From the NCBI GenBank assembly GCA_028819215.1, contig JAPPMG010000002.1, positions 111,007 through 175,006 on the forward strand: DNA of 64,000 nucleotides, given 5' to 3'. Below the pieces are notes generated by a model. It did not search any database and had not been told where the DNA came from. It worked only from the letters and a program-made list of their open reading frames with translations. Positions 1 through 64,000 of this stretch are shown here, piece by piece. The DNA comes from Bryobacterales bacterium. GTDB lineage: Bacteria; Acidobacteriota; Terriglobia; Bryobacterales; UBA6623. Each line of letters opens with the position of its first letter. Within the stretch, counting starts at the first letter, position 1. A program made the position numbers and the translations under genes.

Positions 1-133
1 GCAGCTTGGAGCCGAACGGCCCGATATCGGCGTAGCCAAGGTCATCTACGAAGATCACGATGAAGTTCGGCTTGTCCGCGGCGGCGGCAACCATCGAACA
101 GCAGAGCGCGAGGGCGAGAACGAACTTGGACAT
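1..133 (-). CDS. Sulfatase, N-terminal fragment (continues beyond left edge)
   Basis: Reverse complement from the ATG at 133 reads MSKFVLALALCCSMVAAAADKPNFIVIFVDDLGYADIGPFGSKL: signal peptide plus the sulfatase N-terminal motif PNFIVIFVDDLGYxD. Not in the ORF track because it is truncated. Confidence 0.85.
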   Translation of the reverse strand, partial: MSKFVLALALCCSMVAAAADKPNFIVIFVDDLGYADIGPFGSKL

Positions 134-372
134 CGGGATTCTCAACAGAGGTTGGCGTCGGTCCGAAAGACCGACGGGTTGCTCACTCGTCTTCCCAGTA
201 GCACGGGCGTGGCAACGCAGGCCAACATACCACAGCAAGCCGGTCGCTAGTACCAGATTGATGATCCCTTTAGATTTCTCTACAGCTCGCGGCGAAGCTC
301 TTGCCCGTGCTCGGCTAGTTCGTGCATGCAGAGACCGACAGGGTCGCACACACGGCGATCCCGTGTTGGGTA

Positions 373-2874
373 TCAGAATCCCGACCGCCGTTCCCAAGAG
401 CAATCCTGGGGCGCCCCGCGCAGCCAATCCAGCGCCGGGGTGCCGATCGGGCTGCCCGGAGGCGCGACAGGCATGGGCGCGGCCGGACTCGGAATCGGTT
501 CGTCCGGTCGCTCGAGGAAGCGTTCGATCTCGCGCCGCAGCAATCGATTATGGGTATCGTCGCCAAGCGTCGGGAGTCGAGAGCGGATGCGCTCCAACGC
601 TTCCGTCGCGTGGGCGCGCACCTCCGCCATGGGAGCGCCCTCGCCGAGTCCCATCAACCGTTCGACGACGACCCGCTGCACCGCCCGCCGGACCGCGTGC
701 GCATATGCGGATTCGGCCGGCCTGTCGAAGACACCCTCCACCAGCGCTTCCAGTACCTCCTCCAGGTCCGGCAGGATGGGGTCGAGCATGGCCTGCTCGA
801 CCAGGCGGGCGGCCCGGGACGGGACCAGCATCTGCGAGACCGTCAGGTCGGCCGCGACGATTGCCGGCGTCAGGGCATCGAATGCCGGACCGGTGCGGCG
901 GGGGAACAACTCCCGGTGTGGGCCGTGCCCTGGTGGCCGCGGCGGAATCTGCTGCAGCACGCTTTCAGGCAGGGTCAGCTCGGCCGGATCGAGCGTCCGT
1001 AGCAGCGCCGCCAGCGCCGCTCGCTGCTGGTCGCCCGGCACTGGCGTCACCGGCACGCGGCCGTCGCCCCGCATGGCATAGACGTAGTCCAAGCCTCCGA
1101 GCGCGGATGCCGCGGCATCTATCTGGTAGCGGTGGTGGAGGTAGAGCGGCACGAGTGCTTCCTCCAGCGTCGCCAGCGGGCGTCCTGCGGGAATCGCGCT
1201 CTCGCCGAAGCGGTCTAGGGCGATGCGGCGCACTTGAAGCATCCGCTCGAGCTCGCGGGCGGGATCGGTGCCGTTAGCCCATTGGTGGACCCGCGGGTGC
1301 GCGGTCGTGTCCTGGTTGGTCAGGTAGCGCAGGTCCTCGCCCCACGCCTCGTCGAGCAGCCGCTGTAGCGCGAGCGCCGTGTCGGTCCCGTCCGGATAGT
1401 CTTGGTACCCATAGGCGATGGCCACCTCGTCCCATTCCCCGATGCCGACGTCGTAGGCGTCCGACAGGTCGATCTGCGCGTCCGGTCCCAGCGTCACGAG
1501 CGGGTGCGGGTAGTCCATGACCGAGATGCGCCCCTGGCGGCTCGCGTAGTAGTTGTGTCCGAGGCCCAGAGTGTGCCCTACCTCGTGCGCGGACAACTGG
1601 CGGATCCGCGCCAGCGCCAGCTCTGCCAGCTGGGGCACTTCTTCGTCACCGCGGAGATAGGGCGAAAGCAGCCCCTCGGCGATGAGGTAGTCCTGCCGGA
1701 CGCGCAGGGAGCCGAGCGTGACGTGCCCCTTGATAATCTCGCCGGTGCGGGGGTCGGTCACCGAGCTGCCGTAGCTCCAACCCCGCGTGGACCGGTGCAC
1801 CCACTGGATGACGTTGTAGCGCACGTCGAGCGGATCGGCCCCCTCGGGCATCAGCTCGACCCGGAACGCATCCCGATAGCCGGCCGCCTCGAACGCCTGG
1901 TTCCACCAGCGCGCGCCGTCGAGCAGCGCGGAGCGGACCGGCTCTGGTGTGCCCCGGTCCAGGTAGTAGACGATCGGTTCGACCGCCTCGCTGGCGGGGG
2001 CTGACGGGTCGCGCTTCTCGAGGCGGTGCCGGCGCAGGTAGCGACGGGTCATCGGCTCGCCCAGCGGCGCGGCGTAATCGACGTAGGAGACGGCACCGTA
2101 GCCAGCACGCGGATCGTAGGGACGCGGCGTGTAGCCGTCGTCCGGCAGCGCGATGAGCGACTGACGCTGGCGCACGGTGACCGCCTCGGAGCTCGGGACG
2201 ACAGCCTCGATCGACCCGCGGCCGAAGCCGGGTCCGTCTCCGGGACTGTCGCGCGCGAAGGTCAGCACGGCCTCCATCTCGGTGTTCCGCGGAAACCCCT
2301 TGGTACGGGCGAGGTATACGGCGCTGCGTTGCCGGTCGAGCTGGTACGTTCCCGGCAGGCTGTCGGCGACGCCGTGGACATCGCGCAACAGGAACGCCGT
2401 GGCGTCGACGAGGAAGCGCTCGCCCGTGCGGGCCGCTACCGTGAACCCGAACAGGACGGATGTGGCGAAGGCGTCGTCCACTGCGCGCCGCTCGTCCGGG
2501 TTGGAGGTCGTGGCACGGTAGGCGTGGTTCGGTTGGACCATCAGGATCTTGCGGCCGATCCGCTCGAAGCGCACGATGCGCGTGCCGCCGAGCTGGCCAC
2601 GATCGAGCCCGATATCGTTCGAGCCCACCCCGGCCGCCAGCGCGTTGACGTACAGCACCTCGACGCCAAGACGGCCGATTTCCAGCCAGAGCGTGCCGGC
2701 ATCATCGTCCCAGTAGAGCGGGAAGAAGCCGTCGAGACGCTCGAAGCCGGCCGTGTGCGACTCGATCGTCGGAAGGGTGCCGTCGTCCTGCGCGCGGGCC
2801 GGCACGGGGAGGCCGGGCGCACCCGCAAGTATCATGACTGACACCGTCAGCAACGCGGCCTGCACTTTCGTCAT
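373..2874 (-). CDS. Secreted zinc-dependent metalloprotease (DUF5117/DUF4953-like)
   Basis: 833 aa, signal peptide, extended zincin motif SAHEVGHTLGLGHNYYAS followed by VMDYPHP (Met-turn). Confidence 0.85.
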   Translation of the reverse strand: MTKVQAALLTVSVMILAGAPGLPVPARAQDDGTLPTIESHTAGFERLDGFFPLYWDDDAGTLWLEIGRLGVEVLYVNALAAGVGSNDIGLDRGQLGGTRIVRFERIGRKILMVQPNHAYRATTSNPDERRAVDDAFATSVLFGFTVAARTGERFLVDATAFLLRDVHGVADSLPGTYQLDRQRSAVYLARTKGFPRNTEMEAVLTFARDSPGDGPGFGRGSIEAVVPSSEAVTVRQRQSLIALPDDGYTPRPYDPRAGYGAVSYVDYAAPLGEPMTRRYLRRHRLEKRDPSAPASEAVEPIVYYLDRGTPEPVRSALLDGARWWNQAFEAAGYRDAFRVELMPEGADPLDVRYNVIQWVHRSTRGWSYGSSVTDPRTGEIIKGHVTLGSLRVRQDYLIAEGLLSPYLRGDEEVPQLAELALARIRQLSAHEVGHTLGLGHNYYASRQGRISVMDYPHPLVTLGPDAQIDLSDAYDVGIGEWDEVAIAYGYQDYPDGTDTALALQRLLDEAWGEDLRYLTNQDTTAHPRVHQWANGTDPARELERMLQVRRIALDRFGESAIPAGRPLATLEEALVPLYLHHRYQIDAAASALGGLDYVYAMRGDGRVPVTPVPGDQQRAALAALLRTLDPAELTLPESVLQQIPPRPPGHGPHRELFPRRTGPAFDALTPAIVAADLTVSQMLVPSRAARLVEQAMLDPILPDLEEVLEALVEGVFDRPAESAYAHAVRRAVQRVVVERLMGLGEGAPMAEVRAHATEALERIRSRLPTLGDDTHNRLLRREIERFLERPDEPIPSPAAPMPVAPPGSPIGTPALDWLRGAPQDCSWERRSGF

Positions 2875-2961
2875 CGGTCTCTCCTTGCGCGGACTCGGCT
2901 ACTGTTTGCCCCACGCGGGTGGCCTTAGACCGCCGACTCCATCCTACATTTAGTCCCCGTT

Positions 2962-4290
2962 TCAACTGTGGCGGATCGCCAGCTGCGGCGCAGCCACGAG
3001 GATGCGAAGGTCGCGGACGTTGTTTCCCGTGGGCCCGGTCATGATCAGATCGTCGAGCTTCTGGAAGAAGCCGAAGGAATCGGACCGCCGCTCGAAGTCG
3101 GCGGGATCCAGTCCGAGCGACCGCGCCCGCGGCACCGTGGACTCGTCGGCAATGGCACCGGCCGCCGGAGAATTGCCATCGACGCCATCTGTTCCGGCAC
3201 TCAGCACGGTCGCCCGCATCCCCCGCTCGGCGAGCTTGCGGGCAGTCCACAGCACAAATGCTTGATTGCGCCCGCCCCTGCCGTCGCCTTTGACCGGGCT
3301 ACTGAGCTCCCCTCCGGTCGTCACCGCGACGGTCTTGCCGGGGTGGGCGAGAGAGAGGCGCTGCAAGCGGTCCAAGAGCGTATCGGCCGAGAGTTCGACG
3401 GGCTGGTCGTCGACGCTCAAATCACGCTCGAACTCCCAGCCCAGACGGCGGACTTCGCCTTCGAGAGTCTCCAGCACGGCGGCGTTGTCGAGCAAGCAGA
3501 CCCACTGGCTTCGTGCAAACTCAGCCACGCCGGGCTTGGGCGTTTCAGCGAGAGTCCGCTCCGTAAAGAAGCAGCGAATCGAAGCGGGCAGCCTGGCAAC
3601 GATGCCAAGCTCCTCGGCCGTCCGGTAGGCGTCCTCGCAGGTGGATGCGTCGGGCATTGTCGGGCCGGACGCGACGGAGGAGGGCTCGTCGGGTGGCACA
3701 TCGGAAACGTACAGCGTCATCTGCGTAGCCGGGTACGCGGCTTGGCCCAAGCGTCCACCCTTGATGCGGGAGAGGTGCTTGCGCAGGATATTGATCTGGA
3801 CTATGTTCGCCCCGCAGGTGACAAGGACCTCGTAGAACGCCTGCATATCGGCCAGCGACACCGACGGATAGAGCGGGGCCTCGCAAATCGCGGATCCTCC
3901 GCCCGACAAGAGGCAAATGAAGAGATCATCGGCACCCAAGCCGGCAACTTGATCCAGCAAGAACCGGGCCGACTCGTCGCTTGCCCGGTTGGGATAAGGG
4001 TGCCCCCCGACGAATTCCCTTGCGCCCGGCAGCGGTCGGTCCAATGACGTCGGCGCCACCACCGCCGCAGAAGTCCTGTCTTCCGGCAGTAACGGGAGCA
4101 GCGCCTCGCACATCGGACGCGCCGCCTTGCCGACACCCGCCACGAAGATCCGCCTCGCTTGTCGAAGATCGACCTGCGCGTCAAGGGCGGTCAACGCTTG
4201 CCCGCGTCGCGCGACGCTGGAAGACATGACATTGGCCAGGGAAGCCTGGTCCAGCGTCTTGAGAAACAGTCGCAGCAGGTTCTGCTTCAT
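2962..4290 (-). CDS. Glycerate 2-kinase (MOFRL/DUF4147 family)
   Basis: 442 aa; VGKAARPM, LLSGGGSAICEAP, ISRIKGGRLG-type, VTTGGELSSPVKGDGRGGRNQAFVL and SAGTDGVDGNSPAAGAIAD motifs. Confidence 0.9.
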   Translation of the reverse strand: MKQNLLRLFLKTLDQASLANVMSSSVARRGQALTALDAQVDLRQARRIFVAGVGKAARPMCEALLPLLPEDRTSAAVVAPTSLDRPLPGAREFVGGHPYPNRASDESARFLLDQVAGLGADDLFICLLSGGGSAICEAPLYPSVSLADMQAFYEVLVTCGANIVQINILRKHLSRIKGGRLGQAAYPATQMTLYVSDVPPDEPSSVASGPTMPDASTCEDAYRTAEELGIVARLPASIRCFFTERTLAETPKPGVAEFARSQWVCLLDNAAVLETLEGEVRRLGWEFERDLSVDDQPVELSADTLLDRLQRLSLAHPGKTVAVTTGGELSSPVKGDGRGGRNQAFVLWTARKLAERGMRATVLSAGTDGVDGNSPAAGAIADESTVPRARSLGLDPADFERRSDSFGFFQKLDDLIMTGPTGNNVRDLRILVAAPQLAIRHS

Positions 4291-4301
4291 CGCAGGTCGA
4301 A

Positions 4302-5294
4302 TCAGTCCAGCACTTCGGGATTGACGATATTGGCAGGTCGTTCACCGGCCAAGCCCGCCAGCATGTTCTCGGCAGCCATCACGCACATTCGCGTGCGAGT
4401 GGCCACCGAGGCGCTGGCAATGTGGGGCACGAGGAGCGCGCTCTCGCACTTCAGCAACTCTGGATGGACTTCGGGTTCTCTCTCAAACACATCCAAGCCG
4501 GCCGCCGCGATCGTTCCCGCTTGCAAGGCGTCGGCCAGCGCCGCTTCATCCAACACCGGCCCGCGCGAGGTGTTGACCAGAACGGATGTCGGCTTCATCG
4601 CCCGCAGCTCGGCGGCGCCGATCAGGTGCCGGGTCTCGGGCGTCAATGCGCAATGCAGGGTCACGAAGTCGGATTGCTTCAACACCTCTTCCTTAGGGGC
4701 GAAGTCGATGCCTAATTCCCGCTCGGCATCTTCGCTCAGGCGAAACGGGTCGTGGTATAGCACCCGCATGTTGAACCCACGGCCCCGCCGCGCGACCGCT
4801 TGACCGATGCGCCCCATGCCGAAGATTCCCAAGGTTGCGCCCCACACGTCCCAGCCCGTCAGTAGGTCCACGCGCCACTGTCGGTAGCGGCCCGCCCGCA
4901 AGTAGCGCTCCGACTCCCCGATTCGCCTGGCCGCCCCCAGGATCAAAGCGAAGGCCAGATCGGCGGTGGTATCGGTCAGTACGCCCGGGGTGTTGGTCAC
5001 GATGATCCCGCGCTCGGTGGCAGCCGGAACGTCGATGTTGTCGAAGCCCACGGCGATGTTGGACACGACCCTGACGCTGGGGGCGGCATCCAGCAAGGAT
5101 GCGTCGATACGGTCGGTAAGTTGGCAGATCACCCCGTGCTTGCCGTCCAGCCGGGCACGCAGTTGCTCGCCGGACAGGCTCTCTTCGGAGTCGTTGTAGT
5201 CGACAGCGACGCGCCCCGCCAAGTGGTCGATGGCCTCCCGGTAAACGTGCTTGCTGACGAGCACCGAACGCAGCACGGTTGGGTATTCTCGCAT
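4302..5294 (-). CDS. D-2-hydroxyacid dehydrogenase (glycerate dehydrogenase/glyoxylate-hydroxypyruvate reductase type)
   Basis: ATG at 5294 preferred over the track start at 5684; Rossmann GIFGMGRIGQAVARR, VNTSRGPVLDEAALADAL, GLDVFEREPEVHPELL. Confidence 0.88.
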   Translation of the reverse strand: MREYPTVLRSVLVSKHVYREAIDHLAGRVAVDYNDSEESLSGEQLRARLDGKHGVICQLTDRIDASLLDAAPSVRVVSNIAVGFDNIDVPAATERGIIVTNTPGVLTDTTADLAFALILGAARRIGESERYLRAGRYRQWRVDLLTGWDVWGATLGIFGMGRIGQAVARRGRGFNMRVLYHDPFRLSEDAERELGIDFAPKEEVLKQSDFVTLHCALTPETRHLIGAAELRAMKPTSVLVNTSRGPVLDEAALADALQAGTIAAAGLDVFEREPEVHPELLKCESALLVPHIASASVATRTRMCVMAAENMLAGLAGERPANIVNPEVLD

Positions 5295-5355
5295 AGGCTC
5301 GCGAGCCCGCTGGACCGCGTCCGGGGAGTTCTGCCCCGTCCGATACAATCTCAAT

Positions 5356-6249
5356 ATGGCGAAACTTGGTTTTCTCGGACTCGGACTCATGGGCAAGCCC
5401 ATGGCAGAGCATCTTCTGGCCGGAGGCCACGAAGTGGCGCTGTGGAGCCACACCAGTTCGAAAGCGAGGGATCTGGCGAACTCGCACGATGCCGGACACT
5501 TTTGCGAGACACCGGCGCAAGTCGGCGCGTTCGCCGACTGCATCTTTCTGTGCGTCGGGGACTCGGCGATGTCCGAGGAAGTGCTCACCGGCGAAGACGG
5601 CGTGCTGTCTGGAGTGACCTCGAAGACCGTGGTGGCGGATTGCTCCACGATCGGGCCGAGCACGGCGCGGCGTATCGCGGCCAAGTTCGAGGCCGAGGGC
5701 GGCCACTACCTAGACAGCCCCTGCACGGGCTCCACGCCGGGCGCGACCAGCGGCACGCTGACCTTCATGATCGGCGGCGACAAGGAAGTCTTCGAGAGCG
5801 TGCGGCCGTACTTTGAGTGCATGGGCAAGAACCTCTACTACTGTGGCGGGCAGGGCATGGGCCTGCACGCCAAGCTGTCCCAGAATTTGGTGCTCGCCAA
5901 TACATTGCAGGGCTTCGTCGAAGGCATGGTGCTCTCCACCAAGGCAGGCGTGCCGCCCGATTTGATGTTCGAGATCCTTGACAACTCGGCCGCCAAGTCC
6001 GGGCTCATCGCTTTTAAGGCGCCAGCCGTCTTTGGCCGGAACTTCGACGCCGCCTTCCCGCTGAAGTGGATGCGCAAGGACATCAGCCTGATGCTCGAAT
6101 CGGGCCGCGAACTTGGCGTCCCGCTGCCGTCTACCAGCCTGGTTCACGAACTCTTCAGCGCCGGGGTGGCCAAGGGCCACGGCGACGAGGACATCATCGC
6201 CGCCTTCAAGATGTTCGAAGAGCTGGCCGGGGTGGTTGTCGAATCCTGA
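5356..6249 (+). CDS. NAD(P)-dependent beta-hydroxyacid dehydrogenase (3-hydroxyisobutyrate dehydrogenase/tartronate semialdehyde reductase family)
   Basis: MAKLGFLGLGLMGKPMAEHLLAGGHEVALWSHT; DSPCTGSTPGATSGTLTFMIGG; KLSQNLVLANTLQGFVEGMVL. ATG at 5356 preferred over the track start. Confidence 0.88.
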   Translation: MAKLGFLGLGLMGKPMAEHLLAGGHEVALWSHTSSKARDLANSHDAGHFCETPAQVGAFADCIFLCVGDSAMSEEVLTGEDGVLSGVTSKTVVADCSTIGPSTARRIAAKFEAEGGHYLDSPCTGSTPGATSGTLTFMIGGDKEVFESVRPYFECMGKNLYYCGGQGMGLHAKLSQNLVLANTLQGFVEGMVLSTKAGVPPDLMFEILDNSAAKSGLIAFKAPAVFGRNFDAAFPLKWMRKDISLMLESGRELGVPLPSTSLVHELFSAGVAKGHGDEDIIAAFKMFEELAGVVVES

Positions 6250-6268
6250 CCGCGCGGGCGGCCAGTGG

Positions 6269-7582
6269 CTAATCGGAGCCGAACACTCGCTCGAAGATCG
6301 CGTCAACGTTGCGCAGCTGCCGCTGCAGCGAGAACGCCCGCTCGTAATCCTCCGGCGCTAGCACGGCGCTGATGTCGGGGTCGGCTTCGACCAGTTCCCG
6401 AAAGCTGCCATCCTCCTCCCAGGCGCGCAGGGCGTTGCGCTGCACCCAGCGGTAGGCCTCTTCCCGCAGCACGCCCTGGGCGGAGATTTCCAGCAATAAC
6501 TGGCCCGAATACACCAGCCCGCCGTTGGACTCCAGGTTCTTGGACATCCGATCCGGATACACCAGCAGCCTGCGCACGAGATCGCAAGCCTTGGCCAGCA
6601 TGTAGTCCACCAGCGTAGTGGAATCCGCGAGGATCACGCGCTCCACCGAGCTGTGTGAGATATCGCGCTCGTGCCACAGCGCCACGTTTTCGAAGGCGGC
6701 CACGGCATTGCCGCGCACGACGCGAGCCAGCCCGCTGAGCTGCTCCGAGGTGATCGGGTTCTTCTTGTGCGGCATGGCCGAACTGCCCTTCTGCGTCTTG
6801 GAAAAGTACTCTTGGGCTTCCCGCACTTCGGTGCGCTGCAAGTGCCGCACTTCGACCGCGATCTTCTCGACGGTCGCGGCGATGTTCGCCAGCGCGGCGA
6901 CGAAATGCGCGTGGCGGTCGCGCTGGATGACCTGCGTGGAAACTGCGGTTGCCTTCAGGCCAAGCTTGGCGCAAATGCGGTCCTCGGCCTCGGGGCTGAT
7001 GTGCGCCAAGGTGCCGACGGCACCGGATAGCTTGCCCACCCGCATCTGCTCCCGGGCAGCGTCGAAGCGCTCGATGTGGCGCCCGATCTCGCTATACCAG
7101 TTGGCCAGCTTCAGGCCGAACGTGGTCGGCTCGGCATGCACGCCGTGCGTGCGGCCGACCATCACGGTGTCCTTGAACTCAAATGCCCGAGCGCGCAAGA
7201 TTCCGTGCAATTCGCGCAGCTGCTCGGCGATCGGCTCAGACGCCTGCTTGAGCAGCAACGCCTGGGCGGTATCCACGACATCGTTTGAAGTCAGACCGTA
7301 GTGCAGCCAGCGCGAGTGCTCCGCCACGCCGGCCGCCGCCATCGACTCGGACACCGAAGTCAGGAACGCGATCACGTCATGACGCACTTCGGCCTCGATG
7401 GCGTCAATGCGCTCCACATCAAAGTCCGCGTGCTGCCGCAGCGCTTGGGAAGCCTCGCGCGGCACTTCGCCGAGTTCCGCCAGCGACTCGGAGGCCATCA
7501 ACTCGACCTCGAGCCATTGGCGGTACTTGTTCTGATCGGACCAGATGCGGCCTAGTTCGGGCCGCGTGTAGCGAGCAATCAC
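6269..7582 (-). CDS. purB: Adenylosuccinate lyase
   Basis: 437 aa, MIARYTRPELGRIWSDQNKYRQWLEVE; fumarase/lyase signature GSSAMPHKKNPITSEQLSGLAR. Confidence 0.95.
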   Translation of the reverse strand: MIARYTRPELGRIWSDQNKYRQWLEVELMASESLAELGEVPREASQALRQHADFDVERIDAIEAEVRHDVIAFLTSVSESMAAAGVAEHSRWLHYGLTSNDVVDTAQALLLKQASEPIAEQLRELHGILRARAFEFKDTVMVGRTHGVHAEPTTFGLKLANWYSEIGRHIERFDAAREQMRVGKLSGAVGTLAHISPEAEDRICAKLGLKATAVSTQVIQRDRHAHFVAALANIAATVEKIAVEVRHLQRTEVREAQEYFSKTQKGSSAMPHKKNPITSEQLSGLARVVRGNAVAAFENVALWHERDISHSSVERVILADSTTLVDYMLAKACDLVRRLLVYPDRMSKNLESNGGLVYSGQLLLEISAQGVLREEAYRWVQRNALRAWEEDGSFRELVEADPDISAVLAPEDYERAFSLQRQLRNVDAIFERVFGSD

Positions 7583-7753
7583 CCTTCTAGTTTCGCGCAG
7601 AGGCCGCCGTCCGCCGGAGCCGCCGAACGACTCCTATACATTCGTTAACTTTCGCGATACTCTAGTACTTGAGTACTTGGTTGCTGGGGTGGGCAATCCC
7701 GAAGTGGACCCGGCCGAGCGCCTGTGGGCAAACTGCAGGGCATCCAAGTTCCT

Positions 7754-10444
7754 ATGCGGCCCAAGATCAGGATTGAGCCCTCGTTCCGGCAAGCGATCGG
7801 AGTCGCTGCTGTGGCGGGGCTGGCGCTGGCCGGACAGGGTGTCGCGGGAGAATCTGGCGAATCCGGCTCGTCCGAGGCAGCCGCCGAACTGCGCGCAGAG
7901 GCTGCTCCCGAAACTCAGGCTGCGCCTCTCGGCGAGGAATCCGAGGCCAACCGCGAGCGCACGGAGCTGAACCTGCTCGGCGAGGTCGACAGCGAATCGG
8001 GAGAGAGCCGCCGCAACGAAAACATCCAGCTGACGTTGATCGACAACAATGTCCTGAAGGAAATCAACATCCGCATGGGCACCACCGCGACGATCGTGCG
8101 CGAGTTCGATGCGGCAAGGGGCTACTTCGGCACCGAGTTTGGCAACCCGGCCAGCCGGCCGATGCATCTTCGCCCGGCAACCGGGCGCGCCTTCCACGGC
8201 TCCATCCACGAGACTCACGGCAACAGCGTCTTCTCGGCTCGATCGTTCTTTCAAGTCGGAGCGGTCCAGCCTGCGAACTCGAACGACTACGGCGTGCAAA
8301 TGACCTTGCCGTTGCCGGGCCAGTCTGCATTTTCGGTCGAGCTGAACCACCAAAGAAATCGCGGCAACGTCAACGGCAACGTCTTGATGCCCCTGCCCGA
8401 GGAGCGGGTTCCGCTCGCGACCGATCCCGATTTGCGAGCGATCGTCTCGGAGATCCTGGGGTCATACCCAGACGAGGCGCCCAACCGACCCGACATCAAT
8501 CCTCGCGCGCACAACACCAACGCGCCGCAAGTGATCGACAACGATATCGCCGGCGGACGCTACGACCTCCCTCTAAGCGATAACGACAGGCTCGCCCTGA
8601 ACTACCGTTTTCGCAAGCAGCACGTTGACGCCTTCCAACTCGTCCAAGGCCAGAATCCCAACACGACCACCGGGTCCCACGACGGCAGCTTCACTTGGAA
8701 TCGCACTTGGTCGCCGCAGACATCCAGCAATTTCTCGGCCGGTTTCCGCCGCACAACCTCACTCATCGTGCAGGACGAAACGGCCTTCGGCCCGCTGGTC
8801 TTCATGGGCAGGCAGTTGCAGTCGCTCGGTGGCACGAGCAGCGTTCCCTATGACCGGGTGCAGAATTTCTTCCGCTACGCCGGATCTGTCAGCACGACTC
8901 GCGGCGCCCACCGAATCGTGGCCGGCTTCGAACTGACCCGCGAGCATCTTAACGGGATCGAAAGTAGCGGGCACTTGGGAATGGTGATGTTTACCGCTAA
9001 CTTCGGGCGAGACATGATGACGAATCTGCGCCTTGGCACGCCAAGCCGGATCACGCAGTCGATTGGCATGACCCATCGGGGCTTTCGGCGCTGGCGGATG
9101 CAGTACTTTGCCGGGGACACTTGGAAGGCCACTCGGGACTTGACGCTCGATTTTGGATTGCGATTCGAGCCCACCACCCGGCCGGTCGAGGTCAATGCGT
9201 TCTCGAACGTTCCGTTTCGTTGCGACTGCAACAATTTCGCGCCGCGCTTCGGTTTCGCATACCGCACCAAGCTGGGCGTCCTGCGGGGTGCGTACGGCAC
9301 TCATTTCGGCGAGATCTTCACCGCCACCTACACGCAAGAACGGTTCAACCCACCGGGTAACGTCCGTGTAAACGTAGTGGCCCCAAACTTGCTGGACCCG
9401 TTGGCGGGCATCAACTTCGACGGTGCCACGGCCCGCAGCACGATTGTCCAGCTTGATCCCGACTTGGTCGCCCCCTACTCCCACCACTACAATTTCAGCT
9501 GGGTGGTCGCCAACTCGCGCGGCGCATTCGCAGAACTGGGCTATCTCGGGAGCCGCTCGCACAGGCTCCTGGCCGGCTGGGTCCTGAACCGCGCCCGCAA
9601 CGTTCCGGGCATTCCGACGACGGTTAGGACGATAAACGACCGGCGCCCTGACCAGCGCTATTTCGACGTCCGCCGCATCCTCAACGGCTCGCGGGCATAC
9701 TTCGATGCCGCCAAGGCCACGGTCGGGCTGCGCGATGTCGGCGGCCTGACGATGGATTTCTCCTACTGGCTGAGCAAGGCCATCGACCTCGGGGCACACT
9801 ACGCCAGCAATGCCAGCTCGCGCGACGCGTTCTACGGCCGCAGCCAGACCGAGGACGACGTCCACGGAGACGTCAAGTCCCTGAGCGACTTCGACCAGCC
9901 CCATGCCGCGATGGCCCGGGTCAGCTATCTCACCCCTTCGGTCGGCTCGGCGGGCAGCGTCTGGAACAAGGCCCTGGGCGGCTGGTCGATGTCCTCCGTG
10001 CTGCTGCTCAAGACAGGGACTCCGTTCCTTCTGTACGCCGGCTCGGACGGCCCCGGATTCGGCAACGTCGACGGCGCGATGGGCGACCGTCCCAACCTGC
10101 TCGACGCTTCGCTGATCGGCCGCAGGATGGACCACCCGGACACGTCTAGGAAAATGATGCCGCGGTCGGCCTTCAGTTATGTCCAGGCTGGCCAGAAGCG
10201 GGGAAATATTGGAAGGAACGTGTTCCGAAAGGACGGCATCCAGAATCTCAACCTATCGCTGTCGCGAAGCTGGAAGATCGCCGGCGAGAGCACCCTGATG
10301 TTTCGCGTGGAGTCGATCAACCTTTTCAACACGCCCCAGTTCGCGTTCCCGGGCAGCGAACTCACCGGCGGCAATTTCGGGCAGATCACCAACACCCTCA
10401 ACGATGGCCGCACGTTCAACCTCGCCATGCGGCTGTCGTTCTGA
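7754..10444 (+). CDS. TonB-dependent receptor-like outer-membrane beta-barrel (Oar/acidobacterial type)
   Basis: Signal peptide, then an extended beta-barrel with typical acidobacterial strings (GLRFEPTTRPVEVNAFSN, RAAYG-like LRGAYGTHFGEIF, VESINLFNTPQFAFPG) ending in aromatic NLAMRLSF. Confidence 0.75.
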   Translation: MRPKIRIEPSFRQAIGVAAVAGLALAGQGVAGESGESGSSEAAAELRAEAAPETQAAPLGEESEANRERTELNLLGEVDSESGESRRNENIQLTLIDNNVLKEINIRMGTTATIVREFDAARGYFGTEFGNPASRPMHLRPATGRAFHGSIHETHGNSVFSARSFFQVGAVQPANSNDYGVQMTLPLPGQSAFSVELNHQRNRGNVNGNVLMPLPEERVPLATDPDLRAIVSEILGSYPDEAPNRPDINPRAHNTNAPQVIDNDIAGGRYDLPLSDNDRLALNYRFRKQHVDAFQLVQGQNPNTTTGSHDGSFTWNRTWSPQTSSNFSAGFRRTTSLIVQDETAFGPLVFMGRQLQSLGGTSSVPYDRVQNFFRYAGSVSTTRGAHRIVAGFELTREHLNGIESSGHLGMVMFTANFGRDMMTNLRLGTPSRITQSIGMTHRGFRRWRMQYFAGDTWKATRDLTLDFGLRFEPTTRPVEVNAFSNVPFRCDCNNFAPRFGFAYRTKLGVLRGAYGTHFGEIFTATYTQERFNPPGNVRVNVVAPNLLDPLAGINFDGATARSTIVQLDPDLVAPYSHHYNFSWVVANSRGAFAELGYLGSRSHRLLAGWVLNRARNVPGIPTTVRTINDRRPDQRYFDVRRILNGSRAYFDAAKATVGLRDVGGLTMDFSYWLSKAIDLGAHYASNASSRDAFYGRSQTEDDVHGDVKSLSDFDQPHAAMARVSYLTPSVGSAGSVWNKALGGWSMSSVLLLKTGTPFLLYAGSDGPGFGNVDGAMGDRPNLLDASLIGRRMDHPDTSRKMMPRSAFSYVQAGQKRGNIGRNVFRKDGIQNLNLSLSRSWKIAGESTLMFRVESINLFNTPQFAFPGSELTGGNFGQITNTLNDGRTFNLAMRLSF

Positions 10445-10801
10445 GCGGGGCATTGAGGGCATTCTTAGGTCGCTATCTTTAGTGACACGTCCAACACGGG
10501 ACCGCCGTGATTGAACGTCGGAGGAGGGCATCCGATCCACGCGGCTGAACATGGGCGTCGCCGCTTTGAAGTGCATCGGGCAAAGTGACTGTGTCTAACT
10601 CGCGAGACTGCCCGTGGCGGGCACGGCCGCAGCTGGGCAGTCACCCTCCAAGCACCAATCATGGTTTCGGCCAAGAAACAGGAGTCTCACTGAAGAGCCC
10701 GGAACCCCGAAGGGACTTGGCGTCGGCCGCCTTGGTCGCCGTGCTACATTTTCGTCTGCTCCTATCGGGAGAAACGCCAATAGAAGCAATGCAAGAGGAG
10801 A

Positions 10802-12820
10802 GTGGATAACGAAATGAAAGTCGACATCATTCTGGCGAACGTGGAAGCGGGCAAGATTGCCTTGCCCGCATTTCAGCGTGGGTATGTCTGGAAGCGGAGG
10901 CAGGTTCGGCAGTTCTTCGACTCGCTGTACAGGGGACACCCAGTCGGGAGCCTTCTAACCTGGCTAACTTCGCGCGACGACGGTTCCGCTACGGAACTCC
11001 TATTGGACGGTCAGCAGCGAGTCACATCGCTTTACGGCGTGATCAAGGGCCGGGCACCAGACTTCTTCAGTGGGGACGATCAAGCGTTCACCGGCCTGCA
11101 TTTCCACGCGATGGACGAGAGGTTTGAGTTTTTGCAACCGATCAAGATGAAGGATGATCCGAACTGGTTCGAAGTAACGAGCGTTATGCGGGCGGGGCCA
11201 AACGGGATTGCAGCCCTAATGGCCAACAAGCTAGCGGACAGCAACGGAACCCTTGATGCCGAATCCCAGATGCGCATCATGGGGCACCTACTCCAGCTTC
11301 TTGGCGTGACCGGTGTGGAGCTCCATGTCGAGCAGATCGCAGACGAGGACAAGCGCATCGACACAGTCGTGGACATCTTCAACCGCCTCAACAGCGCTGG
11401 CACCACGCTATCGAGCGGCGATCTCGCACTGGCGAGAATCGCCGCCAAGTGGCCCGAAGTCCGCGATGAGATGCGACGACAGGTCGAGACGTGGAGTGAG
11501 CACCGGTACCACTTCACGGTGGACTGGCTCCTCCGATGCGTGAACTCCGTCGTGAACGGAGAGGCGGCGTTTCAGTACTTGCACGACACTCCGGGCGAGG
11601 AGATTAGGAATGGCCTGAATACCACCGTCAAGTACGTCGACGCAATGCTGAATGAGATCTCCAGCAAACTTGGGCTCGACCACGACCGCGTCCTTTTCGG
11701 TCGCTACTCGATTCCAGTCTTGGTGCGTCATCTAACGCTACGCCCGCCTGGGCTGATGAGCAGCGATGAGCGCAATGCGCTCCTCTACTGGTTCTTGCAG
11801 GCGGGGATGCGAGGCCGCTTCTCAGGTACGACCGAAGCGAAGATCAAGCAGGATCTGCTGGTTGTGGACGGAACTGTGGATGGGATAGAAAAGCTGATCG
11901 CGGACATCGGGACGAAGTGGGGACGGCACCAAGTGACTGCCTCGGACTTCGACGCATGGTCGCTCGGAGCACGGCTCTACCCGGTGCTCTACTGGCTGAC
12001 CCGAGTGGGCGGAGCCAAGAACCTATGCGACGGCACCGAACTCAAGACTGGCCTACTGGGCAAGGGGGCCGAATTGGAGGTGCATCACATCTTTCCCAAG
12101 GCAGTGCTTTATGACGCTGGATACGAGAAACCTCAGGTGAATGCGCTCGCGAACCTCTGCTTTCTCACATCCGCGTGCAACAAGTGGATCGGCGCAGCGT
12201 GTCCCGCAGAACCAACTCGATTTCCCAAGGGCAAGCACGACCCCGACCTTCACCGCGTCGGCCTCCAAGGCTACTTCGCTTTCTTGGAGGAAAAGAGCCC
12301 CGGAGTTCTGAAGTCCCAGTGGATTCCAATGGACGAGGAGTTGTGGAAGGTGGGGAATTTCCCGGCGTTCCTTGAGGCCCGACGCAGCCTCCTTGCGGCT
12401 GTCGCGAACCGGCACCTGGCCGCACTTTATCCGGGACATGGTGAGGTACTCGAAGCGATCAACGGGTCGCTTCGAGTAGCGGTTCCGCCCGTGTTGCCGG
12501 CGCATGTCTCAAGTGCGGACGAGGAGGAGCTTCTGGATGAACTCCAAGACTGGATGTCTGGGCGAGGGCTGCACGCTGGCGAGTTCGGCTTCGAGCTTCG
12601 CGACCCAGCCTCAGAGGTGCTCAAGGCTACGATTGATTTGGCTTGGCCGAACGGCCTTCCAGAGGGGCGGGGACGGCCCGTCGCACTTCTCCTGAATGAA
12701 TCCGCGGAAACATATCGGACAGTCAGCCAGGCCGGATTCGACTGCCACACGAGCGTAGAGGCATTCAAGCACTACGTAGACGGCGAGATCGTCGGGGAGG
12801 CTGCCTTTGCAGTCGCGTAA
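10802..12820 (+). CDS. DUF262/DUF1524 domain protein, GmrSD-like putative type IV restriction or defence nuclease
   Basis: ALPAFQRGYVWKRRQVRQFFDSLYRGHPVGSLLTW and LLDGQQRVTSLYGVIKGRAPDFF (DUF262); EVHHIFPKAVLYDAGY..VNALANLCFLTSACNKWIG (HNH-like DUF1524). GTG at 10802 or ATG at 10814. Confidence 0.85.
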   Translation: MDNEMKVDIILANVEAGKIALPAFQRGYVWKRRQVRQFFDSLYRGHPVGSLLTWLTSRDDGSATELLLDGQQRVTSLYGVIKGRAPDFFSGDDQAFTGLHFHAMDERFEFLQPIKMKDDPNWFEVTSVMRAGPNGIAALMANKLADSNGTLDAESQMRIMGHLLQLLGVTGVELHVEQIADEDKRIDTVVDIFNRLNSAGTTLSSGDLALARIAAKWPEVRDEMRRQVETWSEHRYHFTVDWLLRCVNSVVNGEAAFQYLHDTPGEEIRNGLNTTVKYVDAMLNEISSKLGLDHDRVLFGRYSIPVLVRHLTLRPPGLMSSDERNALLYWFLQAGMRGRFSGTTEAKIKQDLLVVDGTVDGIEKLIADIGTKWGRHQVTASDFDAWSLGARLYPVLYWLTRVGGAKNLCDGTELKTGLLGKGAELEVHHIFPKAVLYDAGYEKPQVNALANLCFLTSACNKWIGAACPAEPTRFPKGKHDPDLHRVGLQGYFAFLEEKSPGVLKSQWIPMDEELWKVGNFPAFLEARRSLLAAVANRHLAALYPGHGEVLEAINGSLRVAVPPVLPAHVSSADEEELLDELQDWMSGRGLHAGEFGFELRDPASEVLKATIDLAWPNGLPEGRGRPVALLLNESAETYRTVSQAGFDCHTSVEAFKHYVDGEIVGEAAFAVA

Positions 12821-13066
12821 CGAATCCCGCGCAGGGAGCATGCCATCCTGAACGATTGGGGTAGACCAAGGAGAGCGACAGCTTGCCAGCTCGTAGCGGT
12901 TGTGTCGGTAAAGATGCCGAACCGCGTGGTGACTATGATCGAAAGACTGCGATTGAGCGACCGTGACCGCCAGCTCCAATGTGTATACTCTGGTTGACTC
13001 GGAATCTCGGCGGGACGAGCTTCCGTCGGCCAGTTGAACCGGATCCCGCAGGGCGGAGAAACGCGG

Positions 13067-13888
13067 ATGTTGCGCAGAACGTTGTCCACAGCCTTGATGG
13101 CTGCTATGGCACTACTTTGCGGTGCGCCAGCGTCCGCCCAGTACGCCGCTGCACGCACACCTGACGGCGACCCCGATCTCAACGGCATCTGGCAGGCCAT
13201 GGGCTCGGCCCACTGGGACTTGGAAGACCACGCGGCACGCCACGGACCGGTCGAAGCACTCGGCGCGCTCGGCGCAATTCCGGCCGGGCTCAGCGTGGTC
13301 GAAGGCGGCACGATCCCGTACCAGCCTTGGGCCGCCGAGCAGCGCGCGAAGAACCTAGAGAACTGGCTAAAGCTCGATCCAGCGGTGAAGTGCTTCATGC
13401 CGGGCATCCCTCGCGCCACCTACATGCCGCTTCCGTTCCAGATCGTCCAGACACCGACAAAGATCTTGTTCGCCTACGAGTTCGGCGGCAACAGCCGGGT
13501 CGTGCGCTTGGACCGTCCGGGCAGCGAAGCCTTGGCCCCGTCGTGGATGGGCTATTCGCTGGGCCGCTGGGAGGGCGAGACGCTGGTAGTTGACGTGACG
13601 GCGCAGGTTCCCGACACCTGGTTCGACAGTTCGGGGAACTTCCACAGCGAGGAACTGCGCGTGGAGGAACGGTACACGCCCACCGGGCCGAATACGCTCC
13701 GCTACGAGGCCACTATCGAGGACCCCAAGGTGTTCACCCGCCCGTGGAAGATCAGCATGCCGCTCTACCGGCGCCTCGAGCCCAACGCGCAGATTCTCGA
13801 GTTCAAGTGCGTGCCATTCGCCGAGGGCGCTACCTACGGACACCTCTACCGGGATGCCGGGGCATCGGAGGCCGAGCCCGAGGATTAG
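13067..13888 (+). CDS. Secreted conserved protein, copy A1
   Basis: Signal peptide MLRRTLSTALMAAMALLCGAPASAQ; closely similar along its length to the 17868..18707 product (e.g. DPAVKCFMPGIPRATYMPLPFQIVQTP). Confidence 0.75.
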   Translation: MLRRTLSTALMAAMALLCGAPASAQYAAARTPDGDPDLNGIWQAMGSAHWDLEDHAARHGPVEALGALGAIPAGLSVVEGGTIPYQPWAAEQRAKNLENWLKLDPAVKCFMPGIPRATYMPLPFQIVQTPTKILFAYEFGGNSRVVRLDRPGSEALAPSWMGYSLGRWEGETLVVDVTAQVPDTWFDSSGNFHSEELRVEERYTPTGPNTLRYEATIEDPKVFTRPWKISMPLYRRLEPNAQILEFKCVPFAEGATYGHLYRDAGASEAEPED

Positions 13889-13903
13889 AAGAGGAGACGA
13901 GCC

Positions 13904-15001
13904 ATGACCCAAGCCGGCGATCACACACTGCGTTCCATTACTTGGTTGCTGCGCACCTGCGCGTTGCCGACCATCGCGCTGTTGCTGGCGGCGCTGCCGG
14001 TGCCAGTCCTTGCGGCCGATCCGCCGACCACGAGCTGGGGCGCGCCGGACCTGCAAGGCACGTGGGACTTCCGTTCCATCACTCCGTTCGAGCGCCCGAA
14101 GGAACTGGCCGACAAGGAGTTCCTGACGCCCGAAGAAGCCGAGGCTTGGGAACAGCGCACGCTTGACGCGAGAGCCGCTCGGCGCAATCAAGACCCGGTT
14201 CAGGGACAGGGGGATGTGGATGTCGGCTACAACGCCTTTTGGCTGGACCGAGGCGAGAAGATGACCGGGACGATGCGAACCTCGCTAGTGGTCGATCCGC
14301 CCAACGGGCGGATTCCGCCATTGACCGATCTAGCCAAGCGGCGATCGGACGAGCGCTATGCCCGCTGGGGTGGCGTTCCGTCCGGCCCTGAGGATCGGAA
14401 TCCTCTGGAACGTTGCATCGTGGGCTTCAACTCCGGCCCTCCCATGAATCCGGGTGCTTACAACAATTTCGCGGAGATCTTCCAAACACCGACGTACGTC
14501 GCCATTCTCAACGAGATGATCAACGACCACCGCATCATCCCGCTCGACGGAAGGGACCACGTTCCGGAGAACATGCGCTTCTGGAAGGGCGACTCGCGTG
14601 GCCGCTGGGAAGGCAACACGCTGGTCGTGACGACCAAGAACTTCACCAAGCACACCAACTTCCGCGGCTCGGGCCCGAACATGGTACTCACCGAACGCTT
14701 CACCCGGACATCGCAGGCAACGCTGCTCTACGAATACACCATCGATGACCCCGAATCGTTCGAAGCGCCTTGGTCGGTGGCGGTGGAGATGAAGAATTCG
14801 TCCGACCCGCTGCTGGAATACGCATGCCACGAAGGCAATCGAGCGATGACCCTGATGCTCTCCGGAGCCCGCGCGCGGGAAGAGAAGGGCCAAAGCAGCG
14901 ACGACTGGCTGGCTTCTTGGTATGGCGGGGCAAAGGCGGCCAAGGCCGCCAAGGAAGCCGTGGAAAGCGAAGGGGCAGCCGCCCCGGACGACGGGAATTG
15001 A
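13904..15001 (+). CDS. Secreted conserved protein, copy B1
   Basis: Signal-like N-terminus; similar along its length to 18723..19721 (TSWGAPDLQGTWDFRSITPFERPKEL; FRGSGPNMVLTERFTR; YTIDDPESFEAPWS). Confidence 0.75.
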   Translation: MTQAGDHTLRSITWLLRTCALPTIALLLAALPVPVLAADPPTTSWGAPDLQGTWDFRSITPFERPKELADKEFLTPEEAEAWEQRTLDARAARRNQDPVQGQGDVDVGYNAFWLDRGEKMTGTMRTSLVVDPPNGRIPPLTDLAKRRSDERYARWGGVPSGPEDRNPLERCIVGFNSGPPMNPGAYNNFAEIFQTPTYVAILNEMINDHRIIPLDGRDHVPENMRFWKGDSRGRWEGNTLVVTTKNFTKHTNFRGSGPNMVLTERFTRTSQATLLYEYTIDDPESFEAPWSVAVEMKNSSDPLLEYACHEGNRAMTLMLSGARAREEKGQSSDDWLASWYGGAKAAKAAKEAVESEGAAAPDDGN

Positions 15002-15448
15002 TCAGGGCCGCTTCGGCTCGCTGGGATCAGCACCGTCGCGGGGGGCGCCGGTTCCGGATGAGCCCATGAAGAGCTTGCGCCCGTCCTGAAACGTGATGTC
15101 TCGACCGCTGCCCTTGCAATTCGGATCACACAGCCTGTCCTTGCTCTGGTAGCCGCGCACCGTCACAGCCGTCCCGGGTACCAACAGTGTCTTGGTGAGC
15201 CCGCGGCGCAGCAGCGTGTTGGGTGTGCCCGCCTCCAGTTCCCACGTAAGCGTCTCGCCGTCTTCACGCTCCATCATCACGTGAACCCATGCGTGAGGGT
15301 TGATCCACTCGACCTTGACTACTTTGCCGATCACCTTGATCGGCGCGTTCGCATCGAACTCGGCAGAGAACGCGTGGTGCGCGTAGGCGCACGGAACGAA
15401 CGCGAGCAGAGCGGTCAAGAGCAGCGCGGACACTGTGTTGCGAATCAT
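15002..15448 (-). CDS. DUF6152-like secreted protein, copy C1
   Basis: Signal peptide then HHAFSAEFDANAPIKVIGKVVKVEWINPHAWVHV..LFMGSSGTGAPRDG; paralogue at 19839..20270. Confidence 0.8.
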   Translation of the reverse strand: MIRNTVSALLLTALLAFVPCAYAHHAFSAEFDANAPIKVIGKVVKVEWINPHAWVHVMMEREDGETLTWELEAGTPNTLLRRGLTKTLLVPGTAVTVRGYQSKDRLCDPNCKGSGRDITFQDGRKLFMGSSGTGAPRDGADPSEPKRP

Positions 15449-15525
15449 CGACCCTTCCTCGTCCTGTCCAAGGCGGACCCCTAAGAGTATATTCGACCTG
15501 CCATCCGCGGCGGCTGCGGATTTCT

Positions 15526-17586
15526 CTATCTTCCGGACGCTTCACGGTCGATGTTGGCCCGAGAGATGATGTACTGCCGGATCAGTTCGGTCTCTGTCTC
15601 GTCGAGGTCGTTGCCGAAACTGTCCATGCCCAGATCCAGCAGCAAGCCTTCTCGCACGACTTTCTGGAAGGCATCGTGGATGGCCCGGCTCATCAGGCGG
15701 AGGTCGGCATTGCGGTAGCCGCGCGCTGCGTAGCCATGGCACGAGGCGCAGAACTGGTGATAGAGCTCCTCCCCTTGGGCCAGCTCCTCCGCCGACGCGA
15801 TCATGGGCGGTTGCGCGGGAATCGACCTGTCGCGCAGCGGGGGTTCCGGCAGGGCATGGTCCGCGCCGAGCGAGAATACGAGCAGCTTGCCGAGATCGAG
15901 ATATGCAAAGCTGGCGCCGACTACTACTGCCACGTATTGCGTGTTCCCGACTTGGTAGGTGACGGGAGGGGCGATGATCGAACCGTAAGCGTCGAACTCC
16001 CAAAGCCGCTCTCCTGTCTCGCTGTCGTAGGCCGATAGCGTCCCGCTTCCGTCCCCTTGGAACACAAGCCCGCCGGCGGTCGAAAGCACGCCTCCGATCC
16101 GCGCGGACTTGTTCTGCACCTTCCAGACTGTCTCGCCGGTAAGCGGGTCGAATGCCTTGAGAAACCCCTTGGGCTCCGGCCGCGCACCCGCTTGCTCGAT
16201 GAGCTCCGTGCGGTAGGCGCCCATCGCGACGCCCAAGTTCATGGTCCGCTCGCGCGGGCGGTACACACCGGTCTCGCGATAGTCCTTGGGCAGGGCGAAG
16301 AAGAACGGCGTGTCGTGCGTCGGGATGTACATCAGGCCCTTGTCGGCGTCAAAGGACATCGGCTCCCAGTTGTGCGCGCCAGTGTTTCCGGGCAGAATCC
16401 ATTGCGGCTTCTCCTCCCACACGACATCGGGATTCTCGACCGGCCGCCCCGTCTCCATGTCGACGTGGGTAGCCCACGTCATCGCGCCATAGGGATGCGC
16501 CCTGAGGAGTTCGCCATTGATGCGGTCCAACACATAAAAGAACCCGTTCTTGGGCGCCTGCATGAGCACCTTGCGGTCTGCTCCGTCGACCTCCATGTCA
16601 GCCAAGACGATGTCCTGCGTCGCCGTATAGTCCCAGTTGTCGCCGGGGGTGGTTTGGTAGTACCACTTCATCCGGCCGGCTTCGGGATCCAAGGCAATGA
16701 TCGAGGAAAGAAAGAGGTTGTCGCCGCCGCCAGGCGAGCGAATCTTGCGCGACCACGGCGTGCCGTTGCCCACGCCGATGTATACCGTGTGCAAGTCGGC
16801 GTCGTAGGTCATGCTGTTCCACACCGTGCCGCCGCCGCCAAGCTTCCACCATTCGCCGTTCCAGGTCTCGGCCGCCACCTCCATCTCGGGATGCTCGAAC
16901 GGCATGGACGGATCGCCCGGCACGGTGAAGAAACGCCACTCCTTCTCACCTGTCTCGGCGTTGTAGGCGGTAACGTAGCCGCGGTGATCCCACTCCGAGC
17001 CGCTGTTGCCGATGAAGACCTTCCCCGCCGCAGCCAACGGAGCGCCGGAAATGGTGTACGGGACTCGGGACGGGTAGTCGTCGGTGCCCACGTCCCACAC
17101 CTTTTCGCCTGTGCGGGCATCAATCGCCACCAAGCGGGCATCAAACGTGGCCGTATAGACCCGGCCGCCGTACACCGCCACGCCTCGATTGATCGGCCCG
17201 CCGCAGCACGACCAGCGGGCGCGCGTGCGGCGGGTCTTGGGATCAAACGTCCAGATCGTCTCGCCCGTGTCGGCGTCGACTGCCGAGACAACGCTCCAGC
17301 TGTCGGTGAAATACAGGACGCCATCCACCACGATCGGAGACGACTGCAAGCGATGGCGGACTTCGATCTCGCGTGCCCAGTTCAGGCCGAGGTCGCCAAC
17401 AGTCTGGCGGTTAATCTGCTCGAGCGGGGAAAAGCGGTGCTGGCTGTAGCCCCGTCCGTATGCCAGCCACTGTCCGGGATCGTTATCGTCGATCCTGTCG
17501 ATTCGCTCGTCATCGACGCGCCCAGCGGATGATTCGGTGGGCGAGTTCTGCGCGTAGGCCACAGCGACGCAACATGCGAGCGTCAT
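15526..17586 (-). CDS. PQQ-dependent alcohol dehydrogenase with C-terminal cytochrome c domain
   Basis: Beta-propeller PQQ motifs (WLAYGRGYSQHRFSPLEQIN, vicinal Cys pair RARWSCCGGPINRG, PGDNWDYTATQDIVLADM) and C-terminal CASCHGYAARGYRNADLRLM. ATG at 17586 preferred; track ORF extends to 17814. Confidence 0.92.
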   Translation of the reverse strand: MTLACCVAVAYAQNSPTESSAGRVDDERIDRIDDNDPGQWLAYGRGYSQHRFSPLEQINRQTVGDLGLNWAREIEVRHRLQSSPIVVDGVLYFTDSWSVVSAVDADTGETIWTFDPKTRRTRARWSCCGGPINRGVAVYGGRVYTATFDARLVAIDARTGEKVWDVGTDDYPSRVPYTISGAPLAAAGKVFIGNSGSEWDHRGYVTAYNAETGEKEWRFFTVPGDPSMPFEHPEMEVAAETWNGEWWKLGGGGTVWNSMTYDADLHTVYIGVGNGTPWSRKIRSPGGGDNLFLSSIIALDPEAGRMKWYYQTTPGDNWDYTATQDIVLADMEVDGADRKVLMQAPKNGFFYVLDRINGELLRAHPYGAMTWATHVDMETGRPVENPDVVWEEKPQWILPGNTGAHNWEPMSFDADKGLMYIPTHDTPFFFALPKDYRETGVYRPRERTMNLGVAMGAYRTELIEQAGARPEPKGFLKAFDPLTGETVWKVQNKSARIGGVLSTAGGLVFQGDGSGTLSAYDSETGERLWEFDAYGSIIAPPVTYQVGNTQYVAVVVGASFAYLDLGKLLVFSLGADHALPEPPLRDRSIPAQPPMIASAEELAQGEELYHQFCASCHGYAARGYRNADLRLMSRAIHDAFQKVVREGLLLDLGMDSFGNDLDETETELIRQYIISRANIDREASGR

Positions 17587-17867
17587 CGCAACACAGGCGA
17601 AATCGCGCTTGAGGACGAAGAGGCTTAACGATGGGTCCACCGCTCGTTCTGGCTGCCACTGCCGGGCAGAGAGTATAGCGCAGGCTGGCCGGCTCGACTG
17701 CAAGTCCGGCAACCTGCCGCCAGGTCTGGAGCGGACCGGGTTCAAGCCTACTTGGGCGGAAGGAGACCGCCGGATCCCGGCGAAGGCCCACATGGAGCGA
17801 GGAACTCCCTGCATCCTGCGGTGCCCGGGGTTTCGCAGCGGCCCGAATCGGTAGTAGACTCTTCAAG

Positions 17868-18707
17868 GTGTTGCACGTGATTCGATCCCACGCCCGATTC
17901 TTGTCAGCCAGCGCGCCGGTGACAGCGGCGACTCTCTGCTTCGGTCTGGCGCTCGCGCCGGCGGTCGGCCTTGGACAAGACTATCAGGCCCCCCTCACTC
18001 CCGACAGGAACCCGAACTTGAATGGCATCTGGCAGGCCCTGGGCTCAGCCAACTGGAACATTGAGGGCCACTCGGCCGAATCAGGACCGGTCGTCAACAT
18101 GGGGGCTCTGGGCGCGATTCCAGGCGGGTTGGGCATCGTCGAGGGCGGCGAAATCCCCTACCAACCCTGGGCGCTCGAAAAGCGGCTGCAGAACAAGGCA
18201 GACTGGCTCAAGCTGGATCCGGTCGTCAAGTGCTACATGCCAGGCGTGCCGCGGGCCACCTACATGCCCTTCCCGTTTCAGATCGTCCAAACGCCGGACC
18301 ACATCCTGATCGCCTACGAGTTCGCCAGCGCCTCTCGGGTGGTCTACATGAACCGGCCGGACTTCGAGCATCCTGGCGACGCGTGGATGGGGCACTCGCG
18401 GGGTCGCTGGGAAGGGCAGACGCTGGTGGTGGATGTCACCAACCACGTCGGCGACACATGGTTCGACAGCGCCGGAAACTTCCATTCAGAGGCGCTGAAG
18501 GTAGTCGAGCGGTACACGCCCATTGGCCCGGACCACCTTTTGTACGAGGCCACCATCGAAGACGAGAACGTGTTCACGCGGCCGTGGAAGATCAAGCTCC
18601 CTCTATACCGGCGCATGGACGAGAACATGCAGCTGCTCGAATTCAAGTGCGTCGAGTTCGTGGAGGAGATGATGTACGGTCACTTGCGCAAGAAGGAAAC
18701 GGAATGA
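17868..18707 (+). CDS. Secreted conserved protein, copy A2
   Basis: Paralogue of 13067..13888 (DPVVKCYMPGVPRATYMPFPFQIVQTP; RGRWEGQTLVVDVTNHVGDTWFDSAGNFHSE). Confidence 0.75.
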   Translation: MLHVIRSHARFLSASAPVTAATLCFGLALAPAVGLGQDYQAPLTPDRNPNLNGIWQALGSANWNIEGHSAESGPVVNMGALGAIPGGLGIVEGGEIPYQPWALEKRLQNKADWLKLDPVVKCYMPGVPRATYMPFPFQIVQTPDHILIAYEFASASRVVYMNRPDFEHPGDAWMGHSRGRWEGQTLVVDVTNHVGDTWFDSAGNFHSEALKVVERYTPIGPDHLLYEATIEDENVFTRPWKIKLPLYRRMDENMQLLEFKCVEFVEEMMYGHLRKKETE

Positions 18708-18722
18708 GCTAGGAGGTTCGCC

Positions 18723-19721
18723 ATGACACATCGGGTCTTGGGGCTGGCACTGATCACAGGCCTTGCAGCTGCTCCGCTGGCAGCAGCCGACGCCGCAGGG
18801 GAACAGCAAGAGTGGACTCCCCCTCGCACAGCTTGGGGAGCGCCTGATTTGCGCGGTGTGTGGGATTTCCGGACGATCACGCCGCTGGAGCGACCTAGGC
18901 AGCTTGGAGAGCAAGAGGTCTTCAGCGACGAAGAGGCCGCCGAGTTTCGCGTCGCAGAACTGGGTCGCCGCAACAAGGATCGCCGAGCTTCCGACGGCAT
19001 CTCGGCCGAGCAGGACGTGCGCAACGCCTACAACCAGTTCTGGTGGGACTACGGAAACGAACTCACCGAGGACAAGCGCACGTCGCTAATCGTGGATCCT
19101 CCCAACGGGAGGATCCCGGCAATGACCGACCCCGCTCAGAAACGCTATGCGGGGATCCGCGCCGCTCGGGCGCGAGAGCCGCACGGGCCGGAGGACCGGG
19201 GAGTCGCCGAGCGCTGCATCCTAGGCTTCAACGCCGGGCCGCCTTACACGCCCAGCGCTTACAACAACAACGTCCATATCTTTCAGACACCGGGCTACGC
19301 GGTGTTGCTGATCGAGATGGTCAACGACGCCCGCATCGTGCCGCTGGACGGGCGGGACCACCTGCCAGGTCACATGCGACAGTGGCGCGGCGACGCGCGC
19401 GGACGGTGGGAGGGCGACACGCTGGTTGTCGAGTCGCGCAACTTTAGCGACAAGACCTCCTACCGCGGAAGCGGGCCGAATATGGTGCTGACCGAACGGT
19501 TCACCCGAGTGGCGCCCGACCGGGTCGTATACCAATACACGATCAACGACCCCGACTCGTTCGAACAGCCGTGGTCGGCAATGATACCGATGAAGAAGAC
19601 GGACCAGCCGATGTTCGAGTACGCCTGCCACGAGGGCAACTACAGCATGTTCACGATGCTGGAGGGAGCGCGTGCGGCGGAGCAAGAGGGCACGCCTCAC
19701 ACCGGATCGAATCTGCCCTAA
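18723..19721 (+). CDS. Secreted conserved protein, copy B2
   Basis: Paralogue of 13904..15001 (TAWGAPDLRGVWDFRTITPLERPRQL; YRGSGPNMVLTERFTR; YTINDPDSFEQPWS). Confidence 0.75.
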   Translation: MTHRVLGLALITGLAAAPLAAADAAGEQQEWTPPRTAWGAPDLRGVWDFRTITPLERPRQLGEQEVFSDEEAAEFRVAELGRRNKDRRASDGISAEQDVRNAYNQFWWDYGNELTEDKRTSLIVDPPNGRIPAMTDPAQKRYAGIRAARAREPHGPEDRGVAERCILGFNAGPPYTPSAYNNNVHIFQTPGYAVLLIEMVNDARIVPLDGRDHLPGHMRQWRGDARGRWEGDTLVVESRNFSDKTSYRGSGPNMVLTERFTRVAPDRVVYQYTINDPDSFEQPWSAMIPMKKTDQPMFEYACHEGNYSMFTMLEGARAAEQEGTPHTGSNLP

Positions 19722-19838
19722 TTCGGCCGTAACGGGGGGTCTGCTTTCGATGGCACGCATTGCCAAGCGTCAGGTCATCGCTCGCTGACCCTATCGCAGG
19801 CTCGTTAAGGTAAACTGCAACCGAGGAGAGAAGGCAAC

Positions 19839-20270
19839 ATGTCCAAAGGAGCCGCAAGCTTCTACGCCACCATCATCTTGATCGCCCTTTTGGCCGCAGC
19901 GCAGCTGCTGGCCCATCATGCGTTCTCGGCCGAATTCGACGCCAACCGGCCCGTGGAGCTCAAGGGCACCGTGACCAAGATGGAGTGGATCAACCCGCAC
20001 GCTTGGATTCATATCGACGTGACGATGGAAGACGGCAAGGTCGAGCAATGGATGATCGAGGGCGGCACGCCAAACACCCTCTTCCGTCGCGGCTTCACCA
20101 AGCAATCCTTGCTCCCAGGCACGGTCATCATGGTCGACGGCTACCAAGCCAAGGACGGCACGCAAAAGGCCAACGGCCGGGATCTGACCTTTGAGGACGG
20201 CCGCCGGCTGTTCATGGGGTCGTCCGGCACTGGTGCGCCTCGGGACGGAAGGGACCCCACCGAGCGGTAG
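19839..20270 (+). CDS. DUF6152-like secreted protein, copy C2
   Basis: HHAFSAEFDANRPVELKGTVTKMEWINPHAWIHIDVTMEDG..LFMGSSGTGAPRDG. Confidence 0.8.
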   Translation: MSKGAASFYATIILIALLAAAQLLAHHAFSAEFDANRPVELKGTVTKMEWINPHAWIHIDVTMEDGKVEQWMIEGGTPNTLFRRGFTKQSLLPGTVIMVDGYQAKDGTQKANGRDLTFEDGRRLFMGSSGTGAPRDGRDPTER

Positions 20271-20274
20271 GCCG

Positions 20275-20487
20275 AGAACCACCCGCATTCGGGCGATCTT
20301 GGTGCTGCGCCGAAGCGAGCGTGCGTTCTTCGTCCACGGATTCGCGAAGAGCGCCCGAGAGAATCTTCGGCTAGCCGAACTTCGGGCAGTACGGGCGCTG
20401 GCCGATGAGATGCTCGGGCTGCACAATGCCGCCCTTAACGCGATGCTGGCGAATGGGACAATCAGCGAGGTGATCTGCGATGGCTAA
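20275..20487 (+). pseudogene. Remnant of a HigB/RelE-like toxin (C-terminal half only)
   Basis: Frame reads RTTRIRAILVLRRSERAFFVHGFAKSARENLRLAELRAVRALADEMLGLHNAALNAMLANGTISEVICDG*, the C-terminal half of a HigB-type toxin. It begins directly after the C2 stop with no start codon or N-terminal half. Confidence 0.65.
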
Positions 20488-20797
20488 GCGAGACGGTAGC
20501 GACGTGCTTGCCTCTGTGCATGAGACAGCGCCCGGCATCGCGGAGGCGGGCGCGATGTCCAAGCGGACGATGAAGGCGTTCGACGAGATGTGCCTGACTC
20601 CGGTCGAGGAGATGGCACCGGAGCGAATCCGCGAAATCCGGCTGCGGGAGAATGCGAGCCAAGCGGTGTTTGCCCGCTACCTCAATGTGACCACGGGTAT
20701 GGTGAGCCAGTGGGAGCGCGGTGAGAAGCGACCGCGCGGTGCCTCGCTGAAGCTGCTGACGCTGGTAGCGAAGAATGGTCTCGGGGCGGTGGCGTGA
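20480..20797 (+). CDS. HigA-type XRE-family antitoxin
   Basis: 105 aa with C-terminal HTH (ENASQAVFARYLNVTTGMVSQWERGEKRPRGASLKLLTLV); ATG overlaps the toxin remnant stop (GATGGCTAAG). Confidence 0.85.
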   Translation: MAKRDGSDVLASVHETAPGIAEAGAMSKRTMKAFDEMCLTPVEEMAPERIREIRLRENASQAVFARYLNVTTGMVSQWERGEKRPRGASLKLLTLVAKNGLGAVA

Positions 20798-21157
20798 GAC
20801 CTTGCCGACCGAGACACGGTATCGCGACAGTGATGATGCTCAGCATGAAGGAGCCAGCTCCTCCGACATAATTTGTAGAGTTGGGGAGCGCACGGTGGCC
20901 TGAGCGAAGTAGCCGTTGCGGTCTTAGATTGCTCCTACGGATTTCGCCGAGAACGCCTCGCCAACAGTGCACGAGAACACCGCGTGTTACGTTCTAGTCG
21001 TCTTGCTCTCGACGAGATCAAGAAACGCCACAGCGCGTAAGGTCCGTTGCGGAACCGATGGCTCGTCTGCTAGCTGGCCACGCTGCGGGCCTGAGTGTGC
21101 CGCTACCTGTGGTCGCTGACTCCAGCGGCAGTTCAAGAGAAGATTAGGGGCACTGAG

Positions 21158-21577
21158 ATGAAACAGTTTGTGCGACAGCTGCATTTCGAAACCAGAGGCA
21201 AGGGCTTGTCCGAGGTCACCCGACCGATTCTGGACTGGGTGGCAGGGCTTGACATTGAGACCGGCATGCTGACTGTGTACATACGCCATACGTCTGCGTC
21301 CTTGACAATTCAAGAAAACGCCGACCCAGACGTCGTCCATGACCTCGAGAGGTTCTTCGCCCGCCTCGTGCCCGAAGATAATCGCCTGTACCAGCACACG
21401 ATGGAAGGGCCGGATGACATGCCGGCGCACATTCGGACAGCGTTGACCCAGACACACTTGGCGATACCCGTTGTCGACCGAAGGCCGACGCTCGGCACCT
21501 GGCAGGGAATCTATCTCTTTGAGCACCGACGCCGTCCGCATCGGCGGACCCTAGTGCTGCACGTGGTAGGCCAGTAG
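21158..21577 (+). CDS. yjbQ: YjbQ family protein (UPF0047)
   Basis: MKQFVRQLHFETRGKGLSEVT..IRHTSASLTIQENADPDVVHDLERFF..DDMPAHIRTALTQTHLAIPV..LGTWQGIYLFEHR. ATG at 21158 preferred. Confidence 0.9.
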   Translation: MKQFVRQLHFETRGKGLSEVTRPILDWVAGLDIETGMLTVYIRHTSASLTIQENADPDVVHDLERFFARLVPEDNRLYQHTMEGPDDMPAHIRTALTQTHLAIPVVDRRPTLGTWQGIYLFEHRRRPHRRTLVLHVVGQ

Positions 21578-21786
21578 GCACGCCCGGCTTAGCTTGGCCC
21601 GATGGGCTGCTGCGTCTGTTCCCCAATTCTTCAATTGGGCGGGGCATTGGTGATGTGCGGTAAGCCCGGAGCAGCAGGCTCAGAGGAATGTCCTCGCCTC
21701 ACCACTCGCCCGTGCCGCCAGCTTCTCGAAGAGGCGATCGCGATATAGTGTCCGCGCGATAGCTCAGATCGCCACCCGCATCGGGG

Positions 21787-22689
21787 CTACTCCGGACGAA
21801 TCGAATGAATCGCTTCGGCGAAGCGTTTGCCGAGTTCGACGTACCCGTTCGTGTCGTAGTGATAGGGGTCGGAATAGCCGTACGTGTCAGTCTCGGTAAC
21901 GATGGCGGCAGCTGTGTCGGAATCGACGAAATCCTGTTGGGCCTGCCTCACTACATCGCCGTGGTTCCAAACCTTGCCGTCCTTGTCCTCGCCCGAGTCG
22001 GAGATGCGTCCGATCACAACCGGTAGATCGTCGACCCGCAGGGCCGCCCGCATGAGGTCCATCAAACGCTTGAGATTGCGTTCGTAGCGCCCCGCGACGG
22101 CGGCGGTGACGGCGTCGCTCTCGCCCTGCATCCATAGGATTCCAGCGGGGATCAGTATGTCGCTCGCCCCATCGCCATCGATATCTCGTTCGGCGAACGC
22201 GTTCTTCAACGTGCTCAAGAAGTTGTCGTACTGGTTGACGCCGGAATACTGTTGGGGACCCCCTATGAAGTCAGCTTCCCAACTGCCAAACCAACGGGCC
22301 GCCGTTTCATCGATCGAGGTGCCACCGCGCGAATACTTGATCAGCGCAACCTTCTCACCGGGGCGCAGCTCATTCAGTCGGCGGACGAATGTGACCTCGA
22401 TGCCGAATCGGTTCGAGTACTTGTTCGCAGTGCTGTCAGCGCTGAAGCCCGCGCCGTGTCCCGGGCGCAGCTTGGTCCAAACGCCCAGGCCTCCGCCTGC
22501 CGCACCATCTGGTTTGGGATTGCCGTGAAAGATGGGCACGGCGTTGTTTACCCCCTGGAGGTCAGCGGGTAGCTCACTGACCCTGCCATACCCGTCCATG
22601 TTCGATTGACCGCCGAGATAGTAGACGTGATAGGTCTCCGCCGACAACAATGTCGCGGCGACGATGGCTCCAAAAAGAACTCGCAACAT
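21787..22689 (-). CDS. Sialate O-acetylesterase/SASA-like carbohydrate esterase (secreted)
   Basis: Signal peptide MLRVLFGAIVAATLLSAETYHVYYLGGQSNMDGYGR (GDS-like GQSNM block), ILWMQGESDA block, C-terminal DPYHYDTNGYVELGKRFAEAI. Confidence 0.85.
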   Translation of the reverse strand: MLRVLFGAIVAATLLSAETYHVYYLGGQSNMDGYGRVSELPADLQGVNNAVPIFHGNPKPDGAAGGGLGVWTKLRPGHGAGFSADSTANKYSNRFGIEVTFVRRLNELRPGEKVALIKYSRGGTSIDETAARWFGSWEADFIGGPQQYSGVNQYDNFLSTLKNAFAERDIDGDGASDILIPAGILWMQGESDAVTAAVAGRYERNLKRLMDLMRAALRVDDLPVVIGRISDSGEDKDGKVWNHGDVVRQAQQDFVDSDTAAAIVTETDTYGYSDPYHYDTNGYVELGKRFAEAIHSIRPE

Positions 22690-22842
22690 TCTGATCTCAT
22701 CGTAGTCGACGAGGTCAGCGTGAGGCACCACAGATTGCCCCGCTGGAGCTGAGCTGGAATTACAAGCCAGCGACCGGAAGGGTGAGCCCGACGAGAGTGA
22801 TTAAGCCTCGGCGAATCCTAGCGCGGGCGAAATACTCGCCGA

Positions 22843-23325
22843 CTAATAGAACGCAATCCAGCGGCCCGAGAAGCCGACGCAGAACCACAGGGCCAGCGAA
22901 GTAAGCGCTGAGAGTCTGCCCCAGAACGGGCCAAGCGCCGTCGCATCCGCCGCGGCAACCCGCTTGCGCACCGTGAAGGTGTACAGCAGCGCCACCGCGA
23001 AGAAAGACATCTTGTACCAGAACGGCGGGCTGTAGTAGCACTTGATCGCCTCGGAGAGGAACATTGGCACGCCCGTGGCGACCATTGTGATCAACCCGCC
23101 AACGAGCCACGGCTGCAGGCTCTTGGCCAATGCGGCCGATGACTGGCTGCGGATGCCGAAACCAAGCAAGCGCAGGTCCACCACCAGGATCATGCCCCCG
23201 ATCAGAGCGAGGGCCAGCAGATGCACTGCCTCGATCACGGGAAAGAGCCACAGCGACTCACGGATTATGACCCCGATCGTCGTGTCCTCGAGCCACTGGA
23301 AGACCGGCAGAAGATCCATGTTCAA
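22843..23325 (-). CDS. DUF6644-like integral membrane protein
   Basis: 160 aa, four to five hydrophobic helices; FPVIEAVHLLALALIGGMILVVDLRLLG resembles FYPLVETTHVLTLCLFLGMTSAWDLRLAG in the neighbouring paralogue. Confidence 0.65.
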   Translation of the reverse strand: MNMDLLPVFQWLEDTTIGVIIRESLWLFPVIEAVHLLALALIGGMILVVDLRLLGFGIRSQSSAALAKSLQPWLVGGLITMVATGVPMFLSEAIKCYYSPPFWYKMSFFAVALLYTFTVRKRVAAADATALGPFWGRLSALTSLALWFCVGFSGRWIAFY

Positions 23326-23331
23326 ACCCTG

Positions 23332-23829
23332 TTAGTCGAACCAGTTGTAAGCCTGCATGCGCCCGCAGATGACGACGATGCTCCACAGCACGAGCGAGCA
23401 GATGCCAGCCATGCGGGCTCGTCTCGGGATTGTGTCCGCCTCGTCCCACTCCTCGACCCAGCGAAAGACCGTCCTGTGAAAGACGAACGCGTTAATGCCG
23501 GCCAAGGCGATCGTCACCATCTTGACCTGGAAGAAGATGTTCTGCGACGCCCGCACCGGCCCGGACAGAAACAGCAGCCCGCCGCTGATCACCATCAAAA
23601 CGAATCCGGCGATTGCCCAGGGAAAGAGCCGGTTCACGACTTGGGAGACCGGGACGCTGCGCAAAGCGCAGCCGGCCAGGCGCAGGTCCCATGCCGAAGT
23701 CATCCCCAGGAAAAGGCACAACGTCAGCACGTGCGTGGTCTCCACCAACGGGTAGAACAGGATCGACTCCCGGATCGCGACGCTGGCCCACGACGCCTCG
23801 AGAGATTCCAACAGGACTTGCAGGGACAT
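23332..23829 (-). CDS. DUF6644-like integral membrane protein (tandem paralogue)
   Basis: 165 aa membrane protein with the same motif layout, 6 nt upstream of the 22843..23325 gene. Confidence 0.65.
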   Translation of the reverse strand: MSLQVLLESLEASWASVAIRESILFYPLVETTHVLTLCLFLGMTSAWDLRLAGCALRSVPVSQVVNRLFPWAIAGFVLMVISGGLLFLSGPVRASQNIFFQVKMVTIALAGINAFVFHRTVFRWVEEWDEADTIPRRARMAGICSLVLWSIVVICGRMQAYNWFD

Positions 23830-24100
23830 CGCGGGACTCGACTCTCCAGTCCCTGCCCGATCCAGAAAGCACGCGATCGGGAGCTTGGCGGGCCGAACCA
23901 GAAAACGACTGTATCAGAATACCGCGCGCGGCTTGCAGGTAGCGGATGCCGGACGCGGCCTCCAAACGCTCCGCCCGCCCTACCAGGCCCCTGCGACGCA
24001 CCCGATGCAGGCGCTAAAGTGTATGCAACGCGCAGACGCTCTTGGCCCGCCGCCGACAACCGGACGGCGCGTCCAGAACACTGGGCATTGAGAAAGTCTG

Positions 24101-24601
24101 ATGAAACCTGAGAACTCTAGGGCGCAGCAGGTGCTTTTCGTCGCGATCTGTACGATCGGGATCTGCGCAGCTTGCGGCCCGAGCGAGCAAGCGTCGCCGG
24201 CCGGTCCGCCGTTCAGACCCGTGGGCAGCGTGGAAGACGTAATGCACGATGTGGTCTACCCTCACGCCGAGGTCGTCTGGGACTCGGTCGGCACAATCAT
24301 CACGATCGAGGGCACCAACGAGATCCGGCCCAGCAACGAAGACGAATGGCTGCGCGTCATGCAAAGTGCCCTCACCCTCGCCGAGGCAGGCAACCTGTTG
24401 ATGATGGAAGGGCGCGCGCGGGACACCGAGGACTGGATGATCTACGCCAACGGGCTGATCGACGCCGCTACGCAGGTGATGGAAGCGGCTGATAACCGCG
24501 ACGACCAAGGGGTCTTCGATACAGGCGGAGAGCTGTATGTCGCCTGCACTGCCTGCCACGAGCAGTATTGGGAAAAGCCGCCGTCAGCGATGCGGCCTTG
24601 A
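24101..24601 (+). CDS. Exported c-type cytochrome, possible lipoprotein
   Basis: N-terminal hydrophobic segment ending near Cys (ICAACGPSEQ); C-terminal heme motif CTACHEQYW. Confidence 0.75.
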   Translation: MKPENSRAQQVLFVAICTIGICAACGPSEQASPAGPPFRPVGSVEDVMHDVVYPHAEVVWDSVGTIITIEGTNEIRPSNEDEWLRVMQSALTLAEAGNLLMMEGRARDTEDWMIYANGLIDAATQVMEAADNRDDQGVFDTGGELYVACTACHEQYWEKPPSAMRP

Positions 24602-24612
24602 CGGGCGGCAGG

Positions 24613-26085
24613 TCAGAACTTGCGGGACCATTCCTGCGGCCAGCGTTCGACCACGACCTTCTTGTCGGTATAGAACTCGACCGCATCTCGGCCCTGCCCG
24701 TGGAGCACCCCGAAAAAGCTGTCCTTCCAGCCGCTGAACGGGAAGTAAGCCATCGGAGCCGCGACGCCGATGTTCACGCCCACGTTGCCGGTCGGCACTT
24801 CGCTCCGAAACTTGCGCGCCGAGGCACCGCTGCTGGTAAAGATCGAGGACGCATTGCCAAACGGACTGCCGGCGATGACTTCGATCGCCTCGTCGAGGGT
24901 CTTGACTGGTGTCAGTCCGAGAACGGGTCCGAAAACCTCGGTCGTTGCGAGGTAGCTGCCAGGCGTTACTCTGTCCAGCACGGTCGGGCCGACGAAGTTG
25001 CCCTCCGAACATCCGTCGATCTGAATCCCGCGTCCGTCAAGGACAGCTGCAGCTCCGTCAGCGGTGCCGCGACCGATGGCACCCTCAATGCGCCGGCGGC
25101 TCTCGGCGGTGATGACCGGCCCCATTTCCACGCCATCCGACAAGCCCGGACCAACCTTCAGCGCAGCAGCGGAAGAGGCGATCGCGTCGCGAAACGGCTC
25201 GTGCGCATCGCCAACGGTCACTACGGTAGACACAGCCAGGCAGCGCTGGCCGGCGCAGCCGAAAGCACTGTCGCCGACGATCTTGGTGGTAGTCTCCATG
25301 TCGGCATCCGGCAGGACGACCACATGGTTCTTCGCGCCCCCTTGGCATTGCACGCGCTTGCCGTGGCGAGCGGCGGTGGCGTAGACGTGCCGCGCGACCG
25401 GGCTAGACCCGACAAAGCTGATCGCCCGAACCTGAGGATGCTCCACCAGGGCGTTGGCGGCAGCGACGCCGCCGTGGACTAAATTGACCACGCCCTTGGG
25501 CAGGCCGGTGCGCTGCAAGACCTCAATGACCCTGCGGATCGACAGCGGCACCTTTTCAGACGGCTTGATCACGACAGTGTTGCCACACGCGATCGCATAC
25601 GGCAGGAACCATAGCGGGATCATCACCGGAAAGTTGAACGGGGTGATCACGCCGACCACGCCCAGCGGCTGCCGGATCATGGTCTCGTCGATCCCGCGCG
25701 CGATGTCCTCGAGGTTGTAGCCCTGCATCATCGTCGGAATGCCGCAGGCGACTTCGACGTTCTCGATGCCGCGCCGCAGTTCGCCGGCGGCCTCGGCGTA
25801 CGTCTTCCCGTTCTCGCGCGAGACGACGCGAGCGATCTCACCGAAGTCTTCCTCCAGCAACTGCTTGAAGCGAAACAGGAACTGAATGCGCTCGCCCGGC
25901 GGGACGCTGCTCCATTCCGGATAGGCCTTCGCCGCGGCCGAGACCGCCTCAGCAACTGCATCGCTGCCATCTACCGGCACGGTGGCCAGCATTTCGTTCG
26001 TGGCGGGATCAATCACCGGGGAAACATCGGCCCCGGATGCTGGGCACCACTCGCCGGCGATGAAATTTGTAACGGCTTGCATCAA
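24613..26085 (-). CDS. mmsA: CoA-acylating methylmalonate-semialdehyde dehydrogenase
   Basis: 490 aa; GVVGVITPFNFPVMIPLWFLPYAIACGNTVVIKPSEKVP, QCQGGAKNHVVVLPDAD, FGCAGQRCLAVSTVV, FPFSGWKDSFFG: diagnostic MmsA/IolA motifs. Confidence 0.93.
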   Translation of the reverse strand: MMQAVTNFIAGEWCPASGADVSPVIDPATNEMLATVPVDGSDAVAEAVSAAAKAYPEWSSVPPGERIQFLFRFKQLLEEDFGEIARVVSRENGKTYAEAAGELRRGIENVEVACGIPTMMQGYNLEDIARGIDETMIRQPLGVVGVITPFNFPVMIPLWFLPYAIACGNTVVIKPSEKVPLSIRRVIEVLQRTGLPKGVVNLVHGGVAAANALVEHPQVRAISFVGSSPVARHVYATAARHGKRVQCQGGAKNHVVVLPDADMETTTKIVGDSAFGCAGQRCLAVSTVVTVGDAHEPFRDAIASSAAALKVGPGLSDGVEMGPVITAESRRRIEGAIGRGTADGAAAVLDGRGIQIDGCSEGNFVGPTVLDRVTPGSYLATTEVFGPVLGLTPVKTLDEAIEVIAGSPFGNASSIFTSSGASARKFRSEVPTGNVGVNIGVAAPMAYFPFSGWKDSFFGVLHGQGRDAVEFYTDKKVVVERWPQEWSRKF

Positions 26086-26134
26086 GTCGATTATGCCGAA
26101 TACTCGGCGCGAACTGCGAAGCGGAGGGCCGCGA

Positions 26135-26542
26135 TCAGATCCGGTCTTCGATCAGGCTCTCGATTGCGGCCCGACAAGGCTGCGGTGCCTTGCGCAGTGC
26201 CGACTTCAACGCTTCGTCGGCTCGCGCTGACGGCCGCCTGCCAATCGCGTAGCAGGAAGCCGCCACCAGCCTGGGATCGTCGTCCTCGAGCAGCTTGGCC
26301 AGCGCCCTTAGAGAAGCATCCGTACCGATGCGCCACAGTCTCCGGCAGACCTCCTGCTTGGCGGCCAAGCTCGCTTCAGACTCCAAGATCTGCGCCAGCT
26401 CGCCTTCGATCCACGACCGGGCCTCGCTGTCGCCGTGGGATGCATTGATCAGGCGGTCGAGCTCGAAGAGAGCAGCTGCGGTCCTGCCGAAGTCATACTT
26501 GGCAACGGCCTGCACGGCAGCCCTCACCTGGTCCCGCTGCAT
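26135..26542 (-). CDS. HEAT-repeat-like protein
   Basis: 135 aa from ATG at 26542: RRLWRIGTDASLRALAKLLEDDDPRLVAASCYAIGRRPSARADEALKSALRKAP. The upstream part of the 301 aa track ORF is out of frame with the Gfo/Idh/MocA gene and looks spurious. Confidence 0.6.
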   Translation of the reverse strand: MQRDQVRAAVQAVAKYDFGRTAAALFELDRLINASHGDSEARSWIEGELAQILESEASLAAKQEVCRRLWRIGTDASLRALAKLLEDDDPRLVAASCYAIGRRPSARADEALKSALRKAPQPCRAAIESLIEDRI

Positions 26543-26544
26543 GC

Positions 26545-27834
26545 TCAGACCCTCCATGGCGCACGCATGGTGCGATACAGCATGTTGTTGGCTTCCGCGT
26601 CGCCCTCGAATCGCTCGGTCGCAGCATCCCATCGCATATTGCGCCCCAGCCGGAGGCAGATGTTCGCGCAGTGGGCGACAGTATGGGCCCTGTGGGCTGC
26701 CTCCGGATTGGACGCGGGCTGCCGCCGACTGCGCATGCACGTCAGGAAATCGCGCACGTGCGGCCCTTGGATGTTGTAGTTTGCGTCCGGCGGTTCCAAG
26801 CCCGCGAGCACCGAATCGGGCTTGGCATCGATCCCGCCTGTGTCCGAGAGGAAGATCCAGCCCTCGTCGCCCACGAACATCAGGCCCTTGCGCCCGGTGT
26901 CCATGTTGAGCCGCAGGCCGTCGCTGTAGCGGGTGCGAATCTCGTACCAGTACGGAATGTTGTTGATGCCCCCCTCGCCTCGGAACTCGGCCTCGCCCTC
27001 GTACTCCACCGGCGCGTCGAGCGGCTTTCCGCGCAGCCATTGCACCGTCTCGATGAAGTGCGGTCCCATGTCGGCCACACCCCCGGCACCCGTGTCCCAG
27101 TTCAGCCGCCAGTAGCGCACTCGGTCAGCCGAGTAGGGCGCCCAAGGCGCCTGGCCCAGCCAGCGGTCGTAGTCGAAGACCTCCGGATCCGGCTCGCTCT
27201 CCGGCACCGCGAACGAGTTGCGCTTCCAGCCACCGGTGGCTCCGAACGAGAGGCGCACGGTGTGGAGCTGGCCGATGCGGCCGCCGTGAATGGCGTTGAC
27301 GACGAATTCGTAGCCCGGGTTCGACCGGCGCTGCGTGCCACACTGCCAAACCGTCCCATACTGGCGCGTGACTTCGACAAGCTGCCGGCCCTCGGCGATG
27401 GTGAGGCAAAACGGCTTCTCACAGTAGGCATCCTTGCCAGCCTGCGCCGCCAGCGAACTCATCACGGCATGCCAGCGATCGCCTGTGCCGATGACGACGG
27501 CATCGATGTCATCACGTTCGAGGACTTCCTCGTGAAACCGAGTGGCGGTGCAATCAGAGTCTCCGTAGTGGGCGTCCACGAGTTCCTTCGCGCCAGCCCT
27601 GCGATCCGCGAAGAGGTCACAGACCGCACGCACGCGCACGTCTTCCTGGTCGAGGAACTCTTGAATGTTCCTGCGGTTGCGGCTGCCCATGCCGATGCCC
27701 GCAACGGCGATTCGATCCGACGGGGGCGTGGCCCCGCCCAGTCCCAGCGTCGAGGCGGACACCACCAAAGGCGCGGCGGCAACCTTGGCAAACGTTCGCC
27801 GGGTCGTGTGCCGCGCAAGGGTCATGGCGGGCAT
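26545..27834 (-). CDS. Gfo/Idh/MocA family oxidoreductase with twin-arginine-like signal
   Basis: MPAMTLARHTTRRTFAKVAAAPLVVSASTLGLGG; AGIGMGSRNRRNIQEFL; VVIGTGDRWHAVMSSLAAQAGKDAYCEKPFCLTIAEGRQLVEV. Confidence 0.9.
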   Translation of the reverse strand: MPAMTLARHTTRRTFAKVAAAPLVVSASTLGLGGATPPSDRIAVAGIGMGSRNRRNIQEFLDQEDVRVRAVCDLFADRRAGAKELVDAHYGDSDCTATRFHEEVLERDDIDAVVIGTGDRWHAVMSSLAAQAGKDAYCEKPFCLTIAEGRQLVEVTRQYGTVWQCGTQRRSNPGYEFVVNAIHGGRIGQLHTVRLSFGATGGWKRNSFAVPESEPDPEVFDYDRWLGQAPWAPYSADRVRYWRLNWDTGAGGVADMGPHFIETVQWLRGKPLDAPVEYEGEAEFRGEGGINNIPYWYEIRTRYSDGLRLNMDTGRKGLMFVGDEGWIFLSDTGGIDAKPDSVLAGLEPPDANYNIQGPHVRDFLTCMRSRRQPASNPEAAHRAHTVAHCANICLRLGRNMRWDAATERFEGDAEANNMLYRTMRAPWRV

Positions 27835-27952
27835 TAGTGTACCTTTCATCCACGGCGCGCGGCGACCCCGCGTCGCCGACGGATCGGCGCTTTTGGACGA
27901 CTCCCCATCGCGAATCGAGCTGCGGCAAAGAACGCTGTGCGGACACTCCGGA

Positions 27953-28375
27953 TCAAATGAACGCATTGCCGAGCGGCTGGATGAACTGGATGCCACGGAC
28001 GGATTTTCGAGTCAGGCGGTCATCGTTGGTGATGAATAGATCCATCTCGGCTGCGGCTGCGCACGCGAGCTGGATCGCGTCGGAAGGTCGAATCGACCGG
28101 TCCTGCCGGATCTCCGCGTAGTGCGATGCCGCGTCGATGTCGAATGGCAACACTGTCGCACCGCTGCCGAGAGCCTGCTCGTAGCGTCGCCGCAGAGCAT
28201 CGTTGTTGCGTTCCACCGGCTTGACGAGAACTTCGCCGACGGTGAGAGCCGACGTGAACAGCGAGTCCCCTCTCTCCCTCATTCGCCCGTACAGCTCTAG
28301 GACCTGGCGGGATCGGTCGCCGGTGCCCTCGATCAGGTAGATGAACAGGTTGGTATCCCAAAACACCCGACTCAT
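27953..28375 (-). CDS. PIN-domain ribonuclease, VapC-like toxin
   Basis: VFWDTNLFIYLIEG..SALTVGEVLVKP..RSIRPSDAIQLACAAAAEMDLFITNDDRL: PIN acidic residues and TND motif. Confidence 0.87.
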   Translation of the reverse strand: MSRVFWDTNLFIYLIEGTGDRSRQVLELYGRMRERGDSLFTSALTVGEVLVKPVERNNDALRRRYEQALGSGATVLPFDIDAASHYAEIRQDRSIRPSDAIQLACAAAAEMDLFITNDDRLTRKSVRGIQFIQPLGNAFI

Positions 28376-28863
28376 TCCCAGCGCTCCCTAAGGCGACGGA
28401 CGTAGTCGTCCGGGTCCTGGCCGTCCCAGAGTTCCCTGCCCAGGCCGCGGAGGCTCAGAATCGGATCCTCGGCACTGTCTGAACGCTTCACGTCGAAATG
28501 CTCGCGGTACCAGTCCAGCAGGTGATGGTATTCCTCCGGTATCTCCTCACGCCGCGGCAAAGACTTCCCGGAGACTCGGTCGCGGTGCGGTCGATCCAGA
28601 GACGAATAGAGACGCCGGCGGCCGCGCGAGGTTTCCGCAAGCATCCGGTAGCGCCCCGGGCTTGCTGGCTTGCTCGCAACGCAGTGCTGAGCCGCGTGCG
28701 TGCGGAGCCCGGGACGCACGAGCACGGACTCGGTCAGATTCTCGCGCTGCGCCCTCTCGATGATTTCGGCGATGCTGAAGTCTTCGCGGTCACGGTGCTC
28801 GCGGTGGAGCAAGGCCGTGGCGATCCATACTTCGTCAGCGACTCGGATCCTGCGAGCAGCCAT
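28372..28863 (-). CDS. Conserved hypothetical protein, candidate antitoxin/partner of the PIN toxin
   Basis: 163 aa, 4-nt stop/start overlap with the PIN gene; DFSIAEIIERAQRENL helix-rich N-terminus, PEEYHHLLDWYREHF C-terminal region. Confidence 0.65.
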   Translation of the reverse strand: MAARRIRVADEVWIATALLHREHRDREDFSIAEIIERAQRENLTESVLVRPGLRTHAAQHCVASKPASPGRYRMLAETSRGRRRLYSSLDRPHRDRVSGKSLPRREEIPEEYHHLLDWYREHFDVKRSDSAEDPILSLRGLGRELWDGQDPDDYVRRLRERWE

Positions 28864-28870
28864 AGATATA

Positions 28871-28886
28871 ACTTAGTATACAAAGT
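28871..28886. promoter_or_regulatory. Imperfect palindrome, putative operator of the PIN toxin pair
   Basis: ACTTAGTATACAAAGT matches its reverse complement ACTTTGTATACTAAGT at 14 of 16 positions, and sits a few nt upstream of the ATG at 28863 inside an AT-rich promoter-like stretch. Confidence 0.55.
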
Positions 28887-29085
28887 ATATTTGTCGCGAA
28901 CCATCGGATCAGACTCCCTCTGGTCTGTCAATCGCGCCACGAGGCCTGAAGTGGCCCGAATGCCTTGCGGCCCATGAGCGGCAGCGGAATGGGCGGTCAA
29001 GCGCATGCACACCCAACGAACCGTAGCCCGCGCGAATGGACTAACCTATTCAATGCGGGGCAAGCAGCCTCGAGCGAGGGAACCT

Positions 29086-30051
29086 ATGCCAGACAGCAGA
29101 AGAGATTTCGTCAAGGCCGCGGCAGGCTTGGGCCTAGCCGCCAGTGCCGTCGCGGCGGATCCGATCCCGAGGCGGAAACTCGGCAAGACCGGGCTGGAGG
29201 TCACAATCGTCGGACTGGGCGGTGCCAGAGTGGGCACGCACCGAGACGAGGCCGAAGCCCTGCGGACGATTCGCCACAGCTACGAATCCGGGATCAACTA
29301 CTTCGACTCGGCTGCGGCCGGCGCCTATGGCCTGAGTCAGCGCCGGTACGGCATCGCGATGGAGGGAGTGCCCCGCGATCGCATCATCTACGGCACGAAG
29401 ACGCGCAACCGCACCTATAGCCACTGCGAGCTCGACCTTTCCCAGAGCCTGGCCGGGCTGCGGACGGACTACCTCGACCTGTATCAGATCCACAACGTCA
29501 TGCACATGGAAGACATCGACCAGATCTTCGCTCCGCGCGGAGCGATGGAACTGGTCGAGCGGGCCAAGCGCGACGGCAAGGTCCGGCATGTCGGCTTCAC
29601 CGGCCATATGGACCCGCGCGTGCTTGCGAAGATGCTCGGCGCGTACGATTGGGACACCGTGCTGATGCCATTGAGCGTGACCGATGGCGCGAACAAGGAT
29701 CTCAGCTTCGAGCGCACCACGCTGCCCAAGGCGGTGGAAAAGGGCCTCGGCGTGATGGCAATGAAGACCACCGGTGTGGGCGTGTTGCACGAACAAGGCA
29801 TCTCGTCGCTAGAAGAACTCCTCAACTATGTTTGGTCACTGCCGATCGCGACCGCGATCTTGGGGTGTAGTTCGCCGGACCAGGTTGATCGCGACGTCAT
29901 GGCCGCCAGGGCACACAGTCGGCTCGACGAGTCCCAGATGAGCGCTCTGCGCAGCAAGTGGGCCGGCTCCGATTTTGCCGCCCTAGAGTCTTGGAAGGTC
30001 GATCAGGGAGCGACCCTGGCTTCGTCAGGACCGCGCTACTTCGGCGATTGA
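29086..30051 (+). CDS. Aldo/keto reductase with twin-arginine-like signal
   Basis: MPDSRRDFVKAAAGLGLAASAVA then IPRRKLGKTGLEVTIVGLGGAR; DLSQSLAGLRTDYLDLYQIHN; YVWSLPIATAILGCSSPDQV. Confidence 0.88.
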   Translation: MPDSRRDFVKAAAGLGLAASAVAADPIPRRKLGKTGLEVTIVGLGGARVGTHRDEAEALRTIRHSYESGINYFDSAAAGAYGLSQRRYGIAMEGVPRDRIIYGTKTRNRTYSHCELDLSQSLAGLRTDYLDLYQIHNVMHMEDIDQIFAPRGAMELVERAKRDGKVRHVGFTGHMDPRVLAKMLGAYDWDTVLMPLSVTDGANKDLSFERTTLPKAVEKGLGVMAMKTTGVGVLHEQGISSLEELLNYVWSLPIATAILGCSSPDQVDRDVMAARAHSRLDESQMSALRSKWAGSDFAALESWKVDQGATLASSGPRYFGD

Positions 30052-30144
30052 CCGCGCAGTCACTTCGGGCGACGACCGCGAGTTTCGCTCAGATCAGCGC
30101 CCCTGGACAACACGCGCTCAAGCTCGGCACGCCGATTTCGGCGC

Positions 30145-31533
30145 TCAGGTGTCAACTGCCGAGGCTGTGGTTCCCGAGTCCTCCTCGTCGGCATCCTCGA
30201 CCCGAACTCCCAGCCGACCTTTGTGCAGCCTCACTGCTAGCGGATCGCCGATCTCGACCTGGCCCGTGCTGCGGATCGCCACGCCATCGGCATCCTGCAC
30301 GATGGCATAGCCGCGCTCGAGAATCGCGACGGGACTCAACCCGTGCAAGCGGACTTGCAGCGATTCAAGGCTGTGGGAACGGCCCTCCAAAACTCTCCGC
30401 ATTGCGGGAAACAGCCGCTGGGTCAGCTCGCCCAGTCGCTGGGATTGGCGGGCGAGGCCGACCCTCAAGTCCATGCCTGCCAATCTCCGCTCCACCCTCT
30501 CCAAGCGCGAGCGCGCTACGCTCAAGCGCTTTCGCTCGGCCTCGTGCAGGCGCTGCAGCGCCTCGTCCAGCCGCTGTCCCGCCTGGCCCACGCGATGCTC
30601 GACGCTGCGCGCAGCCCGATGCAAGCCGCTTTCCAAGACCCGAGCCCTCAACTTGGCCAACTCCGCCCGCATCGCTCGGGCCAGGCGCCCTTCGGAATCG
30701 ACCAACTTCTGCAAGATCGCTGCAGCTTCCGGCGCCACCAGCTCCGCCGCAGCAGATGGCGTGGGTGCCCGCAAGTCGGCCACGAAATCAGCGATCGTGT
30801 AGTCGGTCTGGTGCCCGACTGCCGACACGACCGGCACTGCGGAAGCTGCAATCGCCCGAGCCACGACTTCCTCGTTAAATGCCCACAGATCCTCCAGCGA
30901 ACCGCCGCCGCGGCCCACGATCACCACATCGGCCCAAGGCTGCTCGCTAAAGTAGCGCAGTCCTTCAGCGATCTGTTTCGCCGCCCCCTGCCCTTGTACT
31001 GCCACCGGGAAGAGCCTGATGTGCAGCCCGCGATGGCGCCGCTCAAGGATTCTCAGCATGTCCGCGATCACCGCCCCTGATTGCGACGTGACGATGCCAA
31101 TCCTTCGTGGCAGCGGAGGCAGCGATCTCTTGCGCTCCTCGTCAAACAGCCCCTCTGCGGACAGGCGCGCTTTCAGGCGTTCGAACTGCTCCTGCAGCGC
31201 CCCCGTTCCAAGCGGCTCCAAAGCGTTGACGTAGAGCTGGTAAGCCCCTTTCTTCTCGTAAACGCTGATGCGCCCGCGAGCCACCACGGCCAGCCCGTCC
31301 TGCGGCTTGGCCCTCAGGTAGGCCGCATCCTGGCGAAAGCAGACGCAGGAGATCTCGGCCTTCTCATCCTTCAGCGTGAAGTACCAGTGACCGCTACGAG
31401 CGTTCAGGGCGTTGGACACCTCGCCTTGGACCCTCACGTCCGGGAAATTGCCGGCTAGCAGGCTCTTGAGGGCTTGGGTCAGCGACGCGACGGAATACAC
31501 CCGCGGGCGGTTGCTCGGCAGCGGCTCGTTCAC
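30145..31533 (-). CDS. xseA: Exodeoxyribonuclease VII large subunit
   Basis: VYSVASLTQALKSLLAGNFPDVRVQGEVSNALNARSGHWYFTLKDEKAEISCVCF; RIGIVTSQSGAVIADML; VIVGRGGGSLEDLWAFNEEVVARAIAASAVPVVSAVGHQTDYTIADFVADLRAPTPSAAAEL. Confidence 0.96.
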   Translation of the reverse strand: MNEPLPSNRPRVYSVASLTQALKSLLAGNFPDVRVQGEVSNALNARSGHWYFTLKDEKAEISCVCFRQDAAYLRAKPQDGLAVVARGRISVYEKKGAYQLYVNALEPLGTGALQEQFERLKARLSAEGLFDEERKRSLPPLPRRIGIVTSQSGAVIADMLRILERRHRGLHIRLFPVAVQGQGAAKQIAEGLRYFSEQPWADVVIVGRGGGSLEDLWAFNEEVVARAIAASAVPVVSAVGHQTDYTIADFVADLRAPTPSAAAELVAPEAAAILQKLVDSEGRLARAMRAELAKLRARVLESGLHRAARSVEHRVGQAGQRLDEALQRLHEAERKRLSVARSRLERVERRLAGMDLRVGLARQSQRLGELTQRLFPAMRRVLEGRSHSLESLQVRLHGLSPVAILERGYAIVQDADGVAIRSTGQVEIGDPLAVRLHKGRLGVRVEDADEEDSGTTASAVDT

Positions 31534-33080
31534 TGGGCTGGCTCTCGGCTACTGGGAATCAAGCGATTGAGGACGACAACGAGAAAGATCCCGAGGACGA
31601 TGCCAACGATTGCGACCATGTGCAAGTACGCCTGAAACACCGGTCCGAGCGCTACCATCCAGCGTTCCATCAGCAGACCGTGCTCGAAGTGCGTCCACGT
31701 CACCAACAACGCTGCCACCGAACCGATCAGCGTTGCCAATCGGATCGCCGCCTCGGAGCGGCGTCCGACAAGCCGGAATAGAACCACAGCCGCGATCCCT
31801 AAGGCCGCTGCCGCTGCGGCCACATCCTTGGCCAAGAAGGCGTACAGATACTCCTGGCGCACGACGGAGCTGATCGAATACCCGACACCGAAGGCATAGA
31901 AAAGCGCGAAATACGCAAGAACGAAGCAGGCGGAGGAGATGAACAGAGCCGTTGCATGCTGGCGCTGTCCATAGACAGAGCCGATCACTCCCGCCACCAG
32001 GCAACAACCGATCAAGATCGCCGCGGGCAGGCGATCAGACCGCTGCGCCTTTAGCGACGCCGCGCGGTCAGGCATATGCGCCTGCACGGCCGTTCGCTGC
32101 TCCTGTTCAAGCTGCTTCAGATCTGCGTCGTGCTCGGCCGGCACATCCAGCGCTTCCCATAACACCTTCCCCTGGCTGTTGGCTGGAATCGGCAGCCCGA
32201 GCAGGGTACTGATCGTGGGAGCAATGTCGACGATTTCCGCCTCAATCTGAGTCGCATGCCGCACTCCCGGTCCCGCCAGAACGAATGGTGCGTAGAGCAC
32301 CTCGGGCTCCAGCCCGCCGTGCCCACCACGGCTGCGGCGGTGAATGTGTCCGTGGTCGGAGAGGGCCACCAGAGTCACGTGCGGGCCCAATTGATCTGCG
32401 ATCCGGCCCAAGCAGCCGTCGACTGAGGCTATCACCTCGCGATAGGCATCGGAGGCTCCGCCGTAGGTATGTCCGGCCTCGTCGCCGGCCTGCAAGTCTA
32501 CGACGCGGATCGCCGCATCAGAGTCCGCCAGGTGCGTCAAGGCCTCGTCGCAGTACTGCGACTGCCAGCGCACCAATTCCGAGACCGCATACGAGGAATA
32601 TCGCCCGGAGGGACGGCCACGCTCGATAGACTCGCCGAACGCGCGGGGCCAGAATCTGGACCCGAACACTGACGATCGCAGGCCTCGCTGGTCGGCTAGT
32701 CCGAAGAGCGACTGCACCGGAACCGATTCGAAGGTGGAATTGTTCGTTACTCCGCTGACCTCTGGCCAAGCACCGGTTGCGAATGCGGCGCGAGCCGGGT
32801 TCGACAAGGATGGTACGGTGACGCGCATCGAGCCCGAGGCACCTGCCTGCGCCAACTGCCCAAAGGCGGGCAGGCCCGCAACGGCGTCAACGCGCAAGCC
32901 GTCGAGCACGACGATGACGACATCGCTGGCGATCGCAGGTCCGGCGTCGAAGTCCCTTTCGAAGGCATAGTCGCTCCGGTACTGTGTCACGCTCGTCCAC
33001 GAGCTGTCCGCCATGTAGAGGCTGCCAGCGGCCAAGCAGAGCAGATAGGCCGGCCAGCCGAGATTCCGCAGGGCGCGCAT
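31530..33080 (-). CDS. Alkaline phosphatase/type I phosphodiesterase-like membrane protein
   Basis: VIVVLDGLRVDAVAGLPAFGQLAQAGASGSMRVTVPSLSNPARAAFATG; VALSDHGHIHRRSRGGHGG; C-terminal transmembrane helices. Confidence 0.82.
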   Translation of the reverse strand: MRALRNLGWPAYLLCLAAGSLYMADSSWTSVTQYRSDYAFERDFDAGPAIASDVVIVVLDGLRVDAVAGLPAFGQLAQAGASGSMRVTVPSLSNPARAAFATGAWPEVSGVTNNSTFESVPVQSLFGLADQRGLRSSVFGSRFWPRAFGESIERGRPSGRYSSYAVSELVRWQSQYCDEALTHLADSDAAIRVVDLQAGDEAGHTYGGASDAYREVIASVDGCLGRIADQLGPHVTLVALSDHGHIHRRSRGGHGGLEPEVLYAPFVLAGPGVRHATQIEAEIVDIAPTISTLLGLPIPANSQGKVLWEALDVPAEHDADLKQLEQEQRTAVQAHMPDRAASLKAQRSDRLPAAILIGCCLVAGVIGSVYGQRQHATALFISSACFVLAYFALFYAFGVGYSISSVVRQEYLYAFLAKDVAAAAAALGIAAVVLFRLVGRRSEAAIRLATLIGSVAALLVTWTHFEHGLLMERWMVALGPVFQAYLHMVAIVGIVLGIFLVVVLNRLIPSSREPAQ

Positions 33081-33209
33081 AGGAGTCCATTATGTCGACT
33101 CTGGGAGACCCTGAGAAACCGTCGGTCGCGGAAGCACAGAACGGATTCGGACTGTGCCTTCAACCCGACCGTTGCCCTTCGAAGGTGCAGCTTGGAATAA
33201 TGGTCAGAC

Positions 33210-33458
33210 ATGGCTGCCGTAAGGGACTTCCAGGAATTGATCGGACAAACTGTCGACCGGCTTGACCTTGCAACGCGCGAGGCGGTGGTAGGCAAGGTGA
33301 TTGCGCTGCAAATCTACACGCCGAGCAACTTGGCGCTGCAGCGCATCGCGGCGATTGGGGATTCAGTGCAAGAGTGCGCCCAGCAGCTCGAGGCCGCGGG
33401 TAGCGATCCCCTCGACTACGAGTTCTCTTGCCTCAACCCGCCATTCCTCGCCCGCTAG
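33210..33458 (+). CDS. Small conserved hypothetical protein
   Basis: 82 aa with non-repetitive composition (DFQELIGQTVDRLDLATREAVVGKVIALQIYTPSNLALQRIAAIGDSVQECAQQLEAAGSDPLDYEF) in otherwise unassigned space. Confidence 0.5.
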   Translation: MAAVRDFQELIGQTVDRLDLATREAVVGKVIALQIYTPSNLALQRIAAIGDSVQECAQQLEAAGSDPLDYEFSCLNPPFLAR

Positions 33459-33475
33459 GCAGCGAACCTGTTCAG

Positions 33476-33616
33476 ATGCTATTCGGCTTGTTGCTCTTGG
33501 CCGGGGCCGCTCTGCTCGCGGTCATGCTCTGCAAGGGCGGCTTCCAAGCCTCGTGCCGCCGGTGCGCGCACCAAGCGGACGCACGCCCCGAGCCGCGGCC
33601 CGCTACGGATCGGTAG
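33476..33616 (+). CDS. Possible small single-pass membrane protein
   Basis: MLFGLLLLAGAALLAVMLCKGGFQASCRRCAHQADARPEPRPATDR; one hydrophobic helix. Short, weak support. Confidence 0.25.
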   Translation: MLFGLLLLAGAALLAVMLCKGGFQASCRRCAHQADARPEPRPATDR

Positions 33617-33637
33617 GTTCCGTATACTGGGGCGGCT

Positions 33638-34801
33638 ATGCCTGACAGACGAGCGTTCCTCATCGCATCGGCAGCCCCGATGCTGCTGCCCTCTGCGGCG
33701 AAGGGCGCTAACGAACGTGTATCGGTCGCGTTGATCGGCGCGGGCGGACGCGGACGCCGCGTACTGGCCGCGTTCCGAGAGCTCGGCTCGCCGGCACCGG
33801 CCGTCTGCGATGTCTACCAACCCAACTTGGCCAAGGGCCTCGAGGAGGCCGACGACGGCGCGCAGGGATACGGAGACTACAGGCAGATTCTGGAGCGCGA
33901 CGACATCGATGCCGTCCTGATCGCGACGCCCGATCACTGGCATGTCCCGATGATGCTCGACGCCGTCTCGGCCGGCAAGGATGTCTACTGCGAAAAGCCC
34001 ATGTCGCATTCGATCTCCGAAGGCGTGCGGGCAATCCGGGGCGTGCGTGCGACAGACCGCATCGTCCAGATCGGCATGCAGCGGCGCAGCACGCCGTGGA
34101 TCGTTGAGATGCAGAAGGAGGTTGCCGACGGCGCGATCGGCACCATCACCATGGCCCGGGCGGAATGGAACTGGGCGATCTCGCAACCACTCGACAACTC
34201 CGGCCTCGAGGGCGAACTGGACACGGCGGGTTTCCTAGGCGGCGCTGCCAAATCCCTCGAGCCGATGATGTTCCGCAAGTGGCGCTACTTCTGGGCCTTC
34301 TCGGGCGGCAACATGACCGATCAAGGCACGCACCTGATGGACGTGATCCAGTGGTTCTCCGGCGTGGGGGCGCCCCGCTCCGCCGTCTGCCACGGTGCGG
34401 TCATCGGCATGGCCGGCTCGGAGACACCCGACTGCTTCTCGGCTTCGTTCGACTACGGCAGCTTCTTGGCGAGCTGGAACCTGAACTACAACAACGACTA
34501 CCAGTCCGGCTGGACCATCGAGTTGCTGGGGGACAAGGGCACGCTGGTCATGAACGGTGCCGGTTACAAGCTCTACGGAGCGCCGTGGAGGGGCAACCCC
34601 GAACCGATCAAGGCCCACGAAGACCGCTTGCCGACGATCCCGCACGTGCGCAACTTCCTCGAGTGCGTCAAGAGCAGGGAGCAGCCCAACGCGCCCGTGG
34701 AGGTCGGCCACAGCGCGGTGTGCGGGCCGCATCTGGCAAACATCGCCTTCCACCGGCGCTCGATGGCGTTCCTCAACCCCGAAGCCACCGAGGTCTTCTA
34801 G
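33638..34801 (+). CDS. Gfo/Idh/MocA family oxidoreductase with signal-like N-terminus
   Basis: [81 protein letters not shown]. Confidence 0.9.
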
Positions 34802-34845
34802 GGCCCCGCCGCAAGCGGGCGCCGCAAGTCGGTACGATCAGAGAG

Positions 34846-35820
34846 ATGGCCGCCTACCTGGCAAGCCTGGTCGATCGCGCGCGGGCCCGGCAGTGCCGCA
34901 TTGTCTTTCCCGAGGGCGACGACCCTCGCGTGCGCGAGGCCTGTGCGCGCCTGGCCCGCGACAAGGTCGTGCGGCCGGTATTGGTCAGCACCAACACCGA
35001 GTGCGCGCCTGGCGTGACCTGCTCGCATCCCGAGACGTCCGGCCACAGCGAACGCTACGCGCAAATCTACTACCAGCGGCGCCGCCATCGGGGGCTGACC
35101 GAGGCCGAGGCACAGCAGATCGCCACGACCTCCCTGTACTACGCGGCGCTGGCGCTCGAGAACGGCGATGCCGACGGCTTGGTCGGAGGAGCCAAGAACA
35201 CCACCGGCCAGACGGTGCGCGCCCTGATCGAATGCATCGGCGTCCGCCCGGAATACAAGCTGGTCTCCAGCTTCATGGTCCAGGTGCATCCGGACAAGCA
35301 ATACGGCTCCGACGGCGTGATGGTGTTCGCCGACCCGGCAGTGGTACCCGCCCCGAACGCAAGCCAGCTCGCGGACATCGCTATCGCCACCGCCTTGAAC
35401 AGTCGCAACCTGCTCGCTGCCGAGCCGTACGTCGCGCTGCTTTCGTTCTCGACCAAGGGCAGCGCCAAGCACCCCATGGCCGACCAAGTCATCGAGGCGC
35501 TCAGGATCGTCCGCGAGCGCCGTCCGGATCTCAAGATCGACGGCGAGCTACAGGCCGATGCCGCCCTGCTCGACAGCGTCGGCGCTTCCAAGGCCCCCGG
35601 ATCCCCGGTGGCAGGTCGCGCCAACGTGCTGATCTTCCCCGATCTCAATGCCGCCAACATCGGCTACAAGCTGGCAGAGCGCCTGGGCGGCGCACAGTCG
35701 CTGGGCCCCTTCCTGCAGGGCCTGAACAAGCCAGCGAACGACCTCTCGCGCGGGTGCTCGGTGGACGACATCTACTACGTGGCCGCCGTTACCGCCCTGC
35801 AGGCGGCCGGCGAGGCGTAA
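34846..35820 (+). CDS. pta: Phosphate acetyltransferase
   Basis: ATG at 34846; [114 protein letters not shown]. Confidence 0.93.
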
Positions 35821-36073
35821 CGCTGCCCCAGCCCGACCGCATCTCGCCGACCCAGCGAAGGTAGCGCCAAAGGCTGCTCCGCTCGCGCCAAACGAACTGC
35901 CGGAAGGCCCTGGCATCGACCGCCTCGGCGCTGATCCCCGAGTACGTCTCGATGCGCCAGCGCAGATAGGGGCTACGCCACGGCCGCAACCGATGGCCGC
36001 GGCTGGCATGCCACAAGAAGCGCAGTGTCTCCAAGCACGCCCTCGCCGCGCTAGCTGCCGGCCTAGTCGGCAT
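35789..36073 (-). CDS. Small conserved-looking hypothetical protein, likely translationally coupled to the upstream VWA gene
   Basis: 94 aa from ATG at 36073, which overlaps the VWA stop codon region; [69 protein letters not shown]. 3' end overlaps the convergent pta end by about 32 nt. Confidence 0.5.
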
Positions 36074-37028
36074 AGTAGCCGGGCCGGTGGCGGACCTTGT
36101 TGCTCTTGGCCCCGCCCTTGAGGTCAATTCGGATGCGCCGGTAGCCGGGCCCTTTGCCCTGGGGCCGGTTGTACTCAAGGATGTACTGGTTGCGAATATC
36201 AGCCGCAATCCGCTTCACCAGCGGCTCGACCTCACTAAAGCTGGTCGGGAAGTAGGCGGGCCCGCCGGTGGGCCGGGTAATGGTGCGCAGGTGGCGCTCG
36301 GCCCGCTTGGCGGCCCTGCGCTCCTCTTCCGAGAGCAGCCCTATGCCATAGATCGTCACGTCCGAACTCTGCAGCTTGCGCACCAACAGCTCCAAGTCCA
36401 TCCGGCTGGAGGTGTCCTCGCCATCGGTGATGATCAGCAGCGCCCGCTTGTTGTAGTCCTTGTTGCCAGCCTTGACGAGATGGTCCAGAGACAGGCTCGT
36501 GGCATCGTATAGAGCAGTGCCGCCACGGGTGTCGATCCTCTGCAGGGCATCCTGCAGGCGGTCGATATCGCTCGTGAAGTCTTGATCGATGTACGACTCG
36601 TCGTTGAAGTTGACGACGAAGACCTCGTCCTGCGGATTGGAAGCCTTCACGAACTCCAAGGCGGCCGCGTTCACGTGGCGGCGCTTTTCGCGCATGCTGC
36701 CGGAGTTGTCGATCACCAGCCCGATGGACACGGGCACGTCTTCTTGGGCGAAATAGGTCAGGCTCTGCTGCTGATCGTCCTCCACGACGGAGAACGCGCT
36801 CTGTGAGAGGTCCGTGACGAAGCGATCCTGGCGGTCCACGACCGTCACGTGCAGCACGACGCGCTGCGTCTCGACGCAGAACGCGATGCCGGGAGGGCAG
36901 CCGCCCGTCTGGCCGCGGGCCGCAGGCACGGACGGTGCCATCGCCGCCAGCCAAACCGTCGCGGCCAAAGCTGCGGATAGAACCGGCCACCGTCCGACAG
37001 CGCTGTTGAGCCTAGCGAGTCGGCGCAT
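36063..37028 (-). CDS. VWFA-domain secreted protein (acidobacterial VWFA-related family)
   Basis: Signal peptide; VPVSIGLVIDNSGSMREK (MIDAS DxSxS); LLIITDGEDTSSR; RNQYILEYNRPQGKGPGYRRIRIDLKGG. ATG at 37028 preferred. Confidence 0.85.
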   Translation of the reverse strand: MRRLARLNSAVGRWPVLSAALAATVWLAAMAPSVPAARGQTGGCPPGIAFCVETQRVVLHVTVVDRQDRFVTDLSQSAFSVVEDDQQQSLTYFAQEDVPVSIGLVIDNSGSMREKRRHVNAAALEFVKASNPQDEVFVVNFNDESYIDQDFTSDIDRLQDALQRIDTRGGTALYDATSLSLDHLVKAGNKDYNKRALLIITDGEDTSSRMDLELLVRKLQSSDVTIYGIGLLSEEERRAAKRAERHLRTITRPTGGPAYFPTSFSEVEPLVKRIAADIRNQYILEYNRPQGKGPGYRRIRIDLKGGAKSNKVRHRPGYYAD

Positions 37029-38010
37029 AGTACCCGTTGCGGTAGTACGGCCGTAGCTCTGGCATGCCACGAATCTTCTTGATCTCGACCTTGACCCGAC
37101 GCCACTTTCCATCTTTCTGCGTATTCTCTGGGATGTATCCCAGCACGTACTGGTTGCGCAGCTCGATCCCGATCTTCTCGGCGATATCGGGCAGCTCGTT
37201 CACGTTCTGCACGGCGAACTGCCTTCCGCCTGTGGATTCGGCGATTTCAGTCAACAGCCCCGGACCGGCGGCCTCCTCCGGCGTGCGCCCCCGCGAAGCG
37301 TACGGCTCGTAGATGCCAATGGCGTAGATCTGCACGTCAGACTCGCGCACTGTCCGCTTGATCTCCCGCGGCGTGTAACGGCTGGAATTGTCGCCGCCGT
37401 CGGAAATGACCAGCAGGGCTTTCTGGGAGTTCTTGGCCTCTTTCATCTGGCTCAGCGCGAGGTAGATCGCATCCAAGAGGGCCGTGCGCCCTTTCGAGCG
37501 CACGAAGGTGAGCCGGTTCTGGATCTCTTCGAGGCTGCGAGTGAAGCCCGTCACCATCTCGGGCCGGTTATTGAACTGGACCAAGAAAAACTCGTCCTCC
37601 GGATTGACGGTCTTGAAGAATTGCGCGACGGCCTCGCGCGACTTGGTCATCTTGTAGCCCATGCTGCCGGAGGCATCGAAGACGACCGCCAGCGACAGAG
37701 GCGCCTCCTCGGCACCGAACTGCTCGATGACTTGCGGCTTGCTGTCCTCCTTGAGCACAAAGTGCTCCTTGTCGAGACCGGTGACCATGCGCCCGATCGG
37801 GTCGGTCACCGTCACGTTGATCAATGCCATCTCGACATCGACCTTGATGATTTCGCGGCGGCTGAACTCCAAGTTCAAGTCGTCGCGGGCAGGATTCGTG
37901 CGCAGCGCAGGATCGGCGTCACCTGTCAGCGCGACGGGGCTCCACAGAACGGCGGCGGCGATCAGCAACAGACCGCCAACAGGCCCCCTCGCTCCCGCTC
38001 GTTGCATCAA
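37012..38010 (-). CDS. VWFA-domain secreted protein (acidobacterial VWFA-related family, tandem paralogue)
   Basis: LSLAVVFDASGSMGYKMTKS; LLVISDGGDNSSRYTPREI; RNQYVLGYIPENTQKDGKWRRVKVEIKK; overlaps the downstream VWA gene by 17 nt. Confidence 0.85.
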   Translation of the reverse strand: MMQRAGARGPVGGLLLIAAAVLWSPVALTGDADPALRTNPARDDLNLEFSRREIIKVDVEMALINVTVTDPIGRMVTGLDKEHFVLKEDSKPQVIEQFGAEEAPLSLAVVFDASGSMGYKMTKSREAVAQFFKTVNPEDEFFLVQFNNRPEMVTGFTRSLEEIQNRLTFVRSKGRTALLDAIYLALSQMKEAKNSQKALLVISDGGDNSSRYTPREIKRTVRESDVQIYAIGIYEPYASRGRTPEEAAGPGLLTEIAESTGGRQFAVQNVNELPDIAEKIGIELRNQYVLGYIPENTQKDGKWRRVKVEIKKIRGMPELRPYYRNGYYAPTR

Positions 38011-38146
38011 CTGGCTCCCGCCATCAGCGTCGACAGCGCCACGACCGCCGGTAGTCGGCCTAGTGCGCGATTATCACGATAGCACCACGGCCCGCATTTG
38101 TCTCTCCGCACTTCCGCGCCCCGGCCGCTTTCCACGCCAATTATGA

Positions 38147-39934
<1,788 letters not shown>

Positions 39935-39948
39935 CCTGAGCTAGAGCC

Positions 39949-40947
39949 ATGATTCGATTCGCACAACTGGGCGCCGGCCGCATCGGCAGGATGCACGCGC
40001 GGAATCTGGCGGCCCATAGCCGGGCCGAACTGGTGGGTATCTACGACGTGGACTCGGCTGCCAGCGCGGAAGCAGCTCGTGCCACCGGCAGCCTGGCGTT
40101 CGACTCGGTCGATGCGCTGCTGGACGACGACTCGATCAATGCCGTCTTGATCGCGACCTCGACGGACACGCACTGCGAGTTGATCGAGCGATCCGCGCGA
40201 GCGGGCAAGGCCGTGCTGTGCGAGAAGCCGATTCACTTGGACATCCGTCGTGTGGACGAGTGCGCAGAGGTCGTCAAGTCGACAGGCGCGCGTGTCCAGA
40301 TCGGCTTCAACCGTCGCTTCGACCCCAGTCATGCGGCACTGGGGCAAGCCGCGGCCAGCGGCGAGATCGGCAACTTGGAGCTTGCCGTGATCACGAGCCG
40401 CGACCCGGCCCCGCCGCCGCTGGACTACCTGCGCGTGTCGGGCGGCTTGTTCCGGGACATGATGATTCACGACTTTGACATCGCGCGCTTTCTGTTCGCG
40501 CAAGAGCCCGTCGAGGTCAGCGCGATGGGCGGGGTGCTGGTCGACCCCGCGATCGGCGAGATCGGCGACGTGGACTCTGCGGTGGTGACCATGCGCATGT
40601 CCTCTGGCGCTATGTGCCAAATCAACTGCTCGCGACGCTGCGCCTACGGCTACGACCAGCGCATCGAGATGTTTGGCGAGAAGGGCATGCTCATTTCCGC
40701 CAACCCAGCCATAACGAACCTCCAGCGTTACAGCGCCACCACCACCGACGCGGGCGAACGGCTGCACCACTTTTTCATCGAACGCTATGCCGAATCCTAC
40801 GTCCGGGAGATCGACGCCTTCGTCGATGCCATCGAAGCCGGGCACGCTCCCTCGCCGAGCTTTGAGGACGGCCGGCGGGCGTTGATGCTAGCAGATGCGG
40901 CCGTGGAGTCGGCCCAGAGCGGCCGCGCGATCCGAATTCGGCCGTGA
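39949..40947 (+). CDS. iolG: Inositol 2-dehydrogenase (Gfo/Idh/MocA family)
   Basis: MIRFAQLGAGRIGRMHARNLAAHSRAELVGIYDVD; LCEKPIHLDIRRVDEC; QIGFNRRFDPSHAALGQAAASGEIG; GGLFRDMMIHDFDIARFL. Confidence 0.85.
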   Translation: MIRFAQLGAGRIGRMHARNLAAHSRAELVGIYDVDSAASAEAARATGSLAFDSVDALLDDDSINAVLIATSTDTHCELIERSARAGKAVLCEKPIHLDIRRVDECAEVVKSTGARVQIGFNRRFDPSHAALGQAAASGEIGNLELAVITSRDPAPPPLDYLRVSGGLFRDMMIHDFDIARFLFAQEPVEVSAMGGVLVDPAIGEIGDVDSAVVTMRMSSGAMCQINCSRRCAYGYDQRIEMFGEKGMLISANPAITNLQRYSATTTDAGERLHHFFIERYAESYVREIDAFVDAIEAGHAPSPSFEDGRRALMLADAAVESAQSGRAIRIRP

Positions 40948-40978
40948 GCACCGGCCCGCGGGATTATACTGGGGCGCG

Positions 40979-42316
40979 ATGCGCCTACTACTAGCCTACG
41001 CATTGGCATTTCCCGCGCTGCTGGCGGCCCAAGCCCCCGCCTGGCAGGTAGGCCTGGCCACGACGGATATCACGCCAACCGAGCCCTTGCCGATGGCGGG
41101 CTATGCCGCCCGCGAGGCCCCGTTCGAATCTGTCGCGGATCCGCTGTTCGCCAAGGCCCTCGCGATCCAGGACAGCTATGGGGCCCGGGCTCTGCTGATC
41201 ACGGCGGACTTGCTCGGCTTCACACGGCAACGCTCCGAGGCTATCTGCGCGAGGCTGCAGGAGACCACGGGAATTCGGCGGGAGCAGGTCCTGCTCAACG
41301 CGTCCCACACGCACGCGGGACCGCTGGTGGCGGGTTCGTTGCTCACCCGCGCGACGCCCGAAACGCGCCGAAAGATCGAAGCCTACATCCAAGCGATGGA
41401 GTCGAAGATCGTCACTGCCGCCGAGAAGGCCTTGAACGAACTGCGCCCGGCGCGCCTTTCGTGGGGCCGCGGAGTGGCGGGCTTCGTCATGAACCGGCGG
41501 GAGTTCACCGAGCGCGGGGTGATTCTGGGCACTAATGCCAGTGGGCCAGCGGACCGCACCGTGCCGGTACTGCGCGTGGAGGCAGCGGATGGCCGGCTCC
41601 GCGCGATCGTCTTCGGTGCTGGTTCTCACTGCACCACCTTGACGGGGGGCAACTTGAAGATCAGCGGCGATTATGCCGGCGTCGCGCAGGGACTGCTGCA
41701 AGACAGGCTGCCCGGTGTGCAGGCCATGTTCATGACGGGCTGCGCCGGTGACGCCAACCCCTACCCCCGCGGCACGCTGGAGCTGGCTCGGCGACATGGC
41801 AGCGAACTGGCCGCGGTCGTTAGCGAAGTCCTTGAAGGCGAACTCGCTCCGGTGCACGGGCCGCTGCGGACTGAGTTTCGCACGGTAGATCTGCCGCTCG
41901 AATCTCACACGCGAAGACAGATCGAGGCGATGCAAGCCGGTGCACGTTCGTATCGGAGATTCTTCACCGAGGGCGCCCTCGGGAAGCTGGACAGGGGGGA
42001 GTCGCTGCGCCGGACCTACGCTGCGCCGTTCGCGCTGTGGCAGTTCGGCCAGGATCTGACACTGGTCGCCTACAGCGGAGAGACCGTCGTCGACTACGTC
42101 CGGCTCGCCCAAGAACGGCTCGGCCCGCTCAAGCTCTGGGTCAGCGGCTACAACAACGACGTGTTCGGATACCTCCCAACGGCGAGGATCCTGCAGGAGG
42201 GCGGCTACGAGACACGGGGGCTATACGTGGATTACGGGCTATTTCGCCCAAACGTGCAGGAAGTCGTTATGGAAGCCATCGCCGATATGGCCCGCGCTGC
42301 GGGGCGCATCCAGTAG
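40979..42316 (+). CDS. Neutral/alkaline ceramidase-like secreted hydrolase
   Basis: Signal peptide MRLLLAYALAFPALLAAQ; VGLATTDITPTEPLPMAGYAARE; LLNASHTHAGPLV; VFGAGSHCTTL; MFMTGCAGDANPYPRG; C-terminal YNNDVFGYLPTARILQEGGYE. Confidence 0.82.
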   Translation: MRLLLAYALAFPALLAAQAPAWQVGLATTDITPTEPLPMAGYAAREAPFESVADPLFAKALAIQDSYGARALLITADLLGFTRQRSEAICARLQETTGIRREQVLLNASHTHAGPLVAGSLLTRATPETRRKIEAYIQAMESKIVTAAEKALNELRPARLSWGRGVAGFVMNRREFTERGVILGTNASGPADRTVPVLRVEAADGRLRAIVFGAGSHCTTLTGGNLKISGDYAGVAQGLLQDRLPGVQAMFMTGCAGDANPYPRGTLELARRHGSELAAVVSEVLEGELAPVHGPLRTEFRTVDLPLESHTRRQIEAMQAGARSYRRFFTEGALGKLDRGESLRRTYAAPFALWQFGQDLTLVAYSGETVVDYVRLAQERLGPLKLWVSGYNNDVFGYLPTARILQEGGYETRGLYVDYGLFRPNVQEVVMEAIADMARAAGRIQ

Positions 42317-42524
42317 GACCGCGCTTCCGAAACTGAAGGATCGGTCCGGACACCCTTCTCGGCGGACCGCTGCAACGCCACGGGTCGCCTTGACGCGTGT
42401 CAGTCCCTTACTGCCCGGAAACGGACGGGTAGGGCTCCAGTCGATGGTAGTCTGGACTCCGAGACGCGACGCAATCTGCACGAAAGCGCTTTCCCCGCGC
42501 TCGAATGTCGCCGCCGAATTTGCC

Positions 42525-43769
42525 ATGACCAGCACCCGCCGAACGTTCCTCTCCACTGCCAGCGTTGCGCTGGGCGCGGCCAAGGCCGTTGCCGCACCGG
42601 TCCGGATCAGTTCGATCACGCTGACAAGGATCCGAGGCAACTTTCACAAGTTCGTCGCGATGAATGCCTACGACAATCAGCCCAAGGGCACCAGTTACGA
42701 GAATGTGCTGGTGCGCATCACGACCGACGCGGGTGTCGAAGGCGTCGGGGTGATGGGTTATACCAGGCCCGATGCCGAGTTCCTCCGGGACATCCGATCT
42801 CTGCTCGGTGCCGACCCCGAAGCTGCCTACGAATTCCGAGATGGCCTGATTTGGGGGCGGGCGGGCGACTTCGGCACGCTGCTCACCAAGTACAAGCACT
42901 TGGACGGACCACTGTGCGACCTCATCGGAAAGTTGCGGGGAGTGCCCTGCTGGAAGCTCTTTGGCGAATCCGTCAAGGATCGTGTCGAAGTCTACGACGG
43001 GACGCTCTACTTCAGCGATCTCTGGTATAGCGACCGCGGCGTCCAGGCGGTCGTGGACGAGGCGAGCGAGGCCATGCAGAGCGGCTACCGGGGGATCAAG
43101 CTCAAGATCGGCAGAGGCAGCAAGTGGATGCGGCGGAGCGAGGGGTTGCGGCGCGACATTGAGGTCATCCGCTCCGTGCGATCGGCGATCGGCTTCCGGC
43201 CGAGGCTGTTGGTCGACGCCAACAACGGGTACCGAGATGACTTCGAGGGGGCGTGGCGATTGCTATGGGAAACCCGGGAACAGAGGCTGGACTGGCTGGA
43301 GGAGGTCTTCCCCGAAGACGCCGAACTCTACCGTCGATTGCGCCATCGGATGCAGCAGGCCGGTATTGAAACGCCCATTGCCGATGGCGAGAACATGCGG
43401 GCCGCTGAAGACTTCCGGCCCTTCGTCGAGCCGGAGCGCCTGTTCGACGTGATGCAACTCGACATTCGCACCGGCGGAATCTTGGACTGTCGCGCCATGT
43501 CGCGATTGGGTGAACCGCATGGGGCCCAGGCAGTGCCGCACAATTGGGGCTCGCAAGTGGGCTTGCTGATGAGCCTGCACCTTGCGAAGACCCAGAAGAA
43601 CATCATGGCGGCCGAGGATGACCGATCCAACTGTGCCGCCCTCGCCGTGAGCGGCTACGAGTTCAAGGACGGCGCATATTCCGTCTCGGACGAGCCCGGC
43701 CTGGGGATTCGAGTCAACGAGGATCTGTACGAAGCGCCCCCGTTTCCTGCCAAGACAGTGATCGCTTGA
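42525..43769 (+). CDS. Mandelate racemase/muconate lactonizing enzyme (enolase superfamily) with signal-like N-terminus
   Basis: MTSTRRTFLSTASVALGAAKAVA; GYRGIKLKIGRGSKW (KxK), RLLVDANNGY, LDWLEEVFPED, PIADGENM. Confidence 0.87.
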   Translation: MTSTRRTFLSTASVALGAAKAVAAPVRISSITLTRIRGNFHKFVAMNAYDNQPKGTSYENVLVRITTDAGVEGVGVMGYTRPDAEFLRDIRSLLGADPEAAYEFRDGLIWGRAGDFGTLLTKYKHLDGPLCDLIGKLRGVPCWKLFGESVKDRVEVYDGTLYFSDLWYSDRGVQAVVDEASEAMQSGYRGIKLKIGRGSKWMRRSEGLRRDIEVIRSVRSAIGFRPRLLVDANNGYRDDFEGAWRLLWETREQRLDWLEEVFPEDAELYRRLRHRMQQAGIETPIADGENMRAAEDFRPFVEPERLFDVMQLDIRTGGILDCRAMSRLGEPHGAQAVPHNWGSQVGLLMSLHLAKTQKNIMAAEDDRSNCAALAVSGYEFKDGAYSVSDEPGLGIRVNEDLYEAPPFPAKTVIA

Positions 43770-43797
43770 GCCCGGACTCCGCTCGATCCCGAGGCGC

Positions 43798-44934
43798 TCA
43801 GTCGCCGATGTGGAGTTCTGCGATAGCGATCCCAGACTCGCCCGCTACGGCGTACAGCAGGAACACGCGCCCGTCCTCCTCGAAGATGGCGGGATCGCGC
43901 AACTGGTTGACGGGACCGTAGGCCACGCTGCGGATCGACGGCTCGTTGGGCTCGTGCGCGCCTTCCCACTCCCGTTCCGGGCGCATGATCTCCTGAGCGC
44001 CCGTCTCCTTCCATTCGGTCCAAGCCGGAGCGAGGTCGATGGTGCTCAGCAAGATTCGCTCGGGCGCGTGCCCGACCTGGGTCCAGAAAACATATAGCCG
44101 GTCGCCCCGCTTCAGGAGTGCACAATGCCGCATGTCGGGATTGAACAGCAGCGGGCCCGTCTCGAAATCGGAGAGGCCGTCGCGGGAGCGGTACACCTGT
44201 CCCGGCATGGCGATCCCATAGGTCAGGCCCTCGTGTTCAAACACGCGCAGGTACGTCCTGCCAAGGATCTCGGGCCGCGCCTGGAAATCGATGCCATCGC
44301 GCGACAGGGCGACTCGGCTGACTTGCCTTCCTGCGGACTCCAAACCGTGGAAATACATCACGATGCGACGGTTATCGTGATCGACGTGTACATCCGGCGA
44401 CGCGATGTGGGTGGCCGTCAATTCCTTGCGGAGCGAATGCGGCAGCTTGCTGCCGCCAGAGGTAACGGCCCTCCGGGCGGATTCTCGATCTAACTGTTCC
44501 TGCGTGAGCGGGGGTGGCTCGCTGGGAAAGTGAGACTTCTCGATCTGAAGGCTGCCCGACGGATGCACCTGCCAGGGACCGAGCAAGCTATCGGCGTAGG
44601 CCAGGCGGATGTAGCTCCCCTTGTGATCGGCAAAGTACAGGTAGTACTTGCCCAAGGAGCCGGAAACCCAGTCGGGGACGCGGATCAAGGACGGGCCCTG
44701 AATGTTCTCGCCGACGCTTGGGTGCGTGTCTGGCGTGATGATCGGGCGGTCGAGCAACCGCTCCACCCGGATCGAGGGCTCAGCTGCGATGCCCATCGCA
44801 GTCACCGTCAGCACGAGGACAACTGGAACCGCCAGAGAAAGCACGCGAGCCCCGATCTTTATGCGCCCTGCTGCGGAAACGTGCATGGAACCTAGCATTG
44901 ATATGACTCTGGCGAGTCTCTCCGAACTCGCCAA
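43798..44934 (-). CDS. Secreted five-bladed beta-propeller glycosidase-like protein (GH43-type fold)
   Basis: LLDRPIITPDTHPSVGENIQGPSLIRVPDWVSGSLGKYYLYFADHKGSYIRLAYADSLLGPW; LRDPAIFEEDGRVFLLYAVAGESGIAIAEL. True start may be an internal ATG. Confidence 0.7.
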   Translation of the reverse strand: MASSERLARVISMLGSMHVSAAGRIKIGARVLSLAVPVVLVLTVTAMGIAAEPSIRVERLLDRPIITPDTHPSVGENIQGPSLIRVPDWVSGSLGKYYLYFADHKGSYIRLAYADSLLGPWQVHPSGSLQIEKSHFPSEPPPLTQEQLDRESARRAVTSGGSKLPHSLRKELTATHIASPDVHVDHDNRRIVMYFHGLESAGRQVSRVALSRDGIDFQARPEILGRTYLRVFEHEGLTYGIAMPGQVYRSRDGLSDFETGPLLFNPDMRHCALLKRGDRLYVFWTQVGHAPERILLSTIDLAPAWTEWKETGAQEIMRPEREWEGAHEPNEPSIRSVAYGPVNQLRDPAIFEEDGRVFLLYAVAGESGIAIAELHIGD

Positions 44935-45049
44935 CTAGCATAGTCCAGCACGGCGCCAATGCCTCGCCAGGCCCACCTGCGGGTATCGACCTAGGGCAAT
45001 CAACGCATTCAAGCGCAGCGTCAACGACTCTCCGGAACACGCCCTTGCG

Positions 45050-46525
45050 TCAGAAGAAGACCTGAATCATCTGTCCGTGCAGGTCATAAACGGTCGATCG
45101 GTTGCTGGGCCACATGGGCTCGGCAAGTTCCGCGTTCCATGCTTCGAGCTCAGCCTCGAGCCGCTCCACGATCTCGGGATGCTCTTCTGCCAAGTTTCGG
45201 CTCTCCCCGATGTCTTCCGATAAGTCGTACAGCACCGTCAGTTGGCCCAACGGCGAATCGCCGGGATATTCCACCTCGGGCAAGCGCCGACCGCCGATTA
45301 CGAGAGCCTCCTCGGTCAGGTCCGTCTTGTTGACCTTCCACATCTTCCACTTGCCCGAACGCACCGCGATGTTGGGCTTGAACCTCCAGAACAAGAACTC
45401 GTGCGGCGGCTCTTCCCGTTCGCCGCGCAGGTAGGGCAAGAGATTCACGCTGTCTTGAGCAGTTTCGCCCGCTCCGGCCGCAGCCGCTAGGGTCGAGTAG
45501 AGATCGAGCGAGATGATCGGTTGCTCGTAGGTCTGTCCGGCCGGCAAGCCCGCCGGCCAGTAGAAGATGAACGGTACCCGAATGCCGCCTTCAAGATGGA
45601 ACCGCTTCGATCCACGCAGCGGATCGTTGGAACACACGTCTTGCGAGAGGTACTTCACGCATCCGTTGTCAGAAGTGAACACGATCAACGTGTTCTCCTC
45701 CAAGCCGTTGGCTCGCAACTCAGCTACGACGTCGCCGACATAGTCGTCGACCGACGACACCATTGCCGCAAAGATGCGGCGGCCCTCCGGTTCCAGATCG
45801 GCATAGCGCTCGGTGTACTCGGTCGTCGCTTGGAGCGGCGTATGCGGCGCATTGGGCGTGAGCATCAAGAAGAACTGTTCGTCCTTGTGCCGCCGGATGA
45901 AGTCCACGGCCCTGTCCGCAAACACATCGGTGAGGTACTCCTCGACCTCCACCTGCTCGAAGCCATCGAAAATCGCGTTGGCGTCGCGCCTGGTCGTCGG
46001 GGCGTTGCGCGCGGGCCACGACTGGACCCCTTCCTTGCGCGAGTCGATGTACGAGGTGCCACCGGCCAGCACGCCGAAATACTCGTCAAAGCCCCGATTT
46101 AGAGGGTGATGTTGCTCCGACTTGCCCAAGTGCCACTTGCCGATCAGCCCGGTTGCATATCCGGCATCCCCCAGCATGTCCGCCAACGTGCGCTCGTCGG
46201 TGGGCAGGCCCACCACAGTGTCGCGCCCGGAAGTGTTGTACTCGTACCCAAAGCGCGGCTGGTAACGGCCGGTATAGAGCCCGGCCCGAGACGGACTGCA
46301 CACCGCCGCGGAAACATAGCCGTCCGTGGCGCGGATCCCGCCACTGCCTAGAGCGTCAAGATGCGGAGTCTGAATGAACTCTGACGCATAAGATCCGAGA
46401 TCGTTATAGCCCAGATCGTCTGCGACGATCACGACGATGTTCGGCGGGCTCTCCGCTTGCTCCGGCGTCGGTGCCGAGCAAGCGGTCAAGAGCGAGAAAG
46501 CCGTGAGAAGAACAGCGCTGCGCAT
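45050..46525 (-). CDS. Sulfatase (C-type), possible lipoprotein
   Basis: LLTACSAPTPEQ signal/lipobox-like; PNIVVIVADDLGYNDLGSY; active site AAVCSPSRAGLYTGRY; GKWHLG. Confidence 0.92.
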   Translation of the reverse strand: MRSAVLLTAFSLLTACSAPTPEQAESPPNIVVIVADDLGYNDLGSYASEFIQTPHLDALGSGGIRATDGYVSAAVCSPSRAGLYTGRYQPRFGYEYNTSGRDTVVGLPTDERTLADMLGDAGYATGLIGKWHLGKSEQHHPLNRGFDEYFGVLAGGTSYIDSRKEGVQSWPARNAPTTRRDANAIFDGFEQVEVEEYLTDVFADRAVDFIRRHKDEQFFLMLTPNAPHTPLQATTEYTERYADLEPEGRRIFAAMVSSVDDYVGDVVAELRANGLEENTLIVFTSDNGCVKYLSQDVCSNDPLRGSKRFHLEGGIRVPFIFYWPAGLPAGQTYEQPIISLDLYSTLAAAAGAGETAQDSVNLLPYLRGEREEPPHEFLFWRFKPNIAVRSGKWKMWKVNKTDLTEEALVIGGRRLPEVEYPGDSPLGQLTVLYDLSEDIGESRNLAEEHPEIVERLEAELEAWNAELAEPMWPSNRSTVYDLHGQMIQVFF

Positions 46526-46610
46526 GATCGCCGCTATTGTAGTCCGCCATGCATGCCACTGGCCGGAGCCTCGGGCTCACTAGGAACCTGCCAGAGGACG
46601 GTCAGCGGCT

Positions 46611-47774
46611 TCAGCCCAAGGACTCCTTCGTCTCAGCAATGATCAGGTCTACGACTTCCCTGAGTGCCTCGTCGTGCGATGCCCCCTCGAGTCGGCGCAG
46701 ACGAAACAGATCCACTTGCCGGTCAGCGCCAGAGCCATTGCGGACGATTTCGAGAACGTGCCGCAATTCGGCCTCGCAATCGAGGGCCTTAGCGTCGTCG
46801 GCCAAGGCGCTCACCAGATCCTGCGCATAGTCGTCGATGTCCATCCTGCCGCCACCTTCCAAGTTCCCGAAGAACGCCAGCACTCCGTAGCGCTGGGCTA
46901 GCCAGCGGTTCTCGTTGATGATCTCGGTGGGGTGGTCGGGAGGCAGGGTGCCGTTGATGTCGCGGCGCCAGAGATTGCGCACCAGACAGCCGTACAACGC
47001 AGTGATCGCTATGGCATCTTCGATCCGAGGGCATATGTCGCAGATCCGCATCTCGACAGTCGGGTAGACATGGGAGGGACGAATGTCCCACCACAACTCG
47101 CCGGCATTCTCGATCAAGTTCAGGCGGCGATAGTCCCGGGTAAGCGCATCGAACTCTTGCCACGAATTCAGCGGCCGGGGAACGCCCGTCCTCGGCAGGG
47201 TGCCGAAGATCGTCATTCGGTATGACTTGAAGCCGGTTTCGCGGCCTCCATGAAACGGGGACGAGCCCGACAGCGCATGCAACAGCGGCAGGTAACGCCG
47301 GAGCGCCGTCATGACGCGAATGCGCGTGTCATTGTCTCCAAATCCGACATGGACGTGCATGCCGCCAATGATTAACCTGCGCACCGTCTCTTGGTACGTC
47401 ACCGCGAACTCTGCGTAACGCCGGCCGACCGAAATGACCTGAGTGCTCCAAGCCGCAAATGGATGGATCGAAGCCGCGATGGCGTGTGTGCCATGACTCT
47501 CAGCTGCATTGACCACCGCCGAGCGAGTCCGGGCCAATGCCTTGCGCACTTCGGCGATGCTGCGGCAGACTGCTGTAGCGGTCTCAAGCTGCGAACGCAA
47601 GAACTCCGGCGCTACCTTGTGCTCTCCGGCCTGCCGGGCGCATTCGTGGAAAATTGCCTGATCGGGCTCTGCTACCAAATCACGCGTCTCGGGGTCGACG
47701 AGGAAGAACTCTTCCTCGACGCCGAACGTGATGTCTAGATCTTCACTGCGCCTGTACGCGACCACTCCAGTCAA
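46611..47774 (-). CDS. ybdK: YbdK-type carboxylate-amine ligase (GCS2 family)
   Basis: TFGVEEEFFLVDPETRDLVAEPDQ; GGMHVHVGFGDNDTRIRVM; LSGSSPFHGGRETGFKSYRMTIF; WWDIRPSHVYPTVEMRICDICPRIEDAIAI. Confidence 0.92.
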   Translation of the reverse strand: MTGVVAYRRSEDLDITFGVEEEFFLVDPETRDLVAEPDQAIFHECARQAGEHKVAPEFLRSQLETATAVCRSIAEVRKALARTRSAVVNAAESHGTHAIAASIHPFAAWSTQVISVGRRYAEFAVTYQETVRRLIIGGMHVHVGFGDNDTRIRVMTALRRYLPLLHALSGSSPFHGGRETGFKSYRMTIFGTLPRTGVPRPLNSWQEFDALTRDYRRLNLIENAGELWWDIRPSHVYPTVEMRICDICPRIEDAIAITALYGCLVRNLWRRDINGTLPPDHPTEIINENRWLAQRYGVLAFFGNLEGGGRMDIDDYAQDLVSALADDAKALDCEAELRHVLEIVRNGSGADRQVDLFRLRRLEGASHDEALREVVDLIIAETKESLG

Positions 47775-47939
47775 CTCCTGATCCGACCCGCAGCCCCAAC
47801 GAAACTGGTCTGGTCGCTTCTAGAATGTTACCTTTGTCTGCTAGCGATTCCCCGACGTTTCTACATTCCGAGAGCGCAGCTGTGCCGCGGCTGCCTCCGC
47901 CCGCAACTTGAAACAGTCACCTTGATCGGAATCCCGCTC

Positions 47940-50606
47940 CTATCTGGCGGCAAACGACTCGGACCGCACCACCGCAACGATCAGGTCGCGGAAGCCGTCG
48001 CCTCGCTCCACCGCTGACTTGGCGATGCGCTCGGCGGAAAGCCGGTCTCCAAAGCTGAGTGGGCGGCCAGTGGCGTAGACCATCAGCTTTTCGGTCAAGC
48101 AGGTGGCAAAGACATCCAAGCGGGCCAGCAGGTACCGCTTCAAGTCCGTTACGTCCTCGAGCCTCGTCCCGTCACTCAAGACGCCGACAGAATCCACTGC
48201 CGGTCCTGGCAGAACACCCTTGCCGACCGTGGAATAGAATTCCTCGGTAAGGGCTGTTTGGCCGTCAGGCGGCTTGGTGTACAGCGGGTAGTGGTCCCTC
48301 CAGCGGCCGACTGGGTCGAAGCTCTCCAAGACCATGCCGAGCGGGTCAATCTCGTTGTGGCAGCTGGCACAAGTCGGATCTGACCGGTGGGCGGCCAACT
48401 GATCCCGTATCGAAGTCGCGCCGCTGGTATCGGTGGCGATCGCTGGCACGTTGGCGGGCGGCTCCGGGGGCGGCGCTCCGAAGACATTCTCAAGCAACCA
48501 CACTCCGCGCAGGACGGGCTGTGTGTCGACGCCGTTGGCCGTCGCCATCATGACCGCGCCGAGTCCCAGGACCCCGCCGTGCCTGCCTCCGCGCTCGAAC
48601 GTGACGCGACGCATTTCGTTGCCCTCGAGCTCGCCGCCGTAAATCTTGTTCAGGCGGGCGTTGCGGTAGCTAAAGTCCGGGTCGATGAACGTCTCCAGCG
48701 GCAGGTTCTCATGCAGGATCTCGGCGAAGAACATTTCCGTCTCATCGATCAGCGCCCGACGGTCGGGATCGTAGAACCTCAGCAGGCGAGGATCGGGCAT
48801 GATGCCTTCGAGCAATCGCGTGGACAGCCACTGGCCAGTGAAACTGCGCACGAAATTGTCGTTCAGCTTGGTGGCAAGCAAGCGGTCAACCTGTTCCGCC
48901 AGCACTTGCGAGTCTGACAGCCGACCCTCCGCCGCGATTCGGAACAGCTCGTCGTCGGGGGGGTGCGAAGTCAAGAAAAAGCTGAGCCGAGTCGCCAGAT
49001 CGAAATCGTCGAATTCGTCGGCTCGCAGTCCCCGGTAGAGAAACAGCGGCGACACCAATGCGCGCCGCACCGCTAGGTGCAAGCCATCCTCCACGCGACC
49101 GCCAGGAGTCGTCGCGACGTGGCCCTCCGCGATGTCGGCATACGTGCGGACCTGCTCGTCGCTGGCGGGACGTCGAAACACGCGCGGGAGGAACCGCCTC
49201 AGCACGTTCTCGATGCGCTCGCGATCGGCCAGGCCAGGCCGCTCCGGTCCCAAGAACCGCTCACTGCGAGCCCGGCGAGCCCGCGTCTCGTCGTCTTCGA
49301 CAAGCCGCAAGGGGCCAACCACCTCGAAACCCGACAGATCAATGGCTGGGCCGTAGCGCTCGAGCTCTTCGTGAACAAACGCCTTGATCCAGTTATGCGG
49401 GCCGCTGCCCAAGCCACCGCCCCAGTCTTCCGGCAGCTTGTCCAGCCTTGGATCCTGCAAGTCGAGCGTCCCGCTCTCCATCAGCGCCTTGGTCGCCTCG
49501 TAGACCTGAACTTGGGTGGTCCCTCGCGATCCTCCGCCGTACTGCAACATGGCGGCATAGTAGAGCCGATCCCGCTTCAGGCGGTCGGCCAGGAACGCGG
49601 GCGAATAATCCCTGCGCGGCGGATCTGAATAGGCTGGGCCGTTTTCCCAGCGCACGCCGAAGAGATCTCCCGCAAAGAGCTCAACCTCGGCAACGAGGCG
49701 CTGTGGCTGCTCGCGCCCCGGCAAGACCTCGAATTCGGCGAGCTTGCGGAGCTCGCCGAACGGCGCATAGTAGCCGTCGATCTTGGGACGTGCATATAGA
49801 CCGACGCGGGCTGGCTCGCTTCTCGGCGCGTAGAACATGCTGTCGCTCTCGAAGACCCTGGCATGGAGAACGATTCGATACACGCCGCTCTGAGTCGCCT
49901 CCCACCGCGAAGGCCATGCGGCGGCGCTGGCCATGTTCCTAGACGAAACGATCCGGAAACGAGGGCCCTCCACGGAGCGGCCAGCACTGGAATCGAACGC
50001 GGTGGACGAGAGCTCGTAAGTCTTGGCATCGGCCTTATACGAGCCGCTGTCAGGCGGCAGCAACTCGTCGGCGATACGAGTCGCTAGCTCCAAGTACTGG
50101 GCCATGACCGGCGGCGACAGGATCAGTCCCGAGCCGACGTTGTCGAAGCCGTGGGACGAGTCATCCGCCGGGAACGAATGCGGCAAGGCGAAGTCGGAGA
50201 TCCCGAACAGGTCACGAATCGAGTTCTCGTACTCGGCGCGATTCAGCCGACGGGGCACGCCGCCACCAACCCCCGAGTGGGCCAGCAACCGGCCCTTCAG
50301 CCACTCCACCATTCGCCCGCGCTCCTGTGCAGTCGGCTGGCTCGCACCGATAGGCGGCATCTTTGCGGAGGAAAGCGCCTCGAACACCCTCTCCCACTGA
50401 GCGACAGCTTCACGGCTAGTCCAGTCGGTATCGGGGGGCGACAGATCGACGGCTGCTTGGGCTTGGTCGCCGGTATGGCAGGCTACGCAGTTGCGGGCCA
50501 AGAATTCGCTGGCCGGGCGCGGCAGGGACTCGGCCGAACCGCCCGCCGACAGGAGCAGTGTTCCGCCAGCGAGCAGGAGTCCCCGTCTTGACACGGCGAG
50601 CCTCAC
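47940..50606 (-). CDS. DUF1592/DUF1588/DUF1585/DUF1587 multidomain protein with cytochrome c-like heme motif
   Basis: 888 aa; NCVACHTGDQAQAAVDL; RRLNRAEYENSIRDLFGI; DDFDLATRLSFFLTSHPPDDEL; TCASCHNEIDPLGMVLESFDPVGRWRD. Confidence 0.93.
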   Translation of the reverse strand: MRLAVSRRGLLLAGGTLLLSAGGSAESLPRPASEFLARNCVACHTGDQAQAAVDLSPPDTDWTSREAVAQWERVFEALSSAKMPPIGASQPTAQERGRMVEWLKGRLLAHSGVGGGVPRRLNRAEYENSIRDLFGISDFALPHSFPADDSSHGFDNVGSGLILSPPVMAQYLELATRIADELLPPDSGSYKADAKTYELSSTAFDSSAGRSVEGPRFRIVSSRNMASAAAWPSRWEATQSGVYRIVLHARVFESDSMFYAPRSEPARVGLYARPKIDGYYAPFGELRKLAEFEVLPGREQPQRLVAEVELFAGDLFGVRWENGPAYSDPPRRDYSPAFLADRLKRDRLYYAAMLQYGGGSRGTTQVQVYEATKALMESGTLDLQDPRLDKLPEDWGGGLGSGPHNWIKAFVHEELERYGPAIDLSGFEVVGPLRLVEDDETRARRARSERFLGPERPGLADRERIENVLRRFLPRVFRRPASDEQVRTYADIAEGHVATTPGGRVEDGLHLAVRRALVSPLFLYRGLRADEFDDFDLATRLSFFLTSHPPDDELFRIAAEGRLSDSQVLAEQVDRLLATKLNDNFVRSFTGQWLSTRLLEGIMPDPRLLRFYDPDRRALIDETEMFFAEILHENLPLETFIDPDFSYRNARLNKIYGGELEGNEMRRVTFERGGRHGGVLGLGAVMMATANGVDTQPVLRGVWLLENVFGAPPPEPPANVPAIATDTSGATSIRDQLAAHRSDPTCASCHNEIDPLGMVLESFDPVGRWRDHYPLYTKPPDGQTALTEEFYSTVGKGVLPGPAVDSVGVLSDGTRLEDVTDLKRYLLARLDVFATCLTEKLMVYATGRPLSFGDRLSAERIAKSAVERGDGFRDLIVAVVRSESFAAR

Positions 50607-51868
50607 GTCAGGTGCTCGCTCAGTCCGCTGCGGGCATTGGCAAAGCTGTCGGCTTCCATCCCGAACCCCTGCATGAGCGTGATAAACAGATCTCCCAACA
50701 GGCGCGGCGCCGGCGCGTCACGCTCGTATTTCCGGTGCCATCCGTGGCGGAACCCGCCGCCGGCCAACACGGTCGGCAGGTTGCTGTTGTCGTGCGTGTT
50801 GGCATCGCCCATGCCGCTGCCGAATACCACTGCTGACGTGTCAAGCAGCGGCCGACCGTCGGCATCCGTGGCAGCCCGGAGCTTCTCCAAGAACCCCTTG
50901 AAGCGCTTCACATGCTCGACCCCGACCAAGTTGTAGTCGGCGATCCGAACCGGATCGTTGCCATGGTGGGAGAGCCCGTGATAGCCGGCGCTCAGATTGC
51001 GCCCGCCGATGTTGAAGACCTGGCTCCAACCCGGGATGAGGAACGTGAGCACTCGCGTTGAGTCGGTAGTGAGTGCCAGCGCCATCAGATCGTACATGAT
51101 CGACTCGCACTCCAAGGCCAGATTCGGCGAAACCGGATCGAATTCGGGCAGTGGGTATTCCACTTTGGCCACGGGCCGGTCCAGCCACAGCTGCTGCTTG
51201 CGCAAGCGCTTTTCGACATCTCGCACGGCGGAGAAGTACTCGCCCAGCTTTTCCCGGTCGGACCGCGTCACGCTGCGCTCTAGGGCTCTTGCCTCGGACA
51301 CTGCGCCGTCCAACACGCTGCGATTGGATGCCAGCACGTATTCCATACGGGCGCTGTCAGCACCCGACCGGAACAGCGTCTGGTACAGCACGCTGGGCCG
51401 ACCGATCATGGGCAGAGCCACGCCCTCCTTGGTGAAGCTCATCCGGGCCTCGCCGGGCGGATTCCCGCATGTGACCTGCAGAGAGTCCAATCGGGTTTGA
51501 TGGCCGACGTGCTCGGCGACCAACTGATCGACCGAGATGCTCCCGGACGCCGATCCGCTCAGCCACGCTTTCCAGCCGTGGTGGCCGTTCCGGCCACGGT
51601 GGTCAAGACCGGAGAACACGGTCATCTCGCTACGGAACGAGGCGGCGGGCTCCAAGACTTCGGAAATCTGGTAATCGACCCCGACCTGTTCCGGGAAAAA
51701 GTGCTTCTGGTGGAAACCTAGGTAGGTGCCGATACAGACCAGCCTCTGAAGCGGTGGTTCATCGGCACGCGTGCCGAAAGCGGGACGCGGAGAGAGTGAC
51801 TCCAGCATGGGGAGGGCGATGCTTGCCCCCATGCCCTGCAAGAAGCTGCGACGATCCTGCCTTTGCAC
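50603..51868 (-). CDS. DUF1552 protein with twin-arginine-like signal
   Basis: MQRQDRRSFLQGMGASIALPMLESL; FSGLDHRGRNGHHGWKAWLSG; GYHGLSHHGNDP; VVFGSGMGDANTHDNSNLPTVLAGG. 4-nt overlap with the DUF1592 gene. Confidence 0.93.
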   Translation of the reverse strand: MQRQDRRSFLQGMGASIALPMLESLSPRPAFGTRADEPPLQRLVCIGTYLGFHQKHFFPEQVGVDYQISEVLEPAASFRSEMTVFSGLDHRGRNGHHGWKAWLSGSASGSISVDQLVAEHVGHQTRLDSLQVTCGNPPGEARMSFTKEGVALPMIGRPSVLYQTLFRSGADSARMEYVLASNRSVLDGAVSEARALERSVTRSDREKLGEYFSAVRDVEKRLRKQQLWLDRPVAKVEYPLPEFDPVSPNLALECESIMYDLMALALTTDSTRVLTFLIPGWSQVFNIGGRNLSAGYHGLSHHGNDPVRIADYNLVGVEHVKRFKGFLEKLRAATDADGRPLLDTSAVVFGSGMGDANTHDNSNLPTVLAGGGFRHGWHRKYERDAPAPRLLGDLFITLMQGFGMEADSFANARSGLSEHLT

Positions 51869-52054
51869 GCCATTGCAATCATAGCGCCGAATTCGGCCGG
51901 CGGGCCGTATCGAAGACTGCCAGCTCGCAACGTGGAGGAGGAATGGGCTGGCTGGCCTGTTTGGTGACGCGGAGAGGCGTTGCCTCTCTGCCGCGACTGG
52001 CGTCGCTCGTTCCTTTCCTGCTAGCAGACTTCGATTTGGCCCCGCCGGCCGAGT

Positions 52055-52960
52055 TCAGTGCTGCTTGCCCAACAGGTGAGTGTCAAACCACTCCCCGGCC
52101 CAGCGGCCCATGTCCGGCGCTTGTTCGGCTCCCGGAAAGCCAGGACCGTGGCCAGCGCCGCTCACCTTGATCAGATCCGTCTTGACGCCCGTCTCCGCCA
52201 ACCGCTCCCGGAAGCGCTCCGAGAGGGCGTACGGGACGATGTCGTCTCGGTCACCGTGAACCAGCAGCAACGGCGGATCGTCCTCCGTGACGTGCGTGAT
52301 CGGCGAAGCTTCACGGGCGATCCGCATCTCGCGGGAGCTTGGATCGGCACCGGGGCGCAAACGGATGCCCAGCAACAGCGAGGAAGCCCCGCTAGCGGTC
52401 GCGCTGGCGACGAAATCCGAGGGTGTCGCCCTGGCAACGACGCACTGTACCTTGGCGCTGACGCGATCAATCTCGCTCTCGGCCTGAGTATCGCCCTGCC
52501 CAGGCAGCACGCCGAGCATGCTCACCAAGTGACCGCCAGAAGAGCCTCCAATGGCACCGATTCGGTCAGGATCGATTCCGAATCTCCCAGCATGGAACCG
52601 GACGAAGCGCACAGCCCGCTGCACATCCTCTACCGGAGCCGGGTACTGGAATCGCGGAGTGGCGCGATGATTCACCGTGAAGACGGTGTAGCCACGCTGC
52701 ACTAAGGGCAGAGCTTCGATCCGGACGTGACCCGCTTCCTTCAACGGACGCGCATCCAAGCCCAGCGGGGCGCTCCACCCACTGCCTGACACATGAATGA
52801 GCCCTATACCGTTCGGCTGCTCCGGATAGTGGATGTCCATCAGCAGGGCAAGGCCCGAGTACATGCCATAAACCACATTCCGGTCCACGCGCGACTCGGC
52901 CAGCGATCCAGACGCAAACAACGCAACAGCAAGGGCAAACTTGATCGCCGCTGTTCGCAC
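52055..52960 (-). CDS. Secreted alpha/beta hydrolase
   Basis: RIGAIGGSSGGHLVSMLG (nucleophile elbow GxSxG), VEDVQRAVRFVRFHAGRFGIDPDR, PPLLLVHGDRDDIVPYALSERF, SGAGHGPGF. Confidence 0.9.
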   Translation of the reverse strand: MRTAAIKFALAVALFASGSLAESRVDRNVVYGMYSGLALLMDIHYPEQPNGIGLIHVSGSGWSAPLGLDARPLKEAGHVRIEALPLVQRGYTVFTVNHRATPRFQYPAPVEDVQRAVRFVRFHAGRFGIDPDRIGAIGGSSGGHLVSMLGVLPGQGDTQAESEIDRVSAKVQCVVARATPSDFVASATASGASSLLLGIRLRPGADPSSREMRIAREASPITHVTEDDPPLLLVHGDRDDIVPYALSERFRERLAETGVKTDLIKVSGAGHGPGFPGAEQAPDMGRWAGEWFDTHLLGKQH

Positions 52961-53295
52961 GGTTATCGGCAGCCTGCTGCAGCGGACGCCAGCCCTGTTA
53001 GTTCGGCGGCCAGATAGATTCGAGGGCCGAGGGCAGTCCCTGACGCATCCACAGGATGACGCGCCTCAACGAATGAAGCGGGCGGAATCCACCGTGGGCG
53101 ATGGCGAGGTGGCCAAGGACGATGAACGAACCAAGGCCAAAGGAGGTGATCCGCCATCGCCCAACGGTTTGACTATAGCCCATCCCCGCGACGATTGCAG
53201 CGGAGAGCGGCCCAACTGCGTATCAGTCGTTTAGCCGGACCCGGCCGTTACAGATCGCTGTATATTGTTGGCAGGCCAAAGGAGCCCGAGCCCGT

Positions 53296-54312
53296 ATGAA
53301 AGTCTCACTCGCAACCCTGTTTTCGATGTTGGCGCTGACGCTGCAAGCCGCCGACCTGAAGGTGGTCGTAATCGGCCAGTCGCCAGATCTTGTTGCCGGG
53401 CTGCGCGCCGGCAGCCCGGAAAATGTCACCATCTCGCACGTGACGAACCGGGGCAGTGGAGATGCCAACCTGCTTCGAGAGGCTGCCGACGCCGACGCCA
53501 TCATCGGCAATCCGACGCTTGCAGTGGTCCAAGCCGCGAAGCAGCTGAAGTGGGTTCAGATCACCAGTGCCGGAGTCAAGCCCTACCTGTATCCGGAACT
53601 CGTCGAGAGCGATGTGGTCATGACCAACGCGCAAACGCTCTCTTCGGCTGCGATCGCCGACCACGGCTTCGCCATGCTACTGGCACTGACGCGCAAGCTG
53701 AACCACTTCATCCCTGACCGGACGAACGAGACGTGGAAGGGCGGCAATTACGGCCTAGTCGAACTGGAGGGAATGACTGCGCTTGTCATCGGTACCGGCG
53801 GCATCGGATCCAACGTGGCACGCCGCGCCAAGGGATTCGGCATGCGAGTGATCGGCGTGGACCCGGAAGAGTTCCCGCCGCGGACGAGCTTCGACCAGAT
53901 GGTCTTTCCCGACCGACTGGACTCCGTCATCCCAGAAGCAGACGCCATCTTCGTGTGCGCGCCTCACACGACGGACAGCCAGGGCATGCTCGGCCCGGCG
54001 CAGTTCGATCTCATGAAGCGCGGCAGCTATTTCATCGCCCTCTCGCGCGGCAAGCTCTATGACATGGGCGCCTTGGTCAAGGCACTCGATAGCCAGCATC
54101 TTGCCGGCGCGGGCGTTGACGTGACGGATCCGGAGCCGCTGCCGCCAGGCCATCCCCTGTGGAAGTTCGACAACGCGGTCATCACGCCTCACATTGCGAC
54201 GCAGGGCCTGCTCGGCACCACGCTGCGTCATGAGATCTACAAAGACAACATCGCGCGCTTTGCCGCTGGCGAGCGCCTCCGCAACGTTGTTGACATGCGC
54301 AAGGAGTACTAG
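53296..54312 (+). CDS. D-2-hydroxyacid dehydrogenase with N-terminal signal peptide
   Basis: MKVSLATLFSMLALTLQAADLKVVVIGQ; ALVIGTGGIGSNVARRAKGFGMRVIGVDP; GVDVTDPEPLPPGHPLWKFDNAVITPHIA. Confidence 0.88.
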   Translation: MKVSLATLFSMLALTLQAADLKVVVIGQSPDLVAGLRAGSPENVTISHVTNRGSGDANLLREAADADAIIGNPTLAVVQAAKQLKWVQITSAGVKPYLYPELVESDVVMTNAQTLSSAAIADHGFAMLLALTRKLNHFIPDRTNETWKGGNYGLVELEGMTALVIGTGGIGSNVARRAKGFGMRVIGVDPEEFPPRTSFDQMVFPDRLDSVIPEADAIFVCAPHTTDSQGMLGPAQFDLMKRGSYFIALSRGKLYDMGALVKALDSQHLAGAGVDVTDPEPLPPGHPLWKFDNAVITPHIATQGLLGTTLRHEIYKDNIARFAAGERLRNVVDMRKEY

Positions 54313-54373
54313 AGCGCTATCTTTCGGGGAACTCCCCTGGCACAGCTGCTGCGGACGGCAGTGCAGTTGCGGT

Positions 54374-55174
54374 TCACGGCTGATGACTCTCCGCCGAAAC
54401 CTGCACGGTCAGGCCGTTGACGTCCTTGAAGTACGTGCGGTCCTCGCGTCGCACGGAGTCAATTCCGTGCCGGGCTAGCTTCTCCCGCACGACGTCCGGG
54501 TCATAGTCCTCGACGGAGAAGCAGAAGTGATCGGCACCGCCGCCCTGGCGGCGCTGGAACAAGGCGAGGAAGTTCGGACCCAGCCCGAGGAAGGCGTTGC
54601 TGGCGGTCCTGCTGATTACGTTCAGCCCCATCAGCGCTTGGTACCACTCGACCGAGCGCCCCACGTCGGTCACCCTGATGGCGACGTGATTGACGTCGAC
54701 CCCATGCAGGATCGAATCCGGCCGGGGATCCTTGCGGTACGCCTCGGCTACTTGATCCTCGCGGCGCATTGTCTCGGAAAGATGGTTCTGAGTGCCGTCG
54801 GGATCGAGGCAGGCCCAAATGTTGGGAGCCCGCTCGAACGGCTCGTAGCCATGCCGCTCGAGAATCGCGCCCACGCCTGCTTCGTCTAGCCCGTCGACGC
54901 CGGGCGAGAAGTGGTTCAAGCCGGCTTCATCACCTTGGAAGAGCGCGAGATAGTTGCGCTTGAGCCCGCGCATCTGCCCGCGGCTGCCCATGTCCTGAAT
55001 GATGCGCGTGCCAAGCACCCGCGCATAGAAATCTGCCGCACTCGTCACATCCGGCACTGTCAGCGAGATGTGATTCAGCGAGGTAGCGTGGAACAGTCCC
55101 TCAACAGCCTTGAGTCTGCTGGCAAAGGCCAAACCGCCAGCCGAGGCGAACCATTCCCTCCGTGTCGTCTGCAT
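54374..55174 (-). CDS. Two-domain VOC (glyoxalase/dioxygenase superfamily) protein with signal-like N-terminus
   Basis: MQTTRREWFASAGGLAFASRLKAVEG; LNHISLTVPDVTSAADFYARVLG and VNHVAIRVTDVGRSVEWYQALMG: two VOC repeats. Confidence 0.88.
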   Translation of the reverse strand: MQTTRREWFASAGGLAFASRLKAVEGLFHATSLNHISLTVPDVTSAADFYARVLGTRIIQDMGSRGQMRGLKRNYLALFQGDEAGLNHFSPGVDGLDEAGVGAILERHGYEPFERAPNIWACLDPDGTQNHLSETMRREDQVAEAYRKDPRPDSILHGVDVNHVAIRVTDVGRSVEWYQALMGLNVISRTASNAFLGLGPNFLALFQRRQGGGADHFCFSVEDYDPDVVREKLARHGIDSVRREDRTYFKDVNGLTVQVSAESHQP

Positions 55175-55266
55175 GCCAACCCTCCGTTCGCGACCAGTCT
55201 AACGCCGAATGCCTGAACAGTACTGGAATTTCCTTGCTGCGGATCTCGGCTAAGATTGACGCCATC

Positions 55267-56601
55267 ATGCCGAGGAACTTCAGGCTCGTGGCGCTGCTCG
55301 CCATTCTGTGGACGGAGCTTCCGGCGCAAGATCGTCCCAACTTCGTCGTCATCCTGAGCGACGACCAGAGCTGGGTTGGCTCGTCCGCAGCGATGGACCC
55401 GGCAGACCCTCGGTCGGGAAGCGACTACTTCCAGACTCCCGCTCTGGAGCGCTTGGCCCGACGGGGCATGACATTCACGGATGGATACGCGCCAGCCCCA
55501 TTCTGCTGCCCGACCAGGCGGAGCCTGCAGGTGGGCCAGACGCCGGCGCGGCACCTATATCAGCAAGACCAGCTGAACTGGCCGAAGGTGTACCGCCAGC
55601 AACTCAATATACCCAAGCTGCTCAAGGGCGCGGACGCGCGATACAAGCTCGCCCACTTTGGCAAGTGGGACCACCGCTTCGACAGGCCCCTGCCCGAGGA
55701 GATGGGCTACGACTTCAGCGACGGGGACACAGGCAACGGCACCGGGGGCGGCAAGGGCTCCGGCGGACCGGCACCGTCCGACGACCCGAAGCTGATTGAC
55801 CACATCACCGGCCGCGCATGCCGTTTCCTTGAGGACCAAGCGGGGACCGGAGGACCGTTCTACCTCCAGATCTCACACTATGCCGTGCATCTGGACATCT
55901 TCTATCGCCAAGCGACCTTCGATCTCGTACAGCCTTGGAAGGCCGGCAAGAAGCACTATTTCCCGCCGTTCGCAGCCATGACGGCGGATATGGACGCCTC
56001 GATCGGGAAGGTGCTAGACAAGATCGACGAACTGGGCCTGGACCGCAACACGTACATATTCTTCCTCTCGGACAATGGCGGGCGGGCGACTCTTCCCGGT
56101 GCAGGCGATCCACCGGTGCCGAGAAACCACCCCCTGCGTGGTGCCAAGGGGTCGATGTACGAGGGCGGCATTCGAGTTCCCTTCCTCGCGGCTGGTCCCG
56201 GGATCAAGCCTGGGAGCGTGAATCGCACGCCCGTAACGGGGCTAGACATCCTGCCGACGCTGGCGGACCTATCCGGGTATAGCGAAGGCCTTCCCGCGGC
56301 GGTGGACGGTGGCACACTCCGCGACGTGCTTCACGGCGGGACCGCTGTTTCCAGACAGCGCGACTTCCTAGTCTTCCACCAATCCGTCAGCCGCCGGGCT
56401 CAGAGCGCGATCCGCCAAGGAAGTTGGAAGTTGGTCAAGACGTGGGCGCGGAACGAAGTCGAGCTGTTCGATCTGGACGCGGATATCGGAGAGGCGAATG
56501 ACCTCGCCCGCGAAAGACCGGCGATTGCCGGCAAGCTGCATCAAGAACTAGTGGGATTCCTTTCCGACGTCGGAGCGGAAACACGCAAGACCGAGAACTA
56601 G
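55267..56601 (+). CDS. Sulfatase (C-type), secreted
   Basis: MPRNFRLVALLAILWTELPAQDRPNFVVILSDDQSW; active site APFCCPTRRSLQVGQ (CxPTR); FLSDNGGRATLPG. Confidence 0.92.
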   Translation: MPRNFRLVALLAILWTELPAQDRPNFVVILSDDQSWVGSSAAMDPADPRSGSDYFQTPALERLARRGMTFTDGYAPAPFCCPTRRSLQVGQTPARHLYQQDQLNWPKVYRQQLNIPKLLKGADARYKLAHFGKWDHRFDRPLPEEMGYDFSDGDTGNGTGGGKGSGGPAPSDDPKLIDHITGRACRFLEDQAGTGGPFYLQISHYAVHLDIFYRQATFDLVQPWKAGKKHYFPPFAAMTADMDASIGKVLDKIDELGLDRNTYIFFLSDNGGRATLPGAGDPPVPRNHPLRGAKGSMYEGGIRVPFLAAGPGIKPGSVNRTPVTGLDILPTLADLSGYSEGLPAAVDGGTLRDVLHGGTAVSRQRDFLVFHQSVSRRAQSAIRQGSWKLVKTWARNEVELFDLDADIGEANDLARERPAIAGKLHQELVGFLSDVGAETRKTEN

Positions 56602-56784
56602 GCGGCAGCCCGGGCACTGACCGCGACAGGGATTCCCCCCAAGCACAGGGTCGGATGACGATCCCTTTGCAATTCCGGAGCGGTGCCGCGGACTCGACGG
56701 ACCCACGCCGATGGCTGGACCGCTGCGTTCGCTACCTGCGCGAGCAGTTCGCATTCGAGACGCTATGCGGTGTCGAACAGCGAA

Positions 56785-58203
56785 CTAACGCCAATTGAAT
56801 CGGATCGGTTCAGCGTTAACCGTCGGGAGCAAGGACCGCAAACGTGCCTTGAGGTCGGTGTACTCGGGTAAGAGCGCTAGGTTGTGCCACTCGTGCGGGT
56901 CGACGCGGTGGTCATAGAGCTCCTCGTCCCCGTTTTCGTAGCGGATGTAGCGGTAATGACGAGTCCGCACCGAGTGATTGCCGAACTGATATGTCGTGAT
57001 CGCGTGGTGGGGCCAATCCGATTCCGCGTTCTCAAGTAGCGGCCGCAGGCTATGACCCTGCAAGTGACCGGGAGGGTCCAGGCCGGCAAGATCGGCAAGG
57101 GTCGGATAGAGATCCACCGTCGACACCGGTGCTGACGACCGGGTCCCTGGCGTGGTGATTCCCGGCGCGACCACGATCAGCGGAACGTGAGTCGAATCTT
57201 CCCAGAGCGTGTATTTGCGCCACTGGCTCTTCTCGCCCAAGTGATATCCGTGATCGGAGAAGAGCACGACGACCGTGTTCTCGGCGCGGCCGCTCGTATC
57301 CAATGCGTCGAGCAGCCGACCCACCATCGCGTCGGCGAAACTGATGCTCGCCAAGTACGCTTGCACGCCTCGCTCCCAGTTGCCGCTGTCAAGGATCCAC
57401 TGGTGCACCCTCTGGTTCGAGGCGTAGCGATCCGACCCCGGCACATCTTCCAGATCGTCAGGCAAGGTCGCAGGGAGCTCGATTCGATCGATCGGATGCA
57501 TGTCAAAGTAGGACTGCGGAACGTACCAAGGAATGTGCGGCCTGTAGATTCCGACTCCGAGGAACAGGGGCTTGTCGCGATTCTCCCGGAGCTGCCCGCT
57601 CGCCCACGCAACGACCTGGCCGTCACCCATAGCGGAATCCTCTGCGGTCACGGGTGCCCAATCGAAGAACCCGCTAATGAACCCTGGATTCTTGTTGACG
57701 GGGCGCCCCAACGGCCGAATCTCGTCTGGAAGCTGCCGGTTCGGAGCCGGATAGTAGTCATCGAATCCTTCCTTGGGGAGCAGGCCGTAGAACTGGAGCG
57801 GATTCACCGTCGCCGCGTGAAACAGTTTTCCGCCCCCTAGAGTGCGATAGCCGTTCCATTGGAAGAACAGAGGCAACACGGGTTTGCCTTGCAGTGCCGG
57901 AGCCTCCCTCCAGTCCTGACGATTGAGGTATACCCCGAAGGAGGATGTCAGCATTCCGCTCATCAGCGATGCTCGTGAAGGATTGCAAAGTGGCGCCGTA
58001 ACGTGCGCGTTCGCAAACGTCATCCCACGTCTGGCAAGACGGTCGATATTGGGCGTCTTTGCCTGGGGATGTCCCCCGAGCGGACCGACCCAGTCGTTGA
58101 GATCATCGACAGCGATCAGGAGAATGTCCGGGCTGGCGCCTGCTGCCTGCATGGCAGCTAACAGGCACATGGCGAGAGCTAGGGACAGCTTGGGTATGGT
58201 CAC
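56785..58203 (-). CDS. Sulfatase (C-type), iduronate-2-sulfatase-like, secreted
   Basis: MTIPKLSLALAMCLLAAMQAAGASPDILLIAVDDLNDWVGPLGGHPQAKTPNIDRLARRG; active site APLCNPSRASLMSGM; LFSDHGYHLGEKSQWRKYTLWE. Confidence 0.93.
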   Translation of the reverse strand: MTIPKLSLALAMCLLAAMQAAGASPDILLIAVDDLNDWVGPLGGHPQAKTPNIDRLARRGMTFANAHVTAPLCNPSRASLMSGMLTSSFGVYLNRQDWREAPALQGKPVLPLFFQWNGYRTLGGGKLFHAATVNPLQFYGLLPKEGFDDYYPAPNRQLPDEIRPLGRPVNKNPGFISGFFDWAPVTAEDSAMGDGQVVAWASGQLRENRDKPLFLGVGIYRPHIPWYVPQSYFDMHPIDRIELPATLPDDLEDVPGSDRYASNQRVHQWILDSGNWERGVQAYLASISFADAMVGRLLDALDTSGRAENTVVVLFSDHGYHLGEKSQWRKYTLWEDSTHVPLIVVAPGITTPGTRSSAPVSTVDLYPTLADLAGLDPPGHLQGHSLRPLLENAESDWPHHAITTYQFGNHSVRTRHYRYIRYENGDEELYDHRVDPHEWHNLALLPEYTDLKARLRSLLPTVNAEPIRFNWR

Positions 58204-58538
58204 TGGCGGGCCTAGACTCCGCGAGATGAGAGATTGCTGATTATAGTCATGCGGGCCCGCGCGGGTTCGCCAATGGCAACGAGGTCGTCGAGACTACGAC
58301 GGCAGCGGGATGCGTCGTACGCCTCGTCGTCGCCAGCGGACTAAGGCGCGTGCTTCTCCCAGCTGGTTTTGGTTGTGGGGCGAATTGATAGTGGAATGCT
58401 CGATGTTAAATCCGTAATTATCAATGGGTTGGACTTGACTTATGGCGGTGAGGGTGTCTGCCACGAATTCGTTCCAATGAGTCTCATAGCGTCTAAAAAA
58501 TGGACATAACCCTATTTTCTCCAAATAGTTACCGTCGC

Positions 58539-58567
58539 TTGACTTATCACTTAGTATCTGGTAGTCT
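58539..58567 (+). promoter_or_regulatory. Putative sigma70-like promoter of the integrase gene
   Basis: TTGACT, 17-nt spacer, TAGTCT, about 30 nt before the integrase ATG, in a locally AT-rich stretch. Confidence 0.4.
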
Positions 58568-58599
58568 CAAATTAAAAGGTGGACAGAAAGGGGGATACA

Positions 58600-59754
58600 A
58601 TGGCGAGACATGGCATCAAACTCACGGCGGCGTTCGTACGGAGGATCAAGACGCCGGGGAAGTACCGAGACGCTCACGGACTAATGCTTCGGGTAACATC
58701 ATCCGGGTCCAAGCAATGGACCCAGCGCATCGAATTCCAAGGTCGGCGCCGCGAGTTCGGATTGGGTGGATACCCGATCGTTTCGCTCGCTGAAGCGCGG
58801 GAGACTGCGCTCGACAATCGCAGGCTTGTCCGAGCGGGAGGCGACCCGTCAGCGGCGAGACGGCCGACCGTACCAACCTTCCAGGACGCCACGGCAAAGG
58901 TGATTGAGATTCACCGCCCGAACTGGAAGAACTCCAAACATGCGGCTCAATGGCAGACAACGCTCCAGCAGTACGCATTTCCTAGGCTCGGCAGGAGGCG
59001 CGTTGACCTTGTAAACACCTCGGACGTCATGGCGGTGCTCCTGCCCATCTGGAACGATAAGCACGAGACAGCCCGCCGCGTGCGCCAGCGGATTGGTGCC
59101 GTCATGCAGTGGGCTATGGCTCAGGGATACAGGCAGGACAATCCGGCGGGCGAAGCGATCATTGCAGCCCTGCCAAAGAATGGCGCTATCCACCGGCACC
59201 AAAAGGCACTGCGCCACACCGAAGTTGGAGGCGCGATTGCCGCAGTTCACCAGTCGGGCGCAACTCAGGCGGTCAAACTCGCCTTCGAGTTTCTGGTTCT
59301 GACCGCATGCCGATCAGGGGAGGTCCGTCTTGCTCGATGGGAAGAAGTCGATCTCGCGGCCCGTGTTTGGACGATTCCTGCGGAACGGATGAAGGCGAAG
59401 CGCGAGCACCGAGTGCCTCTGTCGGCTCGCTCTCTTCAGATCCTTTCGGAGGCGCGGGCGGTCACCGGCACTTCAGGTCTCGTTTTCCCGTCCCCAACCG
59501 GTCGAGAACTCTCCGATTCAACGTTGAGCAAACTGCTTCGCGAACTCGAAGTCCAAGCCGTGCCCCATGGGTTCCGGTCCAGCTTCCGGGATTGGGCGGC
59601 GGAATGTACGGATGCCCCGCATGCGGTGATGGAAGCAGCGCTCGCGCACACGATCAGGAACAGAGTGGAGGCGGCGTATGCTCGCTCCGACCTATTTGGC
59701 CGACGCCAGGATCTCATGCAACAGTGGGCGGACTATCTGGCATCGTCACATTGA
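58600..59754 (+). CDS. Tyrosine recombinase/integrase (P4-like, DUF4102 N-terminal domain)
   Basis: DAHGLMLRVTSSGSKQWTQRIEFQGRRREFGLGGYPIVSLAEARETALDNRRLVRAGGDPSAAR; catalytic elements TACRSGEVRLARWEEVD, PHGFRSSFRDWAAE, ALAHTIRNRVEAAYARSDLFGRR. ATG at 58600 (alternative 58579). Confidence 0.94.
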   Translation: MARHGIKLTAAFVRRIKTPGKYRDAHGLMLRVTSSGSKQWTQRIEFQGRRREFGLGGYPIVSLAEARETALDNRRLVRAGGDPSAARRPTVPTFQDATAKVIEIHRPNWKNSKHAAQWQTTLQQYAFPRLGRRRVDLVNTSDVMAVLLPIWNDKHETARRVRQRIGAVMQWAMAQGYRQDNPAGEAIIAALPKNGAIHRHQKALRHTEVGGAIAAVHQSGATQAVKLAFEFLVLTACRSGEVRLARWEEVDLAARVWTIPAERMKAKREHRVPLSARSLQILSEARAVTGTSGLVFPSPTGRELSDSTLSKLLRELEVQAVPHGFRSSFRDWAAECTDAPHAVMEAALAHTIRNRVEAAYARSDLFGRRQDLMQQWADYLASSH

Positions 59755-60560
59755 TGGCTGGCCTTTGTGGGGGCCCAATCGGTCCGCTCACCGTAGCTCA
59801 AGGAACGATATGGAACGTCTGTAGGATGTAGACCGCTGCATGCAGGGCAATAGCTGCGTCTGTCGAAGATGCTGCTTTTGCGCGCCATTTCGTCAGTGTT
59901 ACTCCCTATACTTCGACTGGCTTGCCGTCCGAGCAGATCTGGCCATACTTGTAGTCAGTCAAGCGTTTCAAGTCCTCAGACTCAACGTCCCTCGAATACG
60001 GAGTTTAAGGCCAACGCGCCGGCTCTGGTTCCCCCGTCCATGTCCACTTTCCAGACCGGAATCCGCCGGACTATCCGAGTCGTTGCCGAACCCCACCGGA
60101 CCGCGGTTCGTTCACTGCCCGCAGCCGTTCAGCGTCCCGAACGGCCCGCCATACGACGTATCCTGACCCGGCCGTAGTGATCATAACGGGCGGGTATAGC
60201 CCACTTGAACGATGACCTCACGCACCCCAACCTGTGGTCGATGCGCGGCATCCAGAGCGCCAACCCATCCCCTCCGGTGGGAACTCCAGCACGACCCGGT
60301 TCGCCAAGCTCCCCGATTCCACGCCCGCCCGGCAATCCAGGCCGCAACGTGTGATCGGCCGCGACTCGGATCGATTCTCCGCCGATGTCGGAACCGAACC
60401 GCGCAGTCCCCCGCTCCCTTCGCACGCCGGTGACGAAATAGCCTCTCCACCTTCACCCAGCAGCGCGCCCGGCGCGTATCTCAGCCGGACGTTCGCGCCC
60501 CAGCCACCGGTCTTCTCCTCGGCGTCTGGGACCCGGCCAGCGGAATCCGCAGTTTTGGGC

Positions 60561-61019
60561 TCAGGGCTGGCCAATGCGCTGCCATTGCTCCTCGAACGCA
60601 TCCACGGCGTACTGCTTGAGCGGTAGCCAGTACGCCCGCTTTCCGCCGAGGTTGCGAATGGCCAAGGCCCGCACCTCGTGAGGCAGCAAGACGTACGCTC
60701 GCGGATGATCCGTGCCAAGCGAATTCACGATGATCCAGAAGTCCCCCATGATCTTCTCGATGTCCGTGCCTAGCGGAACGGTATCCGCCTTCGTCAGGCT
60801 CTTAACCTGGATAGTGCGCACAGTCTTGCCATCGACACTGAAGCAGACGACATCGATTCCACGGGTATTGCGCGCCGTCGGCATGACATTCCAGCCGAGC
60901 GCGGAGAGCCTGTAGCAGGCGTAGTACAGACCCGTATTCCCGACGATCCCTGTTGGCAGTTTCGTCACCGTCACCTCCCTCGGGTGCCACTCCCCCGCAA
61001 GTTCGCAGCGCGGCGTCAT
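60561..61019 (-). CDS. Small PD-(D/E)XK-like nuclease candidate
   Basis: GNTGLYYACYRLSALGWNVMPTARNTRGIDVVCFSVDGKTVRTIQVKSLTKAD: helix then GxD...QVK arrangement of Mrr/HJR-like PD-(D/E)XK folds. Start may be internal (GTG before TVTKLP). Confidence 0.5.
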   Translation of the reverse strand: MTPRCELAGEWHPREVTVTKLPTGIVGNTGLYYACYRLSALGWNVMPTARNTRGIDVVCFSVDGKTVRTIQVKSLTKADTVPLGTDIEKIMGDFWIIVNSLGTDHPRAYVLLPHEVRALAIRNLGGKRAYWLPLKQYAVDAFEEQWQRIGQP

Positions 61020-61057
61020 AGTAGCACCCTGTCCGTGCCGGTAGCGCTTCCAGGACT

Positions 61058-61197
61058 AGCGACATCTCGGCGACCGGAGCAAGGCACATCTCGTCGAACG
61101 CCTTCATCGTGCGCTTCACCATCACCCCTGCTTCCGTCATGCCGAGCGCGGTTTCGTGCACCGACGCCAGCACTTCGCTCCGGTATTCCTTAGCCAT
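61058..61197 (-). pseudogene. Remnant of a HigA-like antitoxin (N-terminal part, HTH lost)
   Basis: MAKEYRSEVLASVHETALGMTEAGVMVKRTMKAFDEMCLAPVAEMS is parallel to the intact antitoxin at 20480 (MAKRDGSDVLASVHETAPGIAEAGAMSKRTMKAFDEMCLTPVEEMA); afterwards the sequence diverges and no HTH follows. Confidence 0.65.
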
Positions 61198-61333
61198 CGC
61201 AATCCACCTCCTTGATCGTCCCGTTGGCCAGCATCGCTTTAAGGCCGGACTCGTCCAACGCGAACGTCTCGTCCGCGAGTCTTCGCAGCGCCTCGGTCTC
61301 GCCGCTCCGCAAATCTTCCCGATCGATATCGAC
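61190..61333 (-). pseudogene. Remnant of a HigB-like toxin C-terminus
   Basis: Reads VDIDREDLRSGETEALRRLADETFALDESGLKAMLANGTIKEVDCDG*, with an in-frame TAG at 61334-61336 just upstream. Same stop/start overlap with the antitoxin (GATGGCTAAG) as at 20480. Confidence 0.6.
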
Positions 61334-61551
61334 CTACATGATCGGATCAAGGACACCGATTGCGTCTTGCCTCCGAGGGCATCTTGACGCCGGACTTGCC
61401 GTTCGGCATGGAGGCCAACCTCGAGCGAGGTCCCCACCTAGCACTTTTGGCGGGTGCATCTAGCAGCCACATTCGGCGGTCGCGATAATGAACTCTCGTT
61501 GGTTGCGGCCCAATCCGGCCGTGGTTATCCGCCGCAGAAACAAGGTCACTG

Positions 61552-64000
61552 ATGGCAATTGAGCGCTGGCGTGATGAGGAAGGTGCAGGGAAGCGTCTGG
61601 CGGTGCATCGCTTCGCCGGCCTGCTGTCCATAGACCTTGAGGGCAGCGGGCGCATCGGGGCGATCGGGGCAATACGAACCGACCGCTCGACCGCATTTAC
61701 TTGGCGCGGATCTAGCGGTGGGTTGCGCGCGGCCCTTGCGGCACTCGATGAATTCGCCGAGGGAGCGCTTTATCTCGTCGGCCACAACATCATCGAACAC
61801 GACCTTGAACTCCTCTCCCGGCACGCGCCGGACCTGAAGCTGCTCGACCTGCCCGCGATCGACACGCTTTACCTGAGCCCGCTGGCGTTTCCGGAGAATC
61901 CTTACCATCGCCTCGTCAAGCAGTATCAGGAACCCGCGCTGACGAGAGTGCAGGTCAACGATCCCTTGCTGGACGCGGCGCTGACGCTCGTCCTCTTCGC
62001 CGATGTCGCCGATGCACTGCAATCGAAGGCCGCAGACCTGCTACTGGCTTGGCACGCACTGCTTGCCGCGGGCGTCAAGGGACACGCCTTTGACCATCTA
62101 TTCCGCACGATCCGTGGCACCGATGCGACGCCGCTTGTCGAGGATGCAATTCCGGCGATAATGAACCGCCTCGGGGAGCATGGGTGCCCCAACCGGGCGG
62201 CCAGCATTGCCCGTGACGCGCTCTTGCATCCTCTCGCGCTCACCTATTTGCTCGCGTGGCTGCCGACGACCGGAGGCAACTCCATCATCCCTCCTTATGT
62301 CGAGAAGCGGTTCGAGCCGGGCACTCTCGCAACGAAGCTCCGCGACACGCATTGCGGAGACCGAGGCTGCCTGTGGTGCTCGGAACGCCTGGATGCCGGG
62401 AAGGCGCTAAAGCGTTGGTTCGGTTTTTCGGACTTCCGGGAGCAGCCCCAGAGCCGACACGGCGAGAGCCTTCAGCGCTCAATCGTCGAGAAACACCTTG
62501 CCCGCGAGCACGTCCTCGGGATCCTTCCCACCGGCACCGGTAAGTCCCTTTGCTATCAGCTCCCGGCGCTGATGCGCTACGAGGCGACGGGGGCGATCAC
62601 CGTGGTGATTTCACCGCTGGTGGCGCTGATGGCCGACCAGATCGCGGCTATGCGGCGCCAGCGCATCACATGCGCCACCACCATCAACGGCCTGATCTCG
62701 ATGCCGGAACGGGCCGAGGCGCTTGCCCACATCCGTCTGGGGGACGCAGGGATCGTTCTGGTCGCACCCGAGCAGCTTCGCAACCGTTCCTTCAATACGG
62801 CGATCGCGGGACGCCGCATCGGCGCCTGGGTGGTAGACGAGGCGCACTGCCTCTCGAAGTGGGGACACGACTTCCGCCCCGACTACCGCTACGTCGCGCG
62901 CTACATCGCCGAGCATCACGGGAAGGACTCGGCGCCGATCCTGTGCCTCACCGCGACCGCAAAGCACGACGTCGTCGCAGACATCCGCCAGCATTTTGAG
63001 CAGACCATTCAGGCGCGGCTCGAAGTCATCGATGGCGGGGCGGAACGCCGGAACCTGGAATTCGTCGTCATGCCGACCTCGGCATCGCAGCGGATCGAGC
63101 ACATCCATCGGGCAGTCGAAGACGCGCTCGGGAGAGCGGGGTCGGGCGGTGCCATCGTCTACTGCACGACCAAGCGGAGCACCGAGGAGACGGCCCAGTC
63201 GCTCGCCGACAAAGGGCTGTCCGCCCAGCACTTTCACTCCGGCCTCTCGCCGGAGCGGAAACGCGAGATACAGCGCGGCTTCCACGAGGGCGACATCGAC
63301 GTGGTGGTCGCCACGAACGCGTTCGGCATGGGCATCGACAAGCCCGACGTTCGTGCGGTCGTGCATGCTGAGATGCCGGGTTCGCTCGAGAGCTACCTCC
63401 AAGAAGCCGGGCGGGCGGGAAGAGACGGCGCACGCGCTCATTGCTTGCTGCTCTTCGAGCCCGGGGACGCCGGGCAGCAGTTCTCTCTCACCGCGCGGTC
63501 GCGGCTGGAGCGGCGCGACATCCAGGCGGTGCTGCGTGCGATTCGCCGCCTCGACCAGCGCCGCGGGCGTCACCACGGCGACTCCGAGGATTCGGTCATC
63601 GCGACTGCGGGAGAAATCCTTCTCCAAGACGATGACGGCGACTTCGCGCGCGACAGCGCCACCGATGACGACAGAGTGCGCACCGCGATCGCGTGGCTCG
63701 AGGAATCGAAGCTCGCGCGGCGCGACGAAAACCACACTTCCGTCTTCCCCTCGTCTCTGCGCGTCCCCAACCTAGTCGCGGCGCGCGAACGCATAGAGGT
63801 GGAGGGCCGCAGGCGAGACATTCGAAGCGACGTGCGCAAGCAGATGTTGCGCGTCGTGCAAACCCTGACGCATGCGGAACCGGACATCGGCGTCTCCACC
63901 GACGAGTTGATGAACGAGTGCGGCTGCACGATGGGACAGCTTCGCAAGGTGTTCAGCACGCTCGAGGAGATCGGGGTCGCGTCGAACGACATGCGCATCA
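61552..64000 (+). CDS. DEDD 3'-5' exonuclease-like domain fused to RecQ-family ATP-dependent DNA helicase (partial, open at right edge)
   Basis: ATG at 61552 open for 816 codons to the window end. Exonuclease-like SIDLEG (DxE), GHNIIEHDLELL, NDPLLDAALTL; Cys motif CGDRGCLWC; helicase motifs GILPTGTGKSLCYQLP, VVDEAHCLSKWGHDFRPDYRY (RecQ type), TNAFGMGIDKPDVR, YLQEAGRAGRDG. Absent from the ORF track because no stop occurs in the window. Confidence 0.88.
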   Translation, partial: MAIERWRDEEGAGKRLAVHRFAGLLSIDLEGSGRIGAIGAIRTDRSTAFTWRGSSGGLRAALAALDEFAEGALYLVGHNIIEHDLELLSRHAPDLKLLDLPAIDTLYLSPLAFPENPYHRLVKQYQEPALTRVQVNDPLLDAALTLVLFADVADALQSKAADLLLAWHALLAAGVKGHAFDHLFRTIRGTDATPLVEDAIPAIMNRLGEHGCPNRAASIARDALLHPLALTYLLAWLPTTGGNSIIPPYVEKRFEPGTLATKLRDTHCGDRGCLWCSERLDAGKALKRWFGFSDFREQPQSRHGESLQRSIVEKHLAREHVLGILPTGTGKSLCYQLPALMRYEATGAITVVISPLVALMADQIAAMRRQRITCATTINGLISMPERAEALAHIRLGDAGIVLVAPEQLRNRSFNTAIAGRRIGAWVVDEAHCLSKWGHDFRPDYRYVARYIAEHHGKDSAPILCLTATAKHDVVADIRQHFEQTIQARLEVIDGGAERRNLEFVVMPTSASQRIEHIHRAVEDALGRAGSGGAIVYCTTKRSTEETAQSLADKGLSAQHFHSGLSPERKREIQRGFHEGDIDVVVATNAFGMGIDKPDVRAVVHAEMPGSLESYLQEAGRAGRDGARAHCLLLFEPGDAGQQFSLTARSRLERRDIQAVLRAIRRLDQRRGRHHGDSEDSVIATAGEILLQDDDGDFARDSATDDDRVRTAIAWLEESKLARRDENHTSVFPSSLRVPNLVAARERIEVEGRRRDIRSDVRKQMLRVVQTLTHAEPDIGVSTDELMNECGCTMGQLRKVFSTLEEIGVASNDMRI

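Follow-up and report, generated by a model that had tools for sequence, protein, structure and literature searches.

A gene in a Bryobacterales genome that had been read as an exonuclease-RecQ fusion is, judging from its complete sequence, an exonuclease-RecQ-UvrD fusion. The open reading frame continues past the end of the analyzed window (the whole 64,000-nucleotide stretch under study) with a UvrD-type motor, and what had been described is therefore the first half of a larger protein. The exonuclease-type domain and the RecQ motor of the sequence-only reading both stood, but the description was incomplete, as a UvrD/PcrA-type helicase lies beyond the window. We consider it slightly more probable than not that the product is a stand-alone, single-chain, dual-motor helicase-nuclease that spreads horizontally and acts on DNA ends, forks or branched DNA.

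One gene on two contigs

The frame was expected to run past the window, and it does so, with 816 stop-free codons up to the last position, which is also the end of contig C32. The last 55 bp of this contig are identical to the terminal 55 bp of contig C20, and the joined sequence holds one open reading frame of 1752 amino acids ending at joined coordinate 66810 (Table 1). The sequence past position 64000, which the earlier reading had called for, was thus obtained through C20 and revealed the C-terminal UvrD-type helicase. Because the window stops at a contig end and the link rests on a 55-bp overlap, the RecQ and UvrD parts could in principle be different genes falsely joined by the assembly. 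However, this chimera is ruled out by three lines of comparison. More than 60 homologues on other contigs have the same layout within one open reading frame (~1720 amino acids, range about 1,620 to 1,890), a contig of a congener (L137) carries the whole 1753-amino-acid gene and spans the junction at 88% nucleotide identity, and the left and right attachment sites of the island that carries the gene (see below) lie one on each contig, with outer flanks that are contiguous in two sister genomes. We therefore regard a false join as having practically no chance of being correct.

Table 1. Features of the exonuclease-RecQ-UvrD gene and its island (positions in the window unless a contig locus is given)
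Feature	Position	Strand	Basis
attL, exact 16-bp copy (TATGGCGGTGAGGGTG) of the tRNA-Ser(CGA) 3' end; left end of the island	58441..58456		Repeat and empty site
Tyrosine integrase (Arm-DNA-bind_3, Phage_int_M, Phage_integrase)	58579..59754	+	Pfam
Small 152-aa protein with PD-(D/E)XK-like motif (GIDVV...IQVKS)	60561..61019	-	Motif; island cargo, outside the conserved unit of the fusion
Exonuclease-RecQ-UvrD gene, 5' part (816/1752 codons)	61552..64000	+	Reading of the open reading frame; layout matches homologues
Predicted DEDD-type 3'-5' exonuclease domain, residues ~22-157	61615..62022	+	AlphaFold, Foldseek, HMM match to DinG, residue invariance
Helical module with four conserved Cys (C212, C268, C273, C276), residues ~158-280	62023..62391	+	Conservation
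RecQ-type SF2 helicase core, residues ~281-650	62392..63501	+	Pfam, NCBIfam, PDB sequence search, invariance
Start of linker with winged-helix-like sequence (TDELMNECGCTMGQLRKVFSTLEEIG)	63502..64000	+	No RQC, RecQ-Zn or HRDC; model of homologue L035
Remainder of the gene on contig C20	L008:18230-15366	-	55-bp overlap; to joined 66810
Canonical RecQ (RQC, HRDC, Zn)	L008:13501-15315 (joined 66861-68675)		Starts ~50 bp past the fusion stop

A predicted exonuclease domain with asparagine for histidine

The motifs cited in the sequence-only reading (SIDLE, GHNIIEHDLELL, CGDRGCLWC and DEAHCLSKWGHDFRP) are all found where it had placed them. Its N-terminal DEDD-type region was to fall if structure prediction gave no RNase H-like exonuclease fold. 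The AlphaFold model of the domain (pLDDT 89.2, pTM 0.87, from an alignment of 77 homologues) has the strand-helix order of precisely this fold, so that the N-terminus is predicted to be an RNase H-like DEDD exonuclease. The best Foldseek match in the PDB, and the only one with an E value below 0.001, was Staphylococcus aureus DinG (8.7e-4). A TREX1 homologue, DnaQ domains and ExoX came next, with weaker E values but still high probability. The N-terminus of the window protein alone had no Pfam match; a profile HMM of the domain again found DinG as its best PDB sequence (E 0.001). Together with the predicted fold, the D-x-E motif and the aspartates of motifs II and III correspond to the DEDD 3'-5' exonuclease superfamily, and none of these acidic residues (D28, E30, D84 and D141) varies in either sequence set (77/77 and 84/84). 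The position of the usual DEDDh histidine is occupied by N136, likewise asparagine in 77/77 and 84/84 sequences. The alignment to DinG places it at the histidine, i.e., motif III reads N-x4-D (N136, D141) instead of the H-x4-D, with its general-base histidine, of the DEDDh subgroup.

Since an invariant asparagine replaces the general base, nuclease activity is not certain, and it may be slow, altered or lost. If lost, the domain would bind 3' ends and the dual helicase would remodel forks or strip proteins or recombination intermediates. Such a role would fit the two motors, as members of the UvrD and RecQ families are commonly engaged in anti-recombination and fork processing. A branch of pseudo-exonucleases is already known among DinG-like helicases (PMC11981726). 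However, loss of activity should have cost the domain some of its metal-binding residues, and all four are kept in every sequence despite identities of 30 to 88%, which makes this alternative improbable. Downstream of the domain, C268, C273 and C276 are invariant in 77/77 homologues and C212 is found in 76/77, and the module that holds them is probably a zinc site.

Two helicase motors of different superfamilies

The full RecQ motor that had been described was recovered by Pfam (DEAD and Helicase_C) and NCBIfam (recQ, E 2.5e-102) at residues ~281 to 650. The core has motifs 0 to VI, including the Walker A GTGKS, DEAHC, the RecQ loop SKWGHDFRPDY and motif VI QEAGRAGRD; it scores 301 bits with TIGR00614 (cut-off, 219.8), and K331, D429, E430, R621 and R624 are invariant in 84/84 sequences. 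However, it is not a canonical bacterial RecQ. The score with TIGR01389 was 343 for a cut-off of 640, and RecQ-Zn, RQC and HRDC (PF16124, PF09382 and PF00570) gave no match in the fusion, whereas all three are present in the canonical RecQ encoded next to it. The linker that follows the core appears, from its sequence, to be winged-helix-like.

Residues ~1105 to 1590 form a complete SF1 motor of the UvrD/PcrA type by Pfam, PDB sequence and Foldseek matches. PF00580 (140.7 bits, E 9.7e-41) and PF13361 (43.9 bits) are both above their cut-offs, UvrD and PcrA head the 26 matches of the PDB sequence search, and the best structural matches of the model are UvrD/PcrA/Rep, then AdnAB, RecBCD, GajB and AddAB. 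Both the N- and C-terminal helicase domains and motifs I to VI of the SF1A UvrD/PcrA/Rep motors are present, with AGPGSGKT, DEYQD, GDDDQNIY, NYRSS and MTRAR conserved. A C-terminal beta-rich domain comes after the motor in the model of homologue L035. Across the 84 full-length homologues, the catalytic positions tested were invariant, save for two UvrD arginines at which two or three sequences have gaps. Selection therefore acts on the metal site and on both motors. The domain order is constant across phyla. No Pfam, NCBIfam or PADLOC model spans the whole protein, and none of the solved structures among the PDB matches joins exonuclease, RecQ and UvrD parts.

The fusion gene within a tRNA-Ser island

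The probable integrative island of the sequence-only reading is proven. It is a 21.4-kb element with a tyrosine integrase and att repeats (16 bp exact, 50 bp for the looser repeat) at the 3' end of tRNA-Ser(CGA), located on the other contig at joined 79853-79942, and in two sister genomes the island is absent and the left flank meets the right flank directly at the tRNA-Ser. Besides the fusion and the canonical RecQ, it carries two related tyrosine integrases, the PD-(D/E)XK-like protein, a type ISP restriction enzyme and a clan AA aspartic protease. A search for a third att copy near the second integrase, which would have pointed to two islands in tandem, gave none. The 152-amino-acid PD-(D/E)XK-like protein gave no Pfam or NCBIfam match and a weak one to a PHROG of unknown function. 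The canonical RecQ is the only RQC-type RecQ of the genome, and most genus mates checked are without one.

Neither of these neighbors appears to be a partner of the fusion. In two congeners, nucleotide homology (88%) is limited to 61473-66810, i.e., the fusion gene plus the 79 bp before it, in different surroundings (one of the two matches ends at 66634, at a contig end). What is shared is thus a self-contained unit, found next to different neighbors. An operon with the downstream canonical RecQ was rejected as a general feature, since the two congeners share the fusion alone and no RecQ cluster recurs. A partnership with the PD-(D/E)XK protein, which had been taken as a contextual clue, was discarded for the same sharing of the fusion alone and for the lack of any recurrent partner.

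Two other genes of this genome deserve mention. The type ISP restriction-modification gene (L008:3664-8127) contains at least 22 copies of the 5-bp repeat GTCGT inside its frame (L008:3937-4146, joined ~78030-78240), interrupted by an N gap, and the rest of its C-terminal specificity domain seems to be in another frame, so this enzyme is likely phase variable. Outside the island, contig C50 of the same genome, G000 (L010, ~28794-29353 of C50, minus strand), holds a frame of ~1,540 amino acids that appears to combine an N-terminal DNA topoisomerase III with a RecQ bearing an HRDC-like end, another single-chain RecQ fusion that recalls the TopoIII-RecQ partnership.

Distribution and inheritance

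With each species represented by a single genome, a scan gave at least 571 relatives in many bacterial phyla. The 80 of them that were retained belong to Pseudomonadota, Acidobacteriota, Chloroflexota, Nitrospirota, Nitrospinota, Latescibacterota, Gemmatimonadota, Poribacteria, Binatota, Actinomycetota, Cyanobacteriota and others. Twenty-one plasmid records matched, the annotated copies being named RecQ helicases, and a distant full-length homologue resides on a Bacteroides plasmid. No match to the fusion was found in 50,697 phage records. Five IMG/VR contigs did match, one with the copy at a prophage edge (L114:445-15085), where the homologue is located between prophage genes (gpA terminase and two ParB-methylase fusions) and host ABC transporter genes. 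The sequence-only reading would have been refuted by homologues mainly in core, non-mobile contexts, and here the outcome was mixed: islands and plasmids are represented, and so are ordinary chromosomal contexts.

At finer scales, the presence of the gene is patchy (6 of the 11 genomes of the genus, 9 of 299 in a sample of the class and 4 of 396 in a sample of the phylum). A FastTree phylogeny (without bootstrap) puts the window copy in a divergent clade together with one Acidobacteriota contig of its own genus and one contig each of Pseudomonadota and Vicinamibacteraceae; some phyla, such as Latescibacterota and most Chloroflexota, group together. This pattern indicates that the gene has probably been inherited both vertically and horizontally, although binning errors in metagenome-assembled genomes could mimic some of the transfers. 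In one congener (G300), three matches to the N-terminal profile were located on three different contigs (C211, C283 and C249), so several versions can coexist in one genome.

Gene neighborhood and a possible role in defense

An anti-phage or anti-plasmid function had been proposed from the context of the gene. In a single-gene system of this kind, carried on islands, plasmids and prophage edges, the motors would unwind invading DNA (phage, plasmid or replicating) and the exonuclease would destroy it. The patchy distribution would be in agreement with this, as would the type ISP restriction enzyme in the same tRNA-Ser island, the plasmid copies found beside a type I restriction-modification operon (one), 9 kb from cas6 (one) or near toxin-antitoxin genes (others), and the L114 copy between prophage terminase/methylase genes and host genes. 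Within the protein, the DpdF and PsyrT models give scores in the RecQ part, and GajB (Gabija) does so in the UvrD part.

However, the contextual argument did not hold in general. Around ~79 homologues (with mechanical gene calls), there was no recurrent neighbor family or defense partner, and the Pfam families nearby were ordinary and varied. Using PADLOC at E values of ≤1e-20, the comparison for enrichment near defense genes that had been suggested gave no local excess, with ~6 distinct systems among the 145 nearest neighbors (setting aside fragments of frameshifted copies of the fusion itself) and ~8 among 144 more distant genes. It should be noted that these are counts of families among the matches listed, not exact protein numbers, and that the control genes come from the same loci, so a broad effect of the islands could be missed. 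The matches to DpdF, PsyrT and GajB are confined to the shared helicase cores (DpdF, 223.7 for an NCBIfam cut-off of 550), where members of Dpd, PsyrTA and Gabija would match over the whole length and be accompanied by partner genes. No PADLOC or NCBIfam model covers the protein, and the phage records had zero matches. Nevertheless, single-gene systems need no partner, so defense is still a live rival, although we consider an anti-phage function less likely than not as the main explanation.

A different association was noticed after the fact, in 3 of the ~79 loci. In two unrelated lineages (L036:3399-15313 and L052:4041-14946), AddA/AddB-like genes directly abut the fusion on the same strand, at 24 and 37 bp, respectively, and in L091, AddA is four genes away. 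This abutment, with the same reservation of having been noticed a posteriori, favors DNA-end processing. The fusion as a replacement for RecBCD or AddAB is not supported, since AddAB-like proteins persist in the host genomes. All 16 genomes checked encode PDDEXK_1 proteins, and nearly all have neighboring pairs of AddAB-like size whether the fusion is present or not (the fragmented G065 had one weak match only).

Relatives and comparison with known enzymes

Proteins of ~1,600 to 1,790 amino acids deposited as "RecQ family ATP-dependent DNA helicase" have the same full-length architecture and 30 to 49% identity over the whole length, i.e., they are the same family, and nothing essential differs in examples such as those of Thiothrix (WP_207249163.1), Allochromatium (WP_223295316.1) and Bacteroides (WP_022275194.1). 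Neither the exonuclease nor the UvrD part can be guessed from the database name. Although widespread, the family has apparently had no function described for it. In the open-access literature (subscription journals and bioRxiv being outside the scope of the search), no description of an exonuclease-RecQ-UvrD protein was found; the only mention was cluster F.14 of a 2014 classification of RNase H-like proteins, where PF13482 members are recorded in "RecQ ATP-dependent DNA helicases" and T7 DNA polymerases (PMC3985635). F.14 may be this family, although the entry is a single line that includes neither a UvrD motor nor a function, and PF13482 is not matched by the fusion sequences.

The likeness to eukaryotic WRN, which had been proposed in outline only, goes indeed no further than an N-terminal DEDD-superfamily exonuclease followed by a RecQ motor. 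The WRN exonuclease is PF01612 (DEDDy), while that of the fusion resembles DinG/DnaQ and is DEDDh-like with asparagine; PF01612, RQC and HRDC have no match in the fusion, a UvrD motor is added, and the sequence search matches WRN in the helicase only (residues 269 to 654). ExoDinG, a precedent for a bacterial DEDDh-helicase fusion (PMC11981726) and the nearest solved structure to the exonuclease domain, also has an N-terminal DEDD exonuclease but differs in its single, XPD-type motor and retained histidine. AdnAB, AddAB and RecBCD combine UvrD-type motors with a nuclease in DNA-end processing, and the UvrD part matches their structures. However, they are heteromeric, their nucleases are of the PD-(D/E)XK type and all their motors belong to SF1, whereas the fusion is one chain with a predicted DEDD nuclease domain, one SF2 and one SF1 motor, and no PD-(D/E)XK domain by Pfam. 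DpdF, PsyrT and GajB have RecQ or UvrD motor cores in common with it, but not their other domains or partner genes.

Proposed mode of action

RecQ and UvrD/PcrA helicases both translocate 3' to 5' along single-stranded DNA. It would be mechanistically unusual for one chain to contain two motors that are expected to share a polarity, an arrangement that is AdnAB-like and not RecBCD-like. In the dual-motor helicase-nuclease that we favor, the protein would load on a 3' tail or fork, and the two motors, if they keep the directionality of their families, would unwind DNA at ends, forks or branched intermediates, while the DEDD domain, provided that it is active, would trim the 3' strand as it becomes exposed, and DNA structure would be bound or read by the Cys4 and winged-helix-like modules. 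The protein would then operate in the manner of AdnAB and AddAB, although it belongs to neither family. Substrate and physiological role are here inferred from the parts. With no recurrent partner, and with congeners that share this gene alone, the fusion seems to act by itself, and it would work alongside AddAB-type enzymes without replacing them. The gene spreads horizontally, and its product would serve as accessory DNA-processing equipment for recombination, repair, or the degradation of broken or foreign DNA. More tentatively, and with somewhat less than even confidence, RecQ (SF2), UvrD (SF1) and a DEDD exonuclease with asparagine in place of the catalytic histidine may constitute a widespread one-chain class, a further design beside RecBCD, AddAB and AdnAB for DNA-end processing or the degradation of invading DNA.

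Hundreds of bacterial species in many phyla thus carry a ~190-kDa fusion whose annotation stops at RecQ helicase. An active protein of this kind would be a compact one-polypeptide counterpart of the multisubunit machines that process DNA ends, with SF2 and SF1 motors in one chain, and it would test whether a DEDD exonuclease works with asparagine for histidine. Since the gene moves alone, the fusion is also a convenient candidate to work with, be it for a part in accessory recombination and repair or for one in defense.
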